Of a DNA stretch of 64,000 bases, positions 1 to 64,000 are shown in pieces. This DNA comes from Lewinellaceae bacterium. Its GTDB lineage: Bacteria; Bacteroidota; Bacteroidia; Chitinophagales; Saprospiraceae. Both the position numbers and the translations under genes were made by a program. The notes beneath the pieces are model-generated. The model saw only the letters and a program-made list of their open reading frames with translations. It searched no databases and was not told the DNA's origin. The DNA is taken from contig JAHELJ010000017.1 in NCBI GenBank assembly GCA_024644235.1, positions 1 to 64,000 on the forward strand, read 5' to 3'. Positions within the stretch are counted from its first letter, which is position 1, and every line of letters starts with the position of its first letter.

Positions 1-2
1 GC

Positions 3-3000
3 CAGATCGTCTCCGTGGCCGGAACTTATACCCAGAACTATACCAGCCAGGCTGGTTGTGACTCCATCGTCACCCTCGATCTGACCGTCATACCTCCGGT
101 CGATACCACCATCTCTGCCACAATCTGTGACGGAGATACCTATGACTTCAATGGGCAGATCCTCACCTCAGCCGGCACTTATCAGGATACCTTCACTTCA
201 TTGGCTGGATGCGATAGCATCGTCACCCTCAACCTCATCATCGATCCGGTCCAACAGACTACCATCAATGCCGATATCTGTGAAGGCGATATCTATGACT
301 TCCACGGTATGAATCTGGACTCGGCAGGAACTTACATGGATACACTCACTTCAACAAATGGATGTGACAGTATAGTTACGCTGAACCTGAACGTATTCCC
401 GTCTTCAATTGATACGCTTCATGCACAGATCTGCACTGGACAATCTTACGTATTTGGTAATCAAACTTTAACGGCAAGTGGCACTTACATGGAGACTCTG
501 ACTTCGACCAATGGTTGTGACTCCATAGTGACCTTGATTTTGGAAGTTCTGGATGTATTGGAAACTGCTATTAGTGATACCATTTGCCTTGGAGGCACTT
601 ATTTGTTTGAAGGACAAATTCTTACTTCAACAGGAACTTATAGTGAGACCTACACGAGTCAAGCTGGTTGTGATAGTATAGTCACTCTTAATCTTGTCGT
701 GATCGATCCAGTCAGCGAGAGTATTGCCATGGCATTTTGCGCCGGAGAGAGTTTCGAATTTAATGGAGCGATAATAACGACTGACGGGATCTACATCGAC
801 ACCCTTACTGCCCAATCAGGATGCGATAGCGTTGTCACACTTACGGTAACAATGCTTCCAGGATATATAGATACAATTGAAGCTGATATTTGCGAGGGAC
901 AGACCTATAATTTCAAGGGTCTTGAGCTGTCCGCCGGTGGTGAATACCGGGATTCGGCAATGGCAAACAATGGTTGCGACAGTATTACAATCTTGTTATT
1001 AAATGTCTTGCCGGTTCACCACACGAACCTTTCAGCAACTATCTGTTCCGGAGCAAGTTATGACTTGCATGGAACTCTGCTAACGAGCAGCGGTACTTAT
1101 TCTGACACATTGCCATCTGTCGATGGATGCGACAGCATCGTCACATTGGTTCTCACGGTAGTAGATGTGTTTGATACAACCGTGCAAGCGCAGATTTGCT
1201 CCGGAACGAGCTTCAATTTCCAAGGACAGATTCTCACACAATCCGGAACCTACGTCGACACTCTGGTGTCAAACGACGGCTGTGACAGCATAGTTACACT
1301 AGTCTTACTGGTACGGGATTTCCTTGAAGTTGAGCTTAATGCTGAAATCTGTGAAGGCGAGACTTATCTATTTAATGGTATGGAGCTCAGTCTCGCGGGG
1401 GTCTATTCCGATACCACAACTTCCAGTCTCGGGTGTGACAGTATCACCACTCTTAACCTGGCAATTATCCAGGTTCTCTATGAGAGTGTGTCGTTTGATT
1501 TGTGCCCCGGAGAATCTGTCATTGTCAATTCTATTGAATATGACTCTGCTGGCACCTACTACGATACTTTGACTTCAGAAGGAGGATGCGATAGCATTAT
1601 TACAATCACTATAAATGAATACCCATCATACCTAGAATCTATTGAAGCTGATATTTGCGAAGGATTGACCTACAGTTTCAAGGGTCTTGAGCTGTCCTTG
1701 AGTGGCGTTTACCGGGATACTTTGACGGCATTAAACGGATGCGATAGCATTATTGTCTTGACGTTAAATGTATTGCCGGTCTATGACACCCAACTGTTCG
1801 CAGATATCTGTTCCGGAGCAAACTACGATTTCCATGGAACCCTGCTTACCAGCAGCGGCACCTACGTAGATACACTGATTTCCTCAAACGGGTGTGACAG
1901 CATCGTCACATTGGTTCTCACCGTTGAGGAGGTCCTGGAAACGGATTTTTCAGCAGAAATTTGCTCCGGAACAAGCTTCAGTTTTAACGACACCATGCTC
2001 ACGGAAGCCGGTGTGTATATTGATACCTTCACTTCCATTGCCGGATGTGATAGTGTCGTCACATTAACTCTGAGTGTAGTTGATGAAATCACCACCAATG
2101 TATCATCCGATCTATGTCCGGGTGAAGAAATCATCTTTGGTGGTTCAGTAATTTCCTCCTCCGGAACTTATCACGATACTTTAACCTCGGCAGCAGGATG
2201 TGATTCGATAGTAGTACTGACAGTAACAGAATTAGAAGCACCCGTCACTGAACTCAGCTTTGACATTTGTCCTGGTTCCAGTGTTGAGGTGAATGGTGCC
2301 AGCTACGATTCAATTGGTGTTTACTTTGATAGATTAACGTCAGCCTCAGGCTGTGACAGCCTATTACGTATAGAGATTGTGGAGAAAGCATCACAAAGTA
2401 TTTCCACGGTTGATACAATTTGTGCAGGTGAATTCTATCAATTTGGGGATTCCATCTTGACAGTGAGCGGATCCTACACCCAAATGCTTGTCAATCAAGA
2501 TGGTTGCGACAGCGTTGTCAATCTTACACTGGTAGTAAATCCTGTCTATGATACATTAATTCAAAAAGAGATATGTGAGGGGCAGGTCTACGTATTCCAT
2601 GGTATCAGTCTTGACTCGGCAGGCTCTTTTGTTGATACACTGGTATCCATCGAAGGCTGTGACAGTGTCATAAACCTTGTCCTGCAGATCGTCGAAGAGC
2701 TAAGAACTGAGGTCAATTTCAATATCTGCCAAGGTGATTCAATAGTACTCAATGGGACGTCTTATGATACGACTGGAATCTATAGCGACACCCTCACAAG
2801 CTCTGGAGGATGTGACAGCATTGTAACGATCAACATCACTCTTGATTCAATTCAGACTGACACCATTTATGCTGAAATTTGTGAAGGAGATACTTATCCA
2901 TTCGCTGACACTATTGTCGAGATCGGTGGTATCTACTATGACACCCTGACGGGAATCAATGGGTGCGACAGCATTTTGGTTCTTATTTTGGATGTGAATC

Positions 3001-3475
3001 CCGTAGAGACTTTCACCTATGGTGATACTATCTGTCAAGGCGATTCGTACAACTTTGGAAATCAGATACTAACATTGTCAGGTACCTACTCACAAACACT
3101 CACATCAACTGATGGTTGTGATAGTATAATCAATCTGAATCTTGTAGTGCTTCCAACAATTACTGTCGAGATCACAGATTCTGTTTGTCCCGGCTATTCA
3201 TATCAGTTTGGTGACACCCTCTTATCAGATCCAGGTACATACATCGATACATTTGCCAGTGCAGATGGTTGTGATAGTGTCGTAACCCTGCATCTGAATC
3301 TGATACTTCCCGTGGAACAAACTGTAGAACATTACCGTATGTGTGATGGCGATAGCGTCCTTATCCTCGGCAATTGGTACTATGCCGAAACTACCTTCGA
3401 TGAGGTGTTTACCGGAACTGACGGCTGCGATAGCTTGGCCACCTACATTGTGGAGATCATACCTCAACTTTCCTT
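3..3475 (+). repeat. In-frame tandem array of ~153-bp coding repeats (23 units)
   Basis: The GCDS motif recurs 23 times at intervals close to 153 bp. Most units have drifted at the DNA level while keeping the protein motif. The first two units use more GC-rich codons (atc gtc acc ctc) than those that follow. The array continues upstream of the window. Confidence 0.95.
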
Positions 3476-4223
3476 AGACGGTGACGATGCGGAAATATGT
3501 TTGGGTGAAAGCGTGCAATTGAGAGTTACCGGAAACGAAGGACGACCTGTCACCTGGTCGCCACCTGCTGGATTGTCATGCACGGACTGTGAGGATCCAC
3601 TCGCCAGTCCAGATACCACGACAACCTATGTAGTAACGACTGTTGGTTGTGGAGAAGAACTCGTCTCGACAACCATCACTGTGGAGGTAGTACCACTTCC
3701 GACTCTTGTTGTATCGCAAGATCAGAAGATTAAAAAAGGCGAGATTATCAATATTTCCGGTACGACAGAACCTGGAAATCCAATAACGTGGTACAATCAG
3801 ACAGAGAATGTTCTTATTTGTGAGAATTGCACCCAAATTACTGATCAACCGAGTTCAACAACTACCTATGAAGCTACTACCAGCAATCTGCTCGGCTGTC
3901 CAGTTCAAGACTCAGTGACTGTCGAAGTCGAAGATCTTTGCGAATTGGAAAGAATAATAGTTGTCAACGCCTTTACACCAAATGGAGATGGCATAAATGA
4001 CTTTTTCTTCATTTCTAATCCGGGAATAAGTAGAATCGGACTGGTTCAGGTATTTAACAGATGGGGAGAATTGGTATTTGAAACTACTGGAACGCAAGAA
4101 TTGTGGGATGGTACCCATCGTGGAGTGGACGTAAATCCAGGGGTTTACATGTATATTATAGAAGCAATTTGTGTTGACGGGGATCAAATGTTTATCCCCG
4201 GAAACGTCACGGTAGTACGTTAA
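3..4223 (+). CDS. Giant repeat protein with CHU_C-type C-terminal domain (5' end outside window)
   Basis: The frame is open back to the window edge and the first bases already encode repeat sequence, so the GTG at 15 is not the true start and the N terminus is missing. The visible 1,400 residues hold 23 copies of a roughly 51-residue unit with the pattern IC-G--Y-F-G--L---G-Y-DTL-S--GCDSIVTL-L-V, up to about residue 1155. Two Cys-containing Ig-like stretches follow (about 1155-1313), then a gliding-motility-associated CHU_C domain (about 1314-1402; motifs NAFTPNGDGIND, VFNRWGELVFE, WDG). CHU_C domains direct export by the type IX system, so this is inferred to be a secreted or surface-anchored adhesin-like protein. 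Each repeat has two conserved cysteines that could pair. A PorP/SprF gene lies directly downstream, a usual partner arrangement for such cargo. Confidence 0.93.
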   Translation, partial: QIVSVAGTYTQNYTSQAGCDSIVTLDLTVIPPVDTTISATICDGDTYDFNGQILTSAGTYQDTFTSLAGCDSIVTLNLIIDPVQQTTINADICEGDIYDFHGMNLDSAGTYMDTLTSTNGCDSIVTLNLNVFPSSIDTLHAQICTGQSYVFGNQTLTASGTYMETLTSTNGCDSIVTLILEVLDVLETAISDTICLGGTYLFEGQILTSTGTYSETYTSQAGCDSIVTLNLVVIDPVSESIAMAFCAGESFEFNGAIITTDGIYIDTLTAQSGCDSVVTLTVTMLPGYIDTIEADICEGQTYNFKGLELSAGGEYRDSAMANNGCDSITILLLNVLPVHHTNLSATICSGASYDLHGTLLTSSGTYSDTLPSVDGCDSIVTLVLTVVDVFDTTVQAQICSGTSFNFQGQILTQSGTYVDTLVSNDGCDSIVTLVLLVRDFLEVELNAEICEGETYLFNGMELSLAGVYSDTTTSSLGCDSITTLNLAIIQVLYESVSFDLCPGESVIVNSIEYDSAGTYYDTLTSEGGCDSIITITINEYPSYLESIEADICEGLTYSFKGLELSLSGVYRDTLTALNGCDSIIVLTLNVLPVYDTQLFADICSGANYDFHGTLLTSSGTYVDTLISSNGCDSIVTLVLTVEEVLETDFSAEICSGTSFSFNDTMLTEAGVYIDTFTSIAGCDSVVTLTLSVVDEITTNVSSDLCPGEEIIFGGSVISSSGTYHDTLTSAAGCDSIVVLTVTELEAPVTELSFDICPGSSVEVNGASYDSIGVYFDRLTSASGCDSLLRIEIVEKASQSISTVDTICAGEFYQFGDSILTVSGSYTQMLVNQDGCDSVVNLTLVVNPVYDTLIQKEICEGQVYVFHGISLDSAGSFVDTLVSIEGCDSVINLVLQIVEELRTEVNFNICQGDSIVLNGTSYDTTGIYSDTLTSSGGCDSIVTINITLDSIQTDTIYAEICEGDTYPFADTIVEIGGIYYDTLTGINGCDSILVLILDVNPVETFTYGDTICQGDSYNFGNQILTLSGTYSQTLTSTDGCDSIINLNLVVLPTITVEITDSVCPGYSYQFGDTLLSDPGTYIDTFASADGCDSVVTLHLNLILPVEQTVEHYRMCDGDSVLILGNWYYAETTFDEVFTGTDGCDSLATYIVEIIPQLSLDGDDAEICLGESVQLRVTGNEGRPVTWSPPAGLSCTDCEDPLASPDTTTTYVVTTVGCGEELVSTTITVEVVPLPTLVVSQDQKIKKGEIINISGTTEPGNPITWYNQTENVLICENCTQITDQPSSTTTYEATTSNLLGCPVQDSVTVEVEDLCELERIIVVNAFTPNGDGINDFFFISNPGISRIGLVQVFNRWGELVFETTGTQELWDGTHRGVDVNPGVYMYIIEAICVDGDQMFIPGNVTVVR
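879..2055 (+). repeat. Five-unit (765-bp) higher-order duplication inside the array
   Basis: Several DNA words recur at exactly 765 bp, which is 5 x 153: gaagctgatatttgcga at 879 and 1644, ttaaatg-ttgccggt at 999 and 1764, atctgttccggagca at 1041 and 1806, gacagcatcgtcacattggt at 1131 and 1896, and tttgctccggaac at about 1193 and 1958. A block of several units was therefore copied as one piece more recently than the other units diverged. Block edges are approximate. Confidence 0.85.
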
Positions 4224-4319
4224 AACTCAAAATAAACCCGATAAATGTTATAACTTACCTAAGGCCCTAAACGAACACCACTCATGAGACCCGATTACAC
4301 CCGACTAGGGTTTGTTGCT

Positions 4320-5387
4320 ATGAGCAAACCAATAGTCAGAAGGACGACCATAGTACGTGTAGCTAGTTGGCTACTGGGGTTCTTTATCTCCCTACCACTT
4401 CTGTCTCAGGATATTCATCTTTCACATATTCACGCTTCCCCTACTCATCTCAATCCAGCAATGACCGGGCTGTTCAACGCGGATCTGCGTTTCATTGCCA
4501 ATTACAAGGGTCAATGGAATTCGTTTACCAACGGATATCGCACCGCTGTGGCCTCAGCAGATATGAAGCTCAATCGCGGATTTGGCAATCGCGATGATGT
4601 GGGTGTGGGGATTATGGCTATCGGCGATCAAGCTGGTGATCTCAAATTCCGCACCTTGAACGTAGGGGTATCGCTGTCTTATCTGAAAGCGCTCAACTCC
4701 ACTGGCACACATTTTCTATCTGCTGGAGTGCAAACTGGAATCATTCAGCAAAGGTTGAGCAGCAATCTGGCCATCCTCGAAGAAGAATTTGACCCATACA
4801 TCCAGAATCCTGATTTTATGGGGTCAGTAAGTGCTTTTGATATCTCTGCCGGTATTGCGTGGTTTGTTCCCGTCGGTCGCAGAAACCATGTCTATGTCGG
4901 TGCTTCGATGTGGCATCTCAATCGTGGATTTGTGGGTTTTATGAAGAACCTTGTAGATGCCCCGGATAGTTACTTCCTTTTTCCGAAAACTGTCATTCAT
5001 GGGGGAGGTCATTTCCGGGTAAACTATGTGCTTACCTTGAAACCAAGCTTTATTATTTTGGATCAGGGGCCTCACAGAGAGTTCAACCTGGGGTCTTTTT
5101 TCAGTCTTCAGCCCATCGATCAGTATGTCAGGCCAGAATACACACTCTTCTTTGGTGCTTGGTTACGTTGGTCAGCAGAAGCGGGAGAGTTCAATCGCGA
5201 TGCCATCATCGCCTCAGTTCGATATGACTGGAAAGACACGATCTTCACTTTTTCTTACGATGTCAACATTTCCGATCTGGCAAAAGCAACACAGTACCGG
5301 GGCGGTCCGGAAATATCCATCATACATTATATCGACTTCTTCCGGCCAGATCGATTAAGATTCAAAGTAAAATGTCCTGAATTCTAA
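4320..5387 (+). CDS. PorP/SprF family type IX secretion-associated outer membrane protein
   Basis: PorP/SprF proteins are outer-membrane beta-barrels that help type IX cargo reach or stay on the surface, and they usually sit next to the gene for a large repetitive CHU_C protein, as here. The ATG at 4320 gives a signal peptide (basic MSKPIVRR, hydrophobic WLLGFFISLPLL, then SQ) followed by the family hallmark QDIHLSHIHASPTHLNPAMTG and the NYKGQWNSF motif. Without the first 12 codons (ATG at 4284) the protein is 355 residues, normal for the family. It follows the giant repeat gene by about 95 bp and is probably co-transcribed with it. Confidence 0.9.
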   Translation: MSKPIVRRTTIVRVASWLLGFFISLPLLSQDIHLSHIHASPTHLNPAMTGLFNADLRFIANYKGQWNSFTNGYRTAVASADMKLNRGFGNRDDVGVGIMAIGDQAGDLKFRTLNVGVSLSYLKALNSTGTHFLSAGVQTGIIQQRLSSNLAILEEEFDPYIQNPDFMGSVSAFDISAGIAWFVPVGRRNHVYVGASMWHLNRGFVGFMKNLVDAPDSYFLFPKTVIHGGGHFRVNYVLTLKPSFIILDQGPHREFNLGSFFSLQPIDQYVRPEYTLFFGAWLRWSAEAGEFNRDAIIASVRYDWKDTIFTFSYDVNISDLAKATQYRGGPEISIIHYIDFFRPDRLRFKVKCPEF

Positions 5388-5478
5388 AATTCGTAATTTC
5401 TCTTTAGGATTTTTTTAGCAGTCTGATTCAAACTTGTAGGTTCCGAATTGCGTTCTAGGATTGTACAGAATATTATTT

Positions 5479-6207
5479 ATGATGATCAGACCAATATTAC
5501 TAGCCTTTATATTTTCAATAGCCATTTTACCTAGCCAAGGTCAGAAACTTGGAGACTTAGTCGGCAAGGCCAAAAAGGTGCTGTCTGGAGAAAAACTAAC
5601 AGACGAAGAGATTGGTGCTGGGCTTAAGGAAGCTCTTAGCATTGGCACAGGGGAAGCGGTAGAATTTCTTTCTGCAGAAGATGGATATTTCAAGTCCATC
5701 TACAAAATTGCCTTACCAGAAGAAGCTCAGTCCATCGTAAGTAAATTGTCGATGGTGCCTGGCTTTCATAATCTTGAGTCCAATCTGGTAGAACGTATGA
5801 ACCGGGGCGCTGAACTGGCAGCGGCCAAAGCAAAACCCATTTTCCTGTCCGCCATTAAAAATCTCACCTTCAAGGACGTCATGCGGATCCTCACAGGTGA
5901 ACGGGATGCTGCTACTCGTTACCTGGAGTCAACAACCAACGATCAGCTGTATTCGGAATTCAGACCAATCATAAAAGCGGCATTGGATGAGGTCAACGCT
6001 ACCAATCTCTGGAGGGAAGCAGTAACGGCTTACAATAAGCTCCCTTTAGTACGTCAGACCAATCCCGAACTCGATGATCATGTGACCGATAAAGCGCTGG
6101 TGGGTCTGTTTTCACTGATCGAGAAGAAGGAAGATGGCATCAGGAGCGACGTAGGACAAAGGAGTAGCGATCTGCTACGCAAGGTGTTCGCTCAGCAGGA
6201 TAAATGA
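5479..6207 (+). CDS. DUF4197 family exported protein
   Basis: The mature sequence follows the DUF4197 pattern: LTDEEIGAGLKEALSIG, LSAEDGYFKS, LNRGAELAAAKAKP-like and AIKNLTFKDVMRILTGERDAATRYL motifs, NPELDDHVTDKALVGLF and a C-terminal DLLRKVFAQ. A signal peptide (hydrophobic LLAFIFSIAILPS, then QGQ) places it in the periplasm or outer membrane. The start is taken at ATG 5479; a TTG at 5461 would add six residues. The molecular role of DUF4197 is unknown. It stands alone between the PorP/SprF gene and the initiator tRNA. Confidence 0.85.
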   Translation: MMIRPILLAFIFSIAILPSQGQKLGDLVGKAKKVLSGEKLTDEEIGAGLKEALSIGTGEAVEFLSAEDGYFKSIYKIALPEEAQSIVSKLSMVPGFHNLESNLVERMNRGAELAAAKAKPIFLSAIKNLTFKDVMRILTGERDAATRYLESTTNDQLYSEFRPIIKAALDEVNATNLWREAVTAYNKLPLVRQTNPELDDHVTDKALVGLFSLIEKKEDGIRSDVGQRSSDLLRKVFAQQDK

Positions 6208-6295
6208 CTGTAAAATCGGTATTGCTGCATTGCTAAAGCAGTTATTTACATTGAATAGTGGGGTCCATCATCAGTTTCCCCGACAGTGAGTACTC

Positions 6296-6327
6296 TTTGA
6301 AGATTTGCGAACAAATCAGTATATTTG
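6296..6327 (+). promoter_or_regulatory. Bacteroidota-type promoter for the initiator tRNA
   Basis: TATATTTG at 6320-6327 fits the Bacteroidota -7 element TAnnTTTG, and TTTG at 6296-6299 lies 20 bp upstream as a -33 candidate. The tRNA begins 33 bp after the -7 element, which leaves a short leader. Confidence 0.55.
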
Positions 6328-6360
6328 CCATCCCTTCGAAAACGTTGAAGGAGTCTATAT

Positions 6361-6433
<73 letters not shown>

Positions 6434-6438
6434 CTAGG

Positions 6439-6475
6439 AATGCCTGATAATTGATTGATTATCAGGCATTTTCAT
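6439..6475 (+). terminator. Rho-independent terminator of tRNA-fMet
   Basis: A perfect 13-bp inverted repeat (AATGCCTGATAAT at 6439-6451, its complement at 6458-6470) with a 6-base loop and a T-rich tail, starting 6 bp after the tRNA. Confidence 0.8.
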
Positions 6476-6477
6476 TT

Positions 6478-6725
6478 CTAGGGGTAACGATTTAGTAACG
6501 TTTTCCTCTGATCAAGCCTATATTTCTGTTTATATCCGACAAGATCGGTGCGTTGTTCAATCAATCCCTCATCTGCAAAACTGGCATAGCAAGAAGAGGT
6601 TAGAATGAGGTGGTCAAGTACTTTCATCTTTAGCAAAACAGCACCCCCAGAAATTTCTTTTGTGATTTGATGATCTTGCCGAGAGGGCTTCAGGTTAATA
6701 TTCGGATGGTTATGAGCCAGATTGA
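6478..6725 (-). pseudogene. Truncated RadC/JAB-domain gene (C-terminal remnant)
   Basis: The reverse strand encodes LAHNHPN, then LKPSRQDHQITKEI, VLDHLILTS and YASFADEGLI, matching the C-terminal half of RadC-type JAB metalloprotease-like domains including the H-x-H...D metal-binding pattern. Upstream of LAHNHP (near 6720) the similarity stops abruptly and the remaining frame to 6825 does not look like RadC. The N-terminal half is missing, so the gene is broken. RadC-like genes are frequent passengers of Bacteroidota mobile elements, and this one lies 8 bp after the tRNA terminator, so it may be the last trace of an integrated element. Confidence 0.75.
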
Positions 6726-7359
6726 TAGAAGATGTAAACGGATATAGCTTTCCAAAGCCGGAACTGCTCTCAAGTATTGCTGAAGTATTGAATGTTGATT
6801 TCGGGAATTGTTCATTTCCACACAACAGAGAAACTTATCTGATCCCTCTGAAGCCATCAAAGAAATCAAACGAATTGTTGATCGGGTCGGGAGTTGAGAT
6901 TAAAGATGGTGCTACTTAATGGGTCCCATATTTGAGAATTCTTCGCCCCATGGGGGATATTCGAAAAAAGGCTTTCTGTCTTAATCTGCAAGGAGTGGGT
7001 AATGGAAAAGAAAAATGTGTTTGATTTCTAATCCTGAATTGCAGTAAAGATTAGGTCTTGATTTATTGTCTTTGGATTGAAGGGAACAACTTTCCGCCGA
7101 AATGAATTGCCGGAACTTTGTTTGTCGATACGCTGAAGAACTGAGAAGCGATTCACTGCCTCTTTTGGAACTATTATATCTGTGGAGAAGAATTTGTACC
7201 GTTGTTCCATGGCACTTTTTAAAGAAGTGGGGGGCAAGAAATGGCCACTAGTCCCGTCAAGGGTGGAAGATGGGACTATTTTGGAACCGCTTTTGGAGAC
7301 CTTGAGCTTTGTTATATCTTTAGTCATATTCCACCATTAGAATAAAAATCTTCTGTAAA
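6726..7359. other. Decayed stretch with no recognisable intact gene
   Basis: Two open frames occur, 6722-6919 on the + strand (65 residues) and 7028-7327 on the - strand (99 residues). Neither shows a motif, signal peptide or family resemblance that I recognise. The minus frame has a plausible composition and could be a small gene or a fragment. The setting between three broken genes argues for debris. Confidence 0.4.
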
Positions 7360-7705
7360 ATGAAATTAGATAAGCCATTCAAGTATTTTCTTTATGGACT
7401 TGCCTTGGTGGTGATCGGGATATTGCTTTTTATCCAGCTCAATAATTGGAATGAAAACAGAAAAGCAGCCGCCAAAGAATCAAGTAGCATTTCGGAATGA
7501 CTACCGATACCTGGACGGCTTATGCCAATGAAAGTGTGTTCGAATCCTTAAGATCAGAAGGTTTAAATCTTATTTCCAACAAAGACCTCAGACAGGAAAT
7601 AGTTAGGTTTTATGACAAACTAATAATCCTCTAAAAGAGAGAAATGTTAGGTATAGAGATTTAGTCGATGAAGGTTCTGCAATTGTTCTGATTACAAGGT
7701 TTGAT
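7360..7705 (+). pseudogene. DUF6090-like membrane protein gene, frameshifted and internally deleted
   Basis: From ATG 7360 the first frame encodes FKYFLYGLALVVIGILLF followed by QLNNWNENRK, the N-terminal membrane anchor typical of DUF6090 proteins, and stops at 7500. A second frame (7503-7634) resumes with family-like YANESVFESLRSEGLNLISN and RQEIVRFYDKL. A third frame from about 7623 continues with NPLKERNVRYRDLVDEG and IVLITRFD. The roughly 100 residues that normally separate anchor and SLRSEGLNLIS are almost all absent. Similarity ends near 7705, where it meets an oppositely oriented TPR remnant. Confidence 0.7.
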
Positions 7706-7984
7706 CCGCATCCAGTAAGCAGTTTGAGCCATTGTAAACCAAAGCCGGTCGGAGACAAAACCCTTACGTTCACATTTTCGAAAATCTCGCCATGCTCTGC
7801 GAAACTGACGATGCTGCAAGTACAAACTACCTCTCTGCTGGTAAAGTTCAAGATCTTGAGGTGACTCCGATATCAATTTGCTGGCACTCCGAATCCGTGC
7901 ATGGAGATCACCATGAGCTAAACTCAAGCTGGGCGAAAGCAGAACAGTCATAAGTACCAAGGAATGTCTCAGATACCTTTGCAT
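7705..7984 (-). pseudogene. Truncated TPR protein gene (N-terminal part only)
   Basis: The minus-strand frame starting at 7984 gives a signal peptide (MQRYLRHSLVLMTVLLSPSL then SLAHGDLH) and one to one and a half tetratricopeptide-like helices (DLELYQQRGSLYLQHRQFRRAWRDFRKCERKG). It loses sense after WFTMAQTAYWM near 7705, exactly where the DUF6090 remnant ends, and stops at 7661. A deletion seems to have joined two convergent genes and removed both 3' ends. Confidence 0.65.
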
Positions 7985-8205
7985 ATCAGTTTTACATCGA
8001 CAGAATTGAATGCTTCGTGAAGTCAAAGAAAATGTTCGTAGCTGATCTGATAGAATTTCAGATTTGAATAAGGTAAGAAAAAATAGTCAAATCTTGGTTC
8101 CACCCGAAGCATCCAAATGCTGATGTACATTTCGTAAATTGAAGATGGACTGACCAACTCCCTGGAGTTGCAGTTACCATCATATGATGATAATCAAATC
8201 CGAAG

Positions 8206-9090
8206 ATGGCGGTGATGGAATCAACCAAAATGTTTATCCATTTGTTGGCTGCGGATGGTAAGGATCTTGAATTTGTGCCAGTGCAGGTTCCAGGCAAAGT
8301 TAAAGCAGGACCAAAATGTGATTACATTATTATAAGCAGGTCCGAGGTAGCACCAGATGCAGACGGAAATTTTCTGCCAGAAAACTTTAACGAGAGGGAA
8401 CGTGACGCCATACACACATATGCAGCTGCTAGATTAACAATCACCCTTTGGGAGCAGGCAATTCAACAAAAGATCATATGGCCGTGGCTCCAGGAAGGAC
8501 TTCCGGGTCCCATGAAGATCGAGCGATATAATGAACTGGTAGATGCTGCCTATTATCAGCGATTTCGTTCCATAGAATTGGGCACTACTGGGCCCAGCCT
8601 AAAGTTTACTTGCCGCTCATTCGACATCGTGTCACATGAGACGACCCACGCAATCATCCGGGCTATAAATCCGCGTGTCTACGATGACGCAACACTTGAG
8701 ACCTATGCTTGCGTGGAAGCCCTCTGTGATATTTCAGCTTTTCTCACTCTCGCCTTTCAACCCGCCATCTTGGATTTAGCAATTCATCGCACCAATGGCG
8801 ATCTCAGTGCTAAAAATTTCCTATCGGAGTTTGCAGAAGGATATAGTAAGGATCCTTGTGATGGAATTCGCAGTGCTCTGGTCATTCGGAATATTCCTGA
8901 TGATCCGTGTGCAATAGGATCACCCTTGATCAAGTTGGTCTACGAATTACTTGTTCAACTGGTACAGGATTCCCAAAAAAGCGCTCAAGATGGTGTCCGT
9001 AATCTGTCCACAAAGCTGTTTGGCTTAGCTGCTAAATCCAGGGACTTTCAGCTAAATACTTTTTATAGAGCGCTTCCTAAGATTTCTTAG
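8206..9090 (+). CDS. HETTH zinc-metallopeptidase-like protein
   Basis: Residues 144-148 are H-E-T-T-H inside SFDIVSHETTHAI, a perfect HExxH zinc site in a helix-like context. About 22 residues later ETYACVEALCDISAF supplies E171 and D175 in an ExxxD arrangement, the usual third ligand pattern of gluzincin peptidases. There is no signal peptide or membrane helix, so it should act in the cytoplasm unless exported otherwise. The length, 294 residues, is short for a thermolysin-type enzyme. The substrate is unknown. No neighbour explains it: upstream is decayed DNA and its 3' end overlaps a convergent interrupted gene by 14 bp. Family membership is inferred from the motif only. Confidence 0.65.
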   Translation: MAVMESTKMFIHLLAADGKDLEFVPVQVPGKVKAGPKCDYIIISRSEVAPDADGNFLPENFNERERDAIHTYAAARLTITLWEQAIQQKIIWPWLQEGLPGPMKIERYNELVDAAYYQRFRSIELGTTGPSLKFTCRSFDIVSHETTHAIIRAINPRVYDDATLETYACVEALCDISAFLTLAFQPAILDLAIHRTNGDLSAKNFLSEFAEGYSKDPCDGIRSALVIRNIPDDPCAIGSPLIKLVYELLVQLVQDSQKSAQDGVRNLSTKLFGLAAKSRDFQLNTFYRALPKIS

Positions 9091-9349
9091 CCAGCTTAAC
9101 ATCGGCTGCATATGGTATTTTGAAATTCTGTCCCCGTACGCTCAACTTCTTCACCTCAAACTGGACTTCATCCAAAACTTTGAATTTCAATTTTTTTCCA
9201 GTCTTATTATTCTTAAAGGGCAGCATTCTGATCCATTTGGGTGGTTTTGAGGTGTCATGTTCATCGTCTAAATATGTTACATAGATTTAACCAGTTGGGT
9301 GTCCCGTCATCGAATCACCACCGTCATCATGTACTGTTCCTCTGACCAT
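9077..9349 (-). pseudogene. Small basic protein gene interrupted by one in-frame TAA
   Basis: Starting from the minus-strand ATG at 9349 the frame reads MVRGTVHDDGGDSMTGHPTG, a TAA at 9287-9289, then IYVTYLDDEHDTSKPPKW and a coherent basic tail ending in PYAADVKLAKKS at 9077. The frame is kept on both sides of the stop and the composition is uniform, so a single substitution (for example AAA to TAA) is the simplest explanation. I do not recognise the family; the opening resembles a carboxypeptidase-regulatory-like beta-sandwich, which is only a guess. Confidence 0.5.
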
Positions 9350-9478
9350 AATTTTGTGTTTTCTGGTTAGTAATAGGCACCTGCCCTCTCAGCCTCTACA
9401 GGAAGCAAGTCTATCAGATCAATAGTATACTTGAGCGAAAGAAATGTGAGTGTATTCGTGAAGCATTTTTGATGCCAA

Positions 9479-9922
9479 TCAATCGAGCTTGAAAGCGATG
9501 GGCGCGCTAAATTCACTGACAATAGGTTTACCCTGTAATTTAGCAGGAATCCACCTCTCCTCCCTCTCATTCATCAGCCCAAAGATACGTTCCACTTCCT
9601 CGCCAGTAACTAACCCCAGGTCACGGACAGCCTGTATGTTTGAAAGAAAGCCCTTTTCATCAACAAGAAATCGAACTACAACAAATCCCTCCACTCCTTT
9701 TCGACGGGCTTCTTTGGGATATTTCAGATGCTTATATACAAACTTAAGCATGGCTTTCGTGGCACAATCCAGGCGCTTTTCGACGGCCCACTTTGCTTTT
9801 TCGCAGCCAGGAAATCGAGCCAGTTCATCTGGTTGCTCCAAATGAATCACATTCTGCGCCATAGCAGATGACAGTCCAATAAACAACCCCACCAATATCT
9901 GGTAAAGTATTCTCAATTTCAT
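9479..9922 (-). CDS. Exported TonB C-terminal domain protein
   Basis: A signal peptide (MKLRILYQILVGLFIGLSSAMA, Gln-Asn start) precedes a single TonB-C domain: FPGCE, CATKAMLKFVYKHLKYP, EARRKGVEGFVVVRFLVDE and the terminal GKPIVSEFSAPIAFKL. There is no N-terminal membrane anchor or proline-rich spacer, so unlike true TonB energy transducers it is probably a free periplasmic protein. This stand-alone architecture is common in Bacteroidota, often as the sensor end of larger proteins. At 147 residues it appears complete. Confidence 0.85.
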   Translation of the reverse strand: MKLRILYQILVGLFIGLSSAMAQNVIHLEQPDELARFPGCEKAKWAVEKRLDCATKAMLKFVYKHLKYPKEARRKGVEGFVVVRFLVDEKGFLSNIQAVRDLGLVTGEEVERIFGLMNEREERWIPAKLQGKPIVSEFSAPIAFKLD

Positions 9923-10005
9923 GACCTTGATTTCCTACAAATTAATGAAAGGATTTGTCGACTGCTCAATCCTCGAATATCCAAAGATGGTGTTATGAAG
10001 CAGGA

Positions 10006-13000
10006 CTAGCCTCTTAACTCTAGAATTCGGATCTCCACCCGCTGATTCCTTCTACGCCCGTCGGCAGTGTCATTGGTTGCTATCGGTTGTCTTTTCCCGT
10101 AGCCTTTATAATACACTCGACGTCCGGAAATCCCCTTCCTGGTAAGGAAAAGAGCAACATTTCGTGCTCTTTCAGTACTGAGGCTATCGCAGAATTCGTG
10201 TGGCGGTATCCCGTTGGTATGCCCCTCGACCTGAACAACAATTTCAGGATTGTCGGATAGAAAAGTATATAACTCCTCCAAAACGGGGACAGAGGATTCG
10301 GTGATTGTCGCACTGTCTGCATCAAACTGAAGCTGTTCCATTTTCACAACCTGCCCGTGCCTCAACCTTCCCGCTGTCAAAGCAGGTAAAATTTTCTTCT
10401 TTGTCTCAAACGTAGCAGTTGCCGTACATCCCGCCTCGTCTGTCACGGAAACTGAATGTAGCCCTACAGGGAGATCATCCACCTCCAATGTAGTTGCTCC
10501 ATGATCCCATAAGTAAGTGTACTGTCCAGTACCTCCACTAACATTTAACTTTGCTTTTCCATTGCTCGTACTTTCATCTGTAGCAGCTCGAAGATCTGTT
10601 ACTTCTAGACTTAAGCTTGGCGGCTGGGTGACACGAAATTCAGAGGTTGTAGCATTCCCGGCGGCATCCTTCACAGAAACCTGGTAAACTCCCGCCTTCA
10701 CATTTCTGATTTCCTGCCCTTCCAATCCACTCTCACCCCAGTCAAATTCGAATGGACCCTTACCCCCAATCACCTCCACTATACCGGCGCCAGTTGCGTC
10801 TCCATTACACTGGATCTGGGCCGTCTGCTTGACACTGGCTACCAGATCTAAAATATTCTCCTTAACCTCAACTGCAGCCTCAGCTCTACATCCCGCTTCA
10901 TCCGTGACAGTTACTCGATGAACACCAGGGGCCAATCCAGTAGCTCTCGAGCTCCTTTCTCCATTATCCCACTGAAATTGATATTCACCAGTTCCGCCCT
11001 GCACAAGAGCAAGAGCTTCCCCATCAGCACCATCGGTGCTGGCCGGAGCCTCCACCCGTGCATTCACCTCCAGTGATAAGGGTTGAGTGAGATTTACTGA
11101 AACTACTTGCTCGTTTCCAACGGCATCGGTCACGGTGACTTCATATTTTCCAGCGACAAGATCGCTGACTTGTTGGCCAGATATCTTATCATCGCTCCAC
11201 ACAAACTGGTAGGGTGCCTTGCCGCCATTTATTTGCAAGTTCAGTGCCCCATTGTTATCTCCATGACAAAGGAGTTCTTGGCTGACTTCCAACGAAGCCT
11301 CCAGGGCAATAATATCTTCTGTAATATCAAATTGAACTATTTGTTCACAACCTACGGCGTCACTTACAGTCACCTGGTGAATACCTGGAGCCAATGATAC
11401 TGCCTGGTCGGTTGTTTCGCCATTGTCCCAGCTATAGGTGTACGGACCTCTACCACCTCGCACCTGTACGGTGGCCTGTCCATCCTGATTGTTTGTAGTG
11501 GCCGCTGCATCAACCCGTACTTCTGCTACTAACTCCGACGGTTCCTCCAACTCGATCGAAGCCGAGCCAATGTTGCCAGCAGCATCCGTCACCGTCAGTG
11601 CGTAGGTTCCAGCCGCCAATCCAGATGCATGCCCGCCCCGAATGGAAGGATCACTCCAGGCAAATTCGAAAGGTTTTTTCCCTCCCTCAATAATAATTTC
11701 CAAGGTTGCCTTCTTATCTCCAAAGCACTGATTGGAAGTCTGCTCATTTATTCTAACAGCTAACGGAAGCACATTTTCTGGAATCTGAAATTCGGTACTA
11801 GCAGCACAGCCATTGACATCAGCTACTTTCAAAGAGTACTTACCAGCACCTAGATTCTGAACATTTGGACCGTTGGTACCGTCACTCCAGGTGAAGGTGT
11901 AGGGTTCCACCCCGCCTCTGGCAGTGGCAGTTGCAGCTCCATTTTCCTGTTCCGTTGTAGCCGGGATAATGTCAGTGACTGAGATCCTTAGTTCTTCAGG
12001 TTCCAAAAGTTCGATGTAAGATGTCGCTCTCATTCCCAGATCATCAGTGACTGTGACTCTATATTCTCCCGGTTTAAGTGCAGTAGCTATTGAGCCCGAG
12101 ATTTGCGTATTACTCCAGTCAAAGGTATATGGACCCTGGCCTCCCGTTACCTGCACTTCCAACTCTCCACTCGATGATGCGAAGCAATCCACTGGTTTGG
12201 TCACCTCCATCTTCACCACGAGGTCTGCAATTTCCCTGACGATATCTATTTCAGCCGTTGCTGAGCAACCATTTTCATCCGTGACAGTCACCCGATGTAT
12301 TCCCGCAGATAATCTCTCAGCATCTGCTCTGCGTTCACCATTATCCCATTGAAAAGAGTACTCTGGTACTCCGCCTTCCACCTGAACGGAAGCAGCAGCA
12401 TCAGAATTTCCTTCCGGGCTTTCCTGACGGGTTTGCTCCACTGTAAGAGTCAATCGTGGATTCGGGACGATCCCTCTGGCGATCTTCGATTTACCGCCGC
12501 TGTCAGTCACGGTCACCATGTATGTACCCGCAGATAATCCGGTCCTGGTAGCACCCTGTTGGCCATCATCCCAAGTATAGGTATAGGGGGCCTGGCCTCC
12601 ATTGATATGAACAGCGAGCGCAGCATCATTATCCAAGTTTCCCTCACAAGACAAGGGTTTCTCCAGAAGGCATGTCACTGTAAGCGCTGAGGCTTTCTCG
12701 ATTAGATATAATCCCTTGTCATCTGTGCCTACCCATACAGCTCCTTCATCATCCACCGCAATGCAATTCACGAATGAACTCGTAAAATAATCCGCTCCAT
12801 CAAAGGTTTTATAAGCTCCTGAAGCAACATCGTACATCGTTAACTGTTCTGAGGCTATCCAGAGCCTCCCATCCTTATCAAAAGCAATGTCTTCTATATT
12901 TCCCTCAGTCAATTCTGCCGGGAGATCCAGTCGGTTCCAATTGTCTTCTTCATCAACAACCCATATCAGGTCTTCAGACAGCAGCCAGACATCCTGACCA

Positions 13001-13590
13001 TTACTGGTAATCGCTTGAAAGCGGAAGTATTTTTCTTCCAATCCCCATCGCAAGTTCTTACCCACCAACACTCCGTCTTCCGTACCAACCCAATGTCGAC
13101 CTACCCGGTCTACAAAAATAGTGTTGACGTGATCAGAGCGCATTCTGGTGTTGCGGGTATTGAATCGCTTCACCATTTTGAACTTTGGCTCCATCCAGAA
13201 AAGGAATAGACCGTTATTACGGGTTCCGATCCACAATTCATCCATTTCGTGATTAAAGAAAGCAGCCGTGATCTCATCTCCCGAACTGAGAATGCCACCC
13301 AATTCCGATTCTAGCAGTGACCTTTCCACTCGAAGATCTTTGTTACCATCCGGTATTTGCAGGATAGACATCTCTCCTTCTTTGAGGTCGACAGGTGTGG
13401 CCAAATCAGCTGCGTGAACAACGAAGAGACCTTCCTCGTTGCTCACCCATTTCTTGTTTCCTTGGCCGATATAGATATTCTTTATTGGTACATCCCGGTC
13501 AAGGGCCGAACACCTTTCTACCACCATTTCTTCCTGAGCAGGAAGAAAACCAAGTACAAAAGAACAGAGTAGAGTAAGAAATGATCGCAT
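10006..13590 (-). CDS. Propeller / SprB-repeat / OmpA-like chimeric outer-surface protein
   Basis: The start is taken at the ATG at 13590, which gives a signal peptide (MRSFLTLLCSFVLGFLPAQ); an ATG at 13632 would add 14 residues. Three regions follow. Residues about 20-330 carry two-component-regulator-propeller-type strands (ELWIGTRNNGLFLF, RHWVGTEDGVLV, AVWVGTDDKGLYLI). Residues about 340-1075 hold ten SprB-like repeats of the YTWDDG...LSAGTYMVTVTD type. They alternate strictly between a form ending in Gly and a form ending in Gly-Cys, so the real unit is a dyad present five times. The last 110 residues are an OmpA-like peptidoglycan-binding domain (LQFDADSATI, VEGHTN, LSTERARNVALFL, NQRVEI). 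It is inferred to link the cell wall to a long exposed stalk. Confidence 0.85.
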   Translation of the reverse strand: MRSFLTLLCSFVLGFLPAQEEMVVERCSALDRDVPIKNIYIGQGNKKWVSNEEGLFVVHAADLATPVDLKEGEMSILQIPDGNKDLRVERSLLESELGGILSSGDEITAAFFNHEMDELWIGTRNNGLFLFWMEPKFKMVKRFNTRNTRMRSDHVNTIFVDRVGRHWVGTEDGVLVGKNLRWGLEEKYFRFQAITSNGQDVWLLSEDLIWVVDEEDNWNRLDLPAELTEGNIEDIAFDKDGRLWIASEQLTMYDVASGAYKTFDGADYFTSSFVNCIAVDDEGAVWVGTDDKGLYLIEKASALTVTCLLEKPLSCEGNLDNDAALAVHINGGQAPYTYTWDDGQQGATRTGLSAGTYMVTVTDSGGKSKIARGIVPNPRLTLTVEQTRQESPEGNSDAAASVQVEGGVPEYSFQWDNGERRADAERLSAGIHRVTVTDENGCSATAEIDIVREIADLVVKMEVTKPVDCFASSSGELEVQVTGGQGPYTFDWSNTQISGSIATALKPGEYRVTVTDDLGMRATSYIELLEPEELRISVTDIIPATTEQENGAATATARGGVEPYTFTWSDGTNGPNVQNLGAGKYSLKVADVNGCAASTEFQIPENVLPLAVRINEQTSNQCFGDKKATLEIIIEGGKKPFEFAWSDPSIRGGHASGLAAGTYALTVTDAAGNIGSASIELEEPSELVAEVRVDAAATTNNQDGQATVQVRGGRGPYTYSWDNGETTDQAVSLAPGIHQVTVSDAVGCEQIVQFDITEDIIALEASLEVSQELLCHGDNNGALNLQINGGKAPYQFVWSDDKISGQQVSDLVAGKYEVTVTDAVGNEQVVSVNLTQPLSLEVNARVEAPASTDGADGEALALVQGGTGEYQFQWDNGERSSRATGLAPGVHRVTVTDEAGCRAEAAVEVKENILDLVASVKQTAQIQCNGDATGAGIVEVIGGKGPFEFDWGESGLEGQEIRNVKAGVYQVSVKDAAGNATTSEFRVTQPPSLSLEVTDLRAATDESTSNGKAKLNVSGGTGQYTYLWDHGATTLEVDDLPVGLHSVSVTDEAGCTATATFETKKKILPALTAGRLRHGQVVKMEQLQFDADSATITESSVPVLEELYTFLSDNPEIVVQVEGHTNGIPPHEFCDSLSTERARNVALFLTRKGISGRRVYYKGYGKRQPIATNDTADGRRRNQRVEIRILELRG

Positions 13591-13778
13591 AGAACTAAAA
13601 TTGCCCAAAAATACAAATTCGTCTCTCCTCATCCAGAGGACGATTGAACTCCGGTAACGCTACAAATACCTTTCGTTCAAATCAACGAAAAAAAAGGCTC
13701 AATTATTTACTTGCAAAAGGTCTGCCAGAGCGGGCTGCAACAAGATCAAACGTCTCCCAGGCGTTTATTTAAGGTGCC

Positions 13779-16142
13779 TCAGCGAATAAAGAATCGTCCC
13801 GCCTTGGACGACGTTCCGGCATCCGTGGTGGTATAAAAATATACTCCTGATGACCAATTTGATACATCAATCGTGATCTGCTCATTCAATGGATAAACTC
13901 CCATTAGCTCTCCAATGGAATTGTAGACTTGTACAGACTTATTCAGTTGCTGATTTGCTCTAAGTGTCATCTGAGTAGAAGCTGGGTTGGGATAACTAAT
14001 GATTTCAAAACCATCCTTTTCCAACTCGTGACTAGCCGTGGTGATCCCTGCTGAATACTCCAAAATTTTGATGTCGTCAAGGTAAATGCCATCCCGGCTG
14101 TCATTGTTTGTTGATACCATTGAGAACCTTATGGTAATTTCCTCACCAATATACTCCGACAAGCTAATCTCCTCCGTGATCCAAGAAAGCTGTCTGCCGG
14201 CATAGACGGGACTGCCTTCTCGCTGGCTCGGTAACCCGATTTTTGAGTAATTCCCACACAGTGGCGTATAGGTTGAGCCATCGGTTGAAATCTCAACTAG
14301 CATGTAATCAAACCGGTATTGTATATCCCAGCGGCCCTTGAATGTTAGCACTGCAGAATCACCTTGATTGAGTAGAATCGGTGTATTTAAGGTAAGATCA
14401 TTGGTTGTGTATGGAATGTAGTTTCCTCTTGGACTGTCTGTAAGGCTCGATGGGAATGAATAATAGGTCGAAGTAGTTTCTTCCCAGGCAGCACCTAATC
14501 CGGTAGATTTCCAATGATCAATCTCACCATCACTTTCAAAAGCAAATCGCGGACTGCGGTAAACTTTGGTGATTGTGTCCTTTTTGATATAGCTCCCGTT
14601 GTCTACAGAATAGACAAATCGAATCTGTTCTCCGTCCTTTATATTAGGGCTTACTTGATACTCGAAAAAATCCTGTTGACTGGAAAACACATCGAGAATG
14701 AAGAACTTAGAATTTCTCTCTATTTCGATATTGTCACTCAACGGCGTAATGGAAATCTGCAAACCAACCTCTTCGAATCCCAGTTTAGTAAGTCGAAAAG
14801 GAAGTTCACCCTTCAAAGAGGTCAAGAATGATTCAGATTCATCGATAATCATCCCTGAATTGAGGAGAAAAAATGCTGCGTCCAAATTCTGTTTTAGGGA
14901 AGATTTACACAAATACTCGACGTCAGCGGCATCAGGCCAGAATCCATGCTCCTCTAATCCCACCTCCGGAGTAAGTGAAAAAATTTGATCCTTGTCACCT
15001 TGCTCACCGTACATCCAGTCGTCAGAATCACCATTGGTGTAGTATGACACTGTTTCGAGCCCGGTACCGTATACGTAGCGGTTTTCACGGGTCAATAGTA
15101 GTGCCAGTTCTTGGTAAGTTTCCAAGTGCTCAGCTGGATCGTCGGTATACCCATATGGGTAGATCAAGAAGCCTCCGTAAGAATGATAATTCAGAGCGAT
15201 CTTAAAGTCATGAGCAAGAACAAAGGATCGGACTGCCTGGGTTTCCGGCTCAGAAAATGGCGCTGGACCACGATACACTTCTGATTCGGTATTTTCTGAT
15301 GACCCGACATTATCTAACCCCCATTTAAATCCATAGTTTCGATTGAGGTCTACTCCAAAGCTGCCATCTCCATTATCTCTCCTGTTCTTTCGCCATAAAC
15401 CGCCTCCAAGGGGATGGGTGGCCTGATTATAAACATAGCCGTCTGGATTAATGCACGGCAGGAAATACAATTCGGTATTCTGCAGGAGGAACCTGATTGA
15501 ATTATCAGATTCGTAGTTCTCCAGGATGTACCACATGAAATAGATCAATTGGGTTAAACTCACCGGTTCACGGGCATGATGTAACGCGGTATATAATATC
15601 TCTGGCTCATCTTCATCGAGTCCTGGATTATCGGAAATCCTCACCCAGTGTATAGGACGCCCTTCGTGGGTGCGAAAGTCTCCAACTTCCTGGACCGTCG
15701 TTATAAGTTGTGGATACTGAAGGGCCATCAGGTCCAACTGCAGCAACATCTCCTCATACGTGTAGTTGCCCTTGAGTGTGCCAGGTAAATAGTTTTCTGG
15801 TGTGTGGTATGGAAAGTCGGATAAACTTTGGATGCATGCAGCATTGTTTCGGTGGTGGTCGCGGTGCGTAAAGCTGCCACTCAGGTAGAAAGCTTCAGCG
15901 TCTTCAGCGAGAACATTCACCTCAAAACCGGCTTCCCTTGCAATCCTTAGCTCGTATTGAGAAAAGTCGCCTTCGATATAGTTGGATCCGCCATGAACAT
16001 GGTCCACGGCTATTCCCAGGGCGGCAAGTCTGCCTAGATCTTCAAAAGTGGAAATAATTCGGGCCCGGGAATAGTCCTGGCCGGTAGCCACTATTGAAAC
16101 CAGGGCCATAAAGCAGACAAGTGTCCATCTCAATTTCTTCAC
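13779..16142 (-). CDS. Secreted M14 zinc carboxypeptidase with type IX sorting domain
   Basis: The catalytic domain shows H189-A-R-E192 (LHHAREP), the LNRNYGF motif, the third zinc ligand H320 in NYHSYGG and the general base E393 in SLTPEVG, numbering from the GTG at 16142. All M14 key residues are present. It should cleave C-terminal residues from peptides outside the cell. A beta-sandwich region follows, then a C-terminal type A-like sorting domain (SYPNPASTQMTL, VYNSIGELMG, SSGVYFY, GRFFIR), which marks it as type IX cargo. GTG 16142 is chosen because the signal peptide KKLRWTLVCFMALVSIVATG begins there; an ATG at 16232 would add 30 residues that do not fit a signal peptide. Confidence 0.93.
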   Translation of the reverse strand: MKKLRWTLVCFMALVSIVATGQDYSRARIISTFEDLGRLAALGIAVDHVHGGSNYIEGDFSQYELRIAREAGFEVNVLAEDAEAFYLSGSFTHRDHHRNNAACIQSLSDFPYHTPENYLPGTLKGNYTYEEMLLQLDLMALQYPQLITTVQEVGDFRTHEGRPIHWVRISDNPGLDEDEPEILYTALHHAREPVSLTQLIYFMWYILENYESDNSIRFLLQNTELYFLPCINPDGYVYNQATHPLGGGLWRKNRRDNGDGSFGVDLNRNYGFKWGLDNVGSSENTESEVYRGPAPFSEPETQAVRSFVLAHDFKIALNYHSYGGFLIYPYGYTDDPAEHLETYQELALLLTRENRYVYGTGLETVSYYTNGDSDDWMYGEQGDKDQIFSLTPEVGLEEHGFWPDAADVEYLCKSSLKQNLDAAFFLLNSGMIIDESESFLTSLKGELPFRLTKLGFEEVGLQISITPLSDNIEIERNSKFFILDVFSSQQDFFEYQVSPNIKDGEQIRFVYSVDNGSYIKKDTITKVYRSPRFAFESDGEIDHWKSTGLGAAWEETTSTYYSFPSSLTDSPRGNYIPYTTNDLTLNTPILLNQGDSAVLTFKGRWDIQYRFDYMLVEISTDGSTYTPLCGNYSKIGLPSQREGSPVYAGRQLSWITEEISLSEYIGEEITIRFSMVSTNNDSRDGIYLDDIKILEYSAGITTASHELEKDGFEIISYPNPASTQMTLRANQQLNKSVQVYNSIGELMGVYPLNEQITIDVSNWSSGVYFYTTTDAGTSSKAGRFFIR

Positions 16143-16396
16143 ATTCAAAAGGTCGTTCTTGGTAAATCGGCGGTAAAGATAAATTATCTGATGTTTCAAA
16201 AAAGCCAGTTCACCGACAAAATTAAAAATCATGGATTAATATATTAAATAGAATCATTATATGAATATAAGAACATTGGTCCAGACTTTATTCTTGGCAA
16301 TAAATTGAAGTCATATCAGAAAGTGATAAATCTCATGCCAGTTTGATGGCAAGGGCATGGCCTCTTTGCATAAATTGAAGGTAAAGACCGCTGCCC

Positions 16397-17014
16397 ATGG
16401 ATGCATCGCAGATAGTGCTTGTAAATTGGCCGGACTTCATCTCACTTACAGTAAGATTTACGTTGAATTTGATACCGGCCATTCTTATTGTACGCTATAT
16501 CTATTTCTCACGTTACCATCGCACCGAGTACATGTTTACCTATCTGCTTTTCAACATCCTGATATTCTTCATCTGTTCATTCCTTCAGAACGCTAAGTTG
16601 AGTATAGGATTTGGTTTTGGTCTCTTTGCTGTGTTTGGCATAATCCGGTATAGGACAATGACGGTAAGCATCAGGGAAATGACCTATTTATTCATTGTTA
16701 TTGCCCTGGCCCTTCTAAACGCTCTGGCCGATATTCAGATCGGATTACTCACAATCTTACTAACCAATATTATCATTGTGGCTGCAACCTACATCCTTGA
16801 GAGGCAGTTCCTCCTGGAAACTTCGGTGATGAAAGTCCTGGCTTATGAGCGCCTTGATCTGCTAACTCAAGCAAACTACCCTGCCCTTCTCAAGGATTTA
16901 CGCCAAAAGACTGGATTGGATGTGAGAAAAGTTACTTTGCAGGAAGTTGATGCCTTGCAGAAAACAGCGACTTTAAAAGTAGTTTATAAGGATCCTGAAT
17001 ATGATGATTATTAA
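16397..17014 (+). CDS. DUF4956 family membrane protein
   Basis: Four predicted transmembrane segments in the first 135 residues (LTVRFTLNLIPAILIV, TYLLFNILIFFICSFL, FGLFAVFGII, a long segment from YLFIVIALALLNAL to IIIVAATYIL) are followed by a cytoplasmic tail of about 70 residues. The central FGFGLFAVFGIIRYRTMTVSIREMTYLF block is the DUF4956 signature. Function is not established; relatives are often near polymer-assembly and polyphosphate-related VTC-type genes. It converges with the sugar transferase gene, stop codons adjoining, so the two are not co-transcribed. Confidence 0.85.
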   Translation: MDASQIVLVNWPDFISLTVRFTLNLIPAILIVRYIYFSRYHRTEYMFTYLLFNILIFFICSFLQNAKLSIGFGFGLFAVFGIIRYRTMTVSIREMTYLFIVIALALLNALADIQIGLLTILLTNIIIVAATYILERQFLLETSVMKVLAYERLDLLTQANYPALLKDLRQKTGLDVRKVTLQEVDALQKTATLKVVYKDPEYDDY

Positions 17015-18433
17015 CTACTTACCCTTGCCCTGAAGAAGAACGAGAATAGTATAAAACAATATCTTGAAATCGAGTGCCAATGATGCATTTTCGATGTAGA
17101 GGATGTCAAACTTAAGACGTTGTATCATTTGATCTACGGTACTGGCATACCCATACTTCACCTGACCCCATGATGTGATACCTGGCCTTACTTTCAGCAG
17201 GTGTTTGAAGTGTGGTGCCTGCTCCATGATTTTTTCGATGTAGTAACCTCTTTCCGGGCGGGGACCCACGATTGACATCTCTCCTTTTAGCACATTCCAG
17301 AATTGCGGCAATTCATCGACACGCCATTTACGCATAGCAGCTCCGAATGGAGTACATCGATCATCGTTATCGTGTGACAGTTGCGGCCCATTTTCCTCGG
17401 CTCCGTTATGCATTGATCGAAATTTGTAAATCGTAAATGGTTTTCCGCCATATCCGATACGTTCCTGCTTATATAAAATAGGACCTGATGAAGAAAGCTT
17501 GACTCGTATAGCCAGATAAACATAAAGTGGAAAGAAGACAATCATAAAGGCCAGACTGAGCACAATATCGAAAGAACGCTTTAGGAGCCTTTGCCAGCTT
17601 GGCATCAAGCCTTGTTTGATTTCGATAAGCACGGCGCCATAAACATGATTCATTTTTACCGTGCCCAGCATGATATCATACATATCGGGAATGATTTTGA
17701 CCAAAATCCGGTCTTCAAAATCAAAGAGAATATCAAGAATACTCTTCAGTTTATTGTGCTCCGATGTTTCAATTGCCACGATTACTTCTTCGATGCCTTC
17801 GTCGCTGATAACACGGCCTAGTTCAGGAATGGTACCCAATTTTGGCAAGTAATGAGAGAGCTCATTGGAACTCTGACCGTTGGCATCAATGAATCCAAGG
17901 AAATCATAACCCAGACTTTTTCTCAGGGTGCTCATCTCCTTGTAGAGATCGACCGCTCTTTCATTCCCTCCTATTATCAAAGTGTTGTACTTCACCAGTC
18001 CTGCTTTCAGTCTGCGACTTGCCCTGGTAAGTAGAATGGATCGCGACATGGCGGTAAGGAAGAAATGGAGGAGAAAGAGAACGATAAAGGACTGAATGTA
18101 ATCCTTGTAGTTGGTTACCGCATCATCAAGAATCAGGGTAAAGAAGAGAAATAGGACCCCTATCAGACTGAGCCAAAACGTATTTGACATGGTGCTGATC
18201 CGCGATTTTCGATAGAGATCCTTGTATTCATCGAATATGGAATAGAGTAGAACCCAGCCAATTGGAATCAGGATAATCCCTATATAGAAGTTCCGATCAT
18301 CCAGCATAGAGAGATCGAATGTCAGATTTTCCTCTCTTTTACGGTAAGCAAAGAAGCAGGCCCATGCGATCATAGCCATAAGGAAATCCAAGATCCCATA
18401 TAGCAGTATATCTCTGTTCCTCCTCTTTTTCAC
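17015..18433 (-). CDS. Polyprenyl-phosphate sugar-phosphate transferase (initiating exopolysaccharide/lipid-linked glycan enzyme)
   Basis: Architecture matches the WbaP/WcaJ-type polyprenyl glycosylphosphotransferases: four or five N-terminal membrane helices, a CoA-binding-like Rossmann region (TLIIGGNERAVDLYKEM), another helix (SFDIVLSLAFMIVFFPLYV) and the catalytic bacterial sugar transferase domain. In the latter are LYKQERIGYGGKPFTIYKFR, the WRVDELPQFWNVLKGEMS motif and IVGPRPER. It transfers a sugar-1-phosphate from a nucleotide sugar to undecaprenyl phosphate, the first step in capsule or O-antigen repeat assembly. The 472-residue length is normal. It is the last gene of a minus-strand run with the lipoprotein and Gfo/Idh genes. 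The sugar cannot be told from sequence. Confidence 0.92.
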   Translation of the reverse strand: MKKRRNRDILLYGILDFLMAMIAWACFFAYRKREENLTFDLSMLDDRNFYIGIILIPIGWVLLYSIFDEYKDLYRKSRISTMSNTFWLSLIGVLFLFFTLILDDAVTNYKDYIQSFIVLFLLHFFLTAMSRSILLTRASRRLKAGLVKYNTLIIGGNERAVDLYKEMSTLRKSLGYDFLGFIDANGQSSNELSHYLPKLGTIPELGRVISDEGIEEVIVAIETSEHNKLKSILDILFDFEDRILVKIIPDMYDIMLGTVKMNHVYGAVLIEIKQGLMPSWQRLLKRSFDIVLSLAFMIVFFPLYVYLAIRVKLSSSGPILYKQERIGYGGKPFTIYKFRSMHNGAEENGPQLSHDNDDRCTPFGAAMRKWRVDELPQFWNVLKGEMSIVGPRPERGYYIEKIMEQAPHFKHLLKVRPGITSWGQVKYGYASTVDQMIQRLKFDILYIENASLALDFKILFYTILVLLQGKGK

Positions 18434-18435
18434 GG

Positions 18436-19305
18436 TCAGAAATGTAGCAATTTTATATTATCCAAATACACTGCCTGTTGTTGCAGTCCAAGGTTCTGGT
18501 CGAAGGAGGCCAAGAAAATAATCTGTATTCCCGAGGCATCAGCAATGAAAATATCCTCAGTAAAATTAACGTAGATTTTCTGCCACTTGTCATTGGGTAA
18601 CAAGACTAATTTATAAATACTCTGCGGTGCTGATACCGCACTATGGTGACGGGTTCCTACTGTCAATGGAATCTCCGAACGATAATCCAATTCGAGAAAG
18701 ACAGCAGCTCCACTGGAAGGCAGATCAGTGTAAACAGGACTAGTCGCCACCTCCATCAAAGGATGATCCATCGTTACCACCGATTTACCTGCTACACCCG
18801 ATAGGCCTCCATCAGTGATACGCACAATTCCAGTAGTGGGATCTCCATCAAGGTCTTCTCCAAAGATATTTCCTGAATCAAATCCTTCTACCCAGGCAAA
18901 ACGGACCCGTGAATCATACCTGAATACTGGATGAATATTGGCCGTTGCTAACTGTTCAAATGTGATACGATGCTCCGAAGGTTCATAGAATGGGTAGATT
19001 CCAATATCCGCTGCAATTCCATTCTCCCTGATGCCGGCAAAGACATCGATCTTAATCGATCCATCGTTCAAAAGCGGCACCCTCGAGGGAACCGGAAAGG
19101 TTCCTAAAAACAGGCTGTCTGCATAGATCCATGCTTCCGTAATCAAGTGAGTGGCTGAGCCTTCATCTGGCTGGGTAGCCAGCTCGGGTGATTCTATTAC
19201 CAGATACATTGGAAGATCAGCTTTCAGGCTGGCTTTTGAGCAGCTTGTAAGAAGGAGAATAATAAGCAAGCTTGCCTCCCTAAGCATCGACAGCTTGCGA
19301 CTCAT
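18436..19305 (-). CDS. Lipoprotein of unknown function
   Basis: A basic start and hydrophobic stretch end in a lipobox (ASLLIILLLTSC), so the protein should be lipidated. The remainder is beta-rich with a C-terminal YLDNIKLLHF typical of carbohydrate-binding jelly rolls, and an aromatic-rich middle. I do not recognise the family. The start at 19305 overlaps the Gfo/Idh gene by 26 bp; ATG 19287 is an alternative with an 8-bp overlap, and ATG 19326 would add seven residues. It lies between the sugar transferase (2 bp gap) and the oxidoreductase and is very likely in their operon. Confidence 0.75.
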   Translation of the reverse strand: MSRKLSMLREASLLIILLLTSCSKASLKADLPMYLVIESPELATQPDEGSATHLITEAWIYADSLFLGTFPVPSRVPLLNDGSIKIDVFAGIRENGIAADIGIYPFYEPSEHRITFEQLATANIHPVFRYDSRVRFAWVEGFDSGNIFGEDLDGDPTTGIVRITDGGLSGVAGKSVVTMDHPLMEVATSPVYTDLPSSGAAVFLELDYRSEIPLTVGTRHHSAVSAPQSIYKLVLLPNDKWQKIYVNFTEDIFIADASGIQIIFLASFDQNLGLQQQAVYLDNIKLLHF

Positions 19306-20275
19306 TATCTCGAATTTGATTATCAATTCTCACCGCAAGTGAAAGGGCTGCTACAGCTTCCTGAAGACCTACCTCCGGCCTGCTTCCATTCTTAACACAA
19401 GTGGCAAAATGAGCCAACTCCTCCCTTATCGCATTCACCGGCTGTACATCGGGAAGAGTCACATCAATATACCTGGTCCCTTTGCTGGTTTCAAGCTCAA
19501 GTCCCTGGTCTGGATCTGACAATTGTTGCCTCTGCTCAAACATCCGGATTACCTGGGCTTTACGCTCTAAGAAGTCGAGACCGATATAAGCGTTAGATTG
19601 AAAGAGTCGCATCTTTCTCATGTTCTTTAAAGAGATCCTACTGGCCGTGACATTAGCCACACAGCCATTTTCCCATTCTATTCTTGCATTGCCGATATCA
19701 GGATAATCGCTGACGATATTGACTCCATTGGCATATACATTTTTTATAGGCCCCTCAACCATGCTGAGTATAATATCCAAATCATGGATCATCAAGTCAA
19801 GTATTACCGATACATCGGTTCCTCTTGGGTTAAATGTGGCCAACCTGTGTACTTCGATAAATTTTGGATGTAAGGGAATATGTGCAATGGCCATCATGGC
19901 TGGATTGAATCGCTCCACATGTCCCACCTGGATACATAGATTCGGGACCTTGTTAAGTTCCACAAGTTCCTCGGCTTCTGACAAGGTTGAGGTAACCGGT
20001 TTCTCAATAAAAATGTGCTTCCCACTTTCGATTGCTCTGCAAGCCCATTGGTGATGAGTAAGGGTTGGAGTGACAATGTCTAGTGCATCTACCTCGCTGA
20101 TCAACCTATCCGGATCCGTGAAGGCTTTAACTGAAAACTCAGCAGCAACCCGGTCAGCAGTTTCCTGATTCAAATCATAAATACCAATCAACTGCAAATC
20201 GGGTACTTGCTGAATGCAGTTCAGGTGAATTTTGCCCAGATGTCCAACTCCTAGTAATCCGATCTTCACTGACAT
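19280..20275 (-). CDS. Gfo/Idh/MocA family NAD(P)-dependent oxidoreductase
   Basis: The N-terminal Rossmann fold has the GVGHLGKIH dinucleotide-binding loop and the family motif EKPVTSTLSEAEEL (Lys of the conserved EKP). The C-terminal half has the GTDVSVILDLMIHDLDIILSM stretch containing the usual catalytic-site His. These enzymes oxidise or reduce sugars and their nucleotide-linked forms, for example UDP-N-acetylglucosamine 3-dehydrogenation in envelope glycan pathways. Operon context with the sugar transferase supports a role in nucleotide-sugar modification. It overlaps the lipoprotein gene downstream and follows the small membrane gene by 3 bp. Substrate is unassigned. Confidence 0.88.
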   Translation of the reverse strand: MSVKIGLLGVGHLGKIHLNCIQQVPDLQLIGIYDLNQETADRVAAEFSVKAFTDPDRLISEVDALDIVTPTLTHHQWACRAIESGKHIFIEKPVTSTLSEAEELVELNKVPNLCIQVGHVERFNPAMMAIAHIPLHPKFIEVHRLATFNPRGTDVSVILDLMIHDLDIILSMVEGPIKNVYANGVNIVSDYPDIGNARIEWENGCVANVTASRISLKNMRKMRLFQSNAYIGLDFLERKAQVIRMFEQRQQLSDPDQGLELETSKGTRYIDVTLPDVQPVNAIREELAHFATCVKNGSRPEVGLQEAVAALSLAVRIDNQIRDNESQAVDA

Positions 20276-20278
20276 AAC

Positions 20279-20587
20279 TTATCGGTAAAGCATGAGGATA
20301 CCCCCAAACAATAGAATTAATATGAGAAGAATGGTACCCATACTGATCGAAAATCGAATATGAGACACGAATGTCAGAATGTCTTCCCGGGATTGGGGAT
20401 AGCGGCTCAAGATCTCATCATTGAGGCGCTTCTTATTAAAGATGTGTGCAGCTTCAAATTCGATGTGTTCTTCCACCAACCGTTGATAAACTTTGATCAC
20501 TTTCCAACGAAAATAAAAGTTGACGAACAGTAAAACAGCAAAGAGACCAAGTACCAGGGATACCAAAAGAATATACACAACGCCCAA
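20279..20587 (-). CDS. Small two-TM membrane protein
   Basis: There is one membrane helix at each end (VYILLVSLVLGLFAVLLFVNF and SMGTILLILILLFGGILML) separated by a charged helical loop of about 50 residues, which looks like a hairpin with both termini on the same side. I do not recognise the family. It is the first gene of the minus-strand group that ends with the sugar transferase. Confidence 0.65.
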   Translation of the reverse strand: MGVVYILLVSLVLGLFAVLLFVNFYFRWKVIKVYQRLVEEHIEFEAAHIFNKKRLNDEILSRYPQSREDILTFVSHIRFSISMGTILLILILLFGGILMLYR

Positions 20588-20651
20588 TTAAAAATCCGGG
20601 GCAAATGTACCATTATTTAGGCAGGAGGGGCGCTTCCCTTCCCACCGGAAG

Positions 20652-21872
20652 CTAGGCCGAAGCCGGATCATCGAGGATGCCCATAAACACAATTACACCA
20701 GTAGATCGGTGCCGTAGGAGGTATGCGAACGGCCGGTTAAATCTCAATACGGGTGGCAAGGAAGTCACACCGATTCCCACTGAAGTAACAGCAGCCCCTT
20801 CTGCCCCCTTTTCGTCGATCTTCAGAAAGGTCTTATGATTCACACGATTAACGAAAAGGTTGCCCTCAGGAGCATTTCCCAGTCCGGACAGGTTAGCTTG
20901 ATTACGGTCGAAGGCCAGCCCCATGCCCATTGACTTCAGTGCCTGGTTCAGCACAATCTTGTATGCCACCTCAAACCTTGGCAGGTGTACGATGATTCGA
21001 CCTTTGATCATTTCCTCCTCATGTAACTTCCCAAGTCGGTCAGCATCCAATGATGCTATAAAAGATCGCACCGACTGCCCGGACGGTGGTAAAAGAAAGG
21101 TCATGGAGTAGTTTGTGTCGGCAAAGAACAGTTCCGCCGCTTGAAAATCTTCACCGTCATAGAATGAGAGGGCATCGTCCATATACATCATGGGAACCTC
21201 GGTGGTGCTTCCATCGGCCTTTGAAAAAATCTGCTCGTTCGTGGCTTCCTCTGCAAAAGGTAGGTTCCAATCAGCCTGGAAATAAAGAGCATTTATGAGA
21301 AACATCACCTCTACTGGATCGATTTCCTCAATAATTTTTTCAATACGTCCCTCAGTATTATCATTTACCCAGCCATTGATCGCCGGCAACGTCGATTCGT
21401 CAGAAAAAATCAAGTCAAATATCCCGGCATCGAAATAGGTTCGCATCAGATCGGAAAAATCATCAGCCACCGTCATCCTGCTTTTGTCATAGAAGATGGC
21501 ATTTGCCTGAGTGAGCCGGGTATTGTTGTTTGAGTCTTCTAGTATAACCATCAATTTTTTATACATCTGATCCAAAACCTCCCGATCCATAGACTGGAGT
21601 GAGAGTGCAGATTCCATCGCCTCTTTCGTGGCATCTCTTGCTCCGTTCAGTGTCATATACAGCGCGGTAGCAATACTTAAAGGAGATACAAGGATGTTCT
21701 CATCCTCTGCCCTATCATTAATTACACTTTCAAACAGATCCCACTGGTATGTATGAATGGAAGTTTCCAGTTCTGATGGATCTACATTTGGATCAATTTG
21801 TACAGATTCCTCTTTTTCACAGGCAACAAGCGCGAGCAACAGAGTCAAGACGAAAACACGAATGGCGATCAT
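20652..21872 (-). CDS. Serpin-family serine protease inhibitor, lipoprotein
   Basis: The sequence carries serpin hallmarks throughout: ENILVSPLSIATALYMTLNGA, FLINALYFQADW, MTFLLPPSGQSVRSF, HLPRFEVAYKIVLNQAL, the hinge and reactive loop EKGAEGAAVTSVGIGVTSLP (residues about 354-373) and the C-terminal FNRPFAYLLRH-STGVIVFMGIL. The hinge has small residues from P14 to P9 (Ala, Glu, Gly, Ala, Ala, Val), which is compatible with inhibitory loop insertion. P1 is probably the Thr of VTSLP, but this needs alignment. A lipobox (LLLALVAC) at the N terminus suggests anchoring at the outer membrane. It may protect the cell from host or self proteases; secreted peptidases are encoded at 13.8 and 32.3 kb. 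Confidence 0.93.
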   Translation of the reverse strand: MIAIRVFVLTLLLALVACEKEESVQIDPNVDPSELETSIHTYQWDLFESVINDRAEDENILVSPLSIATALYMTLNGARDATKEAMESALSLQSMDREVLDQMYKKLMVILEDSNNNTRLTQANAIFYDKSRMTVADDFSDLMRTYFDAGIFDLIFSDESTLPAINGWVNDNTEGRIEKIIEEIDPVEVMFLINALYFQADWNLPFAEEATNEQIFSKADGSTTEVPMMYMDDALSFYDGEDFQAAELFFADTNYSMTFLLPPSGQSVRSFIASLDADRLGKLHEEEMIKGRIIVHLPRFEVAYKIVLNQALKSMGMGLAFDRNQANLSGLGNAPEGNLFVNRVNHKTFLKIDEKGAEGAAVTSVGIGVTSLPPVLRFNRPFAYLLRHRSTGVIVFMGILDDPASA

Positions 21873-21937
21873 AGTTCTTCAGCATTAGATAGCTTCATTA
21901 ATAATAGACGACGAAATGGGTCAATTTAGTTGGTCTC

Positions 21938-22178
21938 ATGATCAAAAAATCTACCTTCAAGCTCAGATGCTTTCATAATGCCAGGTGGTCTATTGCTTCC
22001 CTATTATCGATTGTGGTGATCCTTTGGTTCCTCTCTCAATTGGCAGTTCGAGAGCTGGTGGGGGGTTCTCATTTTCTTTGTAATTCTAAACGTCATCTAT
22101 TTGGCTAAAGAATTTTTCCGTAAATGGTCAATCCCTAGTCATACAGAGAAGGTTAAGCAGTCCTGCATCATAATCTAG
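21938..22178 (+). pseudogene. Small two-TM protein gene split by a one-base frameshift at a G run
   Basis: From ATG 21938 the frame encodes a first membrane helix (SIASLLSIVVILWFLSQLAV) and then runs out of sense and stops near 22106. The +1 frame, entered at the six-G run 22060-22065, encodes a second helix (VLIFFVILNVIYLAKEFFRKW) and stops at 22178. Removing one G gives a continuous protein of about 79 residues with two helices. This may be a real mutation, a phase-variable tract or an assembly error. It fills most of the 330-bp gap between the serpin and DUF3179 genes. Confidence 0.55.
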
Positions 22179-22202
22179 CTACTATATTGAAAAGATCTCC
22201 GA

Positions 22203-24221
22203 CTAGAAAACCTCCGTATCGGGATGAAAAGCATACCAGGCAAACCAATACATAGTAGTGCTTGGTACAACCTGCCCTCCGCGATCCGTGACGATCAGCA
22301 CTTCGGAGGAAGCATCATAGATCAGACTGAGCTTCTTATCACCCAGGACATCCTGCCAAGTCGATTGATCTGATTTATTCAATGATTTTATGGGATAGGC
22401 TTTATGCTTTCCATTGACTGTCACCCCGATTACTTTGTCTTTCCGCTTCAAGATCTCACTTTCCTTAGAGACGGGAAACATCAGTTGTTGATCCCACTCA
22501 TAGCTATTGTATGGGGAATGGCTGTAGTCACGATCAAATCCAGTCTGTGACGACAAGACCAAAGAAGTTGGATGACGCTTCTCCCATTCCCCCCAGGTAG
22601 TGAAATAAGTAGGCACTAGCTTCAGCATGGTTCCTGACTCCGGTCCACTCACTGCCTGACTCTTGATCTGCGACCACAGCGATTCAGTCTCACGATCGTA
22701 CAATAGCACGTCGCTATTGTAGAGCAGGCCACTGACGCCAAAAGTCCTCGATTGATTATTGATATCGGCTTCGAATGACATGCCGCTCCCGCAAAGCGGA
22801 CAGTAGGTAACTACCACCTTATTACCATCAAATTCATCATTGACGATCTCATGCCAATCCATGATCCGGATGGGGTATGCTTTGGCCACTCCCTTGTAGA
22901 CCACTCCCAGGACCTGATCTCGGGGTCTGATGTCAGAGGAAGATGGCAAATGGAATACCGGGTGATCTATCGAAGGTATGCCATCTCTCGGAGGTCCGCC
23001 ATGATAGATCTCTTCGAGAGGAATGTGGAGATCAGAAAGGGTAAAGCCATTAAGGCTCGGCTCTGGCTGCTTTTGTTTATCGGGTTCAGAGGAATTTTCT
23101 ACTTCTAAAGGGAGCAAGTCAGCTAGTCCCTCAGAGGTCCAGTACCCATACTCCTTCAGCGTAGATGGATCCTTCAGACGCCCGCTGGGGTCAATACCTA
23201 CTTCTGATTTTATTAGGTAGAGGAAAGAAGACTGGACATCGGAGACCGCACGGAACTGATTGGCCTCTTGATCGATCATGTCTTTCTCTGCAGGCCGGCC
23301 AAGAGTGGATTTTGCCTTTCCGATCGATGAGGTTGCCATCGACGGCACACCCTTTTCCTTCGTAAACACAACTTGCAAGAATCCTTGAAAATGTAAATCC
23401 ATCTGGCCATCGACTTCCTTCAGAATATTAGCCGTCCTGGCGGGTCCGATCACTTCAAACTGATTTCCCTGACGAAGCCGCGCATGGTATATTTCAAATC
23501 CCTCTTCCTCGCAATTGCCAGCAAGGAGTGATCGAAAAAAATGTTCTCGACTACCTTGATGGGCGGTTTCCCGATTCTTCTCCCATCTTAATCGTTCTTT
23601 GTCATTGGTTGGCGAAAGCTCCTCGAAAAGTGGTTTCCCCGCGTATTGCATCTCTCTACCCTCCATCCGAAAATGCTCCAGCAGGAAAAAGATGCGGTAG
23701 CCCAAAGCTCCGTTACGGATCCGTATGAGATCTTGCGCTTTGGCTTGAAGGGCTCCGTCTGTCTCCCAGAATAGAATAACAGATGGATTTTCAATTTCGC
23801 AAGACCGGGCAAATGGTGTTATCCCCAGCAACACCCGATTGAAGCTTTTAAGCCAGCGCTTACGTTTATTTGACTTACCAGAAGATATAGTGACTTCAGC
23901 TGTTTCAGCCACCCGATCCTCCATGATTATTCGTTGCCCTTCATTGTTCTCGAAATCCCTCAACGGTTGGATCAAGGGCATAAATGCGATGTGTGACATA
24001 ATCAGCGAATGTTCCCCTTGGGGTATACTCTTGAGATCAAAGTATCCTTCCTGATCGGTAGTAGTACCTATGGTAGTATTACTGATGTAGATGTGAGCAT
24101 CTGATATGGGAGCACCATTTTTGTCTAGCAAACGCCCCTGCAAATCCTGCGCCCAAAGCGGACTCAGAGAAAAAGTGATCAAGCCGATTAGAGTCCAGCC
24201 AATAAAATATCTCAATTCCAC
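22203..24221 (-). CDS. DUF3179 domain protein with N-terminal carboxypeptidase-regulatory-like domain
   Basis: A signal peptide (TLIGLITFSLSPLWAQ) leads into a CarboxypepD_reg-like beta-sandwich (LQGRLLDKNGAPISDAHIYI, GTTTDQEGYFDLKSIPQGEH) that ends near residue 110. A middle region of about 260 residues resembles what follows this domain in Bacteroidota outer-membrane proteins. From about residue 400 a DUF3179 domain begins: RDQVLGVVYKGVAKAYPI, DWHEIVNDEFDGNKVVVTYCPLCGSG, GVSGLLYNSDVLLYDRETESLWSQ, GVTVNGKHKAYPIKSL. The CPLC cysteine pair is intact. DUF3179 is usually a stand-alone protein, so this fusion is unusual. Function is unknown; the domain may bind metal or haem-like ligands. Confidence 0.85.
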   Translation of the reverse strand: MELRYFIGWTLIGLITFSLSPLWAQDLQGRLLDKNGAPISDAHIYISNTTIGTTTDQEGYFDLKSIPQGEHSLIMSHIAFMPLIQPLRDFENNEGQRIIMEDRVAETAEVTISSGKSNKRKRWLKSFNRVLLGITPFARSCEIENPSVILFWETDGALQAKAQDLIRIRNGALGYRIFFLLEHFRMEGREMQYAGKPLFEELSPTNDKERLRWEKNRETAHQGSREHFFRSLLAGNCEEEGFEIYHARLRQGNQFEVIGPARTANILKEVDGQMDLHFQGFLQVVFTKEKGVPSMATSSIGKAKSTLGRPAEKDMIDQEANQFRAVSDVQSSFLYLIKSEVGIDPSGRLKDPSTLKEYGYWTSEGLADLLPLEVENSSEPDKQKQPEPSLNGFTLSDLHIPLEEIYHGGPPRDGIPSIDHPVFHLPSSSDIRPRDQVLGVVYKGVAKAYPIRIMDWHEIVNDEFDGNKVVVTYCPLCGSGMSFEADINNQSRTFGVSGLLYNSDVLLYDRETESLWSQIKSQAVSGPESGTMLKLVPTYFTTWGEWEKRHPTSLVLSSQTGFDRDYSHSPYNSYEWDQQLMFPVSKESEILKRKDKVIGVTVNGKHKAYPIKSLNKSDQSTWQDVLGDKKLSLIYDASSEVLIVTDRGGQVVPSTTMYWFAWYAFHPDTEVF

Positions 24222-24332
24222 AGTTTTATTTTAACAAATGTGGATCACAGATGTTACTCCAACTTCCATTAATATAAGTGAAATGCAAGGGATATGACAA
24301 ATCGAGAACGGTGAATGCTGACCGGTGTATGG

Positions 24333-27164
24333 TTAACCGATTCCTACCGCTTCCATTTTTTCCTTAAGGTATTCAGCTGTAATAGATTTCTTGCATTTAA
24401 GTAGACCTTCCGGTGTACCTTGGAACAATAATTGTCCACCATGGCGCCCCCCTCCGGGACCCAGATCGATGACCCTGTCGGCACTTTTGATCACATCGAG
24501 ATTATGCTCCACAATAACTACAGTATGCCCCTGCTCAACCAATGCATTAAATGCAGCAAGCAATTTCTTGATGTCATGAAAATGAAGACCAGTAGTGGGC
24601 TCGTCGAAGATGAAGAATATATGATGGTCACTATTCTCCTTGTTGAGGAACGAGGCCAACTTTACACGTTGGGCTTCACCACCTGACAACGTACTGGAGC
24701 TCTGACCTAATTTCACATAGCCTAATCCTACGTCGTTTAGAGGTTGAATTTTCTGCACGATGTCTTTCTTACCATCGAAGAATTCCAGGGCTTCTTCAAT
24801 GGTTAGATTCAGGATATCAAAAATATTCTTGCCTTTAAACTGTACCTCCAGTACCTCCTGCTTGAATCGTTGACCTCTACAGTCTTCACATATTAGGCGT
24901 ACGTCGGCCAAAAACTGCATTTCCACCACGATCTCACCTTCCCCCTTGCAGGTTTCGCATCGACCACCTTCAACATTGAAAGAGAAATGCTTAGGCTGGA
25001 AGCCGCGTATCTTGCTCAGTTGTTGCCCAGTCATGAGTTTCCGGATACTGTCGTAGGCCTTAACATACGTGACTGGATTGGACCGGGAGGATTTTCCTAT
25101 GGGTTGCTGGTTCACCATCTCGACTTGGGTGATCAGATCGAGATCTCCCTTTAAGCCACCAAAAGCGCCGGGTGACCTGCGCGATGGTTCATCCAATTGT
25201 TTCTTAAGGGCCTCATATAATATTTCGTGCACCAGCGTGCTTTTTCCGGAGCCAGAGACACCAGAAACTACATTCATGGCATTGAGCTGAAAACTCACAT
25301 CGAAATCCTGTAAGTTATGTTCAGCCGCACCTTTGATCGTGATTTTGTTAGCACTCATCCGACGAAAGTCCGGAATGAGAATATTCTCCTCGTGATTAAG
25401 ATAAGCTGCTGTGAGGCTTTCAGAATTTCCATTGAGGTTGGCAAAGGGTCCGGCAAAAACAACGTGGCCTCCATGCACTCCAGCCAGTGGACCCATGTCT
25501 ACCAGGAAATCGGCATTCCGTATCACTTCCTCCTCATGCTCCACCACCACCACTGTGTTTCCTAGATCCCTCAGTTGCTTAAGTACCCGAACCAATTTAT
25601 CTGTATCTCGAGGATGCAGGCCTATGCTGGGCTCATCAAGAATATAGAGGGAGTCGGTCAGGTTGCTACCTAGCGACTTCGTGAGATTGATGCGCTGAGT
25701 CTCTCCTCCGCTCAGTGTAGATGAGATCCTATCGAGGTGGAGATAATCCAGCCCAAGAGCCATCATATTTTCCAGCCGAGTTTCGATCTCGATCAACAGT
25801 CGTTTGGCGATCTGGCTATCATGCTTTGGCAGTTTTAGTTCCTGAAAGAACGCACGGAGTTCATCAATTGGTAATTTGATGAGATCCATGATACTCCGAT
25901 CACTGATCCGCACGTATGAAGCCTCCTCGCGCAATCTGCCTCCCTTGCATTTCGAGCAGATGGTACGCCCCCGGTAACGGGCCATCATCACCCGGTTCTG
26001 AATCTTATAAGACTTCGCTTCAAGATGCTCGAAGAACTGATTGATTCCGTGGAAATACTCATTACCTTCCCATAGCAGTTCCTTATCCGAGCTGCTCAGT
26101 TTCTTATAAGGCCTATGAACCGGAAAATGAAAATTGTGAGCGCTTTGCAACAACGCTTCGAGGTACTTGCCTGACTTCTCGCCCTTCCAACACTGAATGG
26201 CACCATCGAACACCGATAATGAAGGATTGGGTATCACTTTCTGCTCATCTATTCCCATCACCCGTCCAAAGCCTTCGCATCGGGGACAAGCACCATAGGG
26301 ATTGTTATAGTTGAATAAGTGTGGCGAGGGCTCCAAAAAGGTGATTCCATCCAATTCAAAACGATTGTTGAATGCATGGGATTCTCCATCGATCACCTGG
26401 ATTATGCATTCTCCACCACTTTCCCCAAAGGCTGTTTGAACGGAATCGGCAATCCGCTTTCTGTTTTCATCATCGTCGGACACCACAAAGCGGTCCACCA
26501 ATACCCGGAAGATATCTTTATCAATCTCTCCAATCGTCTTCTTCAGGACTTTCTCATTTGACTCCAGGACATCTTCAATATGGAGCGTCTCCCCTTTTCG
26601 TATCACCCGAGTGTAGCCTTTTTGCATCAGAAGCTCGAATTCTACCGCAACCGTCCGATCTGTGTATTTCTGATTTAAGGGAATCAGTAGAGCTACTTTG
26701 GTCTTGGCAGGGAGGCGCATCACGGCATCCACTACATCAGAGATGTTGTGTTTTTTGACTTCATCACCGGAGACGGGGGAGTAGGTCTTACCGATCCGGG
26801 CATACATCATACGTAAGTAATCGTAGATCTCAGTTAAGGTACCTACGGTGCTTCGTGCATTGGCCGTGCTCACCCGCTGTTCAATCGCGATCGCAGGACA
26901 GATGCCCTTTATGAAATCAACATCGGGCTTCTTCATCCGGTCGAGAAACTGCCGGGCGTATGATGAAAGGCTCTCTACATACCTTCTTTGTCCTTCAGCA
27001 TACAAAGTGTCGATCGTGATGGATGATTTACCTGATCCGGATACTCCTGTCACTACAACTAGCTGATTCTTAGGAATTTCCAAATCAACATTCTGAAGAT
27101 TGTTAGACCGAGCTCCTTTTATAAAAATCGTGTCCTTAGCAGATGGCGGCATCGTTTTCAGCAA
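24333..27164 (-). CDS. uvrA: Excinuclease ABC subunit A
   Basis: UvrA recognises bulky DNA lesions with UvrB in nucleotide excision repair. Both ABC ATPase halves are complete: Walker A GVSGSGKSS at residues 40-48 and GVSGSGKST near 640, signature motifs TLSGGETQRI and TLSGGEAQRV, and Walker B-type YILDEPSIGLHPRD and FIFDEPTTGLHF. Zinc-module cysteines are seen in CPRCEGFG, CSKCKGGRL and CETCKGEGE...CEDCRGQRF. Length 943 is standard. The ATG at 27164 is used; ATG 27152 would also fit. The gene is monocistronic as far as can be seen and diverges from the sigma factor gene. Confidence 0.97.
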   Translation of the reverse strand: MLKTMPPSAKDTIFIKGARSNNLQNVDLEIPKNQLVVVTGVSGSGKSSITIDTLYAEGQRRYVESLSSYARQFLDRMKKPDVDFIKGICPAIAIEQRVSTANARSTVGTLTEIYDYLRMMYARIGKTYSPVSGDEVKKHNISDVVDAVMRLPAKTKVALLIPLNQKYTDRTVAVEFELLMQKGYTRVIRKGETLHIEDVLESNEKVLKKTIGEIDKDIFRVLVDRFVVSDDDENRKRIADSVQTAFGESGGECIIQVIDGESHAFNNRFELDGITFLEPSPHLFNYNNPYGACPRCEGFGRVMGIDEQKVIPNPSLSVFDGAIQCWKGEKSGKYLEALLQSAHNFHFPVHRPYKKLSSSDKELLWEGNEYFHGINQFFEHLEAKSYKIQNRVMMARYRGRTICSKCKGGRLREEASYVRISDRSIMDLIKLPIDELRAFFQELKLPKHDSQIAKRLLIEIETRLENMMALGLDYLHLDRISSTLSGGETQRINLTKSLGSNLTDSLYILDEPSIGLHPRDTDKLVRVLKQLRDLGNTVVVVEHEEEVIRNADFLVDMGPLAGVHGGHVVFAGPFANLNGNSESLTAAYLNHEENILIPDFRRMSANKITIKGAAEHNLQDFDVSFQLNAMNVVSGVSGSGKSTLVHEILYEALKKQLDEPSRRSPGAFGGLKGDLDLITQVEMVNQQPIGKSSRSNPVTYVKAYDSIRKLMTGQQLSKIRGFQPKHFSFNVEGGRCETCKGEGEIVVEMQFLADVRLICEDCRGQRFKQEVLEVQFKGKNIFDILNLTIEEALEFFDGKKDIVQKIQPLNDVGLGYVKLGQSSSTLSGGEAQRVKLASFLNKENSDHHIFFIFDEPTTGLHFHDIKKLLAAFNALVEQGHTVVIVEHNLDVIKSADRVIDLGPGGGRHGGQLLFQGTPEGLLKCKKSITAEYLKEKMEAVGIG

Positions 27165-27463
27165 TCTATAAATTATTGATTTTACATATGTTAAAATTTC
27201 CCAAAACCGAAAAAGTTGGTCTGATTATTGCAAAAATCTCTGTGGAATCTATATTTTTGACGCGGTTGTTTAAAGAATCGGCTAAAATAAGGCTATCGTT
27301 AAACAATCGTTAATTAAAAGAGTTTTATGTAGTTTGCGGATCTCCGATCCGTACTTTTAATTAAGAAGCAATTTTTAACAAATCTAAATTCTGGTAGACA
27401 TATAAGGAAAAACTTCTACACGACAACACAAAGATTTTTAACCAAACTAAATTTTGTAGTCGT
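27165..27463. promoter_or_regulatory. Divergent intergenic region between uvrA and an ECF sigma gene
   Basis: About 300 bp of AT-rich DNA that must hold both promoters. A TTAAACAATCGTTAATTAAAAG stretch near 27298-27320 and a TAGTTTG close to 27331 resemble parts of a Bacteroidota promoter but do not match TAnnTTTG exactly. No hairpin terminator or small gene was seen. Confidence 0.4.
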
Positions 27464-28045
27464 ATGCAAGTTACGCCTTATACCGACCAGGAACTTATCA
27501 CTCAGTATTTAGACGGCAACGAGAGAGCTTTTGAGGAATTGCTGACTCGTCATAAAAGCAAGATCTACACGTCCATCTATTTGTTCGTGAAAGATCAAAG
27601 CCTTGCGGAAGATATTTTCCAGGAGGTTTTTATTAAGATCATCAATACGCTGAGGAGTGGTAAGTATAACCATGAGGGCAAATTTGTACAGTGGGCAATG
27701 CGGATCGCGTACAATATGTGCGTGGATCAGTTCAGAAGAAAGAAGAGAAGACCACAGGTATCTCCCACCGAGACTTTTGACATATTCGATGTCTTACATA
27801 TTTCAGATGATAATATGGAGACAAGCATGATAAAAAGCCAAACCCACCAGCGGGTAAGACAGCTGGTGGATATGCTGCCTCCCGAGCAAAGAGAAGTGGT
27901 TATTCTACGTCATTATGCGGATATGAGCTTCAAAGAAATCGCCCAGTTGACACGAGTAAGTATTAATACTGCTCTCGGCCGGATGCGATATGCTTTGATC
28001 AATATTCGCAAGATGGTAGAAGAAAAGGAGATTATTCTGCAGTAA
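27464..28045 (+). CDS. ECF-type RNA polymerase sigma-70 factor
   Basis: Region 2 is clear (AFEELLTRHKSKIYTSIYLF, DQSLAEDIFQEVFIKII, WAMRIAYNMCVDQFRRKKR) and region 4 follows (MLPPEQREVVILRHYADMSF, FKEIAQLTRVSINTALGRM with its helix-turn-helix). The 193-residue length is typical. No anti-sigma gene is adjacent: the downstream gene is on the other strand and is a cupin protein. Many Bacteroidota keep such orphan sigma factors for basal expression or stress, so its regulon cannot be guessed. A strong terminator follows the gene, consistent with a single-gene unit. Confidence 0.93.
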   Translation: MQVTPYTDQELITQYLDGNERAFEELLTRHKSKIYTSIYLFVKDQSLAEDIFQEVFIKIINTLRSGKYNHEGKFVQWAMRIAYNMCVDQFRRKKRRPQVSPTETFDIFDVLHISDDNMETSMIKSQTHQRVRQLVDMLPPEQREVVILRHYADMSFKEIAQLTRVSINTALGRMRYALINIRKMVEEKEIILQ

Positions 28046-28177
28046 TAGCTCCCGCCATATGGCTCCAACCATAGCGATGTTAGCTCCGACCGTAGAATTT
28101 CTCGATTTTTATGCGTAGCTTTATCTCGATTACATACGATAGTTTATCTCGATCTATTAATAGTTATTTCCGATCAT

Positions 28178-28212
28178 GGCCTAGGGATCACAACTCACTG
28201 GGCCTTTTTTTT
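28178..28212 (+). terminator. Rho-independent terminator after the ECF sigma gene
   Basis: GGCCTAG at 28178-28184 pairs with CTGGGCC at 28198-28204 (one G-T pair) and is followed by eight T residues. Confidence 0.7.
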
Positions 28213-28240
28213 ACCCTCCTTTTTCTGAGCTCGATTACTC

Positions 28241-29227
28241 CTACTTGATCAATACTTCCGAAGAGGCTGCGTAGTGATAGGGAAGGCTGTCGGCACCATT
28301 GAGTTCAAATCGTTGATTAATTTTCCTCAGGTAATAATCCACTCCAATTTCTGAACCGGGTTTAAATCCGGGAATGGTGATTACCTGGGCCAAAACTCCA
28401 TCCAGGCCGCGATGGATCAGTCCCCGGGGAAGATAGACTAAATCTCCTTCCTTCAGTCCGATTTCTTTGAGTAAGCCTTCAAGCTGCTTTTCCTCCATAG
28501 ATTCATAATTCTCTATCAGCCTGGTACGATCAGACACCAGCAAGCGTGCTCCTGGCATGGCCATTTGAACCAGATAGAACTCATCAAATCCACCATCTTT
28601 CGGATGATAGTGGGTAAAGGAATCCATTATTCGCACCCGGTGGGCATTAATCGAATGAAAAATATAGGGACCCACATCCTCAAGCCAGGTTAGAAGAATT
28701 CTTCGATAGGCTCCGGTTTCCGTGGCACAACCACCTGGTGTATCCGTAATATCCGGGTCCCAATCAGGCCGGATGAAAGCGGGAAGTGAAGCCGGAGCAT
28801 CATCGGGGGTACTGAAGCTGAGATAGTCAATCAGACTATCAGTCTCAATTCCCACACCAGGTCGCAGCAGTATCAGATCACCTTGCCAAATCTTGGAGGT
28901 GTCCCCGGAGGTCAAAGTAGCCATGCCGGAACCACGCTGTACAAATAACACCCGCATCTCCGGCTTTGCAATGACCTGCAAGGTTGACGCTATCCAGTCG
29001 ATGCCATAGCCAGCATTCTGATTCTGAAAAGATCTTTTCAGTGGCATAAATGCATCGGATTCGCCTTCATACAGATTTACCTTCAATGCTTGCAAAGGTA
29101 TCTCTTCACCTGTGGATTGATCCTCGACAGGTTCTTGTAGCCCGCATGACGAAAGGAAGTAGCAAACTAGGAGTAGAGCAAGATTTTTATGATAATGGCT
29201 CACTGTGGAAAATATTCGGAGAATCAT
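28241..29227 (-). CDS. Double-cupin lipoprotein
   Basis: The start at ATG 29227 gives a signal sequence with lipobox (LLLVCYFLSSC); ATG 29257 is an upstream alternative. Two cupin-like halves follow. The first (EMRVLFVQRGSGMATL, WQGDLILLRPGVGI) lacks obvious metal-binding histidines. The second has a full cupin motif 1 with His and Glu ligands (FTHYHPKDGGFDEFYLV) and a motif 2 His in LPRGLIHRGLDGV. It is probably a periplasmic or surface metal-dependent enzyme or sugar-binding protein; the reaction is unknown. It stands alone between convergent and same-strand neighbours. Confidence 0.75.
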   Translation of the reverse strand: MILRIFSTVSHYHKNLALLLVCYFLSSCGLQEPVEDQSTGEEIPLQALKVNLYEGESDAFMPLKRSFQNQNAGYGIDWIASTLQVIAKPEMRVLFVQRGSGMATLTSGDTSKIWQGDLILLRPGVGIETDSLIDYLSFSTPDDAPASLPAFIRPDWDPDITDTPGGCATETGAYRRILLTWLEDVGPYIFHSINAHRVRIMDSFTHYHPKDGGFDEFYLVQMAMPGARLLVSDRTRLIENYESMEEKQLEGLLKEIGLKEGDLVYLPRGLIHRGLDGVLAQVITIPGFKPGSEIGVDYYLRKINQRFELNGADSLPYHYAASSEVLIK

Positions 29228-29465
29228 AAAGATCGATAATTCCGTGGACTGCACCAATTAGTAACAAATCACCCTTTTTCATCAGACCAATGCCAAGCAA
29301 CCATGCTAACTAGTTCTTCATGGCATCACCCTCACGTTTTAGGACAGACTATTTGGGATTCTCCACCTAATGAGTACTAATCATTAAGGATTCAAGGCCA
29401 GACCCCTTTCGAGATCCAGCCTTTTATTTCATTCGTAATCCTAATAGAGGATGGAACAGATCAGC

Positions 29466-30044
29466 TTAAGAAGCCTGCTCGTTCAACTCGATACGGCACA
29501 CGATTTCCACGTCTTTGCCTACCATCAGCCCGCCAGCTTCCATAGCTGCGTTCCATTTCAGTCCATACTCAAATCGATCAATTGTACCTGTAACTTTGAA
29601 TCCGGCCTTTTGGCCGTTTCGACCCGGCACCTGACCTCCGTACTTCACATCAAATTTGATGGGCTTGGTTACATCTCGGATGGTAAGGTCCCCCACTAGG
29701 AAATGGTCATCACCTTCTTTAATGATATTTCCGCTAAACTTGAGTTCAGGATACATTTCCGCATTGAAGAAATCGTCTGATTTCAAGTGGCCATCCCTGC
29801 GGTCATTGTTGGTAGTTATTGAACCCACCTGAGCAGTAAATTCTACTGTGCTACCGGCAAAGTCCTCGCCGTTGGATACAACAGTTCCATCAAACTCCTG
29901 GAACTCTCCTTCCACCTCCGAGATCGTCATGTGAGTGGTAACAAATCCGACCGAGGTATGCGACTTATCCAGCGACCAGGTGGTCTGGGCATTTAGCGTA
30001 TAAACCGTGGCTATGGCCAAAACGAGGCTTGTAAAGTTTTTCAT
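29466..30044 (-). CDS. YceI family periplasmic lipid-binding protein
   Basis: Start at ATG 30044 gives the signal peptide MKNFTSLVLAIATVYTLNAQ. The mature part follows the YceI lipocalin-like fold: TWSLDKSHTSVGFVTTHMTISEVEGEF, VEFTAQVGSITTNNDRRDGHLKSDDFF, PELKFSGN, and VGDLTIRDVTKPIKFDV. YceI proteins bind isoprenoids or other amphiphiles in the periplasm, often induced by stress or high pH. Length 192 is normal. The longer open frame up to 30239 lies in non-coding sequence and is not used. Confidence 0.92.
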   Translation of the reverse strand: MKNFTSLVLAIATVYTLNAQTTWSLDKSHTSVGFVTTHMTISEVEGEFQEFDGTVVSNGEDFAGSTVEFTAQVGSITTNNDRRDGHLKSDDFFNAEMYPELKFSGNIIKEGDDHFLVGDLTIRDVTKPIKFDVKYGGQVPGRNGQKAGFKVTGTIDRFEYGLKWNAAMEAGGLMVGKDVEIVCRIELNEQAS

Positions 30045-30165
30045 TTCAAAATTTATTTTGTGGTGATCAAAAGCAAAATGCAAGTTATTGTTTTCTGTTT
30101 TCAAAATCCACTGCAGGTCTGTGCGAGACAGACCGGAGCAGATGAAATGCATTCTGAATGGGATG

Positions 30166-30609
30166 TTAGCGCTTAAAAATATAACGGGTGATAAAGATCC
30201 CGTTTCCATCGGTCTCACCTCCATCACTTTCCACCCCACTGGTCACAAATACCAGTTCCCAACCCTGTTGTGCCAGTTCGGTCAGTTTGGAAGAAATCAC
30301 AGCATCATTGGAAGCAATGTTTTGGAAGTTTATACCAGTGGCACTGTAAAAGTTCAGCAGCTTGGTCTCTTCCAGTTCATCGATCTTAAGGTCCTTTCGT
30401 TTTACATCTTTTTGATTAGAATCCGTACCCTGAGTACGTTCAGTCGTGAATTTGGAGGCATCCATCTCCTGTGCATAATTGATGATGCGTGATCTACCGA
30501 TTCCCATTGGCACAATGGACTCTACCGAAGTCAATATCTTATATTCCTGTGCACTCAAATCCATCATCAGCAGGGTGATAACAGCGACGGCTAAAACAAA
30601 CTTTTTCAT
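30166..30609 (-). CDS. Exported DUF4177-like protein
   Basis: A signal peptide (MKKFVLAVAVITLLMMDLSAQ) precedes EYKILTSVESIVPMGIGRSR, then ETKLLNFYSATGINFQNIASND and a C-terminal LTELAQQGWELVFVTSG with ITRYIFKR. The GWELV block near the end resembles DUF4177 domains. The protein is well conserved among Bacteroidota as far as I recall, but no role is known. It is on the same strand as the YceI gene with a 120-bp gap. Confidence 0.7.
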   Translation of the reverse strand: MKKFVLAVAVITLLMMDLSAQEYKILTSVESIVPMGIGRSRIINYAQEMDASKFTTERTQGTDSNQKDVKRKDLKIDELEETKLLNFYSATGINFQNIASNDAVISSKLTELAQQGWELVFVTSGVESDGGETDGNGIFITRYIFKR

Positions 30610-30779
30610 AGTTTAAGTCATTTGGTTAAACAATCATCACCGGGTCTTTTTACCCCAATGAATCAGTCAATTTATGCCACTGGATGATTGCCATTTCTTA
30701 TTTATTCGTTAAATGTTTTCGTGTGGTGGAATCGTGGAATAGTGTAGTCGAGTAATTGGAGAAGGAAACTTTGGGGGTT

Positions 30780-31136
30780 GAAAGTGTCTGGCGTTCTACC
30801 GTCTATCAGTCTAACTGTCTCTGGTATAAGTTCGAAGGTTTAATGGTCTAATGGCCGAAATTAGCCCTAACACTGAGCCAGGAATAAGTGTAACATGTAT
30901 CTCATTGTTACAGATCACTATGGTAATTCGAAATAATGTCTTCTTTCTCCTGGAATCTATCTGATTCGCTCTCAGTTCGATCTCCGACCATTCAAGCTAG
31001 TTATCTCCCCGGCACTCTCCAAGCATGCTCACGGTGAAATGGCGTGTGATGGAAGAATCTATGGGTCTAATGGTCTATGGGTCCTATGGGGGCAAGACAA
31101 CCAGGCGGAAATTACTTCAATTCAACATTTACACAA
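30780..31136. repeat. Gene-free stretch with degenerate GTCTAATGG-type repeats
   Basis: The 530-bp gap upstream of the hemB 3' end contains no supported gene. GGTCTAATGG occurs at 30845-30854 and 31064-31073, with relatives such as ggtctatggg, gtctatcagtctaac and gtcctatggg around them, followed by short acaatta repeats at 31125-31145. It looks like slipped, low-complexity spacer DNA. Confidence 0.5.
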
Positions 31137-32114
31137 TTACACAATTAAACTGTCACGTCTCTCCGCCATCCATTTTGCGAAGTAGGTGATGATGACGTCA
31201 GCACCAGCTCTCTTAATGGCAGTGAGTGTTTCCGGCACTGCACTTTCCAGATCGAGCCAGCCATGGCGGGCAGCTGCGGTCAGCATGGCACATTCGCCAC
31301 TCACATGATAGGCAGCAATAGGGAGATCGGTATACTCCTTTAGACTCTGGATGACATCCAGATAGTGCACAGCCGGTTTTACCATAAGGAAATCGGCTCC
31401 TTCATTGATGTCCAACTCTGCTTCGATCAGGGCCTCACGGCGATTGGCTGGATCCATCTGATAAGTCTTCTTATCACCAGCTTTCGGCGCCGAGTCAAGG
31501 GCATCACGAAAGGGACCATAAAACGCACTCGCATATTTGGCGGTATAACTCATGATACCAGTGTTGCCGTATCCAATGTGATCCAGCGCCGATCGAATTG
31601 CTCCTACCCTTCCATCCATCATGTCGGACGGGCCAATGATATCGAAGCCAGCCTTGGCTTGCTCCAAGGCCATCTTCACTAGGATCTCTATTGATTCGTC
31701 ATTGAGGATCTCGCCATCTTTTACCAACCCGTCGTGCCCATCCGAGGAGTAGGGATCCATGGCGACATCACTGATGATCACCGAATCCGGGTAAGCTTTC
31801 TTTATTGCCTTTGCCGTCTGCAGATAAAAATTGTCCGGGTCGAAACTATAGCTCGCCCGTTTGTCTTTGTGAGAATCTGTAACTGAGGGAAACAGGATGA
31901 ATTTTGAAAGATGATTCTCCATGCATTCCCCCACAATCTCTACAGCGGTGTCAGTCGACAATCGGAAGTTGCCAGGCAGTGATGTTACCTCATCCTTGAC
32001 CCCTTCACCGTCTACCAGAAACAAGGGATACACTAGTTGATCCACCGACAGCCTGGTCTCCCGCACCATACTGCGAATACCATCTGTTCTTCTATTTCTT
32101 CTCGGACGTCTCAT
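31137..32114 (-). CDS. hemB: Delta-aminolevulinic acid dehydratase (porphobilinogen synthase)
   Basis: HemB joins two 5-aminolevulinate molecules to porphobilinogen in haem synthesis. The two Schiff-base lysines are K193 (SYTAKYASAFYGPFRD) and K246 (FLMVKPAVHYLD). The metal loop reads DVAMDPYSSDGHDG: the cysteines of zinc-type enzymes are replaced by Asp, so this is the magnesium-dependent type. The 325-residue length is standard. It lies alone among unrelated genes, flanked on both sides by low-complexity spacers. Confidence 0.96.
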   Translation of the reverse strand: MRRPRRNRRTDGIRSMVRETRLSVDQLVYPLFLVDGEGVKDEVTSLPGNFRLSTDTAVEIVGECMENHLSKFILFPSVTDSHKDKRASYSFDPDNFYLQTAKAIKKAYPDSVIISDVAMDPYSSDGHDGLVKDGEILNDESIEILVKMALEQAKAGFDIIGPSDMMDGRVGAIRSALDHIGYGNTGIMSYTAKYASAFYGPFRDALDSAPKAGDKKTYQMDPANRREALIEAELDINEGADFLMVKPAVHYLDVIQSLKEYTDLPIAAYHVSGECAMLTAAARHGWLDLESAVPETLTAIKRAGADVIITYFAKWMAERRDSLIV

Positions 32115-32263
32115 TTTTTTGTGATCAGTGGTCAGCGGTTAGCTCCGTCTATAGTTGATCCTTAATCTCTATCCTTTTGCCCTTCACCCTTTTAACCTTT
32201 TTGACCTTGAATCATTTCCCTTTAATCCCTTTTAAACTGTCAAGCTTTTAACCTATTTACCTC
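32115..32263. other. Pyrimidine-rich spacer with CCTTTTAACC-like repeats
   Basis: Between hemB and the S9 peptidase gene the + strand is a run of C/T-rich words: ccttttgccc, cccttttaacc, ctttaatccctttta, cttttaacc. They are spaced about 12-25 bp apart. No coding potential or hairpin terminator was found. Confidence 0.45.
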
Positions 32264-34294
32264 TCAACTATATTTCTCAAACCAAGCCAATATATGCACT
32301 ACTTTGGCGATCAGGTTGCTCGGCTTTGCAGCGATGCCATGACTGGCTTCTGGCACACGCACCATGGCCGTCTCCACACCCTGCAACTTCAGGGCGGTGT
32401 AATACTGTTCGGTCTCAGCCATTGGTGTACGATAATCTTCTTCACCCGTCAATAGCATGGTCGGCGTGGTCACATTACCCACCAGGGAAATAGGCGATCG
32501 GCTCAGATAATGCTCCGGCTCTTCCCAGGGCTTGCCGGGAAACCAATACTTGCTGAAGAAACCGGGTCCATCCGCGTAGAGTACAAAACTGTACCAGTTG
32601 ATCACTGGCTTTGCCACCACAGCAGCCCGAAAGCGGTCCGTTTTACCTACAATCCAGCTCGTGAGTACTCCACCTCCACTGCCACCAGTTACGTATAGCC
32701 TTTCTTCATCGATGTAGCCTTTCTCGACCACAGCATCCACTCCCGAGATCAGATCGTCGTAATCCTCGCCGGGGTAATTGTGATGAATCAGGTTACCAAA
32801 TTCTTCGCCATAGCTGGTACTTCCTCTGGGATTGGTATACAAGACCACATAACCTGCCGCTGCGTAGAGCTGAACCTCTGCGGAGAAGCGGGTGCCATAG
32901 TTCGTGAAAGGACCGCCATGAATCTCCAGGATGAGCGGGTACTTTTTGGTAGGATCAAAATGAGGAGGCTTGCAAATCCAACCCTGGACATCTCTTCCAT
33001 CAAAAGAAGACTTGTACCAGATCTCTTCCACCTCACCAACTTTCTTATAAGCAAACAAGTCATCGTTTAGTCTGGTTAACCGCTTGGATCCTCCACTTGC
33101 TGTGGTCACAGCTACATCCGCTGGGTGCTCAGGTGTGCCTAGGGTGAAGGCCATTCGACCATTCGATGATACTGAAAACGAGCCTCCACTATATGGCCGC
33201 CCAAGACTAGTGCCTCCCACGTCCATCACCAGGTCGGTAACATTTCCGTCAAGGGTCATGCGAGCCAGTTTGGTATTGCCCTTATCGTCGTATTGAATAA
33301 AGAGTGAGCTTCCATCGGCAGCCCAATAGTGATCATCGACATTCCGATCGAAACTGCAGGAAATACATTGTGACATGGAACCATCCATATTCATCACATA
33401 CAGCCGGGTCAGTTGATATCCTTGATGCCGATCATCGAGCCCGAGATAAGCGATCTTTGATCCATTTGGGGAAACGACCGGGGCACCATCGGGGCCATAC
33501 CGATCAGTCAGCATCGTCACGTTCCGAGTGCGGATGTCCAACCTGTAGATTTCCGAATTGCGAGGTTCAAAATCACGGTTTTCGTGGCCATTGGCTGAGA
33601 AAAACAAAGTAGATCCATCCTTCGACCAGGCGAGATTGCCTCCGTGATCAAATGGATCATTCGTGAGCTGAGTGGCTGAGCCTCCATCTGATGGCATCAC
33701 AAAGATCTGATGGTACTCGTCCTTTACCCAGCCCGATCCATCTCTTCGGTACACCAGGCGATCTACTACTTTCGGGGGATCATTCCACGTGGCTCCCTCA
33801 GGCTTCTTGGGCATGCTTACAAACGGCTCCTCCTCATAAGGTACAGCCATTGTAAAAGCGATCATGCTGCCATCGGGCGACCATGAGATACTGCCGGGAG
33901 ATTTTGGTAGGTTGGTGAGTCTAACATCAGCACCATCTTCTAACCAACGCACATAGATCTCGCTGCCTTCATCTCCGATGCGCACATAAGCCAACTGCTC
34001 CCCATTAGGCGACCAACGAGGTCGATTGCTGTGTTGCTCAGATGCTGTGAGAGGCCGATGCTTCTGCCCGTCAGATTGGATGGTCCATATCTGCGACAGA
34101 TTGGCATCAGTCATAATGTCTTTCGAATTACGCACGTATGCGATGATGTTGCCATTTGGTGAGATCTGAGGATCGGTGGCATACTCGAGATCGAATACGT
34201 TGATTGGCTCGAGAATATCACTAAACTTGTCACTTTGGCTATAGACCGCTCCTACCAACCAAAACAGGATAAAGGTCAGGACTTGCTTTTTCAT
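32264..34294 (-). CDS. Exported S9-family (prolyl oligopeptidase-type) serine peptidase
   Basis: Start at ATG 34294 gives a signal peptide (MKKQVLTFILFWLVGAVYSQ). Residues about 40-400 are WD40-like propeller blades (PQISPNGNIIAYVR, PRWSPNGEQLAYVR, SWSPDGSMIAFT). The alpha/beta-hydrolase domain follows, with the oxyanion region EIHGGPFTNYG and the triad Ser539 (GGSGGG), Asp620 (GEEDYRTP) and His652 (EASHGIA). The family removes dipeptides or cleaves after proline or in small peptides. It is probably periplasmic, as no type IX sorting domain is present. The open frame upstream to 34567 overlaps the next gene and is not used. Confidence 0.93.
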   Translation of the reverse strand: MKKQVLTFILFWLVGAVYSQSDKFSDILEPINVFDLEYATDPQISPNGNIIAYVRNSKDIMTDANLSQIWTIQSDGQKHRPLTASEQHSNRPRWSPNGEQLAYVRIGDEGSEIYVRWLEDGADVRLTNLPKSPGSISWSPDGSMIAFTMAVPYEEEPFVSMPKKPEGATWNDPPKVVDRLVYRRDGSGWVKDEYHQIFVMPSDGGSATQLTNDPFDHGGNLAWSKDGSTLFFSANGHENRDFEPRNSEIYRLDIRTRNVTMLTDRYGPDGAPVVSPNGSKIAYLGLDDRHQGYQLTRLYVMNMDGSMSQCISCSFDRNVDDHYWAADGSSLFIQYDDKGNTKLARMTLDGNVTDLVMDVGGTSLGRPYSGGSFSVSSNGRMAFTLGTPEHPADVAVTTASGGSKRLTRLNDDLFAYKKVGEVEEIWYKSSFDGRDVQGWICKPPHFDPTKKYPLILEIHGGPFTNYGTRFSAEVQLYAAAGYVVLYTNPRGSTSYGEEFGNLIHHNYPGEDYDDLISGVDAVVEKGYIDEERLYVTGGSGGGVLTSWIVGKTDRFRAAVVAKPVINWYSFVLYADGPGFFSKYWFPGKPWEEPEHYLSRSPISLVGNVTTPTMLLTGEEDYRTPMAETEQYYTALKLQGVETAMVRVPEASHGIAAKPSNLIAKVVHILAWFEKYS

Positions 34295-34313
34295 TTTTAA
34301 TCGATTTAAGTCG

Positions 34314-34727
34314 TCACTGCTTGATGGTCTCCACGGCATCCTCTCTAGTGAGAATAAAATGGTTGGGACCTTTAATGGAGTACTGATCTTCACCAATCCA
34401 TTCCAGCTTAAAAGCTGTATTTGGTCCTCTTTCCAGATCAAATATAAAAAGGCTGTCACCCCGCACCTCCCATTTGCCCAGGTCATCAATCTCCCGGCCC
34501 ATGGCTCTGACCTTGTATATAAAGGTGTTGTTCTTCTCGAAACCAAAGGATATTTGAGAGGTAGCATGGTACCCTTTCATAGTCGGATCGACATTGTCAA
34601 GATTGACCTCTGCCCTGTAGCTTCCTTCCTTGATCACGATCCGGTCTGCATCTGCTTCGTCTTTTTGAGCATTGCACGAGCAAAATAGGGCGAAGGCAAT
34701 CAATAACAATAACAGTGTTCTTGTCAT
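34314..34727 (-). CDS. Small lipoprotein of unknown function
   Basis: The signal sequence MTRTLLLLLIAFALFCSC ends in a lipobox, giving a lipidated mature protein of about 120 residues. The body is beta-rich (YRAEVNLDN, YHATSQISFGFEKNNTFIYKV, GKWEVRGDSLFIFDL, FKLEWIGEDQYSI), in the style of lipocalin-like or copper-resistance-type NlpE folds. No family is assigned. It sits 19 bp upstream of the S9 peptidase start on the same strand and is probably co-transcribed with it. Confidence 0.75.
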   Translation of the reverse strand: MTRTLLLLLIAFALFCSCNAQKDEADADRIVIKEGSYRAEVNLDNVDPTMKGYHATSQISFGFEKNNTFIYKVRAMGREIDDLGKWEVRGDSLFIFDLERGPNTAFKLEWIGEDQYSIKGPNHFILTREDAVETIKQ

Positions 34728-34885
34728 CTTTTATGTTTTAGATCTGCAAAGGTAGTGAGCGGAAAGGGAAAATGTTATTTGAATCGCTTCTGAATGGATT
34801 AAGGCATCCAATGCTTTGATGAAGCACGTTCTCACTACCTCGAGATGATTGCTTCGCTCGGCGATGATCAGCACTTTACTTTTTT

Positions 34886-35075
34886 CTTGACGCTTCGGTC
34901 AGGACCTTGCCTCGTCCTCCCTCCACACCTCCATTCTAAAAGCAAAAGGTGTCCCTCATTGACGAGAAACACCATGCTTGTGACCCTGCCTTCGCTGCTG
35001 CTTCGGCAGACAGGCTCGGGAGGACTTCCCGACATTTCGCTTCACTTCAGTCGGGATAAACTTCTCATCCTCCCG
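34886..35075. repeat. Cluster of palindromes (REP-like) beside tRNA-Arg
   Basis: Four inverted repeats lie in 190 bp of gene-free DNA: CTTGAC/GTCAGG at 34886-34903; a 10-bp stem 34948-34973 flanked by T residues on the minus strand, which could act as a terminator; CTGCC/GGCAG at 34986-35009; and a nested pair at 35017-35075 (outer CGGGAGGA/TCCTCCCG, inner TCCCGAC/GTCGGGA). The dense arrangement resembles repetitive extragenic palindromes. No second copy was seen elsewhere in the window. Confidence 0.55.
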
Positions 35076-35102
35076 CTGCATATATAATTCAGATAATCCT
35101 TC

Positions 35103-35134
35103 AATAAGAAAGCACCTTCGTTTACGAAGATGCT
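35103..35134 (-). terminator. Rho-independent terminator of tRNA-Arg
   Basis: On the minus strand AGCATCTTCG pairs with CGAAGGTGCT (one G-T pair) around a TAAA loop at 35111-35134, followed by TTCTTATT. It begins 8 bp after the tRNA CCA end. Confidence 0.75.
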
Positions 35135-35141
35135 CTCCAAC

Positions 35142-35218
35142 TGGTGACCGCGGGAGGACTCGAACCCCCAACCCTCTGATCCGAAGTCAGATATTCTATC
35201 CAATTGAACTACGCGGCC
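35142..35218 (-). tRNA. tRNA-Arg (anticodon TCG), CCA encoded
   Basis: The minus strand folds into a full cloverleaf: acceptor GGCCGCG/CGCGGTC, anticodon arm TCTGA-CTTCGGA-TCAGA, T arm GGGGG-TTCGAGT-CCTCC, discriminator A at 35145. The anticodon TCG reads CGN arginine codons. CCA is encoded at 35142-35144, unlike in the initiator tRNA of this window. Confidence 0.95.
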
Positions 35219-35255
35219 TAATAATCAACCCCTTAATTTCATCAAATAGGGATGG

Positions 35256-35263
35256 CAAAAGTA
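35256..35263 (-). promoter_or_regulatory. TAnnTTTG -7 element for tRNA-Arg
   Basis: The minus strand reads TACTTTTG, a full match to the Bacteroidota -7 consensus, 37 bp upstream of the tRNA. No convincing TTTG -33 element is seen at the usual distance. Confidence 0.5.
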
Positions 35264-35471
35264 AGAAAATAGTAGTGATCCGTTGTGCCAGAAAGATCTC
35301 GAATTCAGAACCCATTGCTTCCAAAACGCACATCATCCATATATAGAATAGATCAGGGGTTGAGGCCGACTCCTGTGATTTTTTGTCAAGGACATATCTA
35401 CCACTCCTACCCTTTTTCTGAAAGGGTTTCCTAAATTGCTGCCTCGAATACAAATCGGTCGAACTTCAAGC

Positions 35472-36488
35472 ATGATAGCAACTTTCTATGAAGGCAATCG
35501 CTCATTCTCAGTGAAGGAGAAACCCATTGTCCCACCTGGATCCGATGAGGTACAGATCAAGGTATCTTTTTGCGGTGTCTGTGGTACTGATGTCCATATT
35601 TATCATGGCGTAATGGATAAGAGGGTAAAAATGCCCATTACCATAGGTCATGAAATGTCCGGGGTAATCGTACAGGTAGGCAAAGGAGTGAATGATTTCC
35701 AAGCTGGTGAGAAAGTGGTAGTGCGCCCACTGGATAATCGTGGTGAAAAACCATCTGATAAGGGGCATAGTCACATCTGTAAAGACCTGAAGTTTATTGG
35801 TATAGATAGTCCTGGCGCCATGCAACAATATTGGAATGTACCGGCATTCACATTACACCGTTTGCCTGCTGCGACGGATCTTAAACTGGCAGCCTTGGTA
35901 GAACCACTGGCTGTGGCCTGTCACGATGTACGTCTGGCTGGTTTGAAAAAAGATGAATTTGCCATGGTATTGGGGGGTGGCCCGATTGGCATGCTGGTTG
36001 CTCTGGTGGCCAGGAATGAGGGAGCCAGGGTTGTCATCTCTGAGGTTAACCCGGTAAGATTGGCGCTCGCCAAGAATCTTGGATTCGAAGTTGTTAATCC
36101 ATCTGAAGTTGATTTGCTGCAATTTGCTGAGGAAACCACTAATGGAAGATTGGCGGATGTAGTTTTCGAGGTAGCTGGTGTACAAACTACCATAGATCAG
36201 ATGACGCAAATCGCTGGTATCCGCAGCCGTATCGTTGTAGTGGCAATACATAGTCAGCCGAGACCAGTCAATTTGTTCCAAATGTTTTGGAAAGAGCTAC
36301 AAGTGATTGGGGCCAGAGTCTACGAGAAAGAGGATTATGAAACAGCCATCCAATTGATCACAAACACAAATCTGCCTTTCGAATCTTTGATTACAAAGGT
36401 GCAGGCACTATCGGATATTCAGCAAGTATTTGAGCAAATCGAGAAGAACCCGGATGGCATGAAGATCATCCTGGATTGTCAAAAATAG
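35472..36488 (+). CDS. Zinc-type medium-chain alcohol/sugar dehydrogenase lacking the structural zinc site
   Basis: Catalytic-zinc residues are present (Cys37 in CGVCGTDVH, then GHE at 59-61) with a nucleotide-binding VLGGGPIGMLVALVA loop. The segment that normally carries four structural-zinc cysteines (about residues 85-115) keeps only one Cys, so that site is lost. The enzyme should oxidise a sugar or sugar alcohol with NAD(P). ATG 35472 is chosen; ATG 35436 would add 12 residues with no homology. It is followed after 7 bp by a KduD-like SDR and then by an enolase-superfamily dehydratase, so it probably carries out one step of a sugar or sugar-acid catabolic route such as L-fucose or L-rhamnose oxidation. 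Confidence 0.9.
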   Translation: MIATFYEGNRSFSVKEKPIVPPGSDEVQIKVSFCGVCGTDVHIYHGVMDKRVKMPITIGHEMSGVIVQVGKGVNDFQAGEKVVVRPLDNRGEKPSDKGHSHICKDLKFIGIDSPGAMQQYWNVPAFTLHRLPAATDLKLAALVEPLAVACHDVRLAGLKKDEFAMVLGGGPIGMLVALVARNEGARVVISEVNPVRLALAKNLGFEVVNPSEVDLLQFAEETTNGRLADVVFEVAGVQTTIDQMTQIAGIRSRIVVVAIHSQPRPVNLFQMFWKELQVIGARVYEKEDYETAIQLITNTNLPFESLITKVQALSDIQQVFEQIEKNPDGMKIILDCQK

Positions 36489-36495
36489 ATACCAA

Positions 36496-37272
36496 ATGGC
36501 CACGAGCATTCTGGAGAGTTTCAACTTAGATGGAAAAACTGCCCTTGTCACCGGCTGTAGGAGAGGTATTGGTAAGGCTATGGCGATTGCCCTGGCGCAA
36601 ACCGGTGCAGATATCGTCGGAGTATCAGCAAACCTGGAATTGCAGGGCAGCGATATCGAACAAGCCGTTCTTGCCGAAGGACGCAGGTTCAAAGCTTACC
36701 AATGTGATTTCAGTAATCGGGAGTCGCTCTATCGTTTTATTCAGCAGGTTAAAGATGATTTTCCAACGATCGATATTCTGGTGAACAATGCTGGCACTAT
36801 ACTCCGCAAACCTGCAGTGGAACATTCGGATGAATTCTACGACAAAGTCGTGGAGGTAAACCAAAATGCTCAATTTATTCTCACCCGTGAGATCGGTAAG
36901 GGAATGGTGATGAGGGGTATGGGGAAAATTGTTTTCACCGCTTCGCTCTTGACTTTCCAGGGTGGCATTACAGTACCAGGCTATGCTGCAAGCAAGGGTG
37001 CTATTGGCCAGTTAACCATGGCTTTTGCCAACGAGTGGGCCAGCAAAGGTGTTAATGTGAATGCCATTGCGCCCGGATATATCAGTACCGACAATACCGA
37101 AGCACTTCGAAACAATCCTGTCAGATCAAAGGCCATCCTGGAACGTATCCCTGCCGGCCGATGGGGCGAACCAGAAGATTTTGCCGGTCCTATTGTCTTC
37201 CTCTGCTCCGCTGCATCTGATTATATCCATGGGACTATAATGCTGGTCGATGGCGGATGGATGGGAAGGTAG
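36496..37272 (+). CDS. Short-chain dehydrogenase, KduD/gluconate 5-dehydrogenase-like
   Basis: The SDR pattern is complete: cofactor loop TGCRRGIGKAMA, NNAGTILRKP, catalytic Ser/Tyr/Lys (TASLLTFQGG..., YAASKGA) and the C-terminal SDYIHGTIMLVDGGW. The sequence is closest in style to 2-dehydro-3-deoxy-D-gluconate 5-dehydrogenase (KduD) with PAGRWGEPEDFAGPIVFL. It would act on a keto-deoxy sugar acid produced by the dehydratase encoded next. The gene is 7 bp after the alcohol dehydrogenase gene and 24 bp before the dehydratase gene. Exact substrate is uncertain. Confidence 0.9.
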   Translation: MATSILESFNLDGKTALVTGCRRGIGKAMAIALAQTGADIVGVSANLELQGSDIEQAVLAEGRRFKAYQCDFSNRESLYRFIQQVKDDFPTIDILVNNAGTILRKPAVEHSDEFYDKVVEVNQNAQFILTREIGKGMVMRGMGKIVFTASLLTFQGGITVPGYAASKGAIGQLTMAFANEWASKGVNVNAIAPGYISTDNTEALRNNPVRSKAILERIPAGRWGEPEDFAGPIVFLCSAASDYIHGTIMLVDGGWMGR

Positions 37273-37296
37273 ATTCATCTGGGACTTTTAGAAACA

Positions 37297-38388
37297 ATGA
37301 GCACTAAAATCCGCAGCATAAAAACCGAACTTTTTCAGGTGCCGCTACCTGAAGTGCTATCTGATGCTATGCATGGAGATCACACATTTTTCGAGCTGGT
37401 GATTGCCACCGTGATTTTGGAAAATGGACAAGAAGGTGCTGGGTACACCTACACCGGCGGAAAGGGAGGCCGGGCCATCCAAGCCATGATAGAGTATGAT
37501 CTTGTTCCTGCACTAAATGGAAAAGATGGGAGTGACATTGAACAGATCTATGACTTCATGCAATGGCACCTGCATTATGTAGGTCGAGGCGGGGTCGCGT
37601 CGTTTGCGATATCAGCGATCGACATCGCTTTGTGGGATATCCGGTGTAAGGCAATGGAAAAACCACTTTGGCAGGTCGCCGGGACTGGTGGAAATACCTG
37701 TAAAGCTTACTGCGGAGGCATTGATCTGATGTTTTCAAAGGATAAGTTGCTACGTAACATAGCAGGATACCTTGATGATGGTTTTAATGCCGTCAAAATT
37801 AAGGTTGCAAGACCTTCTTTAGAGGAGGATTTGGAGAGGATAAGTTCGGTGAGAAATCTAATTGGCCAGGAGGTCAATCTGATGGTTGATGCCAATTATG
37901 GATTCAGTGTCGAGGACGCCATAACTGCTGCCAGAGCCTTTGAGCAGTATGATATTTACTGGTTCGAGGAACCGATCATCCCAGACAATTATCAAGGCTA
38001 TGCTGCCATAGCTGAGGCCACCGGGATGCCAATGGCTGCCGGAGAAAACTATCACATGATCCACGAGTTTCGACAAGCTTTCGAACAATCGAAATTGTCT
38101 TATATCCAGCCTGATGCCTCTAATTGCGGAGGAATCAGTGGTTGGTTGGCAGTGGCTAATCTGGCTGCTCAATACGGCATCCCCGTCTGCTCTCATGGCA
38201 TGCAAGAATTGCATGTGAGCCTGGTTTCATCGCAACCTCACGGGGGTTGGCTTGAAGTACACAGCTTTTATATCGACCAATACACAACTCACCCGCTGGT
38301 GGTTGAGAACTTCAAGGCAGTTGCTCCTGACACTCCCGGGATAGGGGTCAGCTTTAACATGAAAAAATTATTGCCTTTTCGCAAATGA
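37297..38388 (+). CDS. Enolase-superfamily acid-sugar dehydratase (mandelate racemase group)
   Basis: Metal ligands D198, E224 and E250 (VDAN, FEEP, AGEN) and a KIK catalytic pair at 167-169 are visible, as is H300 in CSHGMQELH, the general base of the mandelate racemase subgroup. The whole His/Asp dyad side suggests a dehydratase acting on a sugar acid such as fuconate, rhamnonate or galactarate, giving a 2-keto-3-deoxy acid. The upstream KduD-like and alcohol dehydrogenase genes would supply the oxidation steps. No aldolase, lactonase or transporter gene is adjacent, so the pathway is incomplete in this window. It is the last gene of the operon. Confidence 0.88.
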
Positions 38389-38418
38389 AGTGGCTAGTCT
38401 TTGTCAGATTTTGTACAA

Positions 38419-39009
38419 TTATTTAACAGCAACAATCACCTTCTTTGCAACTTCCTTGGCAATATCCTCCTCTTTATCACCAAGCCCCCTTGGCATGACA
38501 ACCATCTGATAATGTTCGTTCCAGTATACCATCAGGTTGAAACCAATGAGGTCATAGGTAAATGCCAGGTCTCCTAATGCAGTAATGTCCCTGCCATTGC
38601 GAATCGCGGTGGCGGTCTCCTCGCCTAAACCCAACATATCAGCGTTTGATTCCGACGATATAACAGCAGCTTTGGTCTTTGGCACCGATTCACCGGGGGA
38701 ATACTTTATGAAAAGACCAACAGATCTCTCAGGCGAAGAAGTAACTATATCGCATTGAGAGACGACCCTTCCCTCATTTTCAATGTGCATAATAGGGGTG
38801 ATATCTCCAGTGGCTTCCCCAATAATCTGTTCAAGTCCGATGGATTGAAGTAAGGTGCATGCATTTAATTCCAGAGAAGTCGAGGCACTGTTCAGAGCTG
38901 GCGTGACCGTCTTCGACGAGAGATCGGTGTTGGAAGAGGAGCCACTACATCCCAATTGCATCAGCAAAGCTAGAGTGGTGGCAATATTGAAACCATGATA
39001 GGTTCTCAT
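38419..39009 (-). CDS. Lipoprotein of unknown function
   Basis: The signal sequence ends in a lipobox (LLMQLGCSGSSS). The body has two Cys (NACTLLQSIGLEQIIG and SQCDIVTS) at the spacing seen in DUF3558-type lipoproteins, and a central AALG-like repeat (MLGLGEETATAIRNGRDITALGDLAF). Relation to DUF3558 is only suggestive. It converges with the dehydratase gene (30-bp gap) and is transcribed in the same direction as the ATP-grasp operon, but on its downstream side after 80 bp. Confidence 0.65.
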   Translation of the reverse strand: MRTYHGFNIATTLALLMQLGCSGSSSNTDLSSKTVTPALNSASTSLELNACTLLQSIGLEQIIGEATGDITPIMHIENEGRVVSQCDIVTSSPERSVGLFIKYSPGESVPKTKAAVISSESNADMLGLGEETATAIRNGRDITALGDLAFTYDLIGFNLMVYWNEHYQMVVMPRGLGDKEEDIAKEVAKKVIVAVK

Positions 39010-39090
39010 AGGAATGACAAATTATTAATCCCGGCAAATTACTGCGGATTAATAATCGGCGCTCAAATATTTACTGAAGTGCAGCTATCT

Positions 39091-40074
39091 CTATCCCAGC
39101 ACACCCAAGTGCAATATCCTTCCACCTGTCTGACACATTGGATGTACATTCTTCCCGATCACCACGCCCTCTTCGGGAGCTTTGTACCGTTTGACAATGT
39201 CGCCAAAGGCATTATGTATGGTAGCGATCACATCACCTTCATGAACAAAATCGGTAAGTTCGGGATGTACCGATAATATGCCCCCGGTATCGGCGTAGAT
39301 CCAATAGGAATGACTGCATTCTACAGGAGGGATGTTTGGCTCGAGGATTTCTCCATCGATCATCCGCAGATGCACCATTGCGTTTTGAACCCCCTCATAA
39401 GCGGACTGAACCATGTCTTTCTGAAATCGGTTAGGATCTCCAATCTCAAGGGTAACTGCCGGAATACCCATCTCATCCGCAGCACCTCTCAGTGTTCCAT
39501 CTGAAGGTGGATTATGAACAATGATGTCAGGGTTCTGGAGATAAGCTAATGCCGCGGTCTGCTCATCTTCCATGTCTGCCCGGACATAGTAGGAATTAAT
39601 CCTGCCAAAACTGGCGGTGTGCAGATCGATCAGAAAGTCAATGTTCTTTACAACATTCTGAACAAACCGGTATGCATAAACCTCACTTACGTTTCCATTC
39701 TCCTTACCCGGCATAATGTGGTTCAAATCGGTGCCATCAGGAAATCGTCTTTGCTTTCTCAGGAATGAAGGCACATTGACCACCGGTATACCAATCACTA
39801 TGCCTGACAACTGCTCCACCTGCAGTTTTCTGAACATTCGCTGTATGACAAATAAGCCGTTGATCTCGTTGCCGTGAATTGCTGCCGTAATGCCCAGCAC
39901 CGGACCATCACTTTTTCCCCGTGCAATCAGTACGGGGATATGAATTGGCTGCCCTATACCATTGGTGACCAGGTGCAACCAGTATTTTTGAATCTCCCCT
40001 CTGGGCACTCCTGAGAGTTCGAGTTTTCGAACCACCCGAATATCCTTATCAAGATGAAAAAGATAAGTCTCCAT
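39091..40074 (-). CDS. Succinylglutamate desuccinylase/aspartoacylase (AstE/AspA) family deacylase
   Basis: This is an M14-like zinc amidohydrolase. GITAAIHGNEINGL carries the HGNE zinc ligands, IDLHTASFGR supplies the third His, and the LEIG stretch (VTLEIGDPNRF) contains the catalytic Glu. The C-terminal region from about 240 is a barrel-sandwich-like domain (GILSVHPELTDFVHEGDVIATI...GVVIGKN) common to the long form of the family. The start overlaps the upstream ATP-grasp gene by 26 bp, which implies translational coupling. It would hydrolyse an N-acyl or peptide-like bond, perhaps removing a protecting acyl group made or used by its partner ligases. Confidence 0.9.
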   Translation of the reverse strand: METYLFHLDKDIRVVRKLELSGVPRGEIQKYWLHLVTNGIGQPIHIPVLIARGKSDGPVLGITAAIHGNEINGLFVIQRMFRKLQVEQLSGIVIGIPVVNVPSFLRKQRRFPDGTDLNHIMPGKENGNVSEVYAYRFVQNVVKNIDFLIDLHTASFGRINSYYVRADMEDEQTAALAYLQNPDIIVHNPPSDGTLRGAADEMGIPAVTLEIGDPNRFQKDMVQSAYEGVQNAMVHLRMIDGEILEPNIPPVECSHSYWIYADTGGILSVHPELTDFVHEGDVIATIHNAFGDIVKRYKAPEEGVVIGKNVHPMCQTGGRILHLGVLG

Positions 40075-41077
40075 AGACCTTGCTATTTAGGTATTCCAAA
40101 ATTAGTTGTGCTGCTGTAGACACCACCGGCTTTCCCGTAAACAACTCCAACTGAGTGATTCCGCCGATGCTCATCGTATTCAGTTCAGAAAGCACCCTTT
40201 TGCCGTGGTCTCCCACCAAGGTATCGAAACCAAAAATGACAATTCCTTTCTCCCAAAGTTTAGGAATAAGTCGATTAGCAATCTCCACCTCTTGTTGATC
40301 AGGCTCTGACCGAATTGCCTGACCGCCTTGCGATACATTACATATCCAATCTCCTTCTGCAGGAAGACGCAAAGTGCCTCCCAATAATTGTCTATTTACC
40401 ACAATATTTCTTTTATCACCTTGATCTACATTTTCTAAGAATTTCATTGCCAGGTACTCAATGACCCTGAGTTTGCTGAGTTTCCTTTCGAATTGAGCGA
40501 AACTCAAAACCTGCCCTTGATCCCAAACTTTGTTTGCCTGAACATCCAATCTGATAACTCCGTCTCCACCGTAAGTGTTTAATGGTTTTAGGACGATCGG
40601 AAATTCACTAGCAAAGTCCCGGATTTCTTTAAAGCTATTACAAAGTGCCATAGGTGGACATAGCTCTGGAAACTGGAGTAAATACTTTTTTGAGCTGGTT
40701 TCAATAATCCCGCTTGGCCGATTAACTATTGCATCTGTTTTAAAGTGTTTGTTGAGCAGGGTAAAGAATACCGCATCCGGCGGTGGAGGCATTCGAATCA
40801 AAATCGCATTGTAGTTTGAAAGATCAGCCAGCTGCATTTGTCGATTCAGGATATGGCTCTCAATCGAATAAATAAACCCTTCATCGACTGGAGTCACAAA
40901 GAACTTCCTTGCAGATTTCCCGGAAAAAAAATCCAGATTCACAGATAGTGCACGGCTGGCTACATCTACCCTTTTGGTGTATTTACTCTGAGCCATTGCT
41001 CTGGCCAGAGCATACAGAGAGTTTTCAACGGTATGCCGGCTATGATCAGTAAGAATGAGAAGATTGAGTCCAGCCAT
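40049..41077 (-). CDS. Glutathione-synthetase-like ATP-grasp ligase
   Basis: The order of motifs matches the ATP-binding domain of prokaryotic glutathione synthetase: IVNRPSGIIETSSKKYLLQFPELCP, IVLKPLNTYGGDGVIRL, LENVDQGDKRNIVVN, GGTLRLPAEGDWICNVSQGGQ and FGFDTLVGDHGKRVLSELN. The family couples ATP hydrolysis to amide-bond formation via an acyl phosphate. A GshA-like partner is not encoded nearby, so classical glutathione synthesis is doubtful. It lies between another ATP-grasp-like protein (1-bp junction upstream) and an AstE/AspA deacylase. This is therefore probably a dedicated ligase for a small peptide-like product. Confidence 0.85.
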   Translation of the reverse strand: MAGLNLLILTDHSRHTVENSLYALARAMAQSKYTKRVDVASRALSVNLDFFSGKSARKFFVTPVDEGFIYSIESHILNRQMQLADLSNYNAILIRMPPPPDAVFFTLLNKHFKTDAIVNRPSGIIETSSKKYLLQFPELCPPMALCNSFKEIRDFASEFPIVLKPLNTYGGDGVIRLDVQANKVWDQGQVLSFAQFERKLSKLRVIEYLAMKFLENVDQGDKRNIVVNRQLLGGTLRLPAEGDWICNVSQGGQAIRSEPDQQEVEIANRLIPKLWEKGIVIFGFDTLVGDHGKRVLSELNTMSIGGITQLELFTGKPVVSTAAQLILEYLNSKVYGDLSFSS

Positions 41078-42535
41078 TTACTGACCTTCGAGGATCTCTT
41101 TGATGAGAACTGGATCGTTGTTGAGGGATTCAAACAGCTTCATCCGAAACCTGCCTTTTGAGTTATGCATTTTTTCAGCCATTCTGTCAATTGCAATTGT
41201 TGATAGAATCGTCTGGATATAAGCTTCAATCAGATCGTCAAGTCCCAATCCCAGTTTGTGAAAGTCACGACGATCCATCATCAGCAGGCGAGAAGTATCA
41301 GTTGTCCAGGTTCCATCCTGTTGGCGGCTGCTGAGATTTGTCCCAAGCATGTCCCAGGACCTCACTCCTGTCTCAAGTGTCTCCACGAGTGGATTGGGAG
41401 CCCGGCGCGAGTAAACGCAGATTGGTCGCATTCCATCATCAGTAGATTGAATCATCATACGCAGATCAAACACATAGGTCCTGCCTTTGAGATTGGGGAT
41501 CGTTCCCACATGATAAAACTTGCCTTTGCTGGTTTTGGAACTCCAGTGATAGTTACCGATCAGACTTTGAACGATGAATTTGTCATACTCAAAATCTAGC
41601 TGCATAAAGGCATTCAGTTCACTGCGGTTTACGATTGTATACACTCCCTGGCCGGCGTTGCTATATGGTACTTTGACCACCGCTTGACCGCCCATCTTAT
41701 TGATCCACAACGGGACTTCGTTTTTCGAAACATCCCAAATCGTAGCTGGAATATTTAGCTCAAGGCCAAAACTCTGTATTTCTGCATTATACAGGTCATA
41801 AGCTTTGGCAGCCACCATCTTATTTCGCCCCCCGGCAAGGCAGGATGCGATGGGGTTTAGAATACGAGTTTTTGTATGGAGTGGTATCCGTGTCCAGGGC
41901 TTCTGGGTTACATAGCGAAATGCCGCCCGCACTGGCGTCCAACCCCCCCGATCATCTCTTACTTCTAATATTCCATCTGTGAAGCGAGCCGGTGGATCAG
42001 GATCATCTTTAAAGAAGGGCATGAAATAAACTGGTTCTTGAAAAACATCAGCTATCACCTTGGCGTATCCGCTGGTCTCCATGGGGTTTTTGTCGTACAG
42101 TACCGCAAGTACACCATCGACCAGGCCTCTTTTATTGTCCAGCATTGATTTGAAAGTGCCCTCAATCAATCTGCGGTATCCTCCTTGCTCTTTATGTTCT
42201 ACCGCCAATGGCATTGATTTCTGACCCGAGGGACAGGAATTGTTCTCGATGATTATCATCTGCTTGTTTCCTCCTGCCGTGGTCACATTGATCAGATCTG
42301 CACCCGCCCACCGAAAGAATTTGGTGTTGGTTTCGAGAATAGATTGGAGAAACTCCCGATCAACTCTGGGATGTAGATGGCAGTATCTATCCACTATCCT
42401 TTGACTATCAAGAGTGAGGAAGAACTGGATCATGGGATGGATCGTGGCATTCAATGCTTTTTCATACCAATGATCTTCAGCTTCGAAACTTCCGGGTTGA
42501 AATACCCTGACCTTATGTGTTGTGACAACTTTCAA
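41078..42535 (-). CDS. Uncharacterised ATP-grasp-like protein
   Basis: I do not recognise a named family. The 485-residue protein has no signal peptide. Features that recall ATP-grasp enzymes are a glycine-rich nucleotide loop (GGQAVVKVPYSNAGQGVYTI), a short RGW-like substrate region and a YVFDLRMMIQSTDDG block with the acidic/basic residues used for Mg-ATP. A conserved-looking IIIENNSCPSGQKSMP segment lies near residue 100. It is the first gene of a three-gene operon, whose next start is immediately adjacent. Presumably it makes or activates the substrate that the second ligase extends. Confidence 0.7.
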   Translation of the reverse strand: MKVVTTHKVRVFQPGSFEAEDHWYEKALNATIHPMIQFFLTLDSQRIVDRYCHLHPRVDREFLQSILETNTKFFRWAGADLINVTTAGGNKQMIIIENNSCPSGQKSMPLAVEHKEQGGYRRLIEGTFKSMLDNKRGLVDGVLAVLYDKNPMETSGYAKVIADVFQEPVYFMPFFKDDPDPPARFTDGILEVRDDRGGWTPVRAAFRYVTQKPWTRIPLHTKTRILNPIASCLAGGRNKMVAAKAYDLYNAEIQSFGLELNIPATIWDVSKNEVPLWINKMGGQAVVKVPYSNAGQGVYTIVNRSELNAFMQLDFEYDKFIVQSLIGNYHWSSKTSKGKFYHVGTIPNLKGRTYVFDLRMMIQSTDDGMRPICVYSRRAPNPLVETLETGVRSWDMLGTNLSSRQQDGTWTTDTSRLLMMDRRDFHKLGLGLDDLIEAYIQTILSTIAIDRMAEKMHNSKGRFRMKLFESLNNDPVLIKEILEGQ

Positions 42536-42609
42536 TACCTGGTGTTTGAAATGACATTGCTAGTTATCCATTTGTGAGGAATTGAGCAATAGTTATGGAT
42601 CTTCTTTAC

Positions 42610-42643
42610 AAAAAAAGGAGAAGCCGCTTTCGGCCTCTCCTTT
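42610..42643 (-). terminator. Rho-independent terminator for the 228-residue protein gene
   Basis: AAAGGAG-AAGCCG and CGGC-CTCTCCTTT form a hairpin of about 13 bp with a CTTT loop. On the minus strand it is followed by a run of T residues, placing it just after the stop at 42676. Confidence 0.8.
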
Positions 42644-42675
42644 AAGTTATCTATAAACCCTAAAAAACCTTACTC

Positions 42676-43362
42676 TTATTGATATTTTGACACTTCGGCT
42701 TTGGCGTCATTCAACACCGCCTTCTGAGTTTCGATCTCATCTTTCTTGGCAGCTTGCTCTTCAAGATTCATTTGAATGTTAGACTCCATTTTAGCGATTT
42801 GAGCCTTAGCATCCTCAATTTTCTTGTGAAAGGACATATTCTCCCTTTCCAATTTTTCAAGATCGCGCTCAAGATCTTTTAATGACTTCTCTTCCATCGT
42901 GAGCATGACTTCTGCCTGATTTTTCGCTACATAGCGGGCAAACTCTGTCAGTATATTGCTAGCATAGGCTCCCTTCTCGGGATAATCTTCGTTGCTGAGA
43001 TAAGCTCCGCCCAAATCAAACCAACTGAATACATTGACTTCATCAGCAGATTGCTCGGTGAACCGAGCGTAGACATCCACTGTATTCTGACTCATCTCTG
43101 GTATCTTACAATCATCCGAAAAGATCTCTCCTGTCTTCTTGTCAGTTTTCGTTTTTCCTTTAAACCTCTTCACGAATTTGTCCCAGTAACCGCTTGTTGA
43201 TTTAAGGTCGGCTCCATAGATCGTGATCGTAAAGGCATTATGTTCTCCTTGACTCATGAATCTTTGAACCTCTGTGACTTCTCCGACGTTTGATTCTCTT
43301 TCCTGAGCTATCATTGAAATCGTCAGCAAGCCGAATCCCAGTGTTACAATGAATTTAGTCAT
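42676..43362 (-). CDS. Exported coiled-coil protein of unknown function
   Basis: After a signal peptide (MTKFIVTLGFGLLTISMIAQ) comes a globular part of about 110 residues, then a long charged helix from about residue 145 (MEEKSLKDLERDLEKLEREN, MSFHKKIEDAKAQIAKMESN, EEQAAKKDEIETQKAVL) with clear heptads. This suggests a periplasmic or outer-membrane coiled coil. No family is recognised. It ends at a strong terminator and diverges from the MscS operon on the other strand. Confidence 0.75.
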   Translation of the reverse strand: MTKFIVTLGFGLLTISMIAQERESNVGEVTEVQRFMSQGEHNAFTITIYGADLKSTSGYWDKFVKRFKGKTKTDKKTGEIFSDDCKIPEMSQNTVDVYARFTEQSADEVNVFSWFDLGGAYLSNEDYPEKGAYASNILTEFARYVAKNQAEVMLTMEEKSLKDLERDLEKLERENMSFHKKIEDAKAQIAKMESNIQMNLEEQAAKKDEIETQKAVLNDAKAEVSKYQ

Positions 43363-43462
43363 GATATAAATTTTTAATCCGACCTAGAGACGTGGAGGTT
43401 TGATTTGGTCACATGCTTGTGACCAATATTTGGATGAACTGTCTATATTCAAACTTCATCCT

Positions 43463-44035
43463 ATGACAAGATTCATCTGGAGTCTAGTTTTGGTTCTAAC
43501 ACTTGTGCTGGCTTTGATCCTGGGTGTTGCTGCGCTTGCTCATCACTTTATATCCAAATATGAGGGCCGACAAGTCAACACTACCATCTCAACCAATCTT
43601 GATTCCCTGGATCAAATTCTATTCATTCATGGCAATGTGGAAGATTCGGTTTTCATATCCTCTTTGAGATTAGAGTTATTAGCCATCGATGAAAAAAATT
43701 ATCACACTCGCGCTTCTACTTTTGGTCGCAGATTGTCCAAGTATATTGACAAGTCGTTTGAACCAGTTTGGATACATATCCTTGAGCGTCAGGGTCAATC
43801 AGCTATCGATGATCTGAAGATCACTAGCCGTTTGGTTGAAGTTTATGAAAGGTTTTCACTTTCCGATCCAGCACAATCAAAGGAGGCCATCACCTGCGGA
43901 GAGGAAGCCACTAGTTGGCCTTCAGCCACCAAAATCGAACAAGCTGAAGATTGCTATTTCCAATTGAGAAGTCTAAAGAGGGAGCTGGATTTTGCCAACT
44001 TCAGTAATTTGATGATCCTTTCTAAAAGTGAATAA
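43463..44035 (+). CDS. Membrane-anchored protein of unknown function upstream of an MscS gene
   Basis: Start at ATG 43463 (22 codons after the first in-frame ATG) gives an N-terminal hydrophobic anchor (WSLVLVLTLVLALILGVAAL). A predicted extracytoplasmic domain of about 160 residues follows, with two Cys (EAITCGEEA, AEDCYFQL) that could bond. The gene ends with TAA directly next to the ATG of the MscS gene at 44036, so it is the first gene of that operon. Whether it acts as a channel partner or sensor is not known. Confidence 0.65.
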   Translation: MTRFIWSLVLVLTLVLALILGVAALAHHFISKYEGRQVNTTISTNLDSLDQILFIHGNVEDSVFISSLRLELLAIDEKNYHTRASTFGRRLSKYIDKSFEPVWIHILERQGQSAIDDLKITSRLVEVYERFSLSDPAQSKEAITCGEEATSWPSATKIEQAEDCYFQLRSLKRELDFANFSNLMILSKSE

Positions 44036-44920
44036 ATGACAGATTGGATTAATTACAAGATTCTTGAATTTGGTTCAGTGACAATTACAGTTGAGAACAT
44101 CCTGATAGTTGTTGCTATTTTACTCATCACCAAATTGGCTTTGATATTGGTGCACTATGGCCTTGCCAAAAAGCTTGGCAAACAATCTCCGGGAGCGGTG
44201 GATGAGGGTAAGAAGTATGCCTACCAAAAAGTTCTCACTTACCTATTCTACTTCGTTGCTACCATTTTGATCTTTCAATCATTCGGCCTCAAACTCACCG
44301 TGCTACTCACCGGCTCAGCAGCGTTGTTGGTTGGAGTAGGTATTGGGCTACAGCAGACATTCAACGACCTAATTTCGGGATTTATCTTACTAACAGAGGG
44401 ATCAGTGAAAAAAGGCGACATCGTTAATATTGCTAGTATTATCGGCACAGTAAAGGAGATTGGAATCAGAACCTCCAAGATCGAAACCCGAGATGATATT
44501 GTCATGATTATCCCGAATTCTAAATTGGTAGTCGAAAACGTAATCAACTGGAGTCACAATGCCTTACCGACCCGATTTCAAGTATTGGTTGGTGTTGCTT
44601 ATTCTTCAAATCCAGAAGAGGTTACTACCCTCCTCCTGAAGGCAGCTAATCAACATCCGTCGGTATTGAAAAATCCAGGACCAAGTGTTCAGTTCAAGGA
44701 TTTTGGCAATTCATCGATCGATTTCATCCTGCATTTTTATACATTGGATTTTCTGGGAGTGGACCAAATCAAAAGTCAACTACGCTACATTATCTTTGAC
44801 CTATTCGGAAAAAATGAAGTACAAATACCGTTTCCCCAAACTGATCTGTGGATAAAAGAAATGCCTCTAAATAGTAAGCTAATCGCACAGTTGGAGCCGA
44901 AAACCAGCAAAAAACATTGA
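44036..44920 (+). CDS. MscS family mechanosensitive channel
   Basis: Three hydrophobic segments (ILIVVAILLITKLALILVHY, VLTYLFYFVATILIFQSF, LTVLLTGSAALLVGVGIGL) are followed by the pore-lining TM3b region GSAALLVGVGIGLQQTFNDLISGFILL and the beta domain (VKKGDIVNIASIIGTVKEIGI, IIPNSKLVVENVINWS) and the C-terminal alpha/beta region ending PFPQTDLWI. MscS channels open under membrane tension and release solutes on hypo-osmotic shock. It follows a membrane-anchored protein gene without a gap, and its TGA stop overlaps the TTG start of an ECF sigma factor. Confidence 0.92.
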   Translation: MTDWINYKILEFGSVTITVENILIVVAILLITKLALILVHYGLAKKLGKQSPGAVDEGKKYAYQKVLTYLFYFVATILIFQSFGLKLTVLLTGSAALLVGVGIGLQQTFNDLISGFILLTEGSVKKGDIVNIASIIGTVKEIGIRTSKIETRDDIVMIIPNSKLVVENVINWSHNALPTRFQVLVGVAYSSNPEEVTTLLLKAANQHPSVLKNPGPSVQFKDFGNSSIDFILHFYTLDFLGVDQIKSQLRYIIFDLFGKNEVQIPFPQTDLWIKEMPLNSKLIAQLEPKTSKKH

Positions 44921-45492
44921 TCGATAAGAGCATAAAGGATTTGTCAGATGAAGAAATTGTTCAGGCTATCGTGGAGCAAGGAAAGGTCTCCCTCATGGAG
45001 GTCTTATATGATCGGTATGAACGGAAAGTGTTCTATAAATGCTTGGGCATCACTCGTGATTCAGAAATCTCAAAAGATTATGCTCATGATATTTTTATCA
45101 AGATTTTTACAAAACTGCAGCAGTTCAAAGGCACGTCAAATTTTTCACTTTGGGTACACTCCATTACCTATAACTACTGTATGGATCAGATAAAGAAAAA
45201 GAAGAAGCTCACATTCTCAGAGTTGAGTAACAGCCATGAACCAAGAGATATTGGTGATATTGAAAATGAAAACCGAGAACTGATGGAATTGCGACATGAA
45301 TCATTGGACGCCTGTATGGCCGAGTTGAGTCAGTCGGAAAGGATGATACTGGTAATGAGGTACCAGGATAATCTATCAGTTACTCAAATCGCAGAAACCT
45401 TGGAGGTGGGTGAAAGTGCGGTTAAAATGCGGCTAAAACGATCAAGAGACAAATTGGCGCAGAGGTTGCAAGAAATTACAAGTATATCCTGA
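44917..45492 (+). CDS. ECF-type RNA polymerase sigma factor coupled to an MscS gene
   Basis: The start is TTG at 44917, overlapping the MscS stop as TTGA, which suggests translational coupling. Region 2 motifs are seen (LMEVLYDRYERKVFYKCLGI, ISKDYAHDIFIKIFTKLQQF, FSLWVHSITYNYCMDQIKKKKK) and region 4 (ELSQSERMILVMRYQDNLSV, VTQIAETLEVGESAVKMRLKR). Length 191 is normal. An 86-residue acidic protein gene follows after 3 bp and might regulate it. Its presence in a channel operon suggests that the sigma factor responds to membrane or osmotic stress. Confidence 0.9.
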   Translation: MIDKSIKDLSDEEIVQAIVEQGKVSLMEVLYDRYERKVFYKCLGITRDSEISKDYAHDIFIKIFTKLQQFKGTSNFSLWVHSITYNYCMDQIKKKKKLTFSELSNSHEPRDIGDIENENRELMELRHESLDACMAELSQSERMILVMRYQDNLSVTQIAETLEVGESAVKMRLKRSRDKLAQRLQEITSIS

Positions 45493-45495
45493 CTT

Positions 45496-45756
45496 ATGAG
45501 TCATCAACCTGAAAAGGCCGATATCAGAAAACACCTCGAAAAGCAGTTTCGAGAATATCTGCCTAAAGAAGATGTTCCGGAAAGCCTTAAGGACGAGGTT
45601 TTTCAATCGCTGGATAGAATTCGGTTTGCTGCCGAATTGATGGATCTATTCACAGGAAAATTTACAGCATCGGAGCTGGAGTTTCTTAATTTAATTTCTG
45701 AACAGAGAGAGTCTCCCGCTGCATCTGAAACAGAACCCGGAACAGACCCCCATTAG
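45496..45756 (+). CDS. Small acidic protein downstream of the ECF sigma factor
   Basis: The 86-residue protein is rich in Glu and Asp, has no membrane helix and is mostly helical (ADIRKHLEKQFREYLPKED, KDEVFQSLDRIRFAAELMDLF). It begins 3 bp after the sigma factor stop, so it is co-translated. The position is that of an anti-sigma or regulator, but the sequence has no classical zinc or TM anti-sigma pattern. Its end overlaps the convergent PPK2 gene by 4 bp. Confidence 0.6.
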   Translation: MSHQPEKADIRKHLEKQFREYLPKEDVPESLKDEVFQSLDRIRFAAELMDLFTGKFTASELEFLNLISEQRESPAASETEPGTDPH

Positions 45757-46517
45757 ATACTGTATGGAACGACAATCTCAGGGTCAGGGAGTTCTATTTT
45801 CGGATCCCTACCGTCATAGTCAAATTTCGAAAGCACATAGTTAATCGCTCCAATTCTTCCCTTTTCCCTTTCATTTCCTTTTACAATAACCCAAGGATTC
45901 TTCAACGTGCTTGTACCATTAAACATTTGGTTCTTATACCGTGTAAAATCATCCCATTTTTCGGTAGCCAACAAGTCCACCGGACTAACCTTCCAGTGCT
46001 TGAGTGGACTCGACATTCGGCTTTGGATCCTTTCCTTTTGCACACCTAGATTAATGGAAAACCATAACTTAACGAGGATAATACCGTCATCTACCAGCAT
46101 GTCCTCCACCTGTACAACCTGTTTCATGAATCGATCATATTCTTCAGCTGTACAGAATCCCATCACCGGCTCCACGACGGCACGATTGTACCAGCTGCGA
46201 TCGAAGAAGACGATTTCTCCGGCATTCGGCAGTTCTTTGAGGTATCTTTGAAAATACCATTGGCCCATCTGGACTTCAGACGGTTTTCCTAAAGCAACTA
46301 CCCTGTAATGCCGTGGATTGAGAAACTGGGAAAACCTGAAGATAGCACTACCTTTTCCAGCAGTGTCTCTTCCTTCAAAAATGATCACCAATCTCTTTTT
46401 GCTTTCAAATATGTATTTCTGCAATTTGAGTAACTCCACCTGCAGGAAATACAATTCCTCGATGTACATCGGATTTACCTGGTAGTAATCCTCTAGAGTG
46501 CGTTGTTTAATACTCAT
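45753..46517 (-). CDS. ppk2: Polyphosphate kinase 2
   Basis: PPK2 uses polyphosphate to phosphorylate nucleoside mono- or diphosphates. Walker A is GRDTAGKGS (residues 49-57) and the DRSWYNR lid/Walker B-type motif is at 106-112 in FFDRSWYNRAVVEPVMGFC. The KLWFSI block and C-terminal NPWVIVKGNEREKGRI complete the fold. The 254-residue length suggests a single-domain enzyme. It follows a small sensor-like membrane protein gene on the same strand by 3 bp. PPK2 in an osmotic-stress neighbourhood fits stress-linked energy use. Confidence 0.93.
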   Translation of the reverse strand: MSIKQRTLEDYYQVNPMYIEELYFLQVELLKLQKYIFESKKRLVIIFEGRDTAGKGSAIFRFSQFLNPRHYRVVALGKPSEVQMGQWYFQRYLKELPNAGEIVFFDRSWYNRAVVEPVMGFCTAEEYDRFMKQVVQVEDMLVDDGIILVKLWFSINLGVQKERIQSRMSSPLKHWKVSPVDLLATEKWDDFTRYKNQMFNGTSTLKNPWVIVKGNEREKGRIGAINYVLSKFDYDGRDPKIELPDPEIVVPYSI

Positions 46518-46520
46518 CCT

Positions 46521-47090
46521 CTATCGATTTATGGAAATGCTGTCATTTTCCTCTTGAGATGGGCCTTCAATGGGGTGTGCTTTGTAGTCATAAGAGAACA
46601 CAATCGTACCAACCCGCTTACTTAGTGACATGACAGGTGCAGATATTATCCAGCTTTGCCCTTGTTGATCTACAAATACATACTCACGCTCAGTAATGTT
46701 TTTTGGATAGTATTCACGATACCTTTGACCTTCACGCTTTTTGTCCGAAGAAAGCTTGATTCTGCCATTCTCCTCGATATAGTCGACAACCTTGATCCTG
46801 GGTTCTTTGACCATTTCTTCTATGATCTGCGAAGCTTCGTCAAGGTTTTTCCTAAGGATACTCCCCCTCACTGCCCACGAAAAGGTCTTGCCGACATAAT
46901 GAAGATGTTCGCTGGCAACCTGAAACCTGGCTTGAGCGATGGCATCCCTCCACTCTATTCTCTCAGTATCCAGCTTTTTCTCGATCTCCTTCACTTCAAC
47001 CTCCTTTTTGAGGTAGAAGTAGAGGCTCACAGCGGATAGCGTCAGAATGAGACCATACCAGAACCAGTTCCTTTTGAGATGTTGTTTCAT
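46521..47090 (-). CDS. Single-pass membrane protein of unknown function, in an operon with ppk2
   Basis: An N-terminal helix (WFWYGLILTLSAVSLYFYL) is followed by a coiled-coil-like helix (EKKLDTERIEWRDAIAQARF) and then a PAS/Cache-like domain (VDYIEENGRIKLSSDKKREG, EREYVFVDQQGQSWIISAPVMSL). It could be an extracytoplasmic sensor, but no output domain is attached. The ppk2 start is 3 bp after this gene's stop, so the pair is probably co-transcribed. Confidence 0.65.
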   Translation of the reverse strand: MKQHLKRNWFWYGLILTLSAVSLYFYLKKEVEVKEIEKKLDTERIEWRDAIAQARFQVASEHLHYVGKTFSWAVRGSILRKNLDEASQIIEEMVKEPRIKVVDYIEENGRIKLSSDKKREGQRYREYYPKNITEREYVFVDQQGQSWIISAPVMSLSKRVGTIVFSYDYKAHPIEGPSQEENDSISINR

Positions 47091-47407
47091 CGATCTATGA
47101 CCTACATTTTTAAAGACTTAGATTCTTTATTTGAGTCACCGCAGACCATACTGTCGCAGCACTAATACCGGTTGCTTCACAGAAGCTCAAGGGAGGAATG
47201 AAGCAGCTCAAAAAATTTTAACTAAAAAAAAGAAAAAAAAAGTGTGACTCAAGATACTATGTGAGTCTATATATCAATTTATGTGAGTGCAGGAGATGTC
47301 TTGCCACAATTGAAGAACTAAGTTTAGATTTCCATCTAGACAATTTTGTGAATATCATCCACCCTGCACTCATTTGGTTTCACTTTTATTAAAAAATGTT
47401 TTAAAGC
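47091..47407. promoter_or_regulatory. Gene-free region upstream of the histone-H1-like gene
   Basis: About 317 bp with a poly-A-rich tract at 47223-47240 and an imperfect palindrome GACTCA-N10-TGAGTC near 47247-47269. A second ATGTGAGT lies at about 47281. These could bind a regulator. No coding region was found. It must contain the divergent promoters for the H1-like gene and the ppk2 operon; no perfect TAnnTTTG was found. Confidence 0.4.
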
Positions 47408-47596
47408 ATGAAAACTGTAAAAGTTCAAAAGAAAGCAGCTGCTAAAAGCACCGTTGCTAAGGCTAAACCTGCTACTACTGCCAAAAAAACAGTAGCTAAA
47501 GCTAAAACCACTGCAACTGCTAAGAAAGCTGCTCCGGCCAAAACTACCGCTCCCAGGAAGGTAGCTAAGCCAGCTGCTAAAATGAAAAAGAAGTAA
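47408..47596 (+). CDS. Histone H1-like lysine/alanine-rich DNA-binding protein
   Basis: The 62-residue protein is almost wholly Lys, Ala, Thr and Pro with repeats such as AAAKSTVAKAKPAT and KKTVAKAKTTATAKKAA, like the C-terminal tail of eukaryotic H1 and bacterial HC1/AlgP-type proteins. Such proteins bind DNA non-specifically and compact the nucleoid. No folded domain is present. The gene stands alone and ends at a strong terminator, consistent with high expression. Confidence 0.8.
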   Translation: MKTVKVQKKAAAKSTVAKAKPATTAKKTVAKAKTTATAKKAAPAKTTAPRKVAKPAAKMKKK

Positions 47597-47614
47597 GAAC
47601 AGCTTGAATATTAT

Positions 47615-47650
47615 CCGAGGGGTTGGTCACAGACCAGCCCCTCGGTTTTT
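47615..47650 (+). terminator. Strong Rho-independent terminator after the H1-like gene
   Basis: CCGAGGGG-T-TGGTC pairs with GACCA-G-CCCCTCGG around an ACA loop (14 bp) and is followed by five T residues. Confidence 0.85.
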
Positions 47651-47653
47651 CTA

Positions 47654-48769
47654 CTAGAGCCATTTCCGTTTTCGGAAGAATAAAATCAAAGCTATCGCTG
47701 TAACAGCCATAATACCCAACAAGATGAAGTAGCCATACTTCCACTGCAACTCTGGCATATTCGCAAAGTTCATCCCGTATATACCAGCAAGGAAAGTAAG
47801 GGGTATAAATATGGTGGCCATGATCGTCAATACCTGCATTACGCTATTCATCTTGAAGCTCAGTTCTGATATGTACAAATCCTGCAAACCAGATAAGGTG
47901 TCACGGTAGGTCTCTAGAATTTCAAGGGCTTGTACCACGTGATCGTAGGCATCTCTGAGAAACATATCGGTAGTCTCATCCCGATGCGGAATTTCCGCTT
48001 TGATCAGACTACTAATCGCCTCTCTTAGTGGTCCAATTGCTCTCCTCATGGACAAGAGAGATCTTTTGAAGCGATGGATTTTTCCCTTTGTGCTCGATTC
48101 CACATCATACATGATCTCCTCTTCCATTGCTTCTATGGCATCACCGATCTGATCCAGGACAAGGAAATAATTATCTACTATCCGATCAATCAGTGCATAG
48201 GTGAGATAGTCAGCACCCCTACTCCGGATCCTACCCCGGTGGGCTAGTAGTCGATTACGGATTTCTTCGAAAAGGTCATCAGCATCTTCCTGAAAACTCA
48301 ATACAAAGTCGTGCCCGGTATAAACAGCAATCTGCTCAGGGATCATTCTCAGTCCCTCCACATCGAATTTAATGTCTCTGAGGATAAGAAAATATCCACT
48401 TGGGTATTCCTCAAATTTTGGTCTTTGCGTTACTTCCAACACATCTTCCAACACAAGTGGATGAATGTCGAGGGCTGGTCCAAATTTCTCGATCAGGTCT
48501 ATTTCATGAAGTCCTCGGACATCAAACCAAATGGTACTGCCTTCATCTGTTTTCTGGATTCTGTCGGGGTCGAAGCTCAGCTCATTGATCTCTGTACCGT
48601 TATACTTTATTACCCTGACTTCTGCCCGTTCTATCTTTTGATGCCCAGTGAATACCAAAGATCCCGGAGGTAAACCAGCTTTTTTGAGTCGCTTTTTTCG
48701 TACGAGGCTCTGGGCGGTTTGAACTCCTTTCGACAAGCTTATATTTACTGCTTTACGGACTCGTTTCAT
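47654..48769 (-). CDS. corA: CorA family magnesium/cobalt channel
   Basis: The C-terminal pair of helices and GMN signature (FLAGIYGMNFANMPEL) are diagnostic of CorA, a pentameric Mg/Co channel. A long cytoplasmic N-terminal domain precedes it (DVRGLHEIDLIEKFGPALDIHPLVLEDVL, the family IHPL motif). ATG 48769 is chosen as the start, which overlaps the downstream end of the MscS gene at 48753 by 17 bp and suggests coupling; ATG 48874 would lengthen it by 35 residues. The gene lies in the ion-homeostasis island and would help set cytoplasmic Mg. Confidence 0.95.
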   Translation of the reverse strand: MKRVRKAVNISLSKGVQTAQSLVRKKRLKKAGLPPGSLVFTGHQKIERAEVRVIKYNGTEINELSFDPDRIQKTDEGSTIWFDVRGLHEIDLIEKFGPALDIHPLVLEDVLEVTQRPKFEEYPSGYFLILRDIKFDVEGLRMIPEQIAVYTGHDFVLSFQEDADDLFEEIRNRLLAHRGRIRSRGADYLTYALIDRIVDNYFLVLDQIGDAIEAMEEEIMYDVESSTKGKIHRFKRSLLSMRRAIGPLREAISSLIKAEIPHRDETTDMFLRDAYDHVVQALEILETYRDTLSGLQDLYISELSFKMNSVMQVLTIMATIFIPLTFLAGIYGMNFANMPELQWKYGYFILLGIMAVTAIALILFFRKRKWL

Positions 48770-49616
48770 CTCGTTGGTCTTGTAAATCTTTCTTGTACAC
48801 AATCGTTCTGTGAGGGAAGGGAATTTCGATGCCCGCACCATCAAATCGTAATTTAATCTGCTCCAAGAGATCACAATGCATTTGAAATCCCGACTGATGA
48901 TCTGGTGCCCACACCCATGCTCTCAAAGTGACTCCAGAATCACCCAGTAGAACTACCTTCACAGGAAGCTCAGGAGCACCCCTCTCAATTTGCTCTTGGG
49001 AACGGCCATCAATACGAGTGGGATGAGCCAGTGCTTCTTCGATCATGATTTGTCTGGCCTTCTCGATGTCTGATTCGTAGCTGATTCCTATCTCGACAAA
49101 TCGACAAACTCGGTTATCCAGCAGATCTGCATTAACTAGGACCTCACTACTGATTACCGAGTTTGGGATGACAATTCTTCTATTCTCCATATCTCGAATC
49201 ACCGTATGTCGTAGGGTAATATCTTCCACCATGCCCCTCAGGGTATCACGGATAGTCAACCGATCACCGATCTTAAACGGCTTGAATACCACAATAAAAA
49301 CCCCGCTAATTACATTCCCCAAGGCTTGTTGACTGGCAAAACCGACTGCGACCGCCAATATACCGGCACCAGCCAGTAACGAACCAGCTATGGTGCGGAA
49401 GTATTCAATTCTATGTAATGCCCAGCTTATCCCTACGATATAGATAATTGCAGTAAGTGTATGCTTTAAAAACTTATAATTGGTGGGATCGCTCTTCATC
49501 GCAGCTGAACTCCGCTTAATCGACCTAGACGCAAATCGCTGAAAAAGTACTGCGGAAACAAACGTTATGATGAGGATACCTATAGATACGCCCCAAGTGT
49601 TCAGAAAAGAATTCAT
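48753..49616 (-). CDS. MscS family mechanosensitive channel (second copy)
   Basis: Three N-terminal helices (VSIGILIITFVSAVLF, FLKHTLTAIIYIVGISWAL, IAGSLLAGAGILAVAVGFA) end in the family pore region AGILAVAVGFASQQALGNVISGVFIV. The beta domain IGDRLTIRDTLRGMVEDITL and IVIPNSVISSEVLVN follow, then a C-terminal PFPHRTIVY. Less than half identical to the 44-kb channel by eye, so it is not a recent duplicate. It is upstream of corA on the same strand and overlaps it. Confidence 0.93.
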   Translation of the reverse strand: MNSFLNTWGVSIGILIITFVSAVLFQRFASRSIKRSSAAMKSDPTNYKFLKHTLTAIIYIVGISWALHRIEYFRTIAGSLLAGAGILAVAVGFASQQALGNVISGVFIVVFKPFKIGDRLTIRDTLRGMVEDITLRHTVIRDMENRRIVIPNSVISSEVLVNADLLDNRVCRFVEIGISYESDIEKARQIMIEEALAHPTRIDGRSQEQIERGAPELPVKVVLLGDSGVTLRAWVWAPDHQSGFQMHCDLLEQIKLRFDGAGIEIPFPHRTIVYKKDLQDQRDETSP

Positions 49617-49742
49617 GGCCGCTAAACTACTGGTTTGATATCATATTAAAATAAAAAAAATGTAAGGTAATGCCTACGGCTGTGACCAATTTGCGAGAAA
49701 TTAGTCCCTCTCACTAGTTATCGTTAAAAAACCAACCAGACT

Positions 49743-51980
49743 ATGGAGGAACCGGCTACGACCATTTTAGTAGGAGAGCAAGACCCACAAAGTTCAAATC
49801 AAAACACCCAACTGCCCAGAGAACCCAAGAAATTCGGAACTTTTCAAGGGGTATTTACCCCCACCGTGCTGACTATTCTAGGCGTGATCATGTATCTACG
49901 TGAAGGATGGGTGGTAGGTAATGCAGGCCTACTCGGTGCGATCGGAATCATAACTCTTGCCACGGTCATCACTTTATTCACCTCCCTATCTATGTCCTCC
50001 ATCACCACAAATATCCGAATCAAGGCAGGAGGAGCCTTCTCCATCATATCGCAGTCTTTAGGTCTTGAAGCAGGTGGTGCAATTGGAATCCCTCTCTATA
50101 TCGCACAAGCTCTTGCCGTAGCGATGTACATTTTTGGATTTCGCGATGGTTGGTTATGGCTATTCCCTGACCATCCAGCCCTATTGGTCGACATTGTAAC
50201 TTTTCTGGTCATCTTTTTGGTGATCAACATCAGCACTGATTTCGCCTTCAAGATTCAATATGTTATTCTGGTCATTATCCTTTTATCGCTAGTGTCGATA
50301 GGAATGGCATTCATCGATACTCCGATCAATACCGAGTTTGAATGGTTCGGCACATTTGCGGGTGCACAGGAGGGTAGTGGAAATACCGGTTTTTGGTTGG
50401 TCTTTGCTGTCTATTTTCCTGCAGTCACCGGGATCATGGCGGGCGCTAATATGTCCGGCGACCTAAAAGATCCTCGCAAGAGTATTCCTGTCGGTACTTT
50501 AACCGCAGTGGGGCTTAGCTATTTTGTTTACATCGCCCTTGCTATCGTACTAGCTTTGATAGCCACTCCGGAGGAATTGCTCAGCGACTATAATATCCTG
50601 ATCAACAAGGCGTATTGGGCACCAATCGTTTTGGCCGGTCTTCTTGGAGCGACCTTTTCATCTGCACTTTCTTCGCTGGTAGGTGCACCTAGGATTCTAT
50701 ATGCTTTAGGCCAAAACAATATCCTGTTTTGGAATAAGAAATTGGCACGGACCAACAAGAAGGGCGAGCCGTATGTAGCTCTGCTTATTACGACAGTAAT
50801 TGTATTGTTGGCCTTGCTAATGCGCAACTTGAACGCCATCGCTCCACTGCTTTCCATGTTTTTCCTGATTACCTATTGCATGATTAATGTAGTGGTACTG
50901 GTAGAGCAAAGTCTGGGACAGATCAGCTTCCGGCCTACGCTGAAAATTCCGATAATCATTCCCTTACTGGGTACGCTTGGATGTCTGTTTGTCATGTTTA
51001 TCATCAATCCCACCGTAAGTTTCATTTCATTCGGACTTGTTTTAGCTGTTTATGTATTACTGGTACGTAAGCAATTGGAAACGGAAGAAGGGGATACCCG
51101 AAGTGGTATATTCACTTCCGTCGCCGAATGGGCCGCCAAGATGGTCACAAAATTGCCAGAAGCAGGAGAAAGGTCCTGGCAGCCAAATCTGCTTATTCCA
51201 GCACGAGATGCGAATGATGTGATCAGATCCTACCGTGCTATCTACAATGTAGCTCGCCCCAAAGGATCGATCAAGATTCTTGGTTTCGTCAAATCACGAG
51301 AAGATCTACGGTTTACGAGGAGATTGAAAGAACTAACTGAGTTCTTCAGTCAGCAGGGGGTCAGCGCTTCATATGCTCCTGTGCAGAGTGAAAATTACCA
51401 GGAGAGTGTCATCACCAGTATGCAAAGCTATAAGGCTTCTTTCTTTCGGCCGAATACGATTTTCCTGAGCTTGTCTGACAACACTGAGCACGATCCTGAT
51501 ATCAGCTCGGTAGCAGTCAAAGCACGAAATTATCAAATGGGGGTATTCCTTTTTGCACCCTATAAGAAGCTTGGTCTGGCGCTGGAAAAAAATATTAATC
51601 TGTGGTTGGATGAAAGTTCGCTCGATACGCCCAATGAGTATAAAGTTGAAAACATCAATCTTGCTCTCCTTACCTCGTACTTGCTCCAGAGAAATTGGAA
51701 GGGTCGATTGCGGGTGCTTTGCAGATCAACCTCAGGAACGAATGAAGAAGAGTTGAAGGAGAAGGCCCTAAGGTTGTTCAATCTAGCTAGGATAACCTCC
51801 AATCTCGAGGTTCACTTTTATTCTTCGGAAGATCTCAGCAATTTACCTGGGGCGGATCTACATATCTTTTCATCCAATGCACATGACCTAGATATTGAGC
51901 AGATCAGAGACAGAAGCCGGCAATTGGAAGCTTCCTGTCTAATTACGATCGATGGCGGACTCGAGAACGCACTGGCGTAG
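49743..51980 (+). CDS. SLC12-type (cation-chloride cotransporter/APC superfamily) transporter
   Basis: A 12-helix APC-fold core shows the SLC12 family hallmarks GTFQGVFTPTVLTILGVIMYLREGW and FAVYFPAVTGIMAGANMSGDLKDPRKSIPVG. A cytoplasmic C-terminal region of about 250 residues follows, as in CCC transporters. In eukaryotes such proteins carry Na/K/Cl; bacterial relatives are thought to move K and Cl or amino acids. Chloride and potassium movement would fit the neighbouring channels. It begins a plus-strand run with an MscS gene, TerC and a fourth MscS gene. The C-terminal half may be a USP-like regulatory region. Confidence 0.88.
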   Translation: MEEPATTILVGEQDPQSSNQNTQLPREPKKFGTFQGVFTPTVLTILGVIMYLREGWVVGNAGLLGAIGIITLATVITLFTSLSMSSITTNIRIKAGGAFSIISQSLGLEAGGAIGIPLYIAQALAVAMYIFGFRDGWLWLFPDHPALLVDIVTFLVIFLVINISTDFAFKIQYVILVIILLSLVSIGMAFIDTPINTEFEWFGTFAGAQEGSGNTGFWLVFAVYFPAVTGIMAGANMSGDLKDPRKSIPVGTLTAVGLSYFVYIALAIVLALIATPEELLSDYNILINKAYWAPIVLAGLLGATFSSALSSLVGAPRILYALGQNNILFWNKKLARTNKKGEPYVALLITTVIVLLALLMRNLNAIAPLLSMFFLITYCMINVVVLVEQSLGQISFRPTLKIPIIIPLLGTLGCLFVMFIINPTVSFISFGLVLAVYVLLVRKQLETEEGDTRSGIFTSVAEWAAKMVTKLPEAGERSWQPNLLIPARDANDVIRSYRAIYNVARPKGSIKILGFVKSREDLRFTRRLKELTEFFSQQGVSASYAPVQSENYQESVITSMQSYKASFFRPNTIFLSLSDNTEHDPDISSVAVKARNYQMGVFLFAPYKKLGLALEKNINLWLDESSLDTPNEYKVENINLALLTSYLLQRNWKGRLRVLCRSTSGTNEEELKEKALRLFNLARITSNLEVHFYSSEDLSNLPGADLHIFSSNAHDLDIEQIRDRSRQLEASCLITIDGGLENALA

Positions 51981-52042
51981 CACCCATGTGACCAAAAGGA
52001 CTTTATTCTGTCTCCATAAATAGTTCACACTGAAAGGAAGCC

Positions 52043-52873
52043 ATGCAAAATCTTACCTCCTGGTCTGAAATATTCATTCATTCACTACGGTCATTCGGTG
52101 AAAAATTGATGGTAGCAGTTCCTGCGATCATCGGTGCAATACTCATTCTGATTCTGGGCTGGCTGATTGCCAAGTTGTTCCAGTCGATTACCCGCCAAGT
52201 CTTAAAGCTACTGAAAATCAATCAGTTGGCTGAAAGGATCAAGGCTACCGACATGCTCGAAAAGGCCAACATTCAAACTAGTCCTGTAGACCTTATTGCC
52301 AAATTTGTGTACTGGCTCTTGCTCTTGCTTGTGGTCATTACTGCATCGGATACATTGGGATGGAGTACGGTTTCAAATGAGATCTCCAAGCTGGTGGAAT
52401 ATTTGCCAAGTTTGGTGGCCGCTATTCTGTTCTTCATCGTAGGGATTTATGTAGCATCATTTGTCAGAGATGTTATCAAAGGTACAACCACCTCACTTGG
52501 CATCAGTGTGGGCATGACCCTGAGCAATGTGGTTTATTACATTCTTCTTGTCTTGATCTCGCTTACTGCCCTGGATCAGGCTGGAATAGACACCCAAATC
52601 CTGCACTCTAATTCTCTATTGATACTTGGGACGGTCTTGATTACAGCTGCCATTTCATACGGACTCGCTTCCAGAGATATGTTGGCAAATATTCTCGGCA
52701 GTTATGTGGGTAAGCGGAGTTTCAAAGTAGGCCAGACAATTGAGATGGAGGGTGTAACGGGTGAAATACTGGAAATCAATAGTGTCAACCTGGTCATCCA
52801 GACTCAGGGAAATACTAAAGTGGTTATACCTACCAATAAATTGATGACCAATAAGGTCACTATTTTAGATTAA
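52043..52873 (+). CDS. MscS-like channel with conserved TM-helix repeats (third type)
   Basis: Four to five hydrophobic segments (VAVPAIIGAILILILGWLIA, FVYWLLLLLVVITASDTLG, LPSLVAAILFFIVGIYVAS, VVYYILLVLISLTALDQAG, LGTVLITAAISYGLA) with the conserved-TM-helix pattern FVRDVIKGTTTSLGISVG are followed by a short MscS beta domain (SFKVGQTIEMEGVTGEILEI, KVVIPTNKLMTNKV) that ends without the usual C-terminal domain. It resembles the small conserved-TM-helix channel family. It lies 62 bp after the SLC12-type gene and 73 bp before terC. Confidence 0.88.
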   Translation: MQNLTSWSEIFIHSLRSFGEKLMVAVPAIIGAILILILGWLIAKLFQSITRQVLKLLKINQLAERIKATDMLEKANIQTSPVDLIAKFVYWLLLLLVVITASDTLGWSTVSNEISKLVEYLPSLVAAILFFIVGIYVASFVRDVIKGTTTSLGISVGMTLSNVVYYILLVLISLTALDQAGIDTQILHSNSLLILGTVLITAAISYGLASRDMLANILGSYVGKRSFKVGQTIEMEGVTGEILEINSVNLVIQTQGNTKVVIPTNKLMTNKVTILD

Positions 52874-52946
52874 AGGATAGCGAAACACTTTCACCGCACC
52901 AGTACAATTCCTAATTTAGTTGAGGCTGACGATCAGAAATGTTTAA

Positions 52947-53912
52947 ATGATTTGGATTGCATTTTTTGTACTGATTGCATTACTTCTCTTCCTCGATCTC
53001 GGGGTTATTTCCCATACAAAAAGTGCTCAAAATCCTTGGTTCTGGACCATATTTTGGATCGGCGCCGGATTGATATTTACTATTCCCTTGTATTTCATTT
53101 ATGAGAACAATTGGATCAATACCGATCAGTTGTTGCTGGAAGATTTAGATGGACTTCAAGCTTCCTTGAAATATCTCTCCGCCTACTTAATGGAGAAGGC
53201 GCTAAGCTTGGATAATATCTTTGTGATTTCCACCATCATGGTGTACTTCTCTATTCCAAAATCAGCACAACATAAACTACTTTTCTGGGGTATTTTGGGT
53301 GCCATTGTCTTTAGAGGAATTTTCATAGCCGCGGGTGTAATTCTTCTCAACAAAATTCATTGGATGAAGTTTGTGCTCGGCCTCCTGTTACTTTTTACAG
53401 CCTTTCGGATGATGAAAAAGTCAAAAGAGAGCAACGATTTATCTCAAAACAAGACAATCCTCTTCCTCAAGAAATTATTGCCGGTGAGCCGGTCCCATAT
53501 TTCCGACAAATTCTATATTCACCGGATGGGTGTAGTAGCTGTTACCCCACTCATGATCGCACTTATTTTCATTGAGCTCACCGACATTCTTTTCGCTATT
53601 GACTCGATCCCAGCAGTACTTGCTATAACTTCGGATGCTTTCATTATTTATTCCTCAAACATTTTTGCTGTTCTGGGTCTGCGATCCCTCTATTTCGTTT
53701 TGGCGGAAGCACTAGAACAATTCAAAGAACTACATCATAGCTTGGTGGCAATCCTGATATTTGCAGGCTTTAAGATACTCCTAGGTGACTGGATACATAT
53801 CAACGAGTTGCTCTCGCTAGCCATCATTCTAGTGTGCCTGGGAGCCGGTGTACTGGCTTCCCGTATCCGCAAAAAACCATCAAAACCATTTCCGGAAGGA
53901 TCTGGATCATAA
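52947..53912 (+). CDS. TerC/Alx family membrane protein
   Basis: Seven to nine membrane segments and the family motifs YLMEKALSLDNIFVIS and LIFIELTDILFAIDSIPAVLAIT are clear. The acidic residues in these segments bind or pass divalent metal ions. TerC/Alx proteins are linked to tellurite resistance and, in better-studied cases, manganese export and pH stress. Length 321 is normal. The gene is in a plus-strand run with channel genes, consistent with ion homeostasis. Confidence 0.94.
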   Translation: MIWIAFFVLIALLLFLDLGVISHTKSAQNPWFWTIFWIGAGLIFTIPLYFIYENNWINTDQLLLEDLDGLQASLKYLSAYLMEKALSLDNIFVISTIMVYFSIPKSAQHKLLFWGILGAIVFRGIFIAAGVILLNKIHWMKFVLGLLLLFTAFRMMKKSKESNDLSQNKTILFLKKLLPVSRSHISDKFYIHRMGVVAVTPLMIALIFIELTDILFAIDSIPAVLAITSDAFIIYSSNIFAVLGLRSLYFVLAEALEQFKELHHSLVAILIFAGFKILLGDWIHINELLSLAIILVCLGAGVLASRIRKKPSKPFPEGSGS

Positions 53913-53929
53913 ATATTAGGAAACTGATA

Positions 53930-54805
53930 ATGCAAGACTGGATATCCGACACTCTGGGAATACATTCTGCCGTTCAGGCCAAGATTCTTATTACCATTCT
54001 CTTCGTTCTTGTTTTGTTTCTCATGCGTCGGTTGGTGCTCAAGGCTGCACTACACCGGGTCTCCGATCCAAAAATTCAATACAACTGGAGGAAGGGCACA
54101 GCCTACATCATTTACTTCATTGGTCTGGTGATTATCGCACCAATCTGGTTGTCCGAGCTTCATTCGATGGGTACTTTCCTGGGCTTGTTGACAGCCGGTT
54201 TGGCCATCGCATTGAAGGATCCATTATCCAATTTTTTTGCCTGGATTTTCATCTTGATTAAAAAGCCGTTTGAAGTTGGTGACCGTATCCAAATCGGATC
54301 AAATAAAGGTGACTTGATAAACATTGGCTTCCTCCAATTCGAGCTGATCGAAATTGGAAACTGGGTAGATGCCGACCAAAGTACCGGTAGGATCATTCAC
54401 ATCCCTAATGGTCTGGTCTTCACTCAACCCGTTTTCAATTTTAACCAGGCAATGAAACATATCTGGCATGAGATTCCCATCCTCATCACCTTCGAAAGCA
54501 ATTGGGAGCTGGCAAAAAAGATCCTGAAAGAAATCGCCGACAAACACGTAAGTAAATTTGTAGATCAAGTAAAGGAACAGTTGAATAAGGTAGATCAGAA
54601 ATATACTGTTGTTTACCAAAATGTAGAGCCCGCAGTTTTCATAAAAAGAGACCCAAGCGGGATCATGCTGACGATCCGGTACCTTTGTCATCCTCGTACC
54701 CGGCGGGGCACTGAACAACTCATCATCGAAGATCTTCTAAAGAGTTTTGCTGAACATCCCGATATATCCCTTGCTTACCCTACAACCCGCTTCTATACGA
54801 GCTGA
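53930..54805 (+). CDS. MscS family mechanosensitive channel (fourth)
   Basis: ATG 53930, 17 bp after the terC stop, is chosen; the frame is open back to 53834 within terC but is not coding there. Helices IQAKILITILFVLVLFLM-like, GTAYIIYFIGLVIIAPIWL and LGLLTAGLAIALKDPLSNFFAWIFILI lead into a beta domain (GDRIQIGSNKGDLINIGFLQFELIEI, RIIHIPNGLVFTQPVFNFNQ) and a C-terminal domain (RYLCHPRTRRGTEQLI). The GLAIALKDPLSNF pore region differs from the other three, so it is a distinct subfamily. Confidence 0.9.
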   Translation: MQDWISDTLGIHSAVQAKILITILFVLVLFLMRRLVLKAALHRVSDPKIQYNWRKGTAYIIYFIGLVIIAPIWLSELHSMGTFLGLLTAGLAIALKDPLSNFFAWIFILIKKPFEVGDRIQIGSNKGDLINIGFLQFELIEIGNWVDADQSTGRIIHIPNGLVFTQPVFNFNQAMKHIWHEIPILITFESNWELAKKILKEIADKHVSKFVDQVKEQLNKVDQKYTVVYQNVEPAVFIKRDPSGIMLTIRYLCHPRTRRGTEQLIIEDLLKSFAEHPDISLAYPTTRFYTS

Positions 54806-54808
54806 TCC

Positions 54809-56290
54809 TCAAAGGTCCATTGCCTGAGACACCTTCACATCTAAGGTTGGTGGTGAAGAGAACAGTGAGATTCCGATGTAACTGGTCAGAGAAAACAGCA
54901 ATGCCAAGGCTCCCACATCAATACCATATGGAATCGAGATGGCAAATATTTTCACAACGAAATTTATTGTCAAACTGCCGATGACAGCAACGTTAGCTGC
55001 CAATGCAGTACCCCTTTTCCAATTAAATCCAACTGCAATAACAGGAACCAACGCAGCCGCAAAGGTACCCCATCCAAATGCACCCAGGATAGCCACAAGA
55101 TCTCCGGTATACAAGGCAAACACCGCAGCTAAGATGGCCAGAACTACTGTAGTAATCCTGGCGCTAAGCAGTTCATTACTTATTTTCCATCCTAGGGCCT
55201 GAGGGATATCGTGGACCACTGCTGCTGTTCCAATATTGAGAAACCCATCCGCCGTAGACATGATCGCTGCAAACAGACCAGCAAAGACAATTCCCGCCAA
55301 AATAGGATGTGCGTAGTGAAGTAAGAACTGTGGCGCAGCGGCATCGGCTGCAGCTAGTTCCGGATGTTGGCCACTCAATACCAGTGCCCTCATCACCAAC
55401 CCTATGCTGATCCAGAGCAGAGCCGAAATGAGGTAACCTATGTTTGAGACAGGAAGAATATAACGGGCATCCGAGACCCGGCGATTCATCATCATCTTCG
55501 AGATCACATGTGGTTGGCCCGCCCCTCCTAATCCGAATAAGAAGAGCCAGGATAAACATCCCACCATTCCCAATGTACCCCAGGGACCGATTGCCTCCGG
55601 ATCATCCTGAGCGATAATCGAGCTGATCTCCGTGAATCCGCCATCGTATGTGTAAAGAACTGTAAAGAAGATTAATACCGCTGCCGTGACCATTATACCA
55701 CCCTGAATCATATCTGTATAAACAGATGCGACAATTCCGCCTGTCACCGAATAGAAAACCAGGATGGCACAGGAAAAAAGCGCCGCGTGGCTAATCGAAA
55801 TCTGGGCCCAAAATTCTGTCTGCCGGAAGATATCCTGCAAGACAAAAGCCATCGCAAGTATTTGGGTAGCTAAATAGCCTAGTACACCCAGCAGTATAGC
55901 AACTGCTACCGAAAACCGTACCGAGTTGCTCCTATACCGGGCTGCCACCAGGTCGGGAAGAGAAACTGCGTCTTTCAATTCTGCCAATAACCTGATTCGC
56001 TTCCCAAGCAAATAAAAGGACAAGTTGAAACCCATTACAGCACATACAACCATCCAGACTGAGCTCATGCCCATCCGGTACACCAATCCGGGGCCACCCA
56101 CAAATCCAAATCCACTTAAAGTGCTTGAAAATACAGCAAAGGCCGTCACCATCACCCCTAGATCGCGACCAGCCATAAAGAAGTCTTTTGTGGACTTAGT
56201 TCGCCTCAGAGCCCAGAGACCAACACCAATACACAAAAGCATATAAAGGCTGATTGCCGTTAGTACAATGGGATTTCGATACTCCTCCAT
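54809..56290 (-). CDS. Sodium:solute symporter (SSS) family transporter
   Basis: Twelve to thirteen helices and SSS motifs are seen: FAVFSSTLSGFGFVGGPGLVYRMG in the first third, CLSWLFLFGLGGAGQPHVISKMM and IVFAGLFAAIMSTADGFLNIGTA, where the ATxSTxDxxLN-like segment forms the sodium site. The protein is 493 residues. It should take up a small organic solute such as a monocarboxylate, proline or a sugar with sodium. It converges with the MscS gene and follows a small membrane protein gene (7 bp) and an acyl-CoA ligase gene on the same strand. Confidence 0.93.
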   Translation of the reverse strand: MEEYRNPIVLTAISLYMLLCIGVGLWALRRTKSTKDFFMAGRDLGVMVTAFAVFSSTLSGFGFVGGPGLVYRMGMSSVWMVVCAVMGFNLSFYLLGKRIRLLAELKDAVSLPDLVAARYRSNSVRFSVAVAILLGVLGYLATQILAMAFVLQDIFRQTEFWAQISISHAALFSCAILVFYSVTGGIVASVYTDMIQGGIMVTAAVLIFFTVLYTYDGGFTEISSIIAQDDPEAIGPWGTLGMVGCLSWLFLFGLGGAGQPHVISKMMMNRRVSDARYILPVSNIGYLISALLWISIGLVMRALVLSGQHPELAAADAAAPQFLLHYAHPILAGIVFAGLFAAIMSTADGFLNIGTAAVVHDIPQALGWKISNELLSARITTVVLAILAAVFALYTGDLVAILGAFGWGTFAAALVPVIAVGFNWKRGTALAANVAVIGSLTINFVVKIFAISIPYGIDVGALALLFSLTSYIGISLFSSPPTLDVKVSQAMDL

Positions 56291-56297
56291 CTGGCTA

Positions 56298-56816
56298 TTA
56301 TCCCCCGTTTTCTAGGATCTGGTTAAATCGCGAATCATCTTCATCGGTATAAATCCAGTTTGGGAAATAGCAGATATACATCACCATGAATACAAATGGG
56401 AATAGCCACATACCATAGATCATCCAGGCTGATGCCGGAGGGAAGCCACCAATGTATTTTGTGGGTGGGGCCCCGCTGCTGTTCCACCAGGTATATGTGA
56501 GAGACAAATAGATAAGGAAATAGATTAGAAATCCTAGTAGCACCCAGCGAAGCATCGGCCCGAGTTTTCCGTTTCTCATGCCTCCCACCCAAAGAGCAAA
56601 CAGGAAACAAACAATGACGCAAAGACCATATAGTAGACTTAGCCACTTGCTGCCATCGAGCCACATGACTGTACTTCCGCTCTTCAACATGCTGGGATAT
56701 TCCTCATGTACCGTCCCATTGATATCAGAAGGTGGATTACCCGCCAGAAAGTAAATCGTGACTCCACAAAAAATGACCAGGAACCCGAAGAAATAACGGA
56801 ACAATCTGTCGGTCAT
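56298..56816 (-). CDS. Four-TM membrane protein associated with the SSS transporter
   Basis: Four hydrophobic segments are visible (YFFGFLVIFCGVTIYFLAG, WLSLLYGLCVIVCFLFALWVG, MLRWVLLGFLIYFLIYLSL, AWMIYGMWLFPFVFMVMYI). No family was recognised. The gene overlaps the acyl-CoA ligase stop by 4 bp and ends 7 bp before the symporter start, so it is a tightly linked member of that operon. Small partner membrane proteins of SSS transporters (for example of the DUF4212/DUF485 kind) are known, but the length and sequence here do not clearly match one. Confidence 0.7.
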   Translation of the reverse strand: MTDRLFRYFFGFLVIFCGVTIYFLAGNPPSDINGTVHEEYPSMLKSGSTVMWLDGSKWLSLLYGLCVIVCFLFALWVGGMRNGKLGPMLRWVLLGFLIYFLIYLSLTYTWWNSSGAPPTKYIGGFPPASAWMIYGMWLFPFVFMVMYICYFPNWIYTDEDDSRFNQILENGG

Positions 56817-58384
56817 AGAGATTTGGCTTCGATCTGTTTCCGTAGTTCCCTTTTAAGTATTTTACCGGTCGCACTCATGGGGAGACTGGCCACAAACTCC
56901 ACTTCTCGTGGATACTTGTATGCTGCAATCCTGTTTTTCGTCCACTCAATAATTTCTCCCTCTGTACAGACCGCATCCTGGTCAAGGACAACAAAGGCTT
57001 TCACCTCTTCACCAAGTTTTTCATCAGGTACACCGATTACCGCTACCAGGGAAACATAGTTGTGTTGAATCATCACTTCTTCAACTTCTCTTGGATATAC
57101 GTTCAAACCACCTCGTATGATCATATCTTTGGTGCGATCTACGATATAGTAATAACCGTCTTCATCCTTCACTGCCACATCACCCGAGTGAAGCCAGCCC
57201 CCTCTGAGGACCACACTGTTTACTCCAGGTTTTTTATAGTATCCCTTCATGACATTATGACCTCTGTATAGAAGTTCCCCCCTTTCTCCGACAGGCACTT
57301 CCACGTCGTGCTCGTCCACAATCTTTACCTCCACCCCCCAAACCGGTGTACCAATAGAACCAGGCTTTCTTTCCTGATCAAGATGATTGAAAGTTACTAC
57401 CGGCGATCCTTCAGACATTCCATATCCTTCGAGAATAGGTACGTTGAATTTTGATTCAAAGTCTTTTAGAACCTGCACAGGAAGGGCAGCGCCACCACTG
57501 GCGCAGGTACGTAAGGTTTTTTGCACATCTTTTATCTTAAGATTTGATTTTTCAAAATCAAAGTGCAGCAAACCCCAGTACATTGTAGGTACGCCGGCGA
57601 AAATGGAAACTCCCTCTGAAACGATAGAAGTCAAAACCGCCTCAGCCTCAAATCTCGGAATCAATACATTGGTCGTTCCGTGCATGACACCAGCATTCAT
57701 CAAGCACGTTTGTCCGAAAATATGAAAGAGCGGCAGTACAGTTAGCAGCACATCATCAGTTTGGAACTGAAAGAGGTGCCGGCACAAATCGGCATTCCAG
57801 GCCAAATTTGAGTGGGTTAGCTCGGCTCCTTTCGGTTTGCCAGTAGTGCCACTGGTATAAATAATCACGGCTGTATCTTCGGCCGAGGTCCTCACGGTTT
57901 CAAATTCACCCGGCGAGCCTGCAAGGATTGCTCCCAGAGTACTTCCTTCTGCAAAAGGTGACGAATCATCCATCTTGGCAGTAATGCAGATAAAATGTTC
58001 GCAGGTATTGACTAGGGTGAATCCCTGGTAACCCTCTTCACCCATCGGTAGTGCTTCTGAGCCTTCAAAACAGATAAATACTTTGGCTTCCGAATCCTCA
58101 AGGTGGTATGCCACTTCATTGTGCTTCAGCAAAATGCTCAAGGGCACTACAGAAGCACCTGTTTTCAAGATCCCGAAATAGGAAATTGGGAAATAAGGCA
58201 GGTTTGGACAGCTCAGAGCCACCTTGTCTCCTGGCTTCACACCAATTTTTACCAACGCATTAGCTAGCTTGTTGGCCAAGAGATTGATTTGGCTATAGGA
58301 ATAAGACTGACCAGAAAATCGAAAAGCTGGTTTTTCTGCATATCGGTGGGCGCTGTCTTCAAGTATGACCGAAAGGTTGAGCAT
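56813..58384 (-). CDS. Long-chain fatty-acid-CoA ligase-like AMP-binding enzyme
   Basis: The acyl-adenylate motif IYTSGTTGKPKGAELTH is intact, as are LEGYGMSEGSPVVTFN, the GWLHSGDVAVKDEDGYYYIVDRTKDMI hinge and the C-terminal PMSATGKILKRELR with the adenylation lysine. It activates a carboxylic acid with ATP and forms the CoA thioester. The acid may be a fatty acid or an organic acid brought in by the SSS symporter encoded in the same operon. Length 523 is typical. The start at 58384 is 106 bp from the divergent thioesterase gene. Confidence 0.92.
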   Translation of the reverse strand: MLNLSVILEDSAHRYAEKPAFRFSGQSYSYSQINLLANKLANALVKIGVKPGDKVALSCPNLPYFPISYFGILKTGASVVPLSILLKHNEVAYHLEDSEAKVFICFEGSEALPMGEEGYQGFTLVNTCEHFICITAKMDDSSPFAEGSTLGAILAGSPGEFETVRTSAEDTAVIIYTSGTTGKPKGAELTHSNLAWNADLCRHLFQFQTDDVLLTVLPLFHIFGQTCLMNAGVMHGTTNVLIPRFEAEAVLTSIVSEGVSIFAGVPTMYWGLLHFDFEKSNLKIKDVQKTLRTCASGGAALPVQVLKDFESKFNVPILEGYGMSEGSPVVTFNHLDQERKPGSIGTPVWGVEVKIVDEHDVEVPVGERGELLYRGHNVMKGYYKKPGVNSVVLRGGWLHSGDVAVKDEDGYYYIVDRTKDMIIRGGLNVYPREVEEVMIQHNYVSLVAVIGVPDEKLGEEVKAFVVLDQDAVCTEGEIIEWTKNRIAAYKYPREVEFVASLPMSATGKILKRELRKQIEAKSL

Positions 58385-58490
58385 GATTGATAGGTTTTAT
58401 ATTAAATTCAGAGAGAGGGGTATCATTTGCTCTTAATTTATGAAAATTGAGGTGCTTTTGAATCATCGACCTCACCTGATTCTGCTAATT

Positions 58491-59246
58491 ATGAAAAATC
58501 CCCAGCCAACTGATCTGATCCATTGGAAATATTCTACTATCCGTGGCTATGACGTGGATCCTTCCAAGACCATCAGCATTCCAGGATTAATCCGCCTGAT
58601 GCACGAAGCAGCTGTGCAGCAAGTTCTAAAATTGAAACTCTCAGCACTTGAACTTGAACCACGTGGCCTAGGCTGGGTGCTATACAGACAAAATCTTAAG
58701 GTGTTTAGACGGCCTCCAATTGGTGCCTCTGTCAAGGTCAAGACATATCCTAGCGGAAAGGAAAAGGCATTCACTTTTCGCGACTACCAAGTGTATGATC
58801 AAAGTGATAGATTAATTGCTCAGGCAAGTTCGTGCTGGCTACTTATGGATGTCGAAGCACGCAAAATTGCACCCTATCCTGAAGACATCGAAATGGTGTT
58901 GGCACCTTCTAATAGACTGGAGCATCTGCCTCGTCCAAAATCCATAAAAAACGAAATCACATCTGTTGACAACGAGCTGACCCAAAAGGTATACTTCCAT
59001 CACCTCGATTTCAACCGTCACCTTAACAACACCTTTTTCTTCACCTGGATGTTGGATGCGTTGGACCATTCATTTTTGTACAGTCATGATCTGAAAGAAT
59101 GGTTAGTACAGATTAAAGGTGAATGTTTCCTGGGCGATCAAATCCAATGTCGTGTAATCAGCGAAGAGTCAGGGGTTTGGCTCCATGCCTTTCTCCGCGA
59201 AGGTCAAGTTGTGGCACAAGGTAGATCGCTCTGGGAGCCACGTTAA
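58491..59246 (+). CDS. Acyl-ACP thioesterase (FatA-type double hotdog)
   Basis: Two hotdog halves are visible. The first has the helix-containing SIPGLIRLMHEAAVQQVLKL and the GLGWVLYRQNLKVFRRPPIG strand. The second has the catalytic-region FHHLDFNRHLNNTFFFTWMLDAL with Asn and His of the family. These enzymes release free fatty acids from acyl carrier protein. ATG 58491 (MKNPQPTD) is preferred; an ATG at 58440 would add 17 residues. It heads a plus-strand gene run and is divergent from the acyl-CoA ligase gene. Confidence 0.88.
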   Translation: MKNPQPTDLIHWKYSTIRGYDVDPSKTISIPGLIRLMHEAAVQQVLKLKLSALELEPRGLGWVLYRQNLKVFRRPPIGASVKVKTYPSGKEKAFTFRDYQVYDQSDRLIAQASSCWLLMDVEARKIAPYPEDIEMVLAPSNRLEHLPRPKSIKNEITSVDNELTQKVYFHHLDFNRHLNNTFFFTWMLDALDHSFLYSHDLKEWLVQIKGECFLGDQIQCRVISEESGVWLHAFLREGQVVAQGRSLWEPR

Positions 59247-59322
59247 TCTTGCATCTTTACTCCTCTATATCAAGGGTGGAAGCAGTATTTTTGCCGGCGA
59301 AATAACCGGTCAACTAATCGCT

Positions 59323-60414
59323 ATGGAAAATGGCTCTAATCTGGATACGCCTTATGCCCTCATTGACGGGGCAGCCAGTGAATCAGCTAATGTGTTTGAG
59401 GAACTTCAGAAGCAGTATTCGATACTCGCGGATAAAAGTCTAACTATCGAGCAAAGACTAAATGCTTTCGAGCTGATCATCGACTCGGAAATTGGTGATA
59501 CCTCCTTGATCCGTGCCAAGAGTCTCGAGCGTGAACTCTCCATTAGGCAGCTCTTTTTAAAGTTTGAAGGCGGTAACCCTACCGGTACGCAAAAAGACCG
59601 TATCGCTTTCGCCCAATGTCAGGATGCACTGCGCAGGGGGTTTGATGCTCTTACATTAGCAACCTGTGGCAACTATGGTGTAGCTTGTGCCCTGGCAGCC
59701 AAATATGCTGGTCTCAAGTGTGTAATTTTTATTCCGGATAGCTATCAGACAAAACGTATCGATGAAATGCAAGAGCTGGGCGCTGAGATTCGACGGGAGC
59801 CGGGCGATTACGAAGACTCAGTTGCAGCATCTCAGCTATTTGCTGAGACTTCAGACAGCTATGATGCTAATCCCGGAGGGAAGAACACCTCCTTGCAGCT
59901 CAGGGCATATGGGGAGATAGCCAAGGAGATTTACGATGAACTTAGAGATGCCCCTAGGATTGTCGCTGCACCAGTTTCCAATGGCACTATGCTGGCTGGC
60001 ATCTATAAAGGGTTTCTCAGTCTTTACCGAAGGGGTAAGACATCAAGAATGCCGCTGATTGTGGCAGGTAGTGCATTTGGGAAAAATCCTATTATCCTTG
60101 CATACCTTCAGCAAAAGCAAACCTGTGAAGATCTTGATAGGGAGCAGATAAAGGAAACAAGTATAAATGAACCTCTGGTCAATTGGCATTCTTTTGATGG
60201 CGACCTTGCTCTGGAAGGCATTTATGGTTCTCACGGTTGGGCAGCCAATGTTTCGGATCAACGGATGGTATCCTTATCCAGATTGATCCGGGAAAAAGAA
60301 GGACTGATGGTGTTACCAGCTTCCACAGCAGGTTTGGCAGCTCTTTTACAGGCACCTAACCCCGGGATGATTCAAAATGATCGTTTTGTCGTCATCTTAA
60401 CATCAAGAAAATAA
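59323..60414 (+). CDS. PLP-dependent threonine-synthase-like enzyme
   Basis: The PLP lysine is in KFEGGNPTGTQKDRIAF, and the phosphate loop region reads TLATCGNYGVACALAAKYAGL, as in fold-type II PLP enzymes of the threonine synthase, cysteate synthase and diaminopropionate lyase group. It also has a SNGTMLAGIYKGF block. Start at ATG 59323 follows the thioesterase stop by 76 bp. Classical threonine synthase is possible, but the neighbours (DUF1611, dipeptide epimerase) suggest amino acid or D-amino acid degradation. The substrate is not assigned. Confidence 0.8.
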   Translation: MENGSNLDTPYALIDGAASESANVFEELQKQYSILADKSLTIEQRLNAFELIIDSEIGDTSLIRAKSLERELSIRQLFLKFEGGNPTGTQKDRIAFAQCQDALRRGFDALTLATCGNYGVACALAAKYAGLKCVIFIPDSYQTKRIDEMQELGAEIRREPGDYEDSVAASQLFAETSDSYDANPGGKNTSLQLRAYGEIAKEIYDELRDAPRIVAAPVSNGTMLAGIYKGFLSLYRRGKTSRMPLIVAGSAFGKNPIILAYLQQKQTCEDLDREQIKETSINEPLVNWHSFDGDLALEGIYGSHGWAANVSDQRMVSLSRLIREKEGLMVLPASTAGLAALLQAPNPGMIQNDRFVVILTSRK

Positions 60415-60421
60415 ATGGAAC

Positions 60422-61513
60422 ATGACAAGAACTCTTGACGGCCAGGCCCTGGTATATTGTGACGGAGCTTTCAACACTCCAAATGGTAAAACAGCACATG
60501 GTCTTGTAAGATTTACCGAGCGATACGAGGTGAAGGGGATCATAGACCATACCTATTCAGGCAAGGATGCCGGTCAAGTGCTGGATGGAACCCCAAATGG
60601 CATCATGGTGTATGCCACAATCGACCAGGCATTGGAAACTGCTCAAGATCTGGGATGGATATTAGAATATTTTGTCATCGGTCTGGCACCTGATGGTGGC
60701 AAATTACCACCAAAAGCAAGGGAAGTTGTGAATAAGGCTTTAACAAAAGGGCTGAACATCGACTCTGGATTACACGACTTCCTGAGTGATGATGAAGAGA
60801 TTTCATTATTGGCAAAAGCGCAAGGTCGGCAAATCAGAGATATACGCAAAACGCCACCCCGTTCGTCCCTGCACTTTTTTTCTGGTGAAATTGAAAAGGT
60901 GGATTCTTTAGTTATAGCTGTGCTGGGCACGGATTCGGCTGTTGGAAAACGAACCACCGCCTGGCTGTTGGTTCATGGGTTGCGAAAGGCCGGAATTTCA
61001 GCTGAACTGGTCGGCACTGGTCAGACGGCATGGATGCAAGGAGCCAGGTACAGCTTTGTGCTGGACAGTCTGATCAACGACTTCGTTGCTGGCGAAATAG
61101 AACACGGTGTTGTATCTGCATGGAAAGATGGAGCAGAGGTAATTGTGATCGAGGGTCAGGGTAGTCTGATGAATCCGGCATATCCCGGAGGTTTTGAGAT
61201 CCTGGCTGCTGGCAGACCGGATTGTATTGTTCTTCAACATGCACCAGCCAGGAAGGAATACGACGGTTTCCCGGGATATCCCCTTCATCCCATCGATCGC
61301 CAAATCGAAGCATTGGATATCATAGGTGGCAAACCGGTAGTGGCCATCACCATTAACCACGAAAACCTAACAGAAGCAGGAGTTAAGGAGGCGGCCATAG
61401 ACCTGACCAGCCGCACCCGTTTGCCTGCTTTCGATGTCTTGCTCAACGGCTCGAAACCCTTGGTTGATCTTATCATCGAATTTCGCAAAAACCACCCAAA
61501 ACCAGCCCTGTGA
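60422..61513 (+). CDS. DUF1611 (DgcN-like) P-loop protein
   Basis: The DUF1611 pattern is clear: an N-terminal part with VKGIIDHTYSGKDAG and LVIGLAPDGG-like LAPDGGKLPP, then a P-loop (VLGTDSAVGKRTTAWLL), GTGQTAWMQGARY, and EVIVIEGQGSLMNPAYPG with QHAPARKEYDGFP. The family includes DgcN, an N-acetyltransferase proposed in D-glutamate catabolism. The protein begins 8 bp after the PLP enzyme and its TGA overlaps the GTG start of the dipeptide epimerase, so translation is coupled. This pairing suggests that both proteins act on the same D-glutamyl compound. Confidence 0.87.
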   Translation: MTRTLDGQALVYCDGAFNTPNGKTAHGLVRFTERYEVKGIIDHTYSGKDAGQVLDGTPNGIMVYATIDQALETAQDLGWILEYFVIGLAPDGGKLPPKAREVVNKALTKGLNIDSGLHDFLSDDEEISLLAKAQGRQIRDIRKTPPRSSLHFFSGEIEKVDSLVIAVLGTDSAVGKRTTAWLLVHGLRKAGISAELVGTGQTAWMQGARYSFVLDSLINDFVAGEIEHGVVSAWKDGAEVIVIEGQGSLMNPAYPGGFEILAAGRPDCIVLQHAPARKEYDGFPGYPLHPIDRQIEALDIIGGKPVVAITINHENLTEAGVKEAAIDLTSRTRLPAFDVLLNGSKPLVDLIIEFRKNHPKPAL

Positions 61514-62574
61514 AAATAAAGGGTAGCGAAACCTGGATAAGTTCTTTAAAGCTCGCTGAGCCATATGATGTTGCGTATGGCAGCATTCATAGAGCTGACA
61601 ATGTGTTTTTGAGGATCGACAGTGACAACGGATTCTTCGGCTATGGTTGTGCTGCTCCAGATCAGGAGGTCACTGGAGAAGATGCCAAGACTCTCCTTGC
61701 CATATACCAGACTGAATTAGAATCCTTGCTGCTTCAACAAGACCCAATTCGGATTAACTATATAATGACGAATCTTCGCAAGAGATTTCCATTACAACCT
61801 TCTTTGTTGGCCATGGTGGACATGGCCTTATACGATCTAATTGCGAAATCGGTCAATCTGCCTCTCTACCGTTTCTTAGGTGGGTATCGCTCCTCCATCG
61901 CAACCAGTATTACTATCGGCATCCTTGGAGTCGAAGCCACTGTTGCCAGAGCTAAGGAATGGCAAAAAAAGGGCTATAAAATTCTGAAGATCAAAGGTGG
62001 GCTAAATGTTGATCTCGATATTGAAAGAGTTGCGAAAGTAAGGGAGGCTTGCGGGAAGGCCATGCAGATTCGATTCGATGCTAACCAAGGATATCACGTG
62101 GAGGACGCAGTCAAATTTGTGAGGGAAACAGCCAACCAGCAAGTAGAGCTGTTGGAACAGCCGACTCCAAAGGAAGAATTGGAACTCCTCGGTCAGGTCC
62201 AGCAACGAACTTCCATCCCCATCATGGCCGATGAAAGTCTTTTAAACCTGGTCGATGTATTTCACATCGCCAAGAACAAATTGGCTGACATGGTAAACAT
62301 CAAATTGATGAAGGTGGGAGGCATCAACGAAGCGATTAACATCAATGCCGTAGCAAAAGCTGCCGGCATGGAGATCATGGTTGGATGTATGGATGAAAGT
62401 GCTCTCGGTATAGCCGCTGGCCTTCACTTTGCTCTTGCCCGGCCACACATTAATTATACGGATCTTGATGGACACCTTGACCTCATCGATGATCCGGCAA
62501 AAAATCTGTTTGAATTGAAAGAGGGAATCCTTTATCCTAATGACCAGCCGGGACTGGGATTAATCGGACTTTAA
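61510..62574 (+). CDS. Dipeptide epimerase (L-Ala-D/L-Glu epimerase type, enolase superfamily)
   Basis: Start is GTG at 61510, overlapping the DUF1611 stop. The enolase-superfamily site is complete: K160-I-K162 (ILKIKGG), metal ligands D190, E216 and D241, and the second catalytic lysine region NIKLMKVGG (K265/K268). This pattern and the KxK...K arrangement are those of dipeptide epimerases, which convert L-Ala-D-Glu from recycled peptidoglycan into L-Ala-L-Glu; relatives act on other dipeptides. The 354-residue length is standard. Together with DUF1611 it points to use of D-Glu-containing peptides. Confidence 0.9.
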   Translation: MKIKGSETWISSLKLAEPYDVAYGSIHRADNVFLRIDSDNGFFGYGCAAPDQEVTGEDAKTLLAIYQTELESLLLQQDPIRINYIMTNLRKRFPLQPSLLAMVDMALYDLIAKSVNLPLYRFLGGYRSSIATSITIGILGVEATVARAKEWQKKGYKILKIKGGLNVDLDIERVAKVREACGKAMQIRFDANQGYHVEDAVKFVRETANQQVELLEQPTPKEELELLGQVQQRTSIPIMADESLLNLVDVFHIAKNKLADMVNIKLMKVGGINEAININAVAKAAGMEIMVGCMDESALGIAAGLHFALARPHINYTDLDGHLDLIDDPAKNLFELKEGILYPNDQPGLGLIGL

Positions 62575-62617
62575 ATTCAGCCCACACAGCCGTATATTTC
62601 ATCCAAGCTTTTTGCCC

Positions 62618-64000
62618 ATGTATAATTACAAATCTGATGTCATCATTGTCGGAGGAGGTCTGGCTGGTATCATTGCTGCTATAGAATTACTCGATCAAGG
62701 AAAGAAACTTCTGATCATCGATCGCGACACTGAAGCCAATTTCGGTGGGTTAGCAAAATGGGCTTTTGGCGGAATGTTTTTTGTGGATACTAAACATCAG
62801 CGCAAGGCTAAAATTCAGGACTCCATTGAACTGGCCACGCGCGATTGGTTTGCCTTTGCTGAATTTGATGAAAAAGAAGATTGGGGCCCGCAATGGGCCA
62901 AGCACTATATTCAACTTTGCACTCCTCATGGATACCGGTGGCTACGGGAAAAAGGAGTCAACTTCTTTCCAGTATTGAACTGGCCCGAGCGCGGCATGTT
63001 TGAGCCAGGCAACTCTTTGCCTCGATTCCATATGGTGTGGGGTACAGGTTGGGAACTGACCTATGTGATGATCCGACAGCTTCAGCAGCATAAAAACCAC
63101 CATTTGGTTCAATATAAATTCGATCACAGAGTGACTGATATTGACCAGAAGGCTGGCGTTATCAGCGGGGTTAGAGGGCAAGTCGAAAAAACCGGCGAAG
63201 AGTTTTCAGCTTTGGCAGATATTGTCATCATCGCCACCGGAGGCATCAATGGAAGCATCGAACGTGTCAAAGCAAACTGGTATAAACCCCTGGGCGACCC
63301 ACCCAAAACCATCCTAAATGGGGCCCACGAATATGCGATAGGTGACCTTCATGATGCCACCAGTGCCATCAATGGAAATGTAGTGAATTTGGACAAGCAG
63401 TGGAATTACGTTGGGGGTATCCGGCACTACAAACCTCGCAAACCAGATCATGGACTAAGTATAGTGCCTGGCAAGTCACAGCTCTGGCTTAATTACCAAG
63501 GGCGTCGATTTGGCCCGGTGCCTCTCATGAGCCCTTACGATACCCGCTATTTACTAGAGCAGATCTGCAAACAACCAGTGAAATACACCTGGCAGCTATT
63601 GAATCACAAAATCGCTTGTAAGGAATTTGCCATTTCAGGATCAGAACATAATCCCGCTATGCGCGATAAGAAATTCTTGAAATTTGTGTGGACCACTCTG
63701 GTCAAAGGACAAAAAGACCTGGTCAATCTTATCGCCCGGGAATGCGAAGACTTCATCACAGCACAATCACTGGAAGAATTGGTTGAGAAAATGAATGATC
63801 TCACCGGTGAAAACCATGTCAAAATCGAATACATACGCGAAGCTGCCCAGCAGTACGACACTCAAATAAACCGTGGACAAAAATTTCACAATGACGAACA
63901 GCTTCGACGGATCGCTTATATCCGTCAGTATCGCGGAGATCGTGCCCGCACCTGTAAATTCCAAGCAATTCTGGATCCATCAGCCAGGCCTTTGATAGCC
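62618..64000 (+). CDS. FAD-dependent dehydrogenase (flavoprotein), 3' end outside window
   Basis: Translation from ATG 62618 stays open to the window edge (461 codons). The N terminus has the FAD dinucleotide loop VIIVGGGLAGIIAAIELL followed by IIDRDTEANFGGLAKWAFGG. A second FAD motif is ADIVIIATGGINGS. The pattern FGPVPLMSPYDTR and later RDKKFLKFVWTTLVKGQ matches the FAD-binding dehydrogenase family related to 3-ketosteroid delta-1-dehydrogenases. The start lies 43 bp after the dipeptide epimerase gene, so it is probably the last seen gene of that operon. Its substrate in this context is unknown. Confidence 0.85.
   Translation, partial: MYNYKSDVIIVGGGLAGIIAAIELLDQGKKLLIIDRDTEANFGGLAKWAFGGMFFVDTKHQRKAKIQDSIELATRDWFAFAEFDEKEDWGPQWAKHYIQLCTPHGYRWLREKGVNFFPVLNWPERGMFEPGNSLPRFHMVWGTGWELTYVMIRQLQQHKNHHLVQYKFDHRVTDIDQKAGVISGVRGQVEKTGEEFSALADIVIIATGGINGSIERVKANWYKPLGDPPKTILNGAHEYAIGDLHDATSAINGNVVNLDKQWNYVGGIRHYKPRKPDHGLSIVPGKSQLWLNYQGRRFGPVPLMSPYDTRYLLEQICKQPVKYTWQLLNHKIACKEFAISGSEHNPAMRDKKFLKFVWTTLVKGQKDLVNLIARECEDFITAQSLEELVEKMNDLTGENHVKIEYIREAAQQYDTQINRGQKFHNDEQLRRIAYIRQYRGDRARTCKFQAILDPSARPLIA

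Follow-up and report, generated by a model that had tools for sequence, protein, structure and literature searches.

A conserved Bacteroidota operon of two ATP-grasp-type ligases and a zinc deacylase with a possible role in polyamine amide metabolism

The operon described here lies in a 64,000-nucleotide stretch of a Lewinellaceae bacterium contig (JAHELJ010000017.1; hereafter the window). It is conserved in Bacteroidota with a scattered distribution, and its relatives are found repeatedly beside polyamine-synthesis genes. The operon therefore most likely makes and unmakes a polyamine conjugate, and we tentatively propose that it constitutes a polyamine amide-metabolism module. The original prediction, made from the sequence of the window, was partly supported: two ATP-grasp-type ligases and a zinc deacylase do form a conserved set. 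Absent from it was what proved to be the main clue, namely the recurrence of arginine-decarboxylase-like, agmatinase and SpeY-like neighbours, which points to polyamines.

The three ORFs were verified by ORF calling and are tightly packed on the minus strand of the window: gene A (41078..42535, 485 aa, TTG start), gene B (40049..41077, 342 aa) and gene C (39091..40074, 327 aa). Their junctions had been described as a 1-bp gap and an overlap; the overlap is present (26 bases between B and C, 40049-40074), and instead of a gap A and B abut, with zero bases between them. Pfam matches to GSH-S_ATP for B and AstE_AspA_cat for C agree with the predicted glutathione-synthetase-like ligase and zinc deacylase. 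A defence role was also considered, and A, B and C matched 0 PADLOC families (E ≤ 0.01).

Gene A is predicted, from profile and motif alignment, to encode an ATP-grasp ligase of the circularly permuted type belonging to an uncatalogued family. Residues 80-104 (42224..42298) hold D80 and E97-x-N99, putative Mg/ATP ligands, followed by P-S-G, all invariant in 24 aligned relatives, and in a joint alignment this segment lines up with GSP_synth (PF03738) and CP_ATPgrasp_2 (PF14403). The E-x-N/P-S-G motif, usually C-terminal in ATP-grasps, is located near the N terminus of A. It is followed by N-P ... N238-K239 (residues 226-239, 41819..41860), with a putative first ATP-binding lysine, in which N227, P228, N238 and K239 are invariant and aligned with the NP/NK residues of GSP_synth, and then by AVVKVPYSNAGQGV (residues 285-298, 41642..41683), an hhalign match to the strand and glycine-rich loop of ATP-grasps, in which K288, S292, N293, G295, Q296 and G297 are invariant in the 24 aligned relatives. 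A combines profile similarity to ATP-grasps with the catalytic motifs of the superfamily: the acidic E-x-N, two lysines and a glycine-rich loop. This motif order, which occurs in permuted ATP-grasps but is absent from B, refines the earlier ATP-grasp reading of A towards a circular permutation as in glutathionylspermidine-synthetase-type enzymes.

The profile comparison gave a modest score. The A profile (40 sequences) compared with a pooled profile of GSP_synth (24 sequences, L141 being left out as a weak fragment) and CP_ATPgrasp_2 (25 sequences) scored 42.7 over 209 columns, and 43.3 when the two profiles swapped roles as query and target; the best of 150 column-shuffled controls reached 27.4, and seven unrelated profiles scored 10-22 against A. 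In A the alignment begins around the E-x-N motif, from residue 93, takes in the K288 loop and ends at residue 330. The score dropped to 33.9 once one bridging sequence was removed, and because the canonical ligase B likewise matched this profile (score 47.1), the result says more about A being an ATP-grasp of some kind than about any closeness to GSP_synth. Against GSP_synth alone the score was marginal: 30.6, one shuffled control reaching 29.9, and only 24.3 when the roles were swapped. Against CP_ATPgrasp_2 alone it fell within 200 shuffled controls, and no significant match emerged when the profiles of A and B were compared directly. The window's A had no Pfam match at E ≤ 1; a Pfam search with 24 A members gave nothing significant, the eight families at E ≤ 1 including neither PF03738 nor PF14403, and A lies below the gathering cut-offs of both. 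The PDB likewise gave no significant match, the profile search returning one chance match (E 0.14), and an AlphaFold model from three sequences only had a pLDDT of 38 and no usable fold. Thus, the claim that the 485-residue protein is ATP-grasp-like stands on profile evidence. In the window genome PF03738 is without match, and the PF14403 match is a separate true gene, not A.

With GSP_synth, A shares the permuted order of E-x-N, then NP/NK, then the K...G loop; it differs in lacking a PF03738 match and in having about 80 C-terminal residues outside the aligned part. Moreover, bifunctional glutathionylspermidine enzymes carry an amidase domain, for which A has no Pfam match, whereas a zinc deacylase gene adjoins instead. 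The succession G-x-D-[LI] ... E-x-N ... P-S-G is common to A and CP_ATPgrasp_2, and D-L-R occurs in both; however, the D-L-R motifs do not fall in one alignment column, and hmmscan gave no match of this family to A.

Gene B encodes a glutathione-synthetase-like ATP-grasp ligase with canonical motif order (GSH-S_ATP, 2.1e-25, 89.6 bits with a cut-off of 23). Its best named match is glutathione synthase, with E. coli GshB structures (1gsa at 1.9e-13, over residues 81-311), and it shares with GshB the GDKR and E-x-N motifs. D221-K222-R223 and the C-terminal ATP-grasp metal motif D285 ... E298-x-N300 (residues 285-300, 40178..40225) are invariant in 17 aligned members.

Gene C encodes an AstE/AspA-type zinc deacylase (AstE_AspA_cat, 3.3e-36, 125.1 bits with a cut-off of 25), whose structure matches are 3na6, 3cdx and 6twm. 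It is nearest to DoeB (TIGR02994, 4.8e-24), at 84.9 bits, below the cut-off of 402.7. The HGNE and DLHTA motifs noted in the original prediction are present: HGNE at residues 67-70 (39865..39876), with the putative zinc ligands H67 (18 of 19 proteins, R in L028) and E70 (invariant in 19), and DLHTA at residues 150-154 (39613..39627), with D150 and the putative zinc ligand H152 invariant in 19. The putative catalytic glutamate E210 (39445..39447) is also invariant in 19. C therefore shares the catalytic domain, both motifs and the conserved glutamate 210 with the DoeB/AstE/AspA enzymes; in contrast, the N-R of 3na6 and 3cdx is replaced by N-H in 16 of the 19 C proteins, with N-R in two and N-A in one.

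Relatives of A were found in 39 genomes with nine family labels. They are scattered, being present in 9 of the 395 genomes of an even phylum sample; a scan of genome contigs gave two A relatives, and no A relative was found in viral contigs or plasmids. Our table comprises the 40 loci whose A ORF is complete, L043, in which A is cut by a contig end, having been dropped. ORF clustering placed C at 34 of these loci, to which can be added L006, whose C is truncated by the contig end, and B at 25 after removal of the RimK that had clustered with it in L072; B was not found at the remaining 15. These adjacency counts are lower bounds, because neighbours may go unseen where a locus is close to a contig end. 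The recurrence of C and B over the 40 loci indicates that the gene set is not due to chance, and A and C form its core, with B optional. The gene order predicted to be conserved in relatives is indeed so, A-B-C being contiguous in that order in 19/40 loci. The suggestion of an acyl-protected intermediate that is later deprotected was unsupported, and the lack of B at 15 loci favours a ligase/hydrolase pair formed by A and C. In L072, one RimK-RimB-AstE cluster separates C-A from the polyamine genes; since C had already been counted at this locus, the second AstE there adds nothing to the total. Such a cluster also places an ATP-grasp ligase beside hydrolases, but model scores do not identify A or B as RimK, and no RimB-type (PF05618) ORF cluster recurs among the neighbours at the 40 loci.

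An arginine-decarboxylase-like gene lies beside the cluster, within 7.5 kb, at 11 of the 40 loci, which cover seven family labels and at least four gene orders, and it is mostly accompanied by an agmatinase gene, a SpeY-like gene or both. At two loci polyamine genes are inserted between A and B. Among the 29 genomes in which both A and the decarboxylase were located (nine further genomes were read only around A), the two genes are at most 5 kb apart in eight, compared with 0.074 expected. Under random placement this corresponds to P ~7e-15, or 6e-13 with one genome per genus; these values, which come from A-bearing genomes and handle shared ancestry only to genus, are post hoc, since polyamine genes were singled out after the neighbourhood had been viewed. 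In the other 21 of the 29 genomes the two genes are not this close. The window's own genome carries its polyamine genes on a separate contig (C15), not adjoining A-B-C, and one genome with A, B and C (G034) has no decarboxylase match.

By model searches, the polyamine set of locus L032 comprises a speA-type decarboxylase, an agmatinase (above cut-off) and a member of the homospermidine-biosynthesis/deoxyhypusine-synthase family. The best named matches of the decarboxylase are to arginine decarboxylase, at 176.7 of 369 and 168.3 of 624.1 bits, and as these are under the cut-offs its presumed substrate, arginine, is inferred. The SpeY-like neighbour contains a PF01916 deoxyhypusine-synthase domain (143.6 bits, cut-off 27), and its best named match, NF001980 for homospermidine biosynthesis, is below the equivalog cut-off (111.8 of 450 bits). 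The DHS-like SpeY is reported to produce homospermidine, and in beta-Proteobacteria and a phage the genes for homospermidine synthase and glutathionylspermidine synthetase are reported to cluster together (PMC9992855). SpeY-like genes were found in only 13/30 A-bearing genomes, so homospermidine cannot be the sole acceptor.

In the mechanism that we propose, A would activate a carboxylate to an acyl phosphate and couple it to the amine of a polyamine, which might be putrescine, homospermidine, agmatine or a similar compound. Where present, B, as the second ATP-grasp ligase, would assemble or lengthen a peptide-like acyl part, and C would hydrolyse the amide to release the free polyamine. Among the polyamine conjugates that such ligases make, the best known are glutathionylspermidine and trypanothione, both of them glutathione-dependent; the product of the operon may be equivalent to glutathionylspermidine but probably contains no glutathione.

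The principal competing explanation involves a small acidic-tailed protein, S, found near A at 10/40 loci by clustering and at L033 by tblastn. A and C might act as writer and eraser on a protein, A adding a polyamine or an amino acid to carboxylates of S and C removing it, much as glutamates are added to and removed from the ribosomal protein RpsF by RimK and RimB (PMC12239564). The stop codon of S overlaps the start of A in L056 and L060 and precedes A by 3 bases in L057 and by 43 in L079, the core of S is a conserved domain of about 65-75 residues with a variable, Asp/Glu-rich tail, and in the window's genome S adjoins the decarboxylase. However, S was found in only 12/30 A-bearing genomes (single-sequence search, in A-bearing genomes only), in the draft assemblies G034, G015, G035 and G006 it is near neither A nor a decarboxylase match, and its C-terminal end is not conserved, so that we regard modification of S as rather unlikely. 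The narrower version, in which A would amidate carboxylates of S with a polyamine supplied by the decarboxylase-agmatinase-SpeY genes and C would reverse the reaction, is more doubtful. We know of no bacterial protein that is reversibly modified with a polyamine; if true, a polyamine on S would be a reversible charge-switch, with a logic like that of RimK/RimB or hypusination. The presence of a small protein with an acidic tail close to ATP-grasp ligases also recalls graspetide-like RiPP pathways, in which A or B would modify a precursor peptide. The conserved domain that forms the core of S argues against this, as do the neighbour clusters (ORFs of at least 75 aa), among which no transporter or leader peptidase recurs in those listed; with nothing typical of RiPPs recurring there, this candidate was rejected as highly improbable.

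It is also conceivable, if improbable, that the module makes a peptide-like osmolyte, comparable to N-acetylglutaminylglutamine amide, that C degrades on down-shift, the polyamine neighbours merely sharing a stress regulon. MscS-type channel genes recur near A at 6/40 loci, the window included (models were checked for the copies of the window and L041), and DoeB, the nearest named relative of C, belongs to ectoine breakdown. But MscS genes are usually multi-copy, so their proximity to A weighs less; moreover, the polyamine neighbourhood is commoner (11/40 loci), and neither an amidotransferase nor a transporter recurs among the listed clusters of at least three loci. Finally, the operon could serve ordinary glutathione-type biosynthesis, B being a GshB that has diverged and A a ligase with an accessory role. 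The best match of B is consistent with this, and a 646-aa ORF of the window genome matched PF04107 weakly (20.8 bits; 41.7 with the neighbours in frame). B nevertheless scores far under the GshB equivalog cut-offs (125.2 of 272 and 110 of 299.05 bits), in accordance with the expectation that the middle gene is not an ordinary glutathione synthetase, and 15 of the 40 loci have A but gave no B. As originally noted, no gshA-like gene is nearby, PF04107 and PF04262 both being without match on the window's contig. The glutamate-cysteine ligase family PF04262 was found in 0/39 A-bearing genomes, and PF04107, above cut-off in 19/39, gave strong full-length matches in 3/39, which makes glutathione an unlikely acyl part. 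Given the scores of B and the absence of PF04262 from the 39 genomes, ordinary glutathione synthesis was rejected, its probability being very low.

In our literature searches the A-B-C trio was not described in the titles or abstract openings listed, and the amidoligase survey of Iyer et al. 2009 may cover related operons. Further searches gave no paper joining polyamine, ATP-grasp, agmatinase and arginine decarboxylase, and none joining succinylglutamate desuccinylase with RimK or with an operon of ATP-grasp and glutathione synthetase. To conclude, an uncatalogued ligase, probably a distant relative of the glutathionylspermidine-synthetase type, occurs with what may be its dedicated deacylase across nine family labels of the phylum. 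If the polyamine-conjugate reading is true, it would indicate that genomes without PF04262 harbour a class of polyamine conjugates, or of proteins modified with polyamines, that has gone unrecognised.

The original prediction of a closely packed three-gene set held, and all three genes were found on the minus strand as described: gene A, encoding the 485-aa ligase candidate (42535..41078), gene B, a glutathione-synthetase-like ligase (41077..40049), and gene C, an AstE/AspA zinc deacylase (40074..39091). A and B abut with zero spacer, and 26 bases are shared by B and C. A relatives were detected in 23/60 close relatives, 9/395 genomes of an even phylum sample and 16/395 of an even class sample (window genome included in each), that is in 39 distinct genomes, and additionally on two MAG contigs labelled Bacteroidia and Bacteroidetes, whose labels are the basis for naming the phylum; the first 24 relatives share 47-66% identity with the window A. 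Stretches around A were fetched and all ORFs of at least 75 aa clustered, with 41 sources as input, 40 of which had a complete A ORF. C was found in 34 of these 40 loci (35 counting L006, cut by its contig end) and B in 25, a count that leaves out a RimK of L072 that had clustered with B. The contiguous order A-B-C occurs in 19/40 loci; B lies elsewhere nearby in six (L030, L032, L073, L076, L079, L080), C adjoins A without B in nine (L006 included) and is upstream of A with intervening genes in one (L029), and five have A without C (L037, L039, L041, L046, L062). Thus, A and C are the core of the set and B is an addition. In one genome, G728, A is flanked by two B copies (L075:7859-8893 and 10540-11553).

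The window A has zero matches in Pfam, and among 24 A proteins scanned singly the lowest E-value (0.013) was to an unrelated family, with ATP-grasp-type matches restricted to GSH-S_ATP once (0.035) and ATP-grasp twice (at least 0.17). NCBIfam gave two weak matches in permuted order, residues 75-105 corresponding to the C-terminal part of an ATP-grasp model and residues 260-327 to the N-terminal part of the RimK model. A profile of 40 A sequences scored 42.7 over 209 columns (43.3 exchanged) against a pooled profile of GSP_synth (glutathionylspermidine synthetase, PF03738) and CP_ATPgrasp_2 (circularly permuted ATP-grasp, PF14403), a score reached by 0/150 column-shuffled profiles (mean 17.5, maximum 27.4), which dropped to 33.9 once one bridging sequence was removed. 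Against GSP_synth alone the score was 30.6 (24.3 exchanged; 0/150 shuffles as high, one at 29.9), and against a seven-member GSP_synth profile 28.0 (maximum of 200 shuffles 26.6), while the 23.1 against CP_ATPgrasp_2 alone fell inside the shuffle range (maximum 30.4). Seven unrelated profiles scored 10-22 against A, and B scored 18. B, too, is matched by the pooled profile (47.1), so a match to this profile favours ATP-grasp in general more than GSP_synth in particular. On B its halves are swapped, columns 228-442 aligning with B columns 47-262 (residues 34-251) and columns 154-187, the ones with the E-x-N motif, aligning weakly (E 0.24) with B columns 289-321 (residues 278-310). In A the aligned part is a single stretch running from E-x-N (residue 93 on) through the K288 loop to residue 330, which points to a permuted order. 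The joint alignment of A with both families shares D80, E97-x-N99, P-S-G, N-P/N-K239, the K288 strand with its S-N-x-G loop, Q323 and R377, and these residues of A are invariant across 24 A proteins; A also has a D-L-R motif (357-359) similar to the one in CP_ATPgrasp_2, but the two were aligned in different columns. An AlphaFold model built from three sequences was uninformative (pLDDT 38). A is below membership of both families by their own cut-offs; these sequence comparisons make it most likely that A is a ligase of the permuted ATP-grasp type, one that falls outside the present Pfam families, and it probably works like the enzymes of these two. The window genome has a separate true CP_ATPgrasp_2 gene (contig C215:11473-12594), and PF14403 was matched in 42/118 sampled phylum genomes.

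B carries a prokaryotic glutathione-synthetase ATP-grasp domain (2.1e-25 in Pfam), keeps GshB-type motifs with invariant D221-K222-R223, D285, E298 and N300, and matches E. coli GshB structures at 1.9e-13. Its scores are nevertheless under half of the GshB cut-offs, and PF04262 was found in 0/39 A-bearing genomes. PF04107 was over its cut-off in 19/39, strong and full-length in three (G018, G166, G761). In the window genome it gives a weak, partial match in a 646-aa ORF (L142:362-2302, contig C232), a candidate gamma-glutamyl-type ligase, and this match leaves room for a gamma-glutamyl ligase of another kind; other A-bearing genomes also have weak matches of this kind within long frames. We regard it as very improbable that the operon serves ordinary glutathione-type synthesis. 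C has the AstE/AspA catalytic domain (3.3e-36), and its putative zinc/catalytic positions E70, H152 and E210 are kept in 19/19 proteins and H67 in 18/19. Among named proteins, DoeB and uncharacterised AstE-like structures are closest to it, and the N-R of structures 3na6 and 3cdx is N-H in 16/19 C proteins, which suggests that the substrate of C is a different one. At L028, a locus without B, the HGNE zinc-ligand histidine of the C homologue (L028:7412-8392) is an arginine, and this copy is possibly inactive.

Within 7.5 kb of A, an arginine-decarboxylase-like gene (ADC) was present in 11/40 loci, drawn from seven family labels (f1, f2, f24, f26, f52, f75, f78), agmatinase in seven (eight over whole fetched stretches) and a DHS/SpeY-like gene in eight. 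With S denoting a small acidic-tailed protein, the arrangements are A-ADC-agmatinase-SpeY-S-B-C (L030, L032), ADC-SpeY-S-A-B-C (L033), ADC-A-B-C (L036), ADC-agmatinase-SpeY-A-B-C (L042), ADC-agmatinase-SpeY-S followed by A-C (L059, L061, L078), S-A-C followed by ADC-agmatinase (L060), ADC-SpeY-GNAT/nitrilase-A-B-C (L074) and A-C, MscS, RimB-RimK-AstE, ADC-agmatinase-SpeY (L072). The RimB-RimK-AstE cluster of L072 (3328-5677) thus places three modules in one locus. The models were checked on the L032 copies, and the genes of the other loci are identified by their clustering with these: in L032 the ADC is a speA-type decarboxylase (2.5e-49, under cut-off), the agmatinase scores 220 bits (over cut-off), and the SpeY-like protein, of the homospermidine biosynthesis/deoxyhypusine synthase type, is under the NCBIfam cut-off and over that of PF01916. 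In 8 of the 29 genomes with both located, ADC is no more than 5 kb from A, against 0.074 expected under random placement (P 7e-15), and in 7/27 with one genome per genus (P 6e-13), both P values being post hoc and ignoring shared ancestry beyond genus. Against the link, ADC is beyond 5 kb in the other 21 of these A-bearing genomes, and in the window genome S, ADC, agmatinase and SpeY stand together on contig C15, apart from A-B-C. A SpeY match was absent in 17/30 A-bearing genomes and an ADC match in one (G034).

S consists of a conserved core and a variable tail rich in Asp and Glu, with no significant Pfam match in four copies scanned. It is near A in 10 loci by clustering, plus L033, and overlaps the start of A in L056 and L060; elsewhere it adjoins SpeY or ADC, window genome included. 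Copies beside A, SpeY or ADC are at L030:11982-12287, L056:8685-9071, L057:8539-8952, L059:10955-11227 and, on C15 of the window genome, L081:9730-10074. The ties of S to both A and polyamine genes give a second argument that these form one system, and they also underlie a rival in which a protein is the substrate modified, which we consider unlikely. In several draft genomes S is linked to neither. MscS-type channels near A in 6/40 loci, window included (44036-44920, plus strand, 1.5 kb from A and opposite to it), count against the polyamine link; that the operon concerns an osmolyte seems to us distinctly less likely again, and a RiPP pathway would be highly improbable.

Other neighbours also recur. 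A fusion protein of GNAT and carbon-nitrogen hydrolase lies beside A and/or within the polyamine operon (L074:7231-8754, models checked; L078:10500-12128 and L087:8441-9958, by clustering), and an approximately 140-aa protein with the glyoxalase (VOC) fold adjoins A, C or ADC in 6/40 loci (L059, L060, L061, L078, L079, L080). A protein of 190-210 aa near A in three loci (L080:10456-11019, L026, L073) had zero Pfam matches for the L080 copy and, by eye, presumably resembles SET-domain methyltransferases. A putative kinase gene near the operon (45753-46517, minus strand) and another near the polyamine operon of G121 (L087:14850-15602) look like polyphosphate kinase 2.

The A-B-C trio was not found in our literature search, whose range ended short of the main previous survey of gene clusters with amidoligases. 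According to PMC9992855, SpeY is homologous to DHS and makes homospermidine, and where genes for homospermidine synthase and glutathionylspermidine synthetase cluster, this is read as a potential for glutathionylhomospermidine; the arrangement of A with polyamine genes parallels this with other gene families. From the directly observed gene families, motifs, conservation of the set and proximity to polyamine genes, we tentatively propose, at a confidence just short of probable, that A would form an acyl phosphate and then an amide with a polyamine, that B would supply the acyl part and that C would reverse the amide formation.
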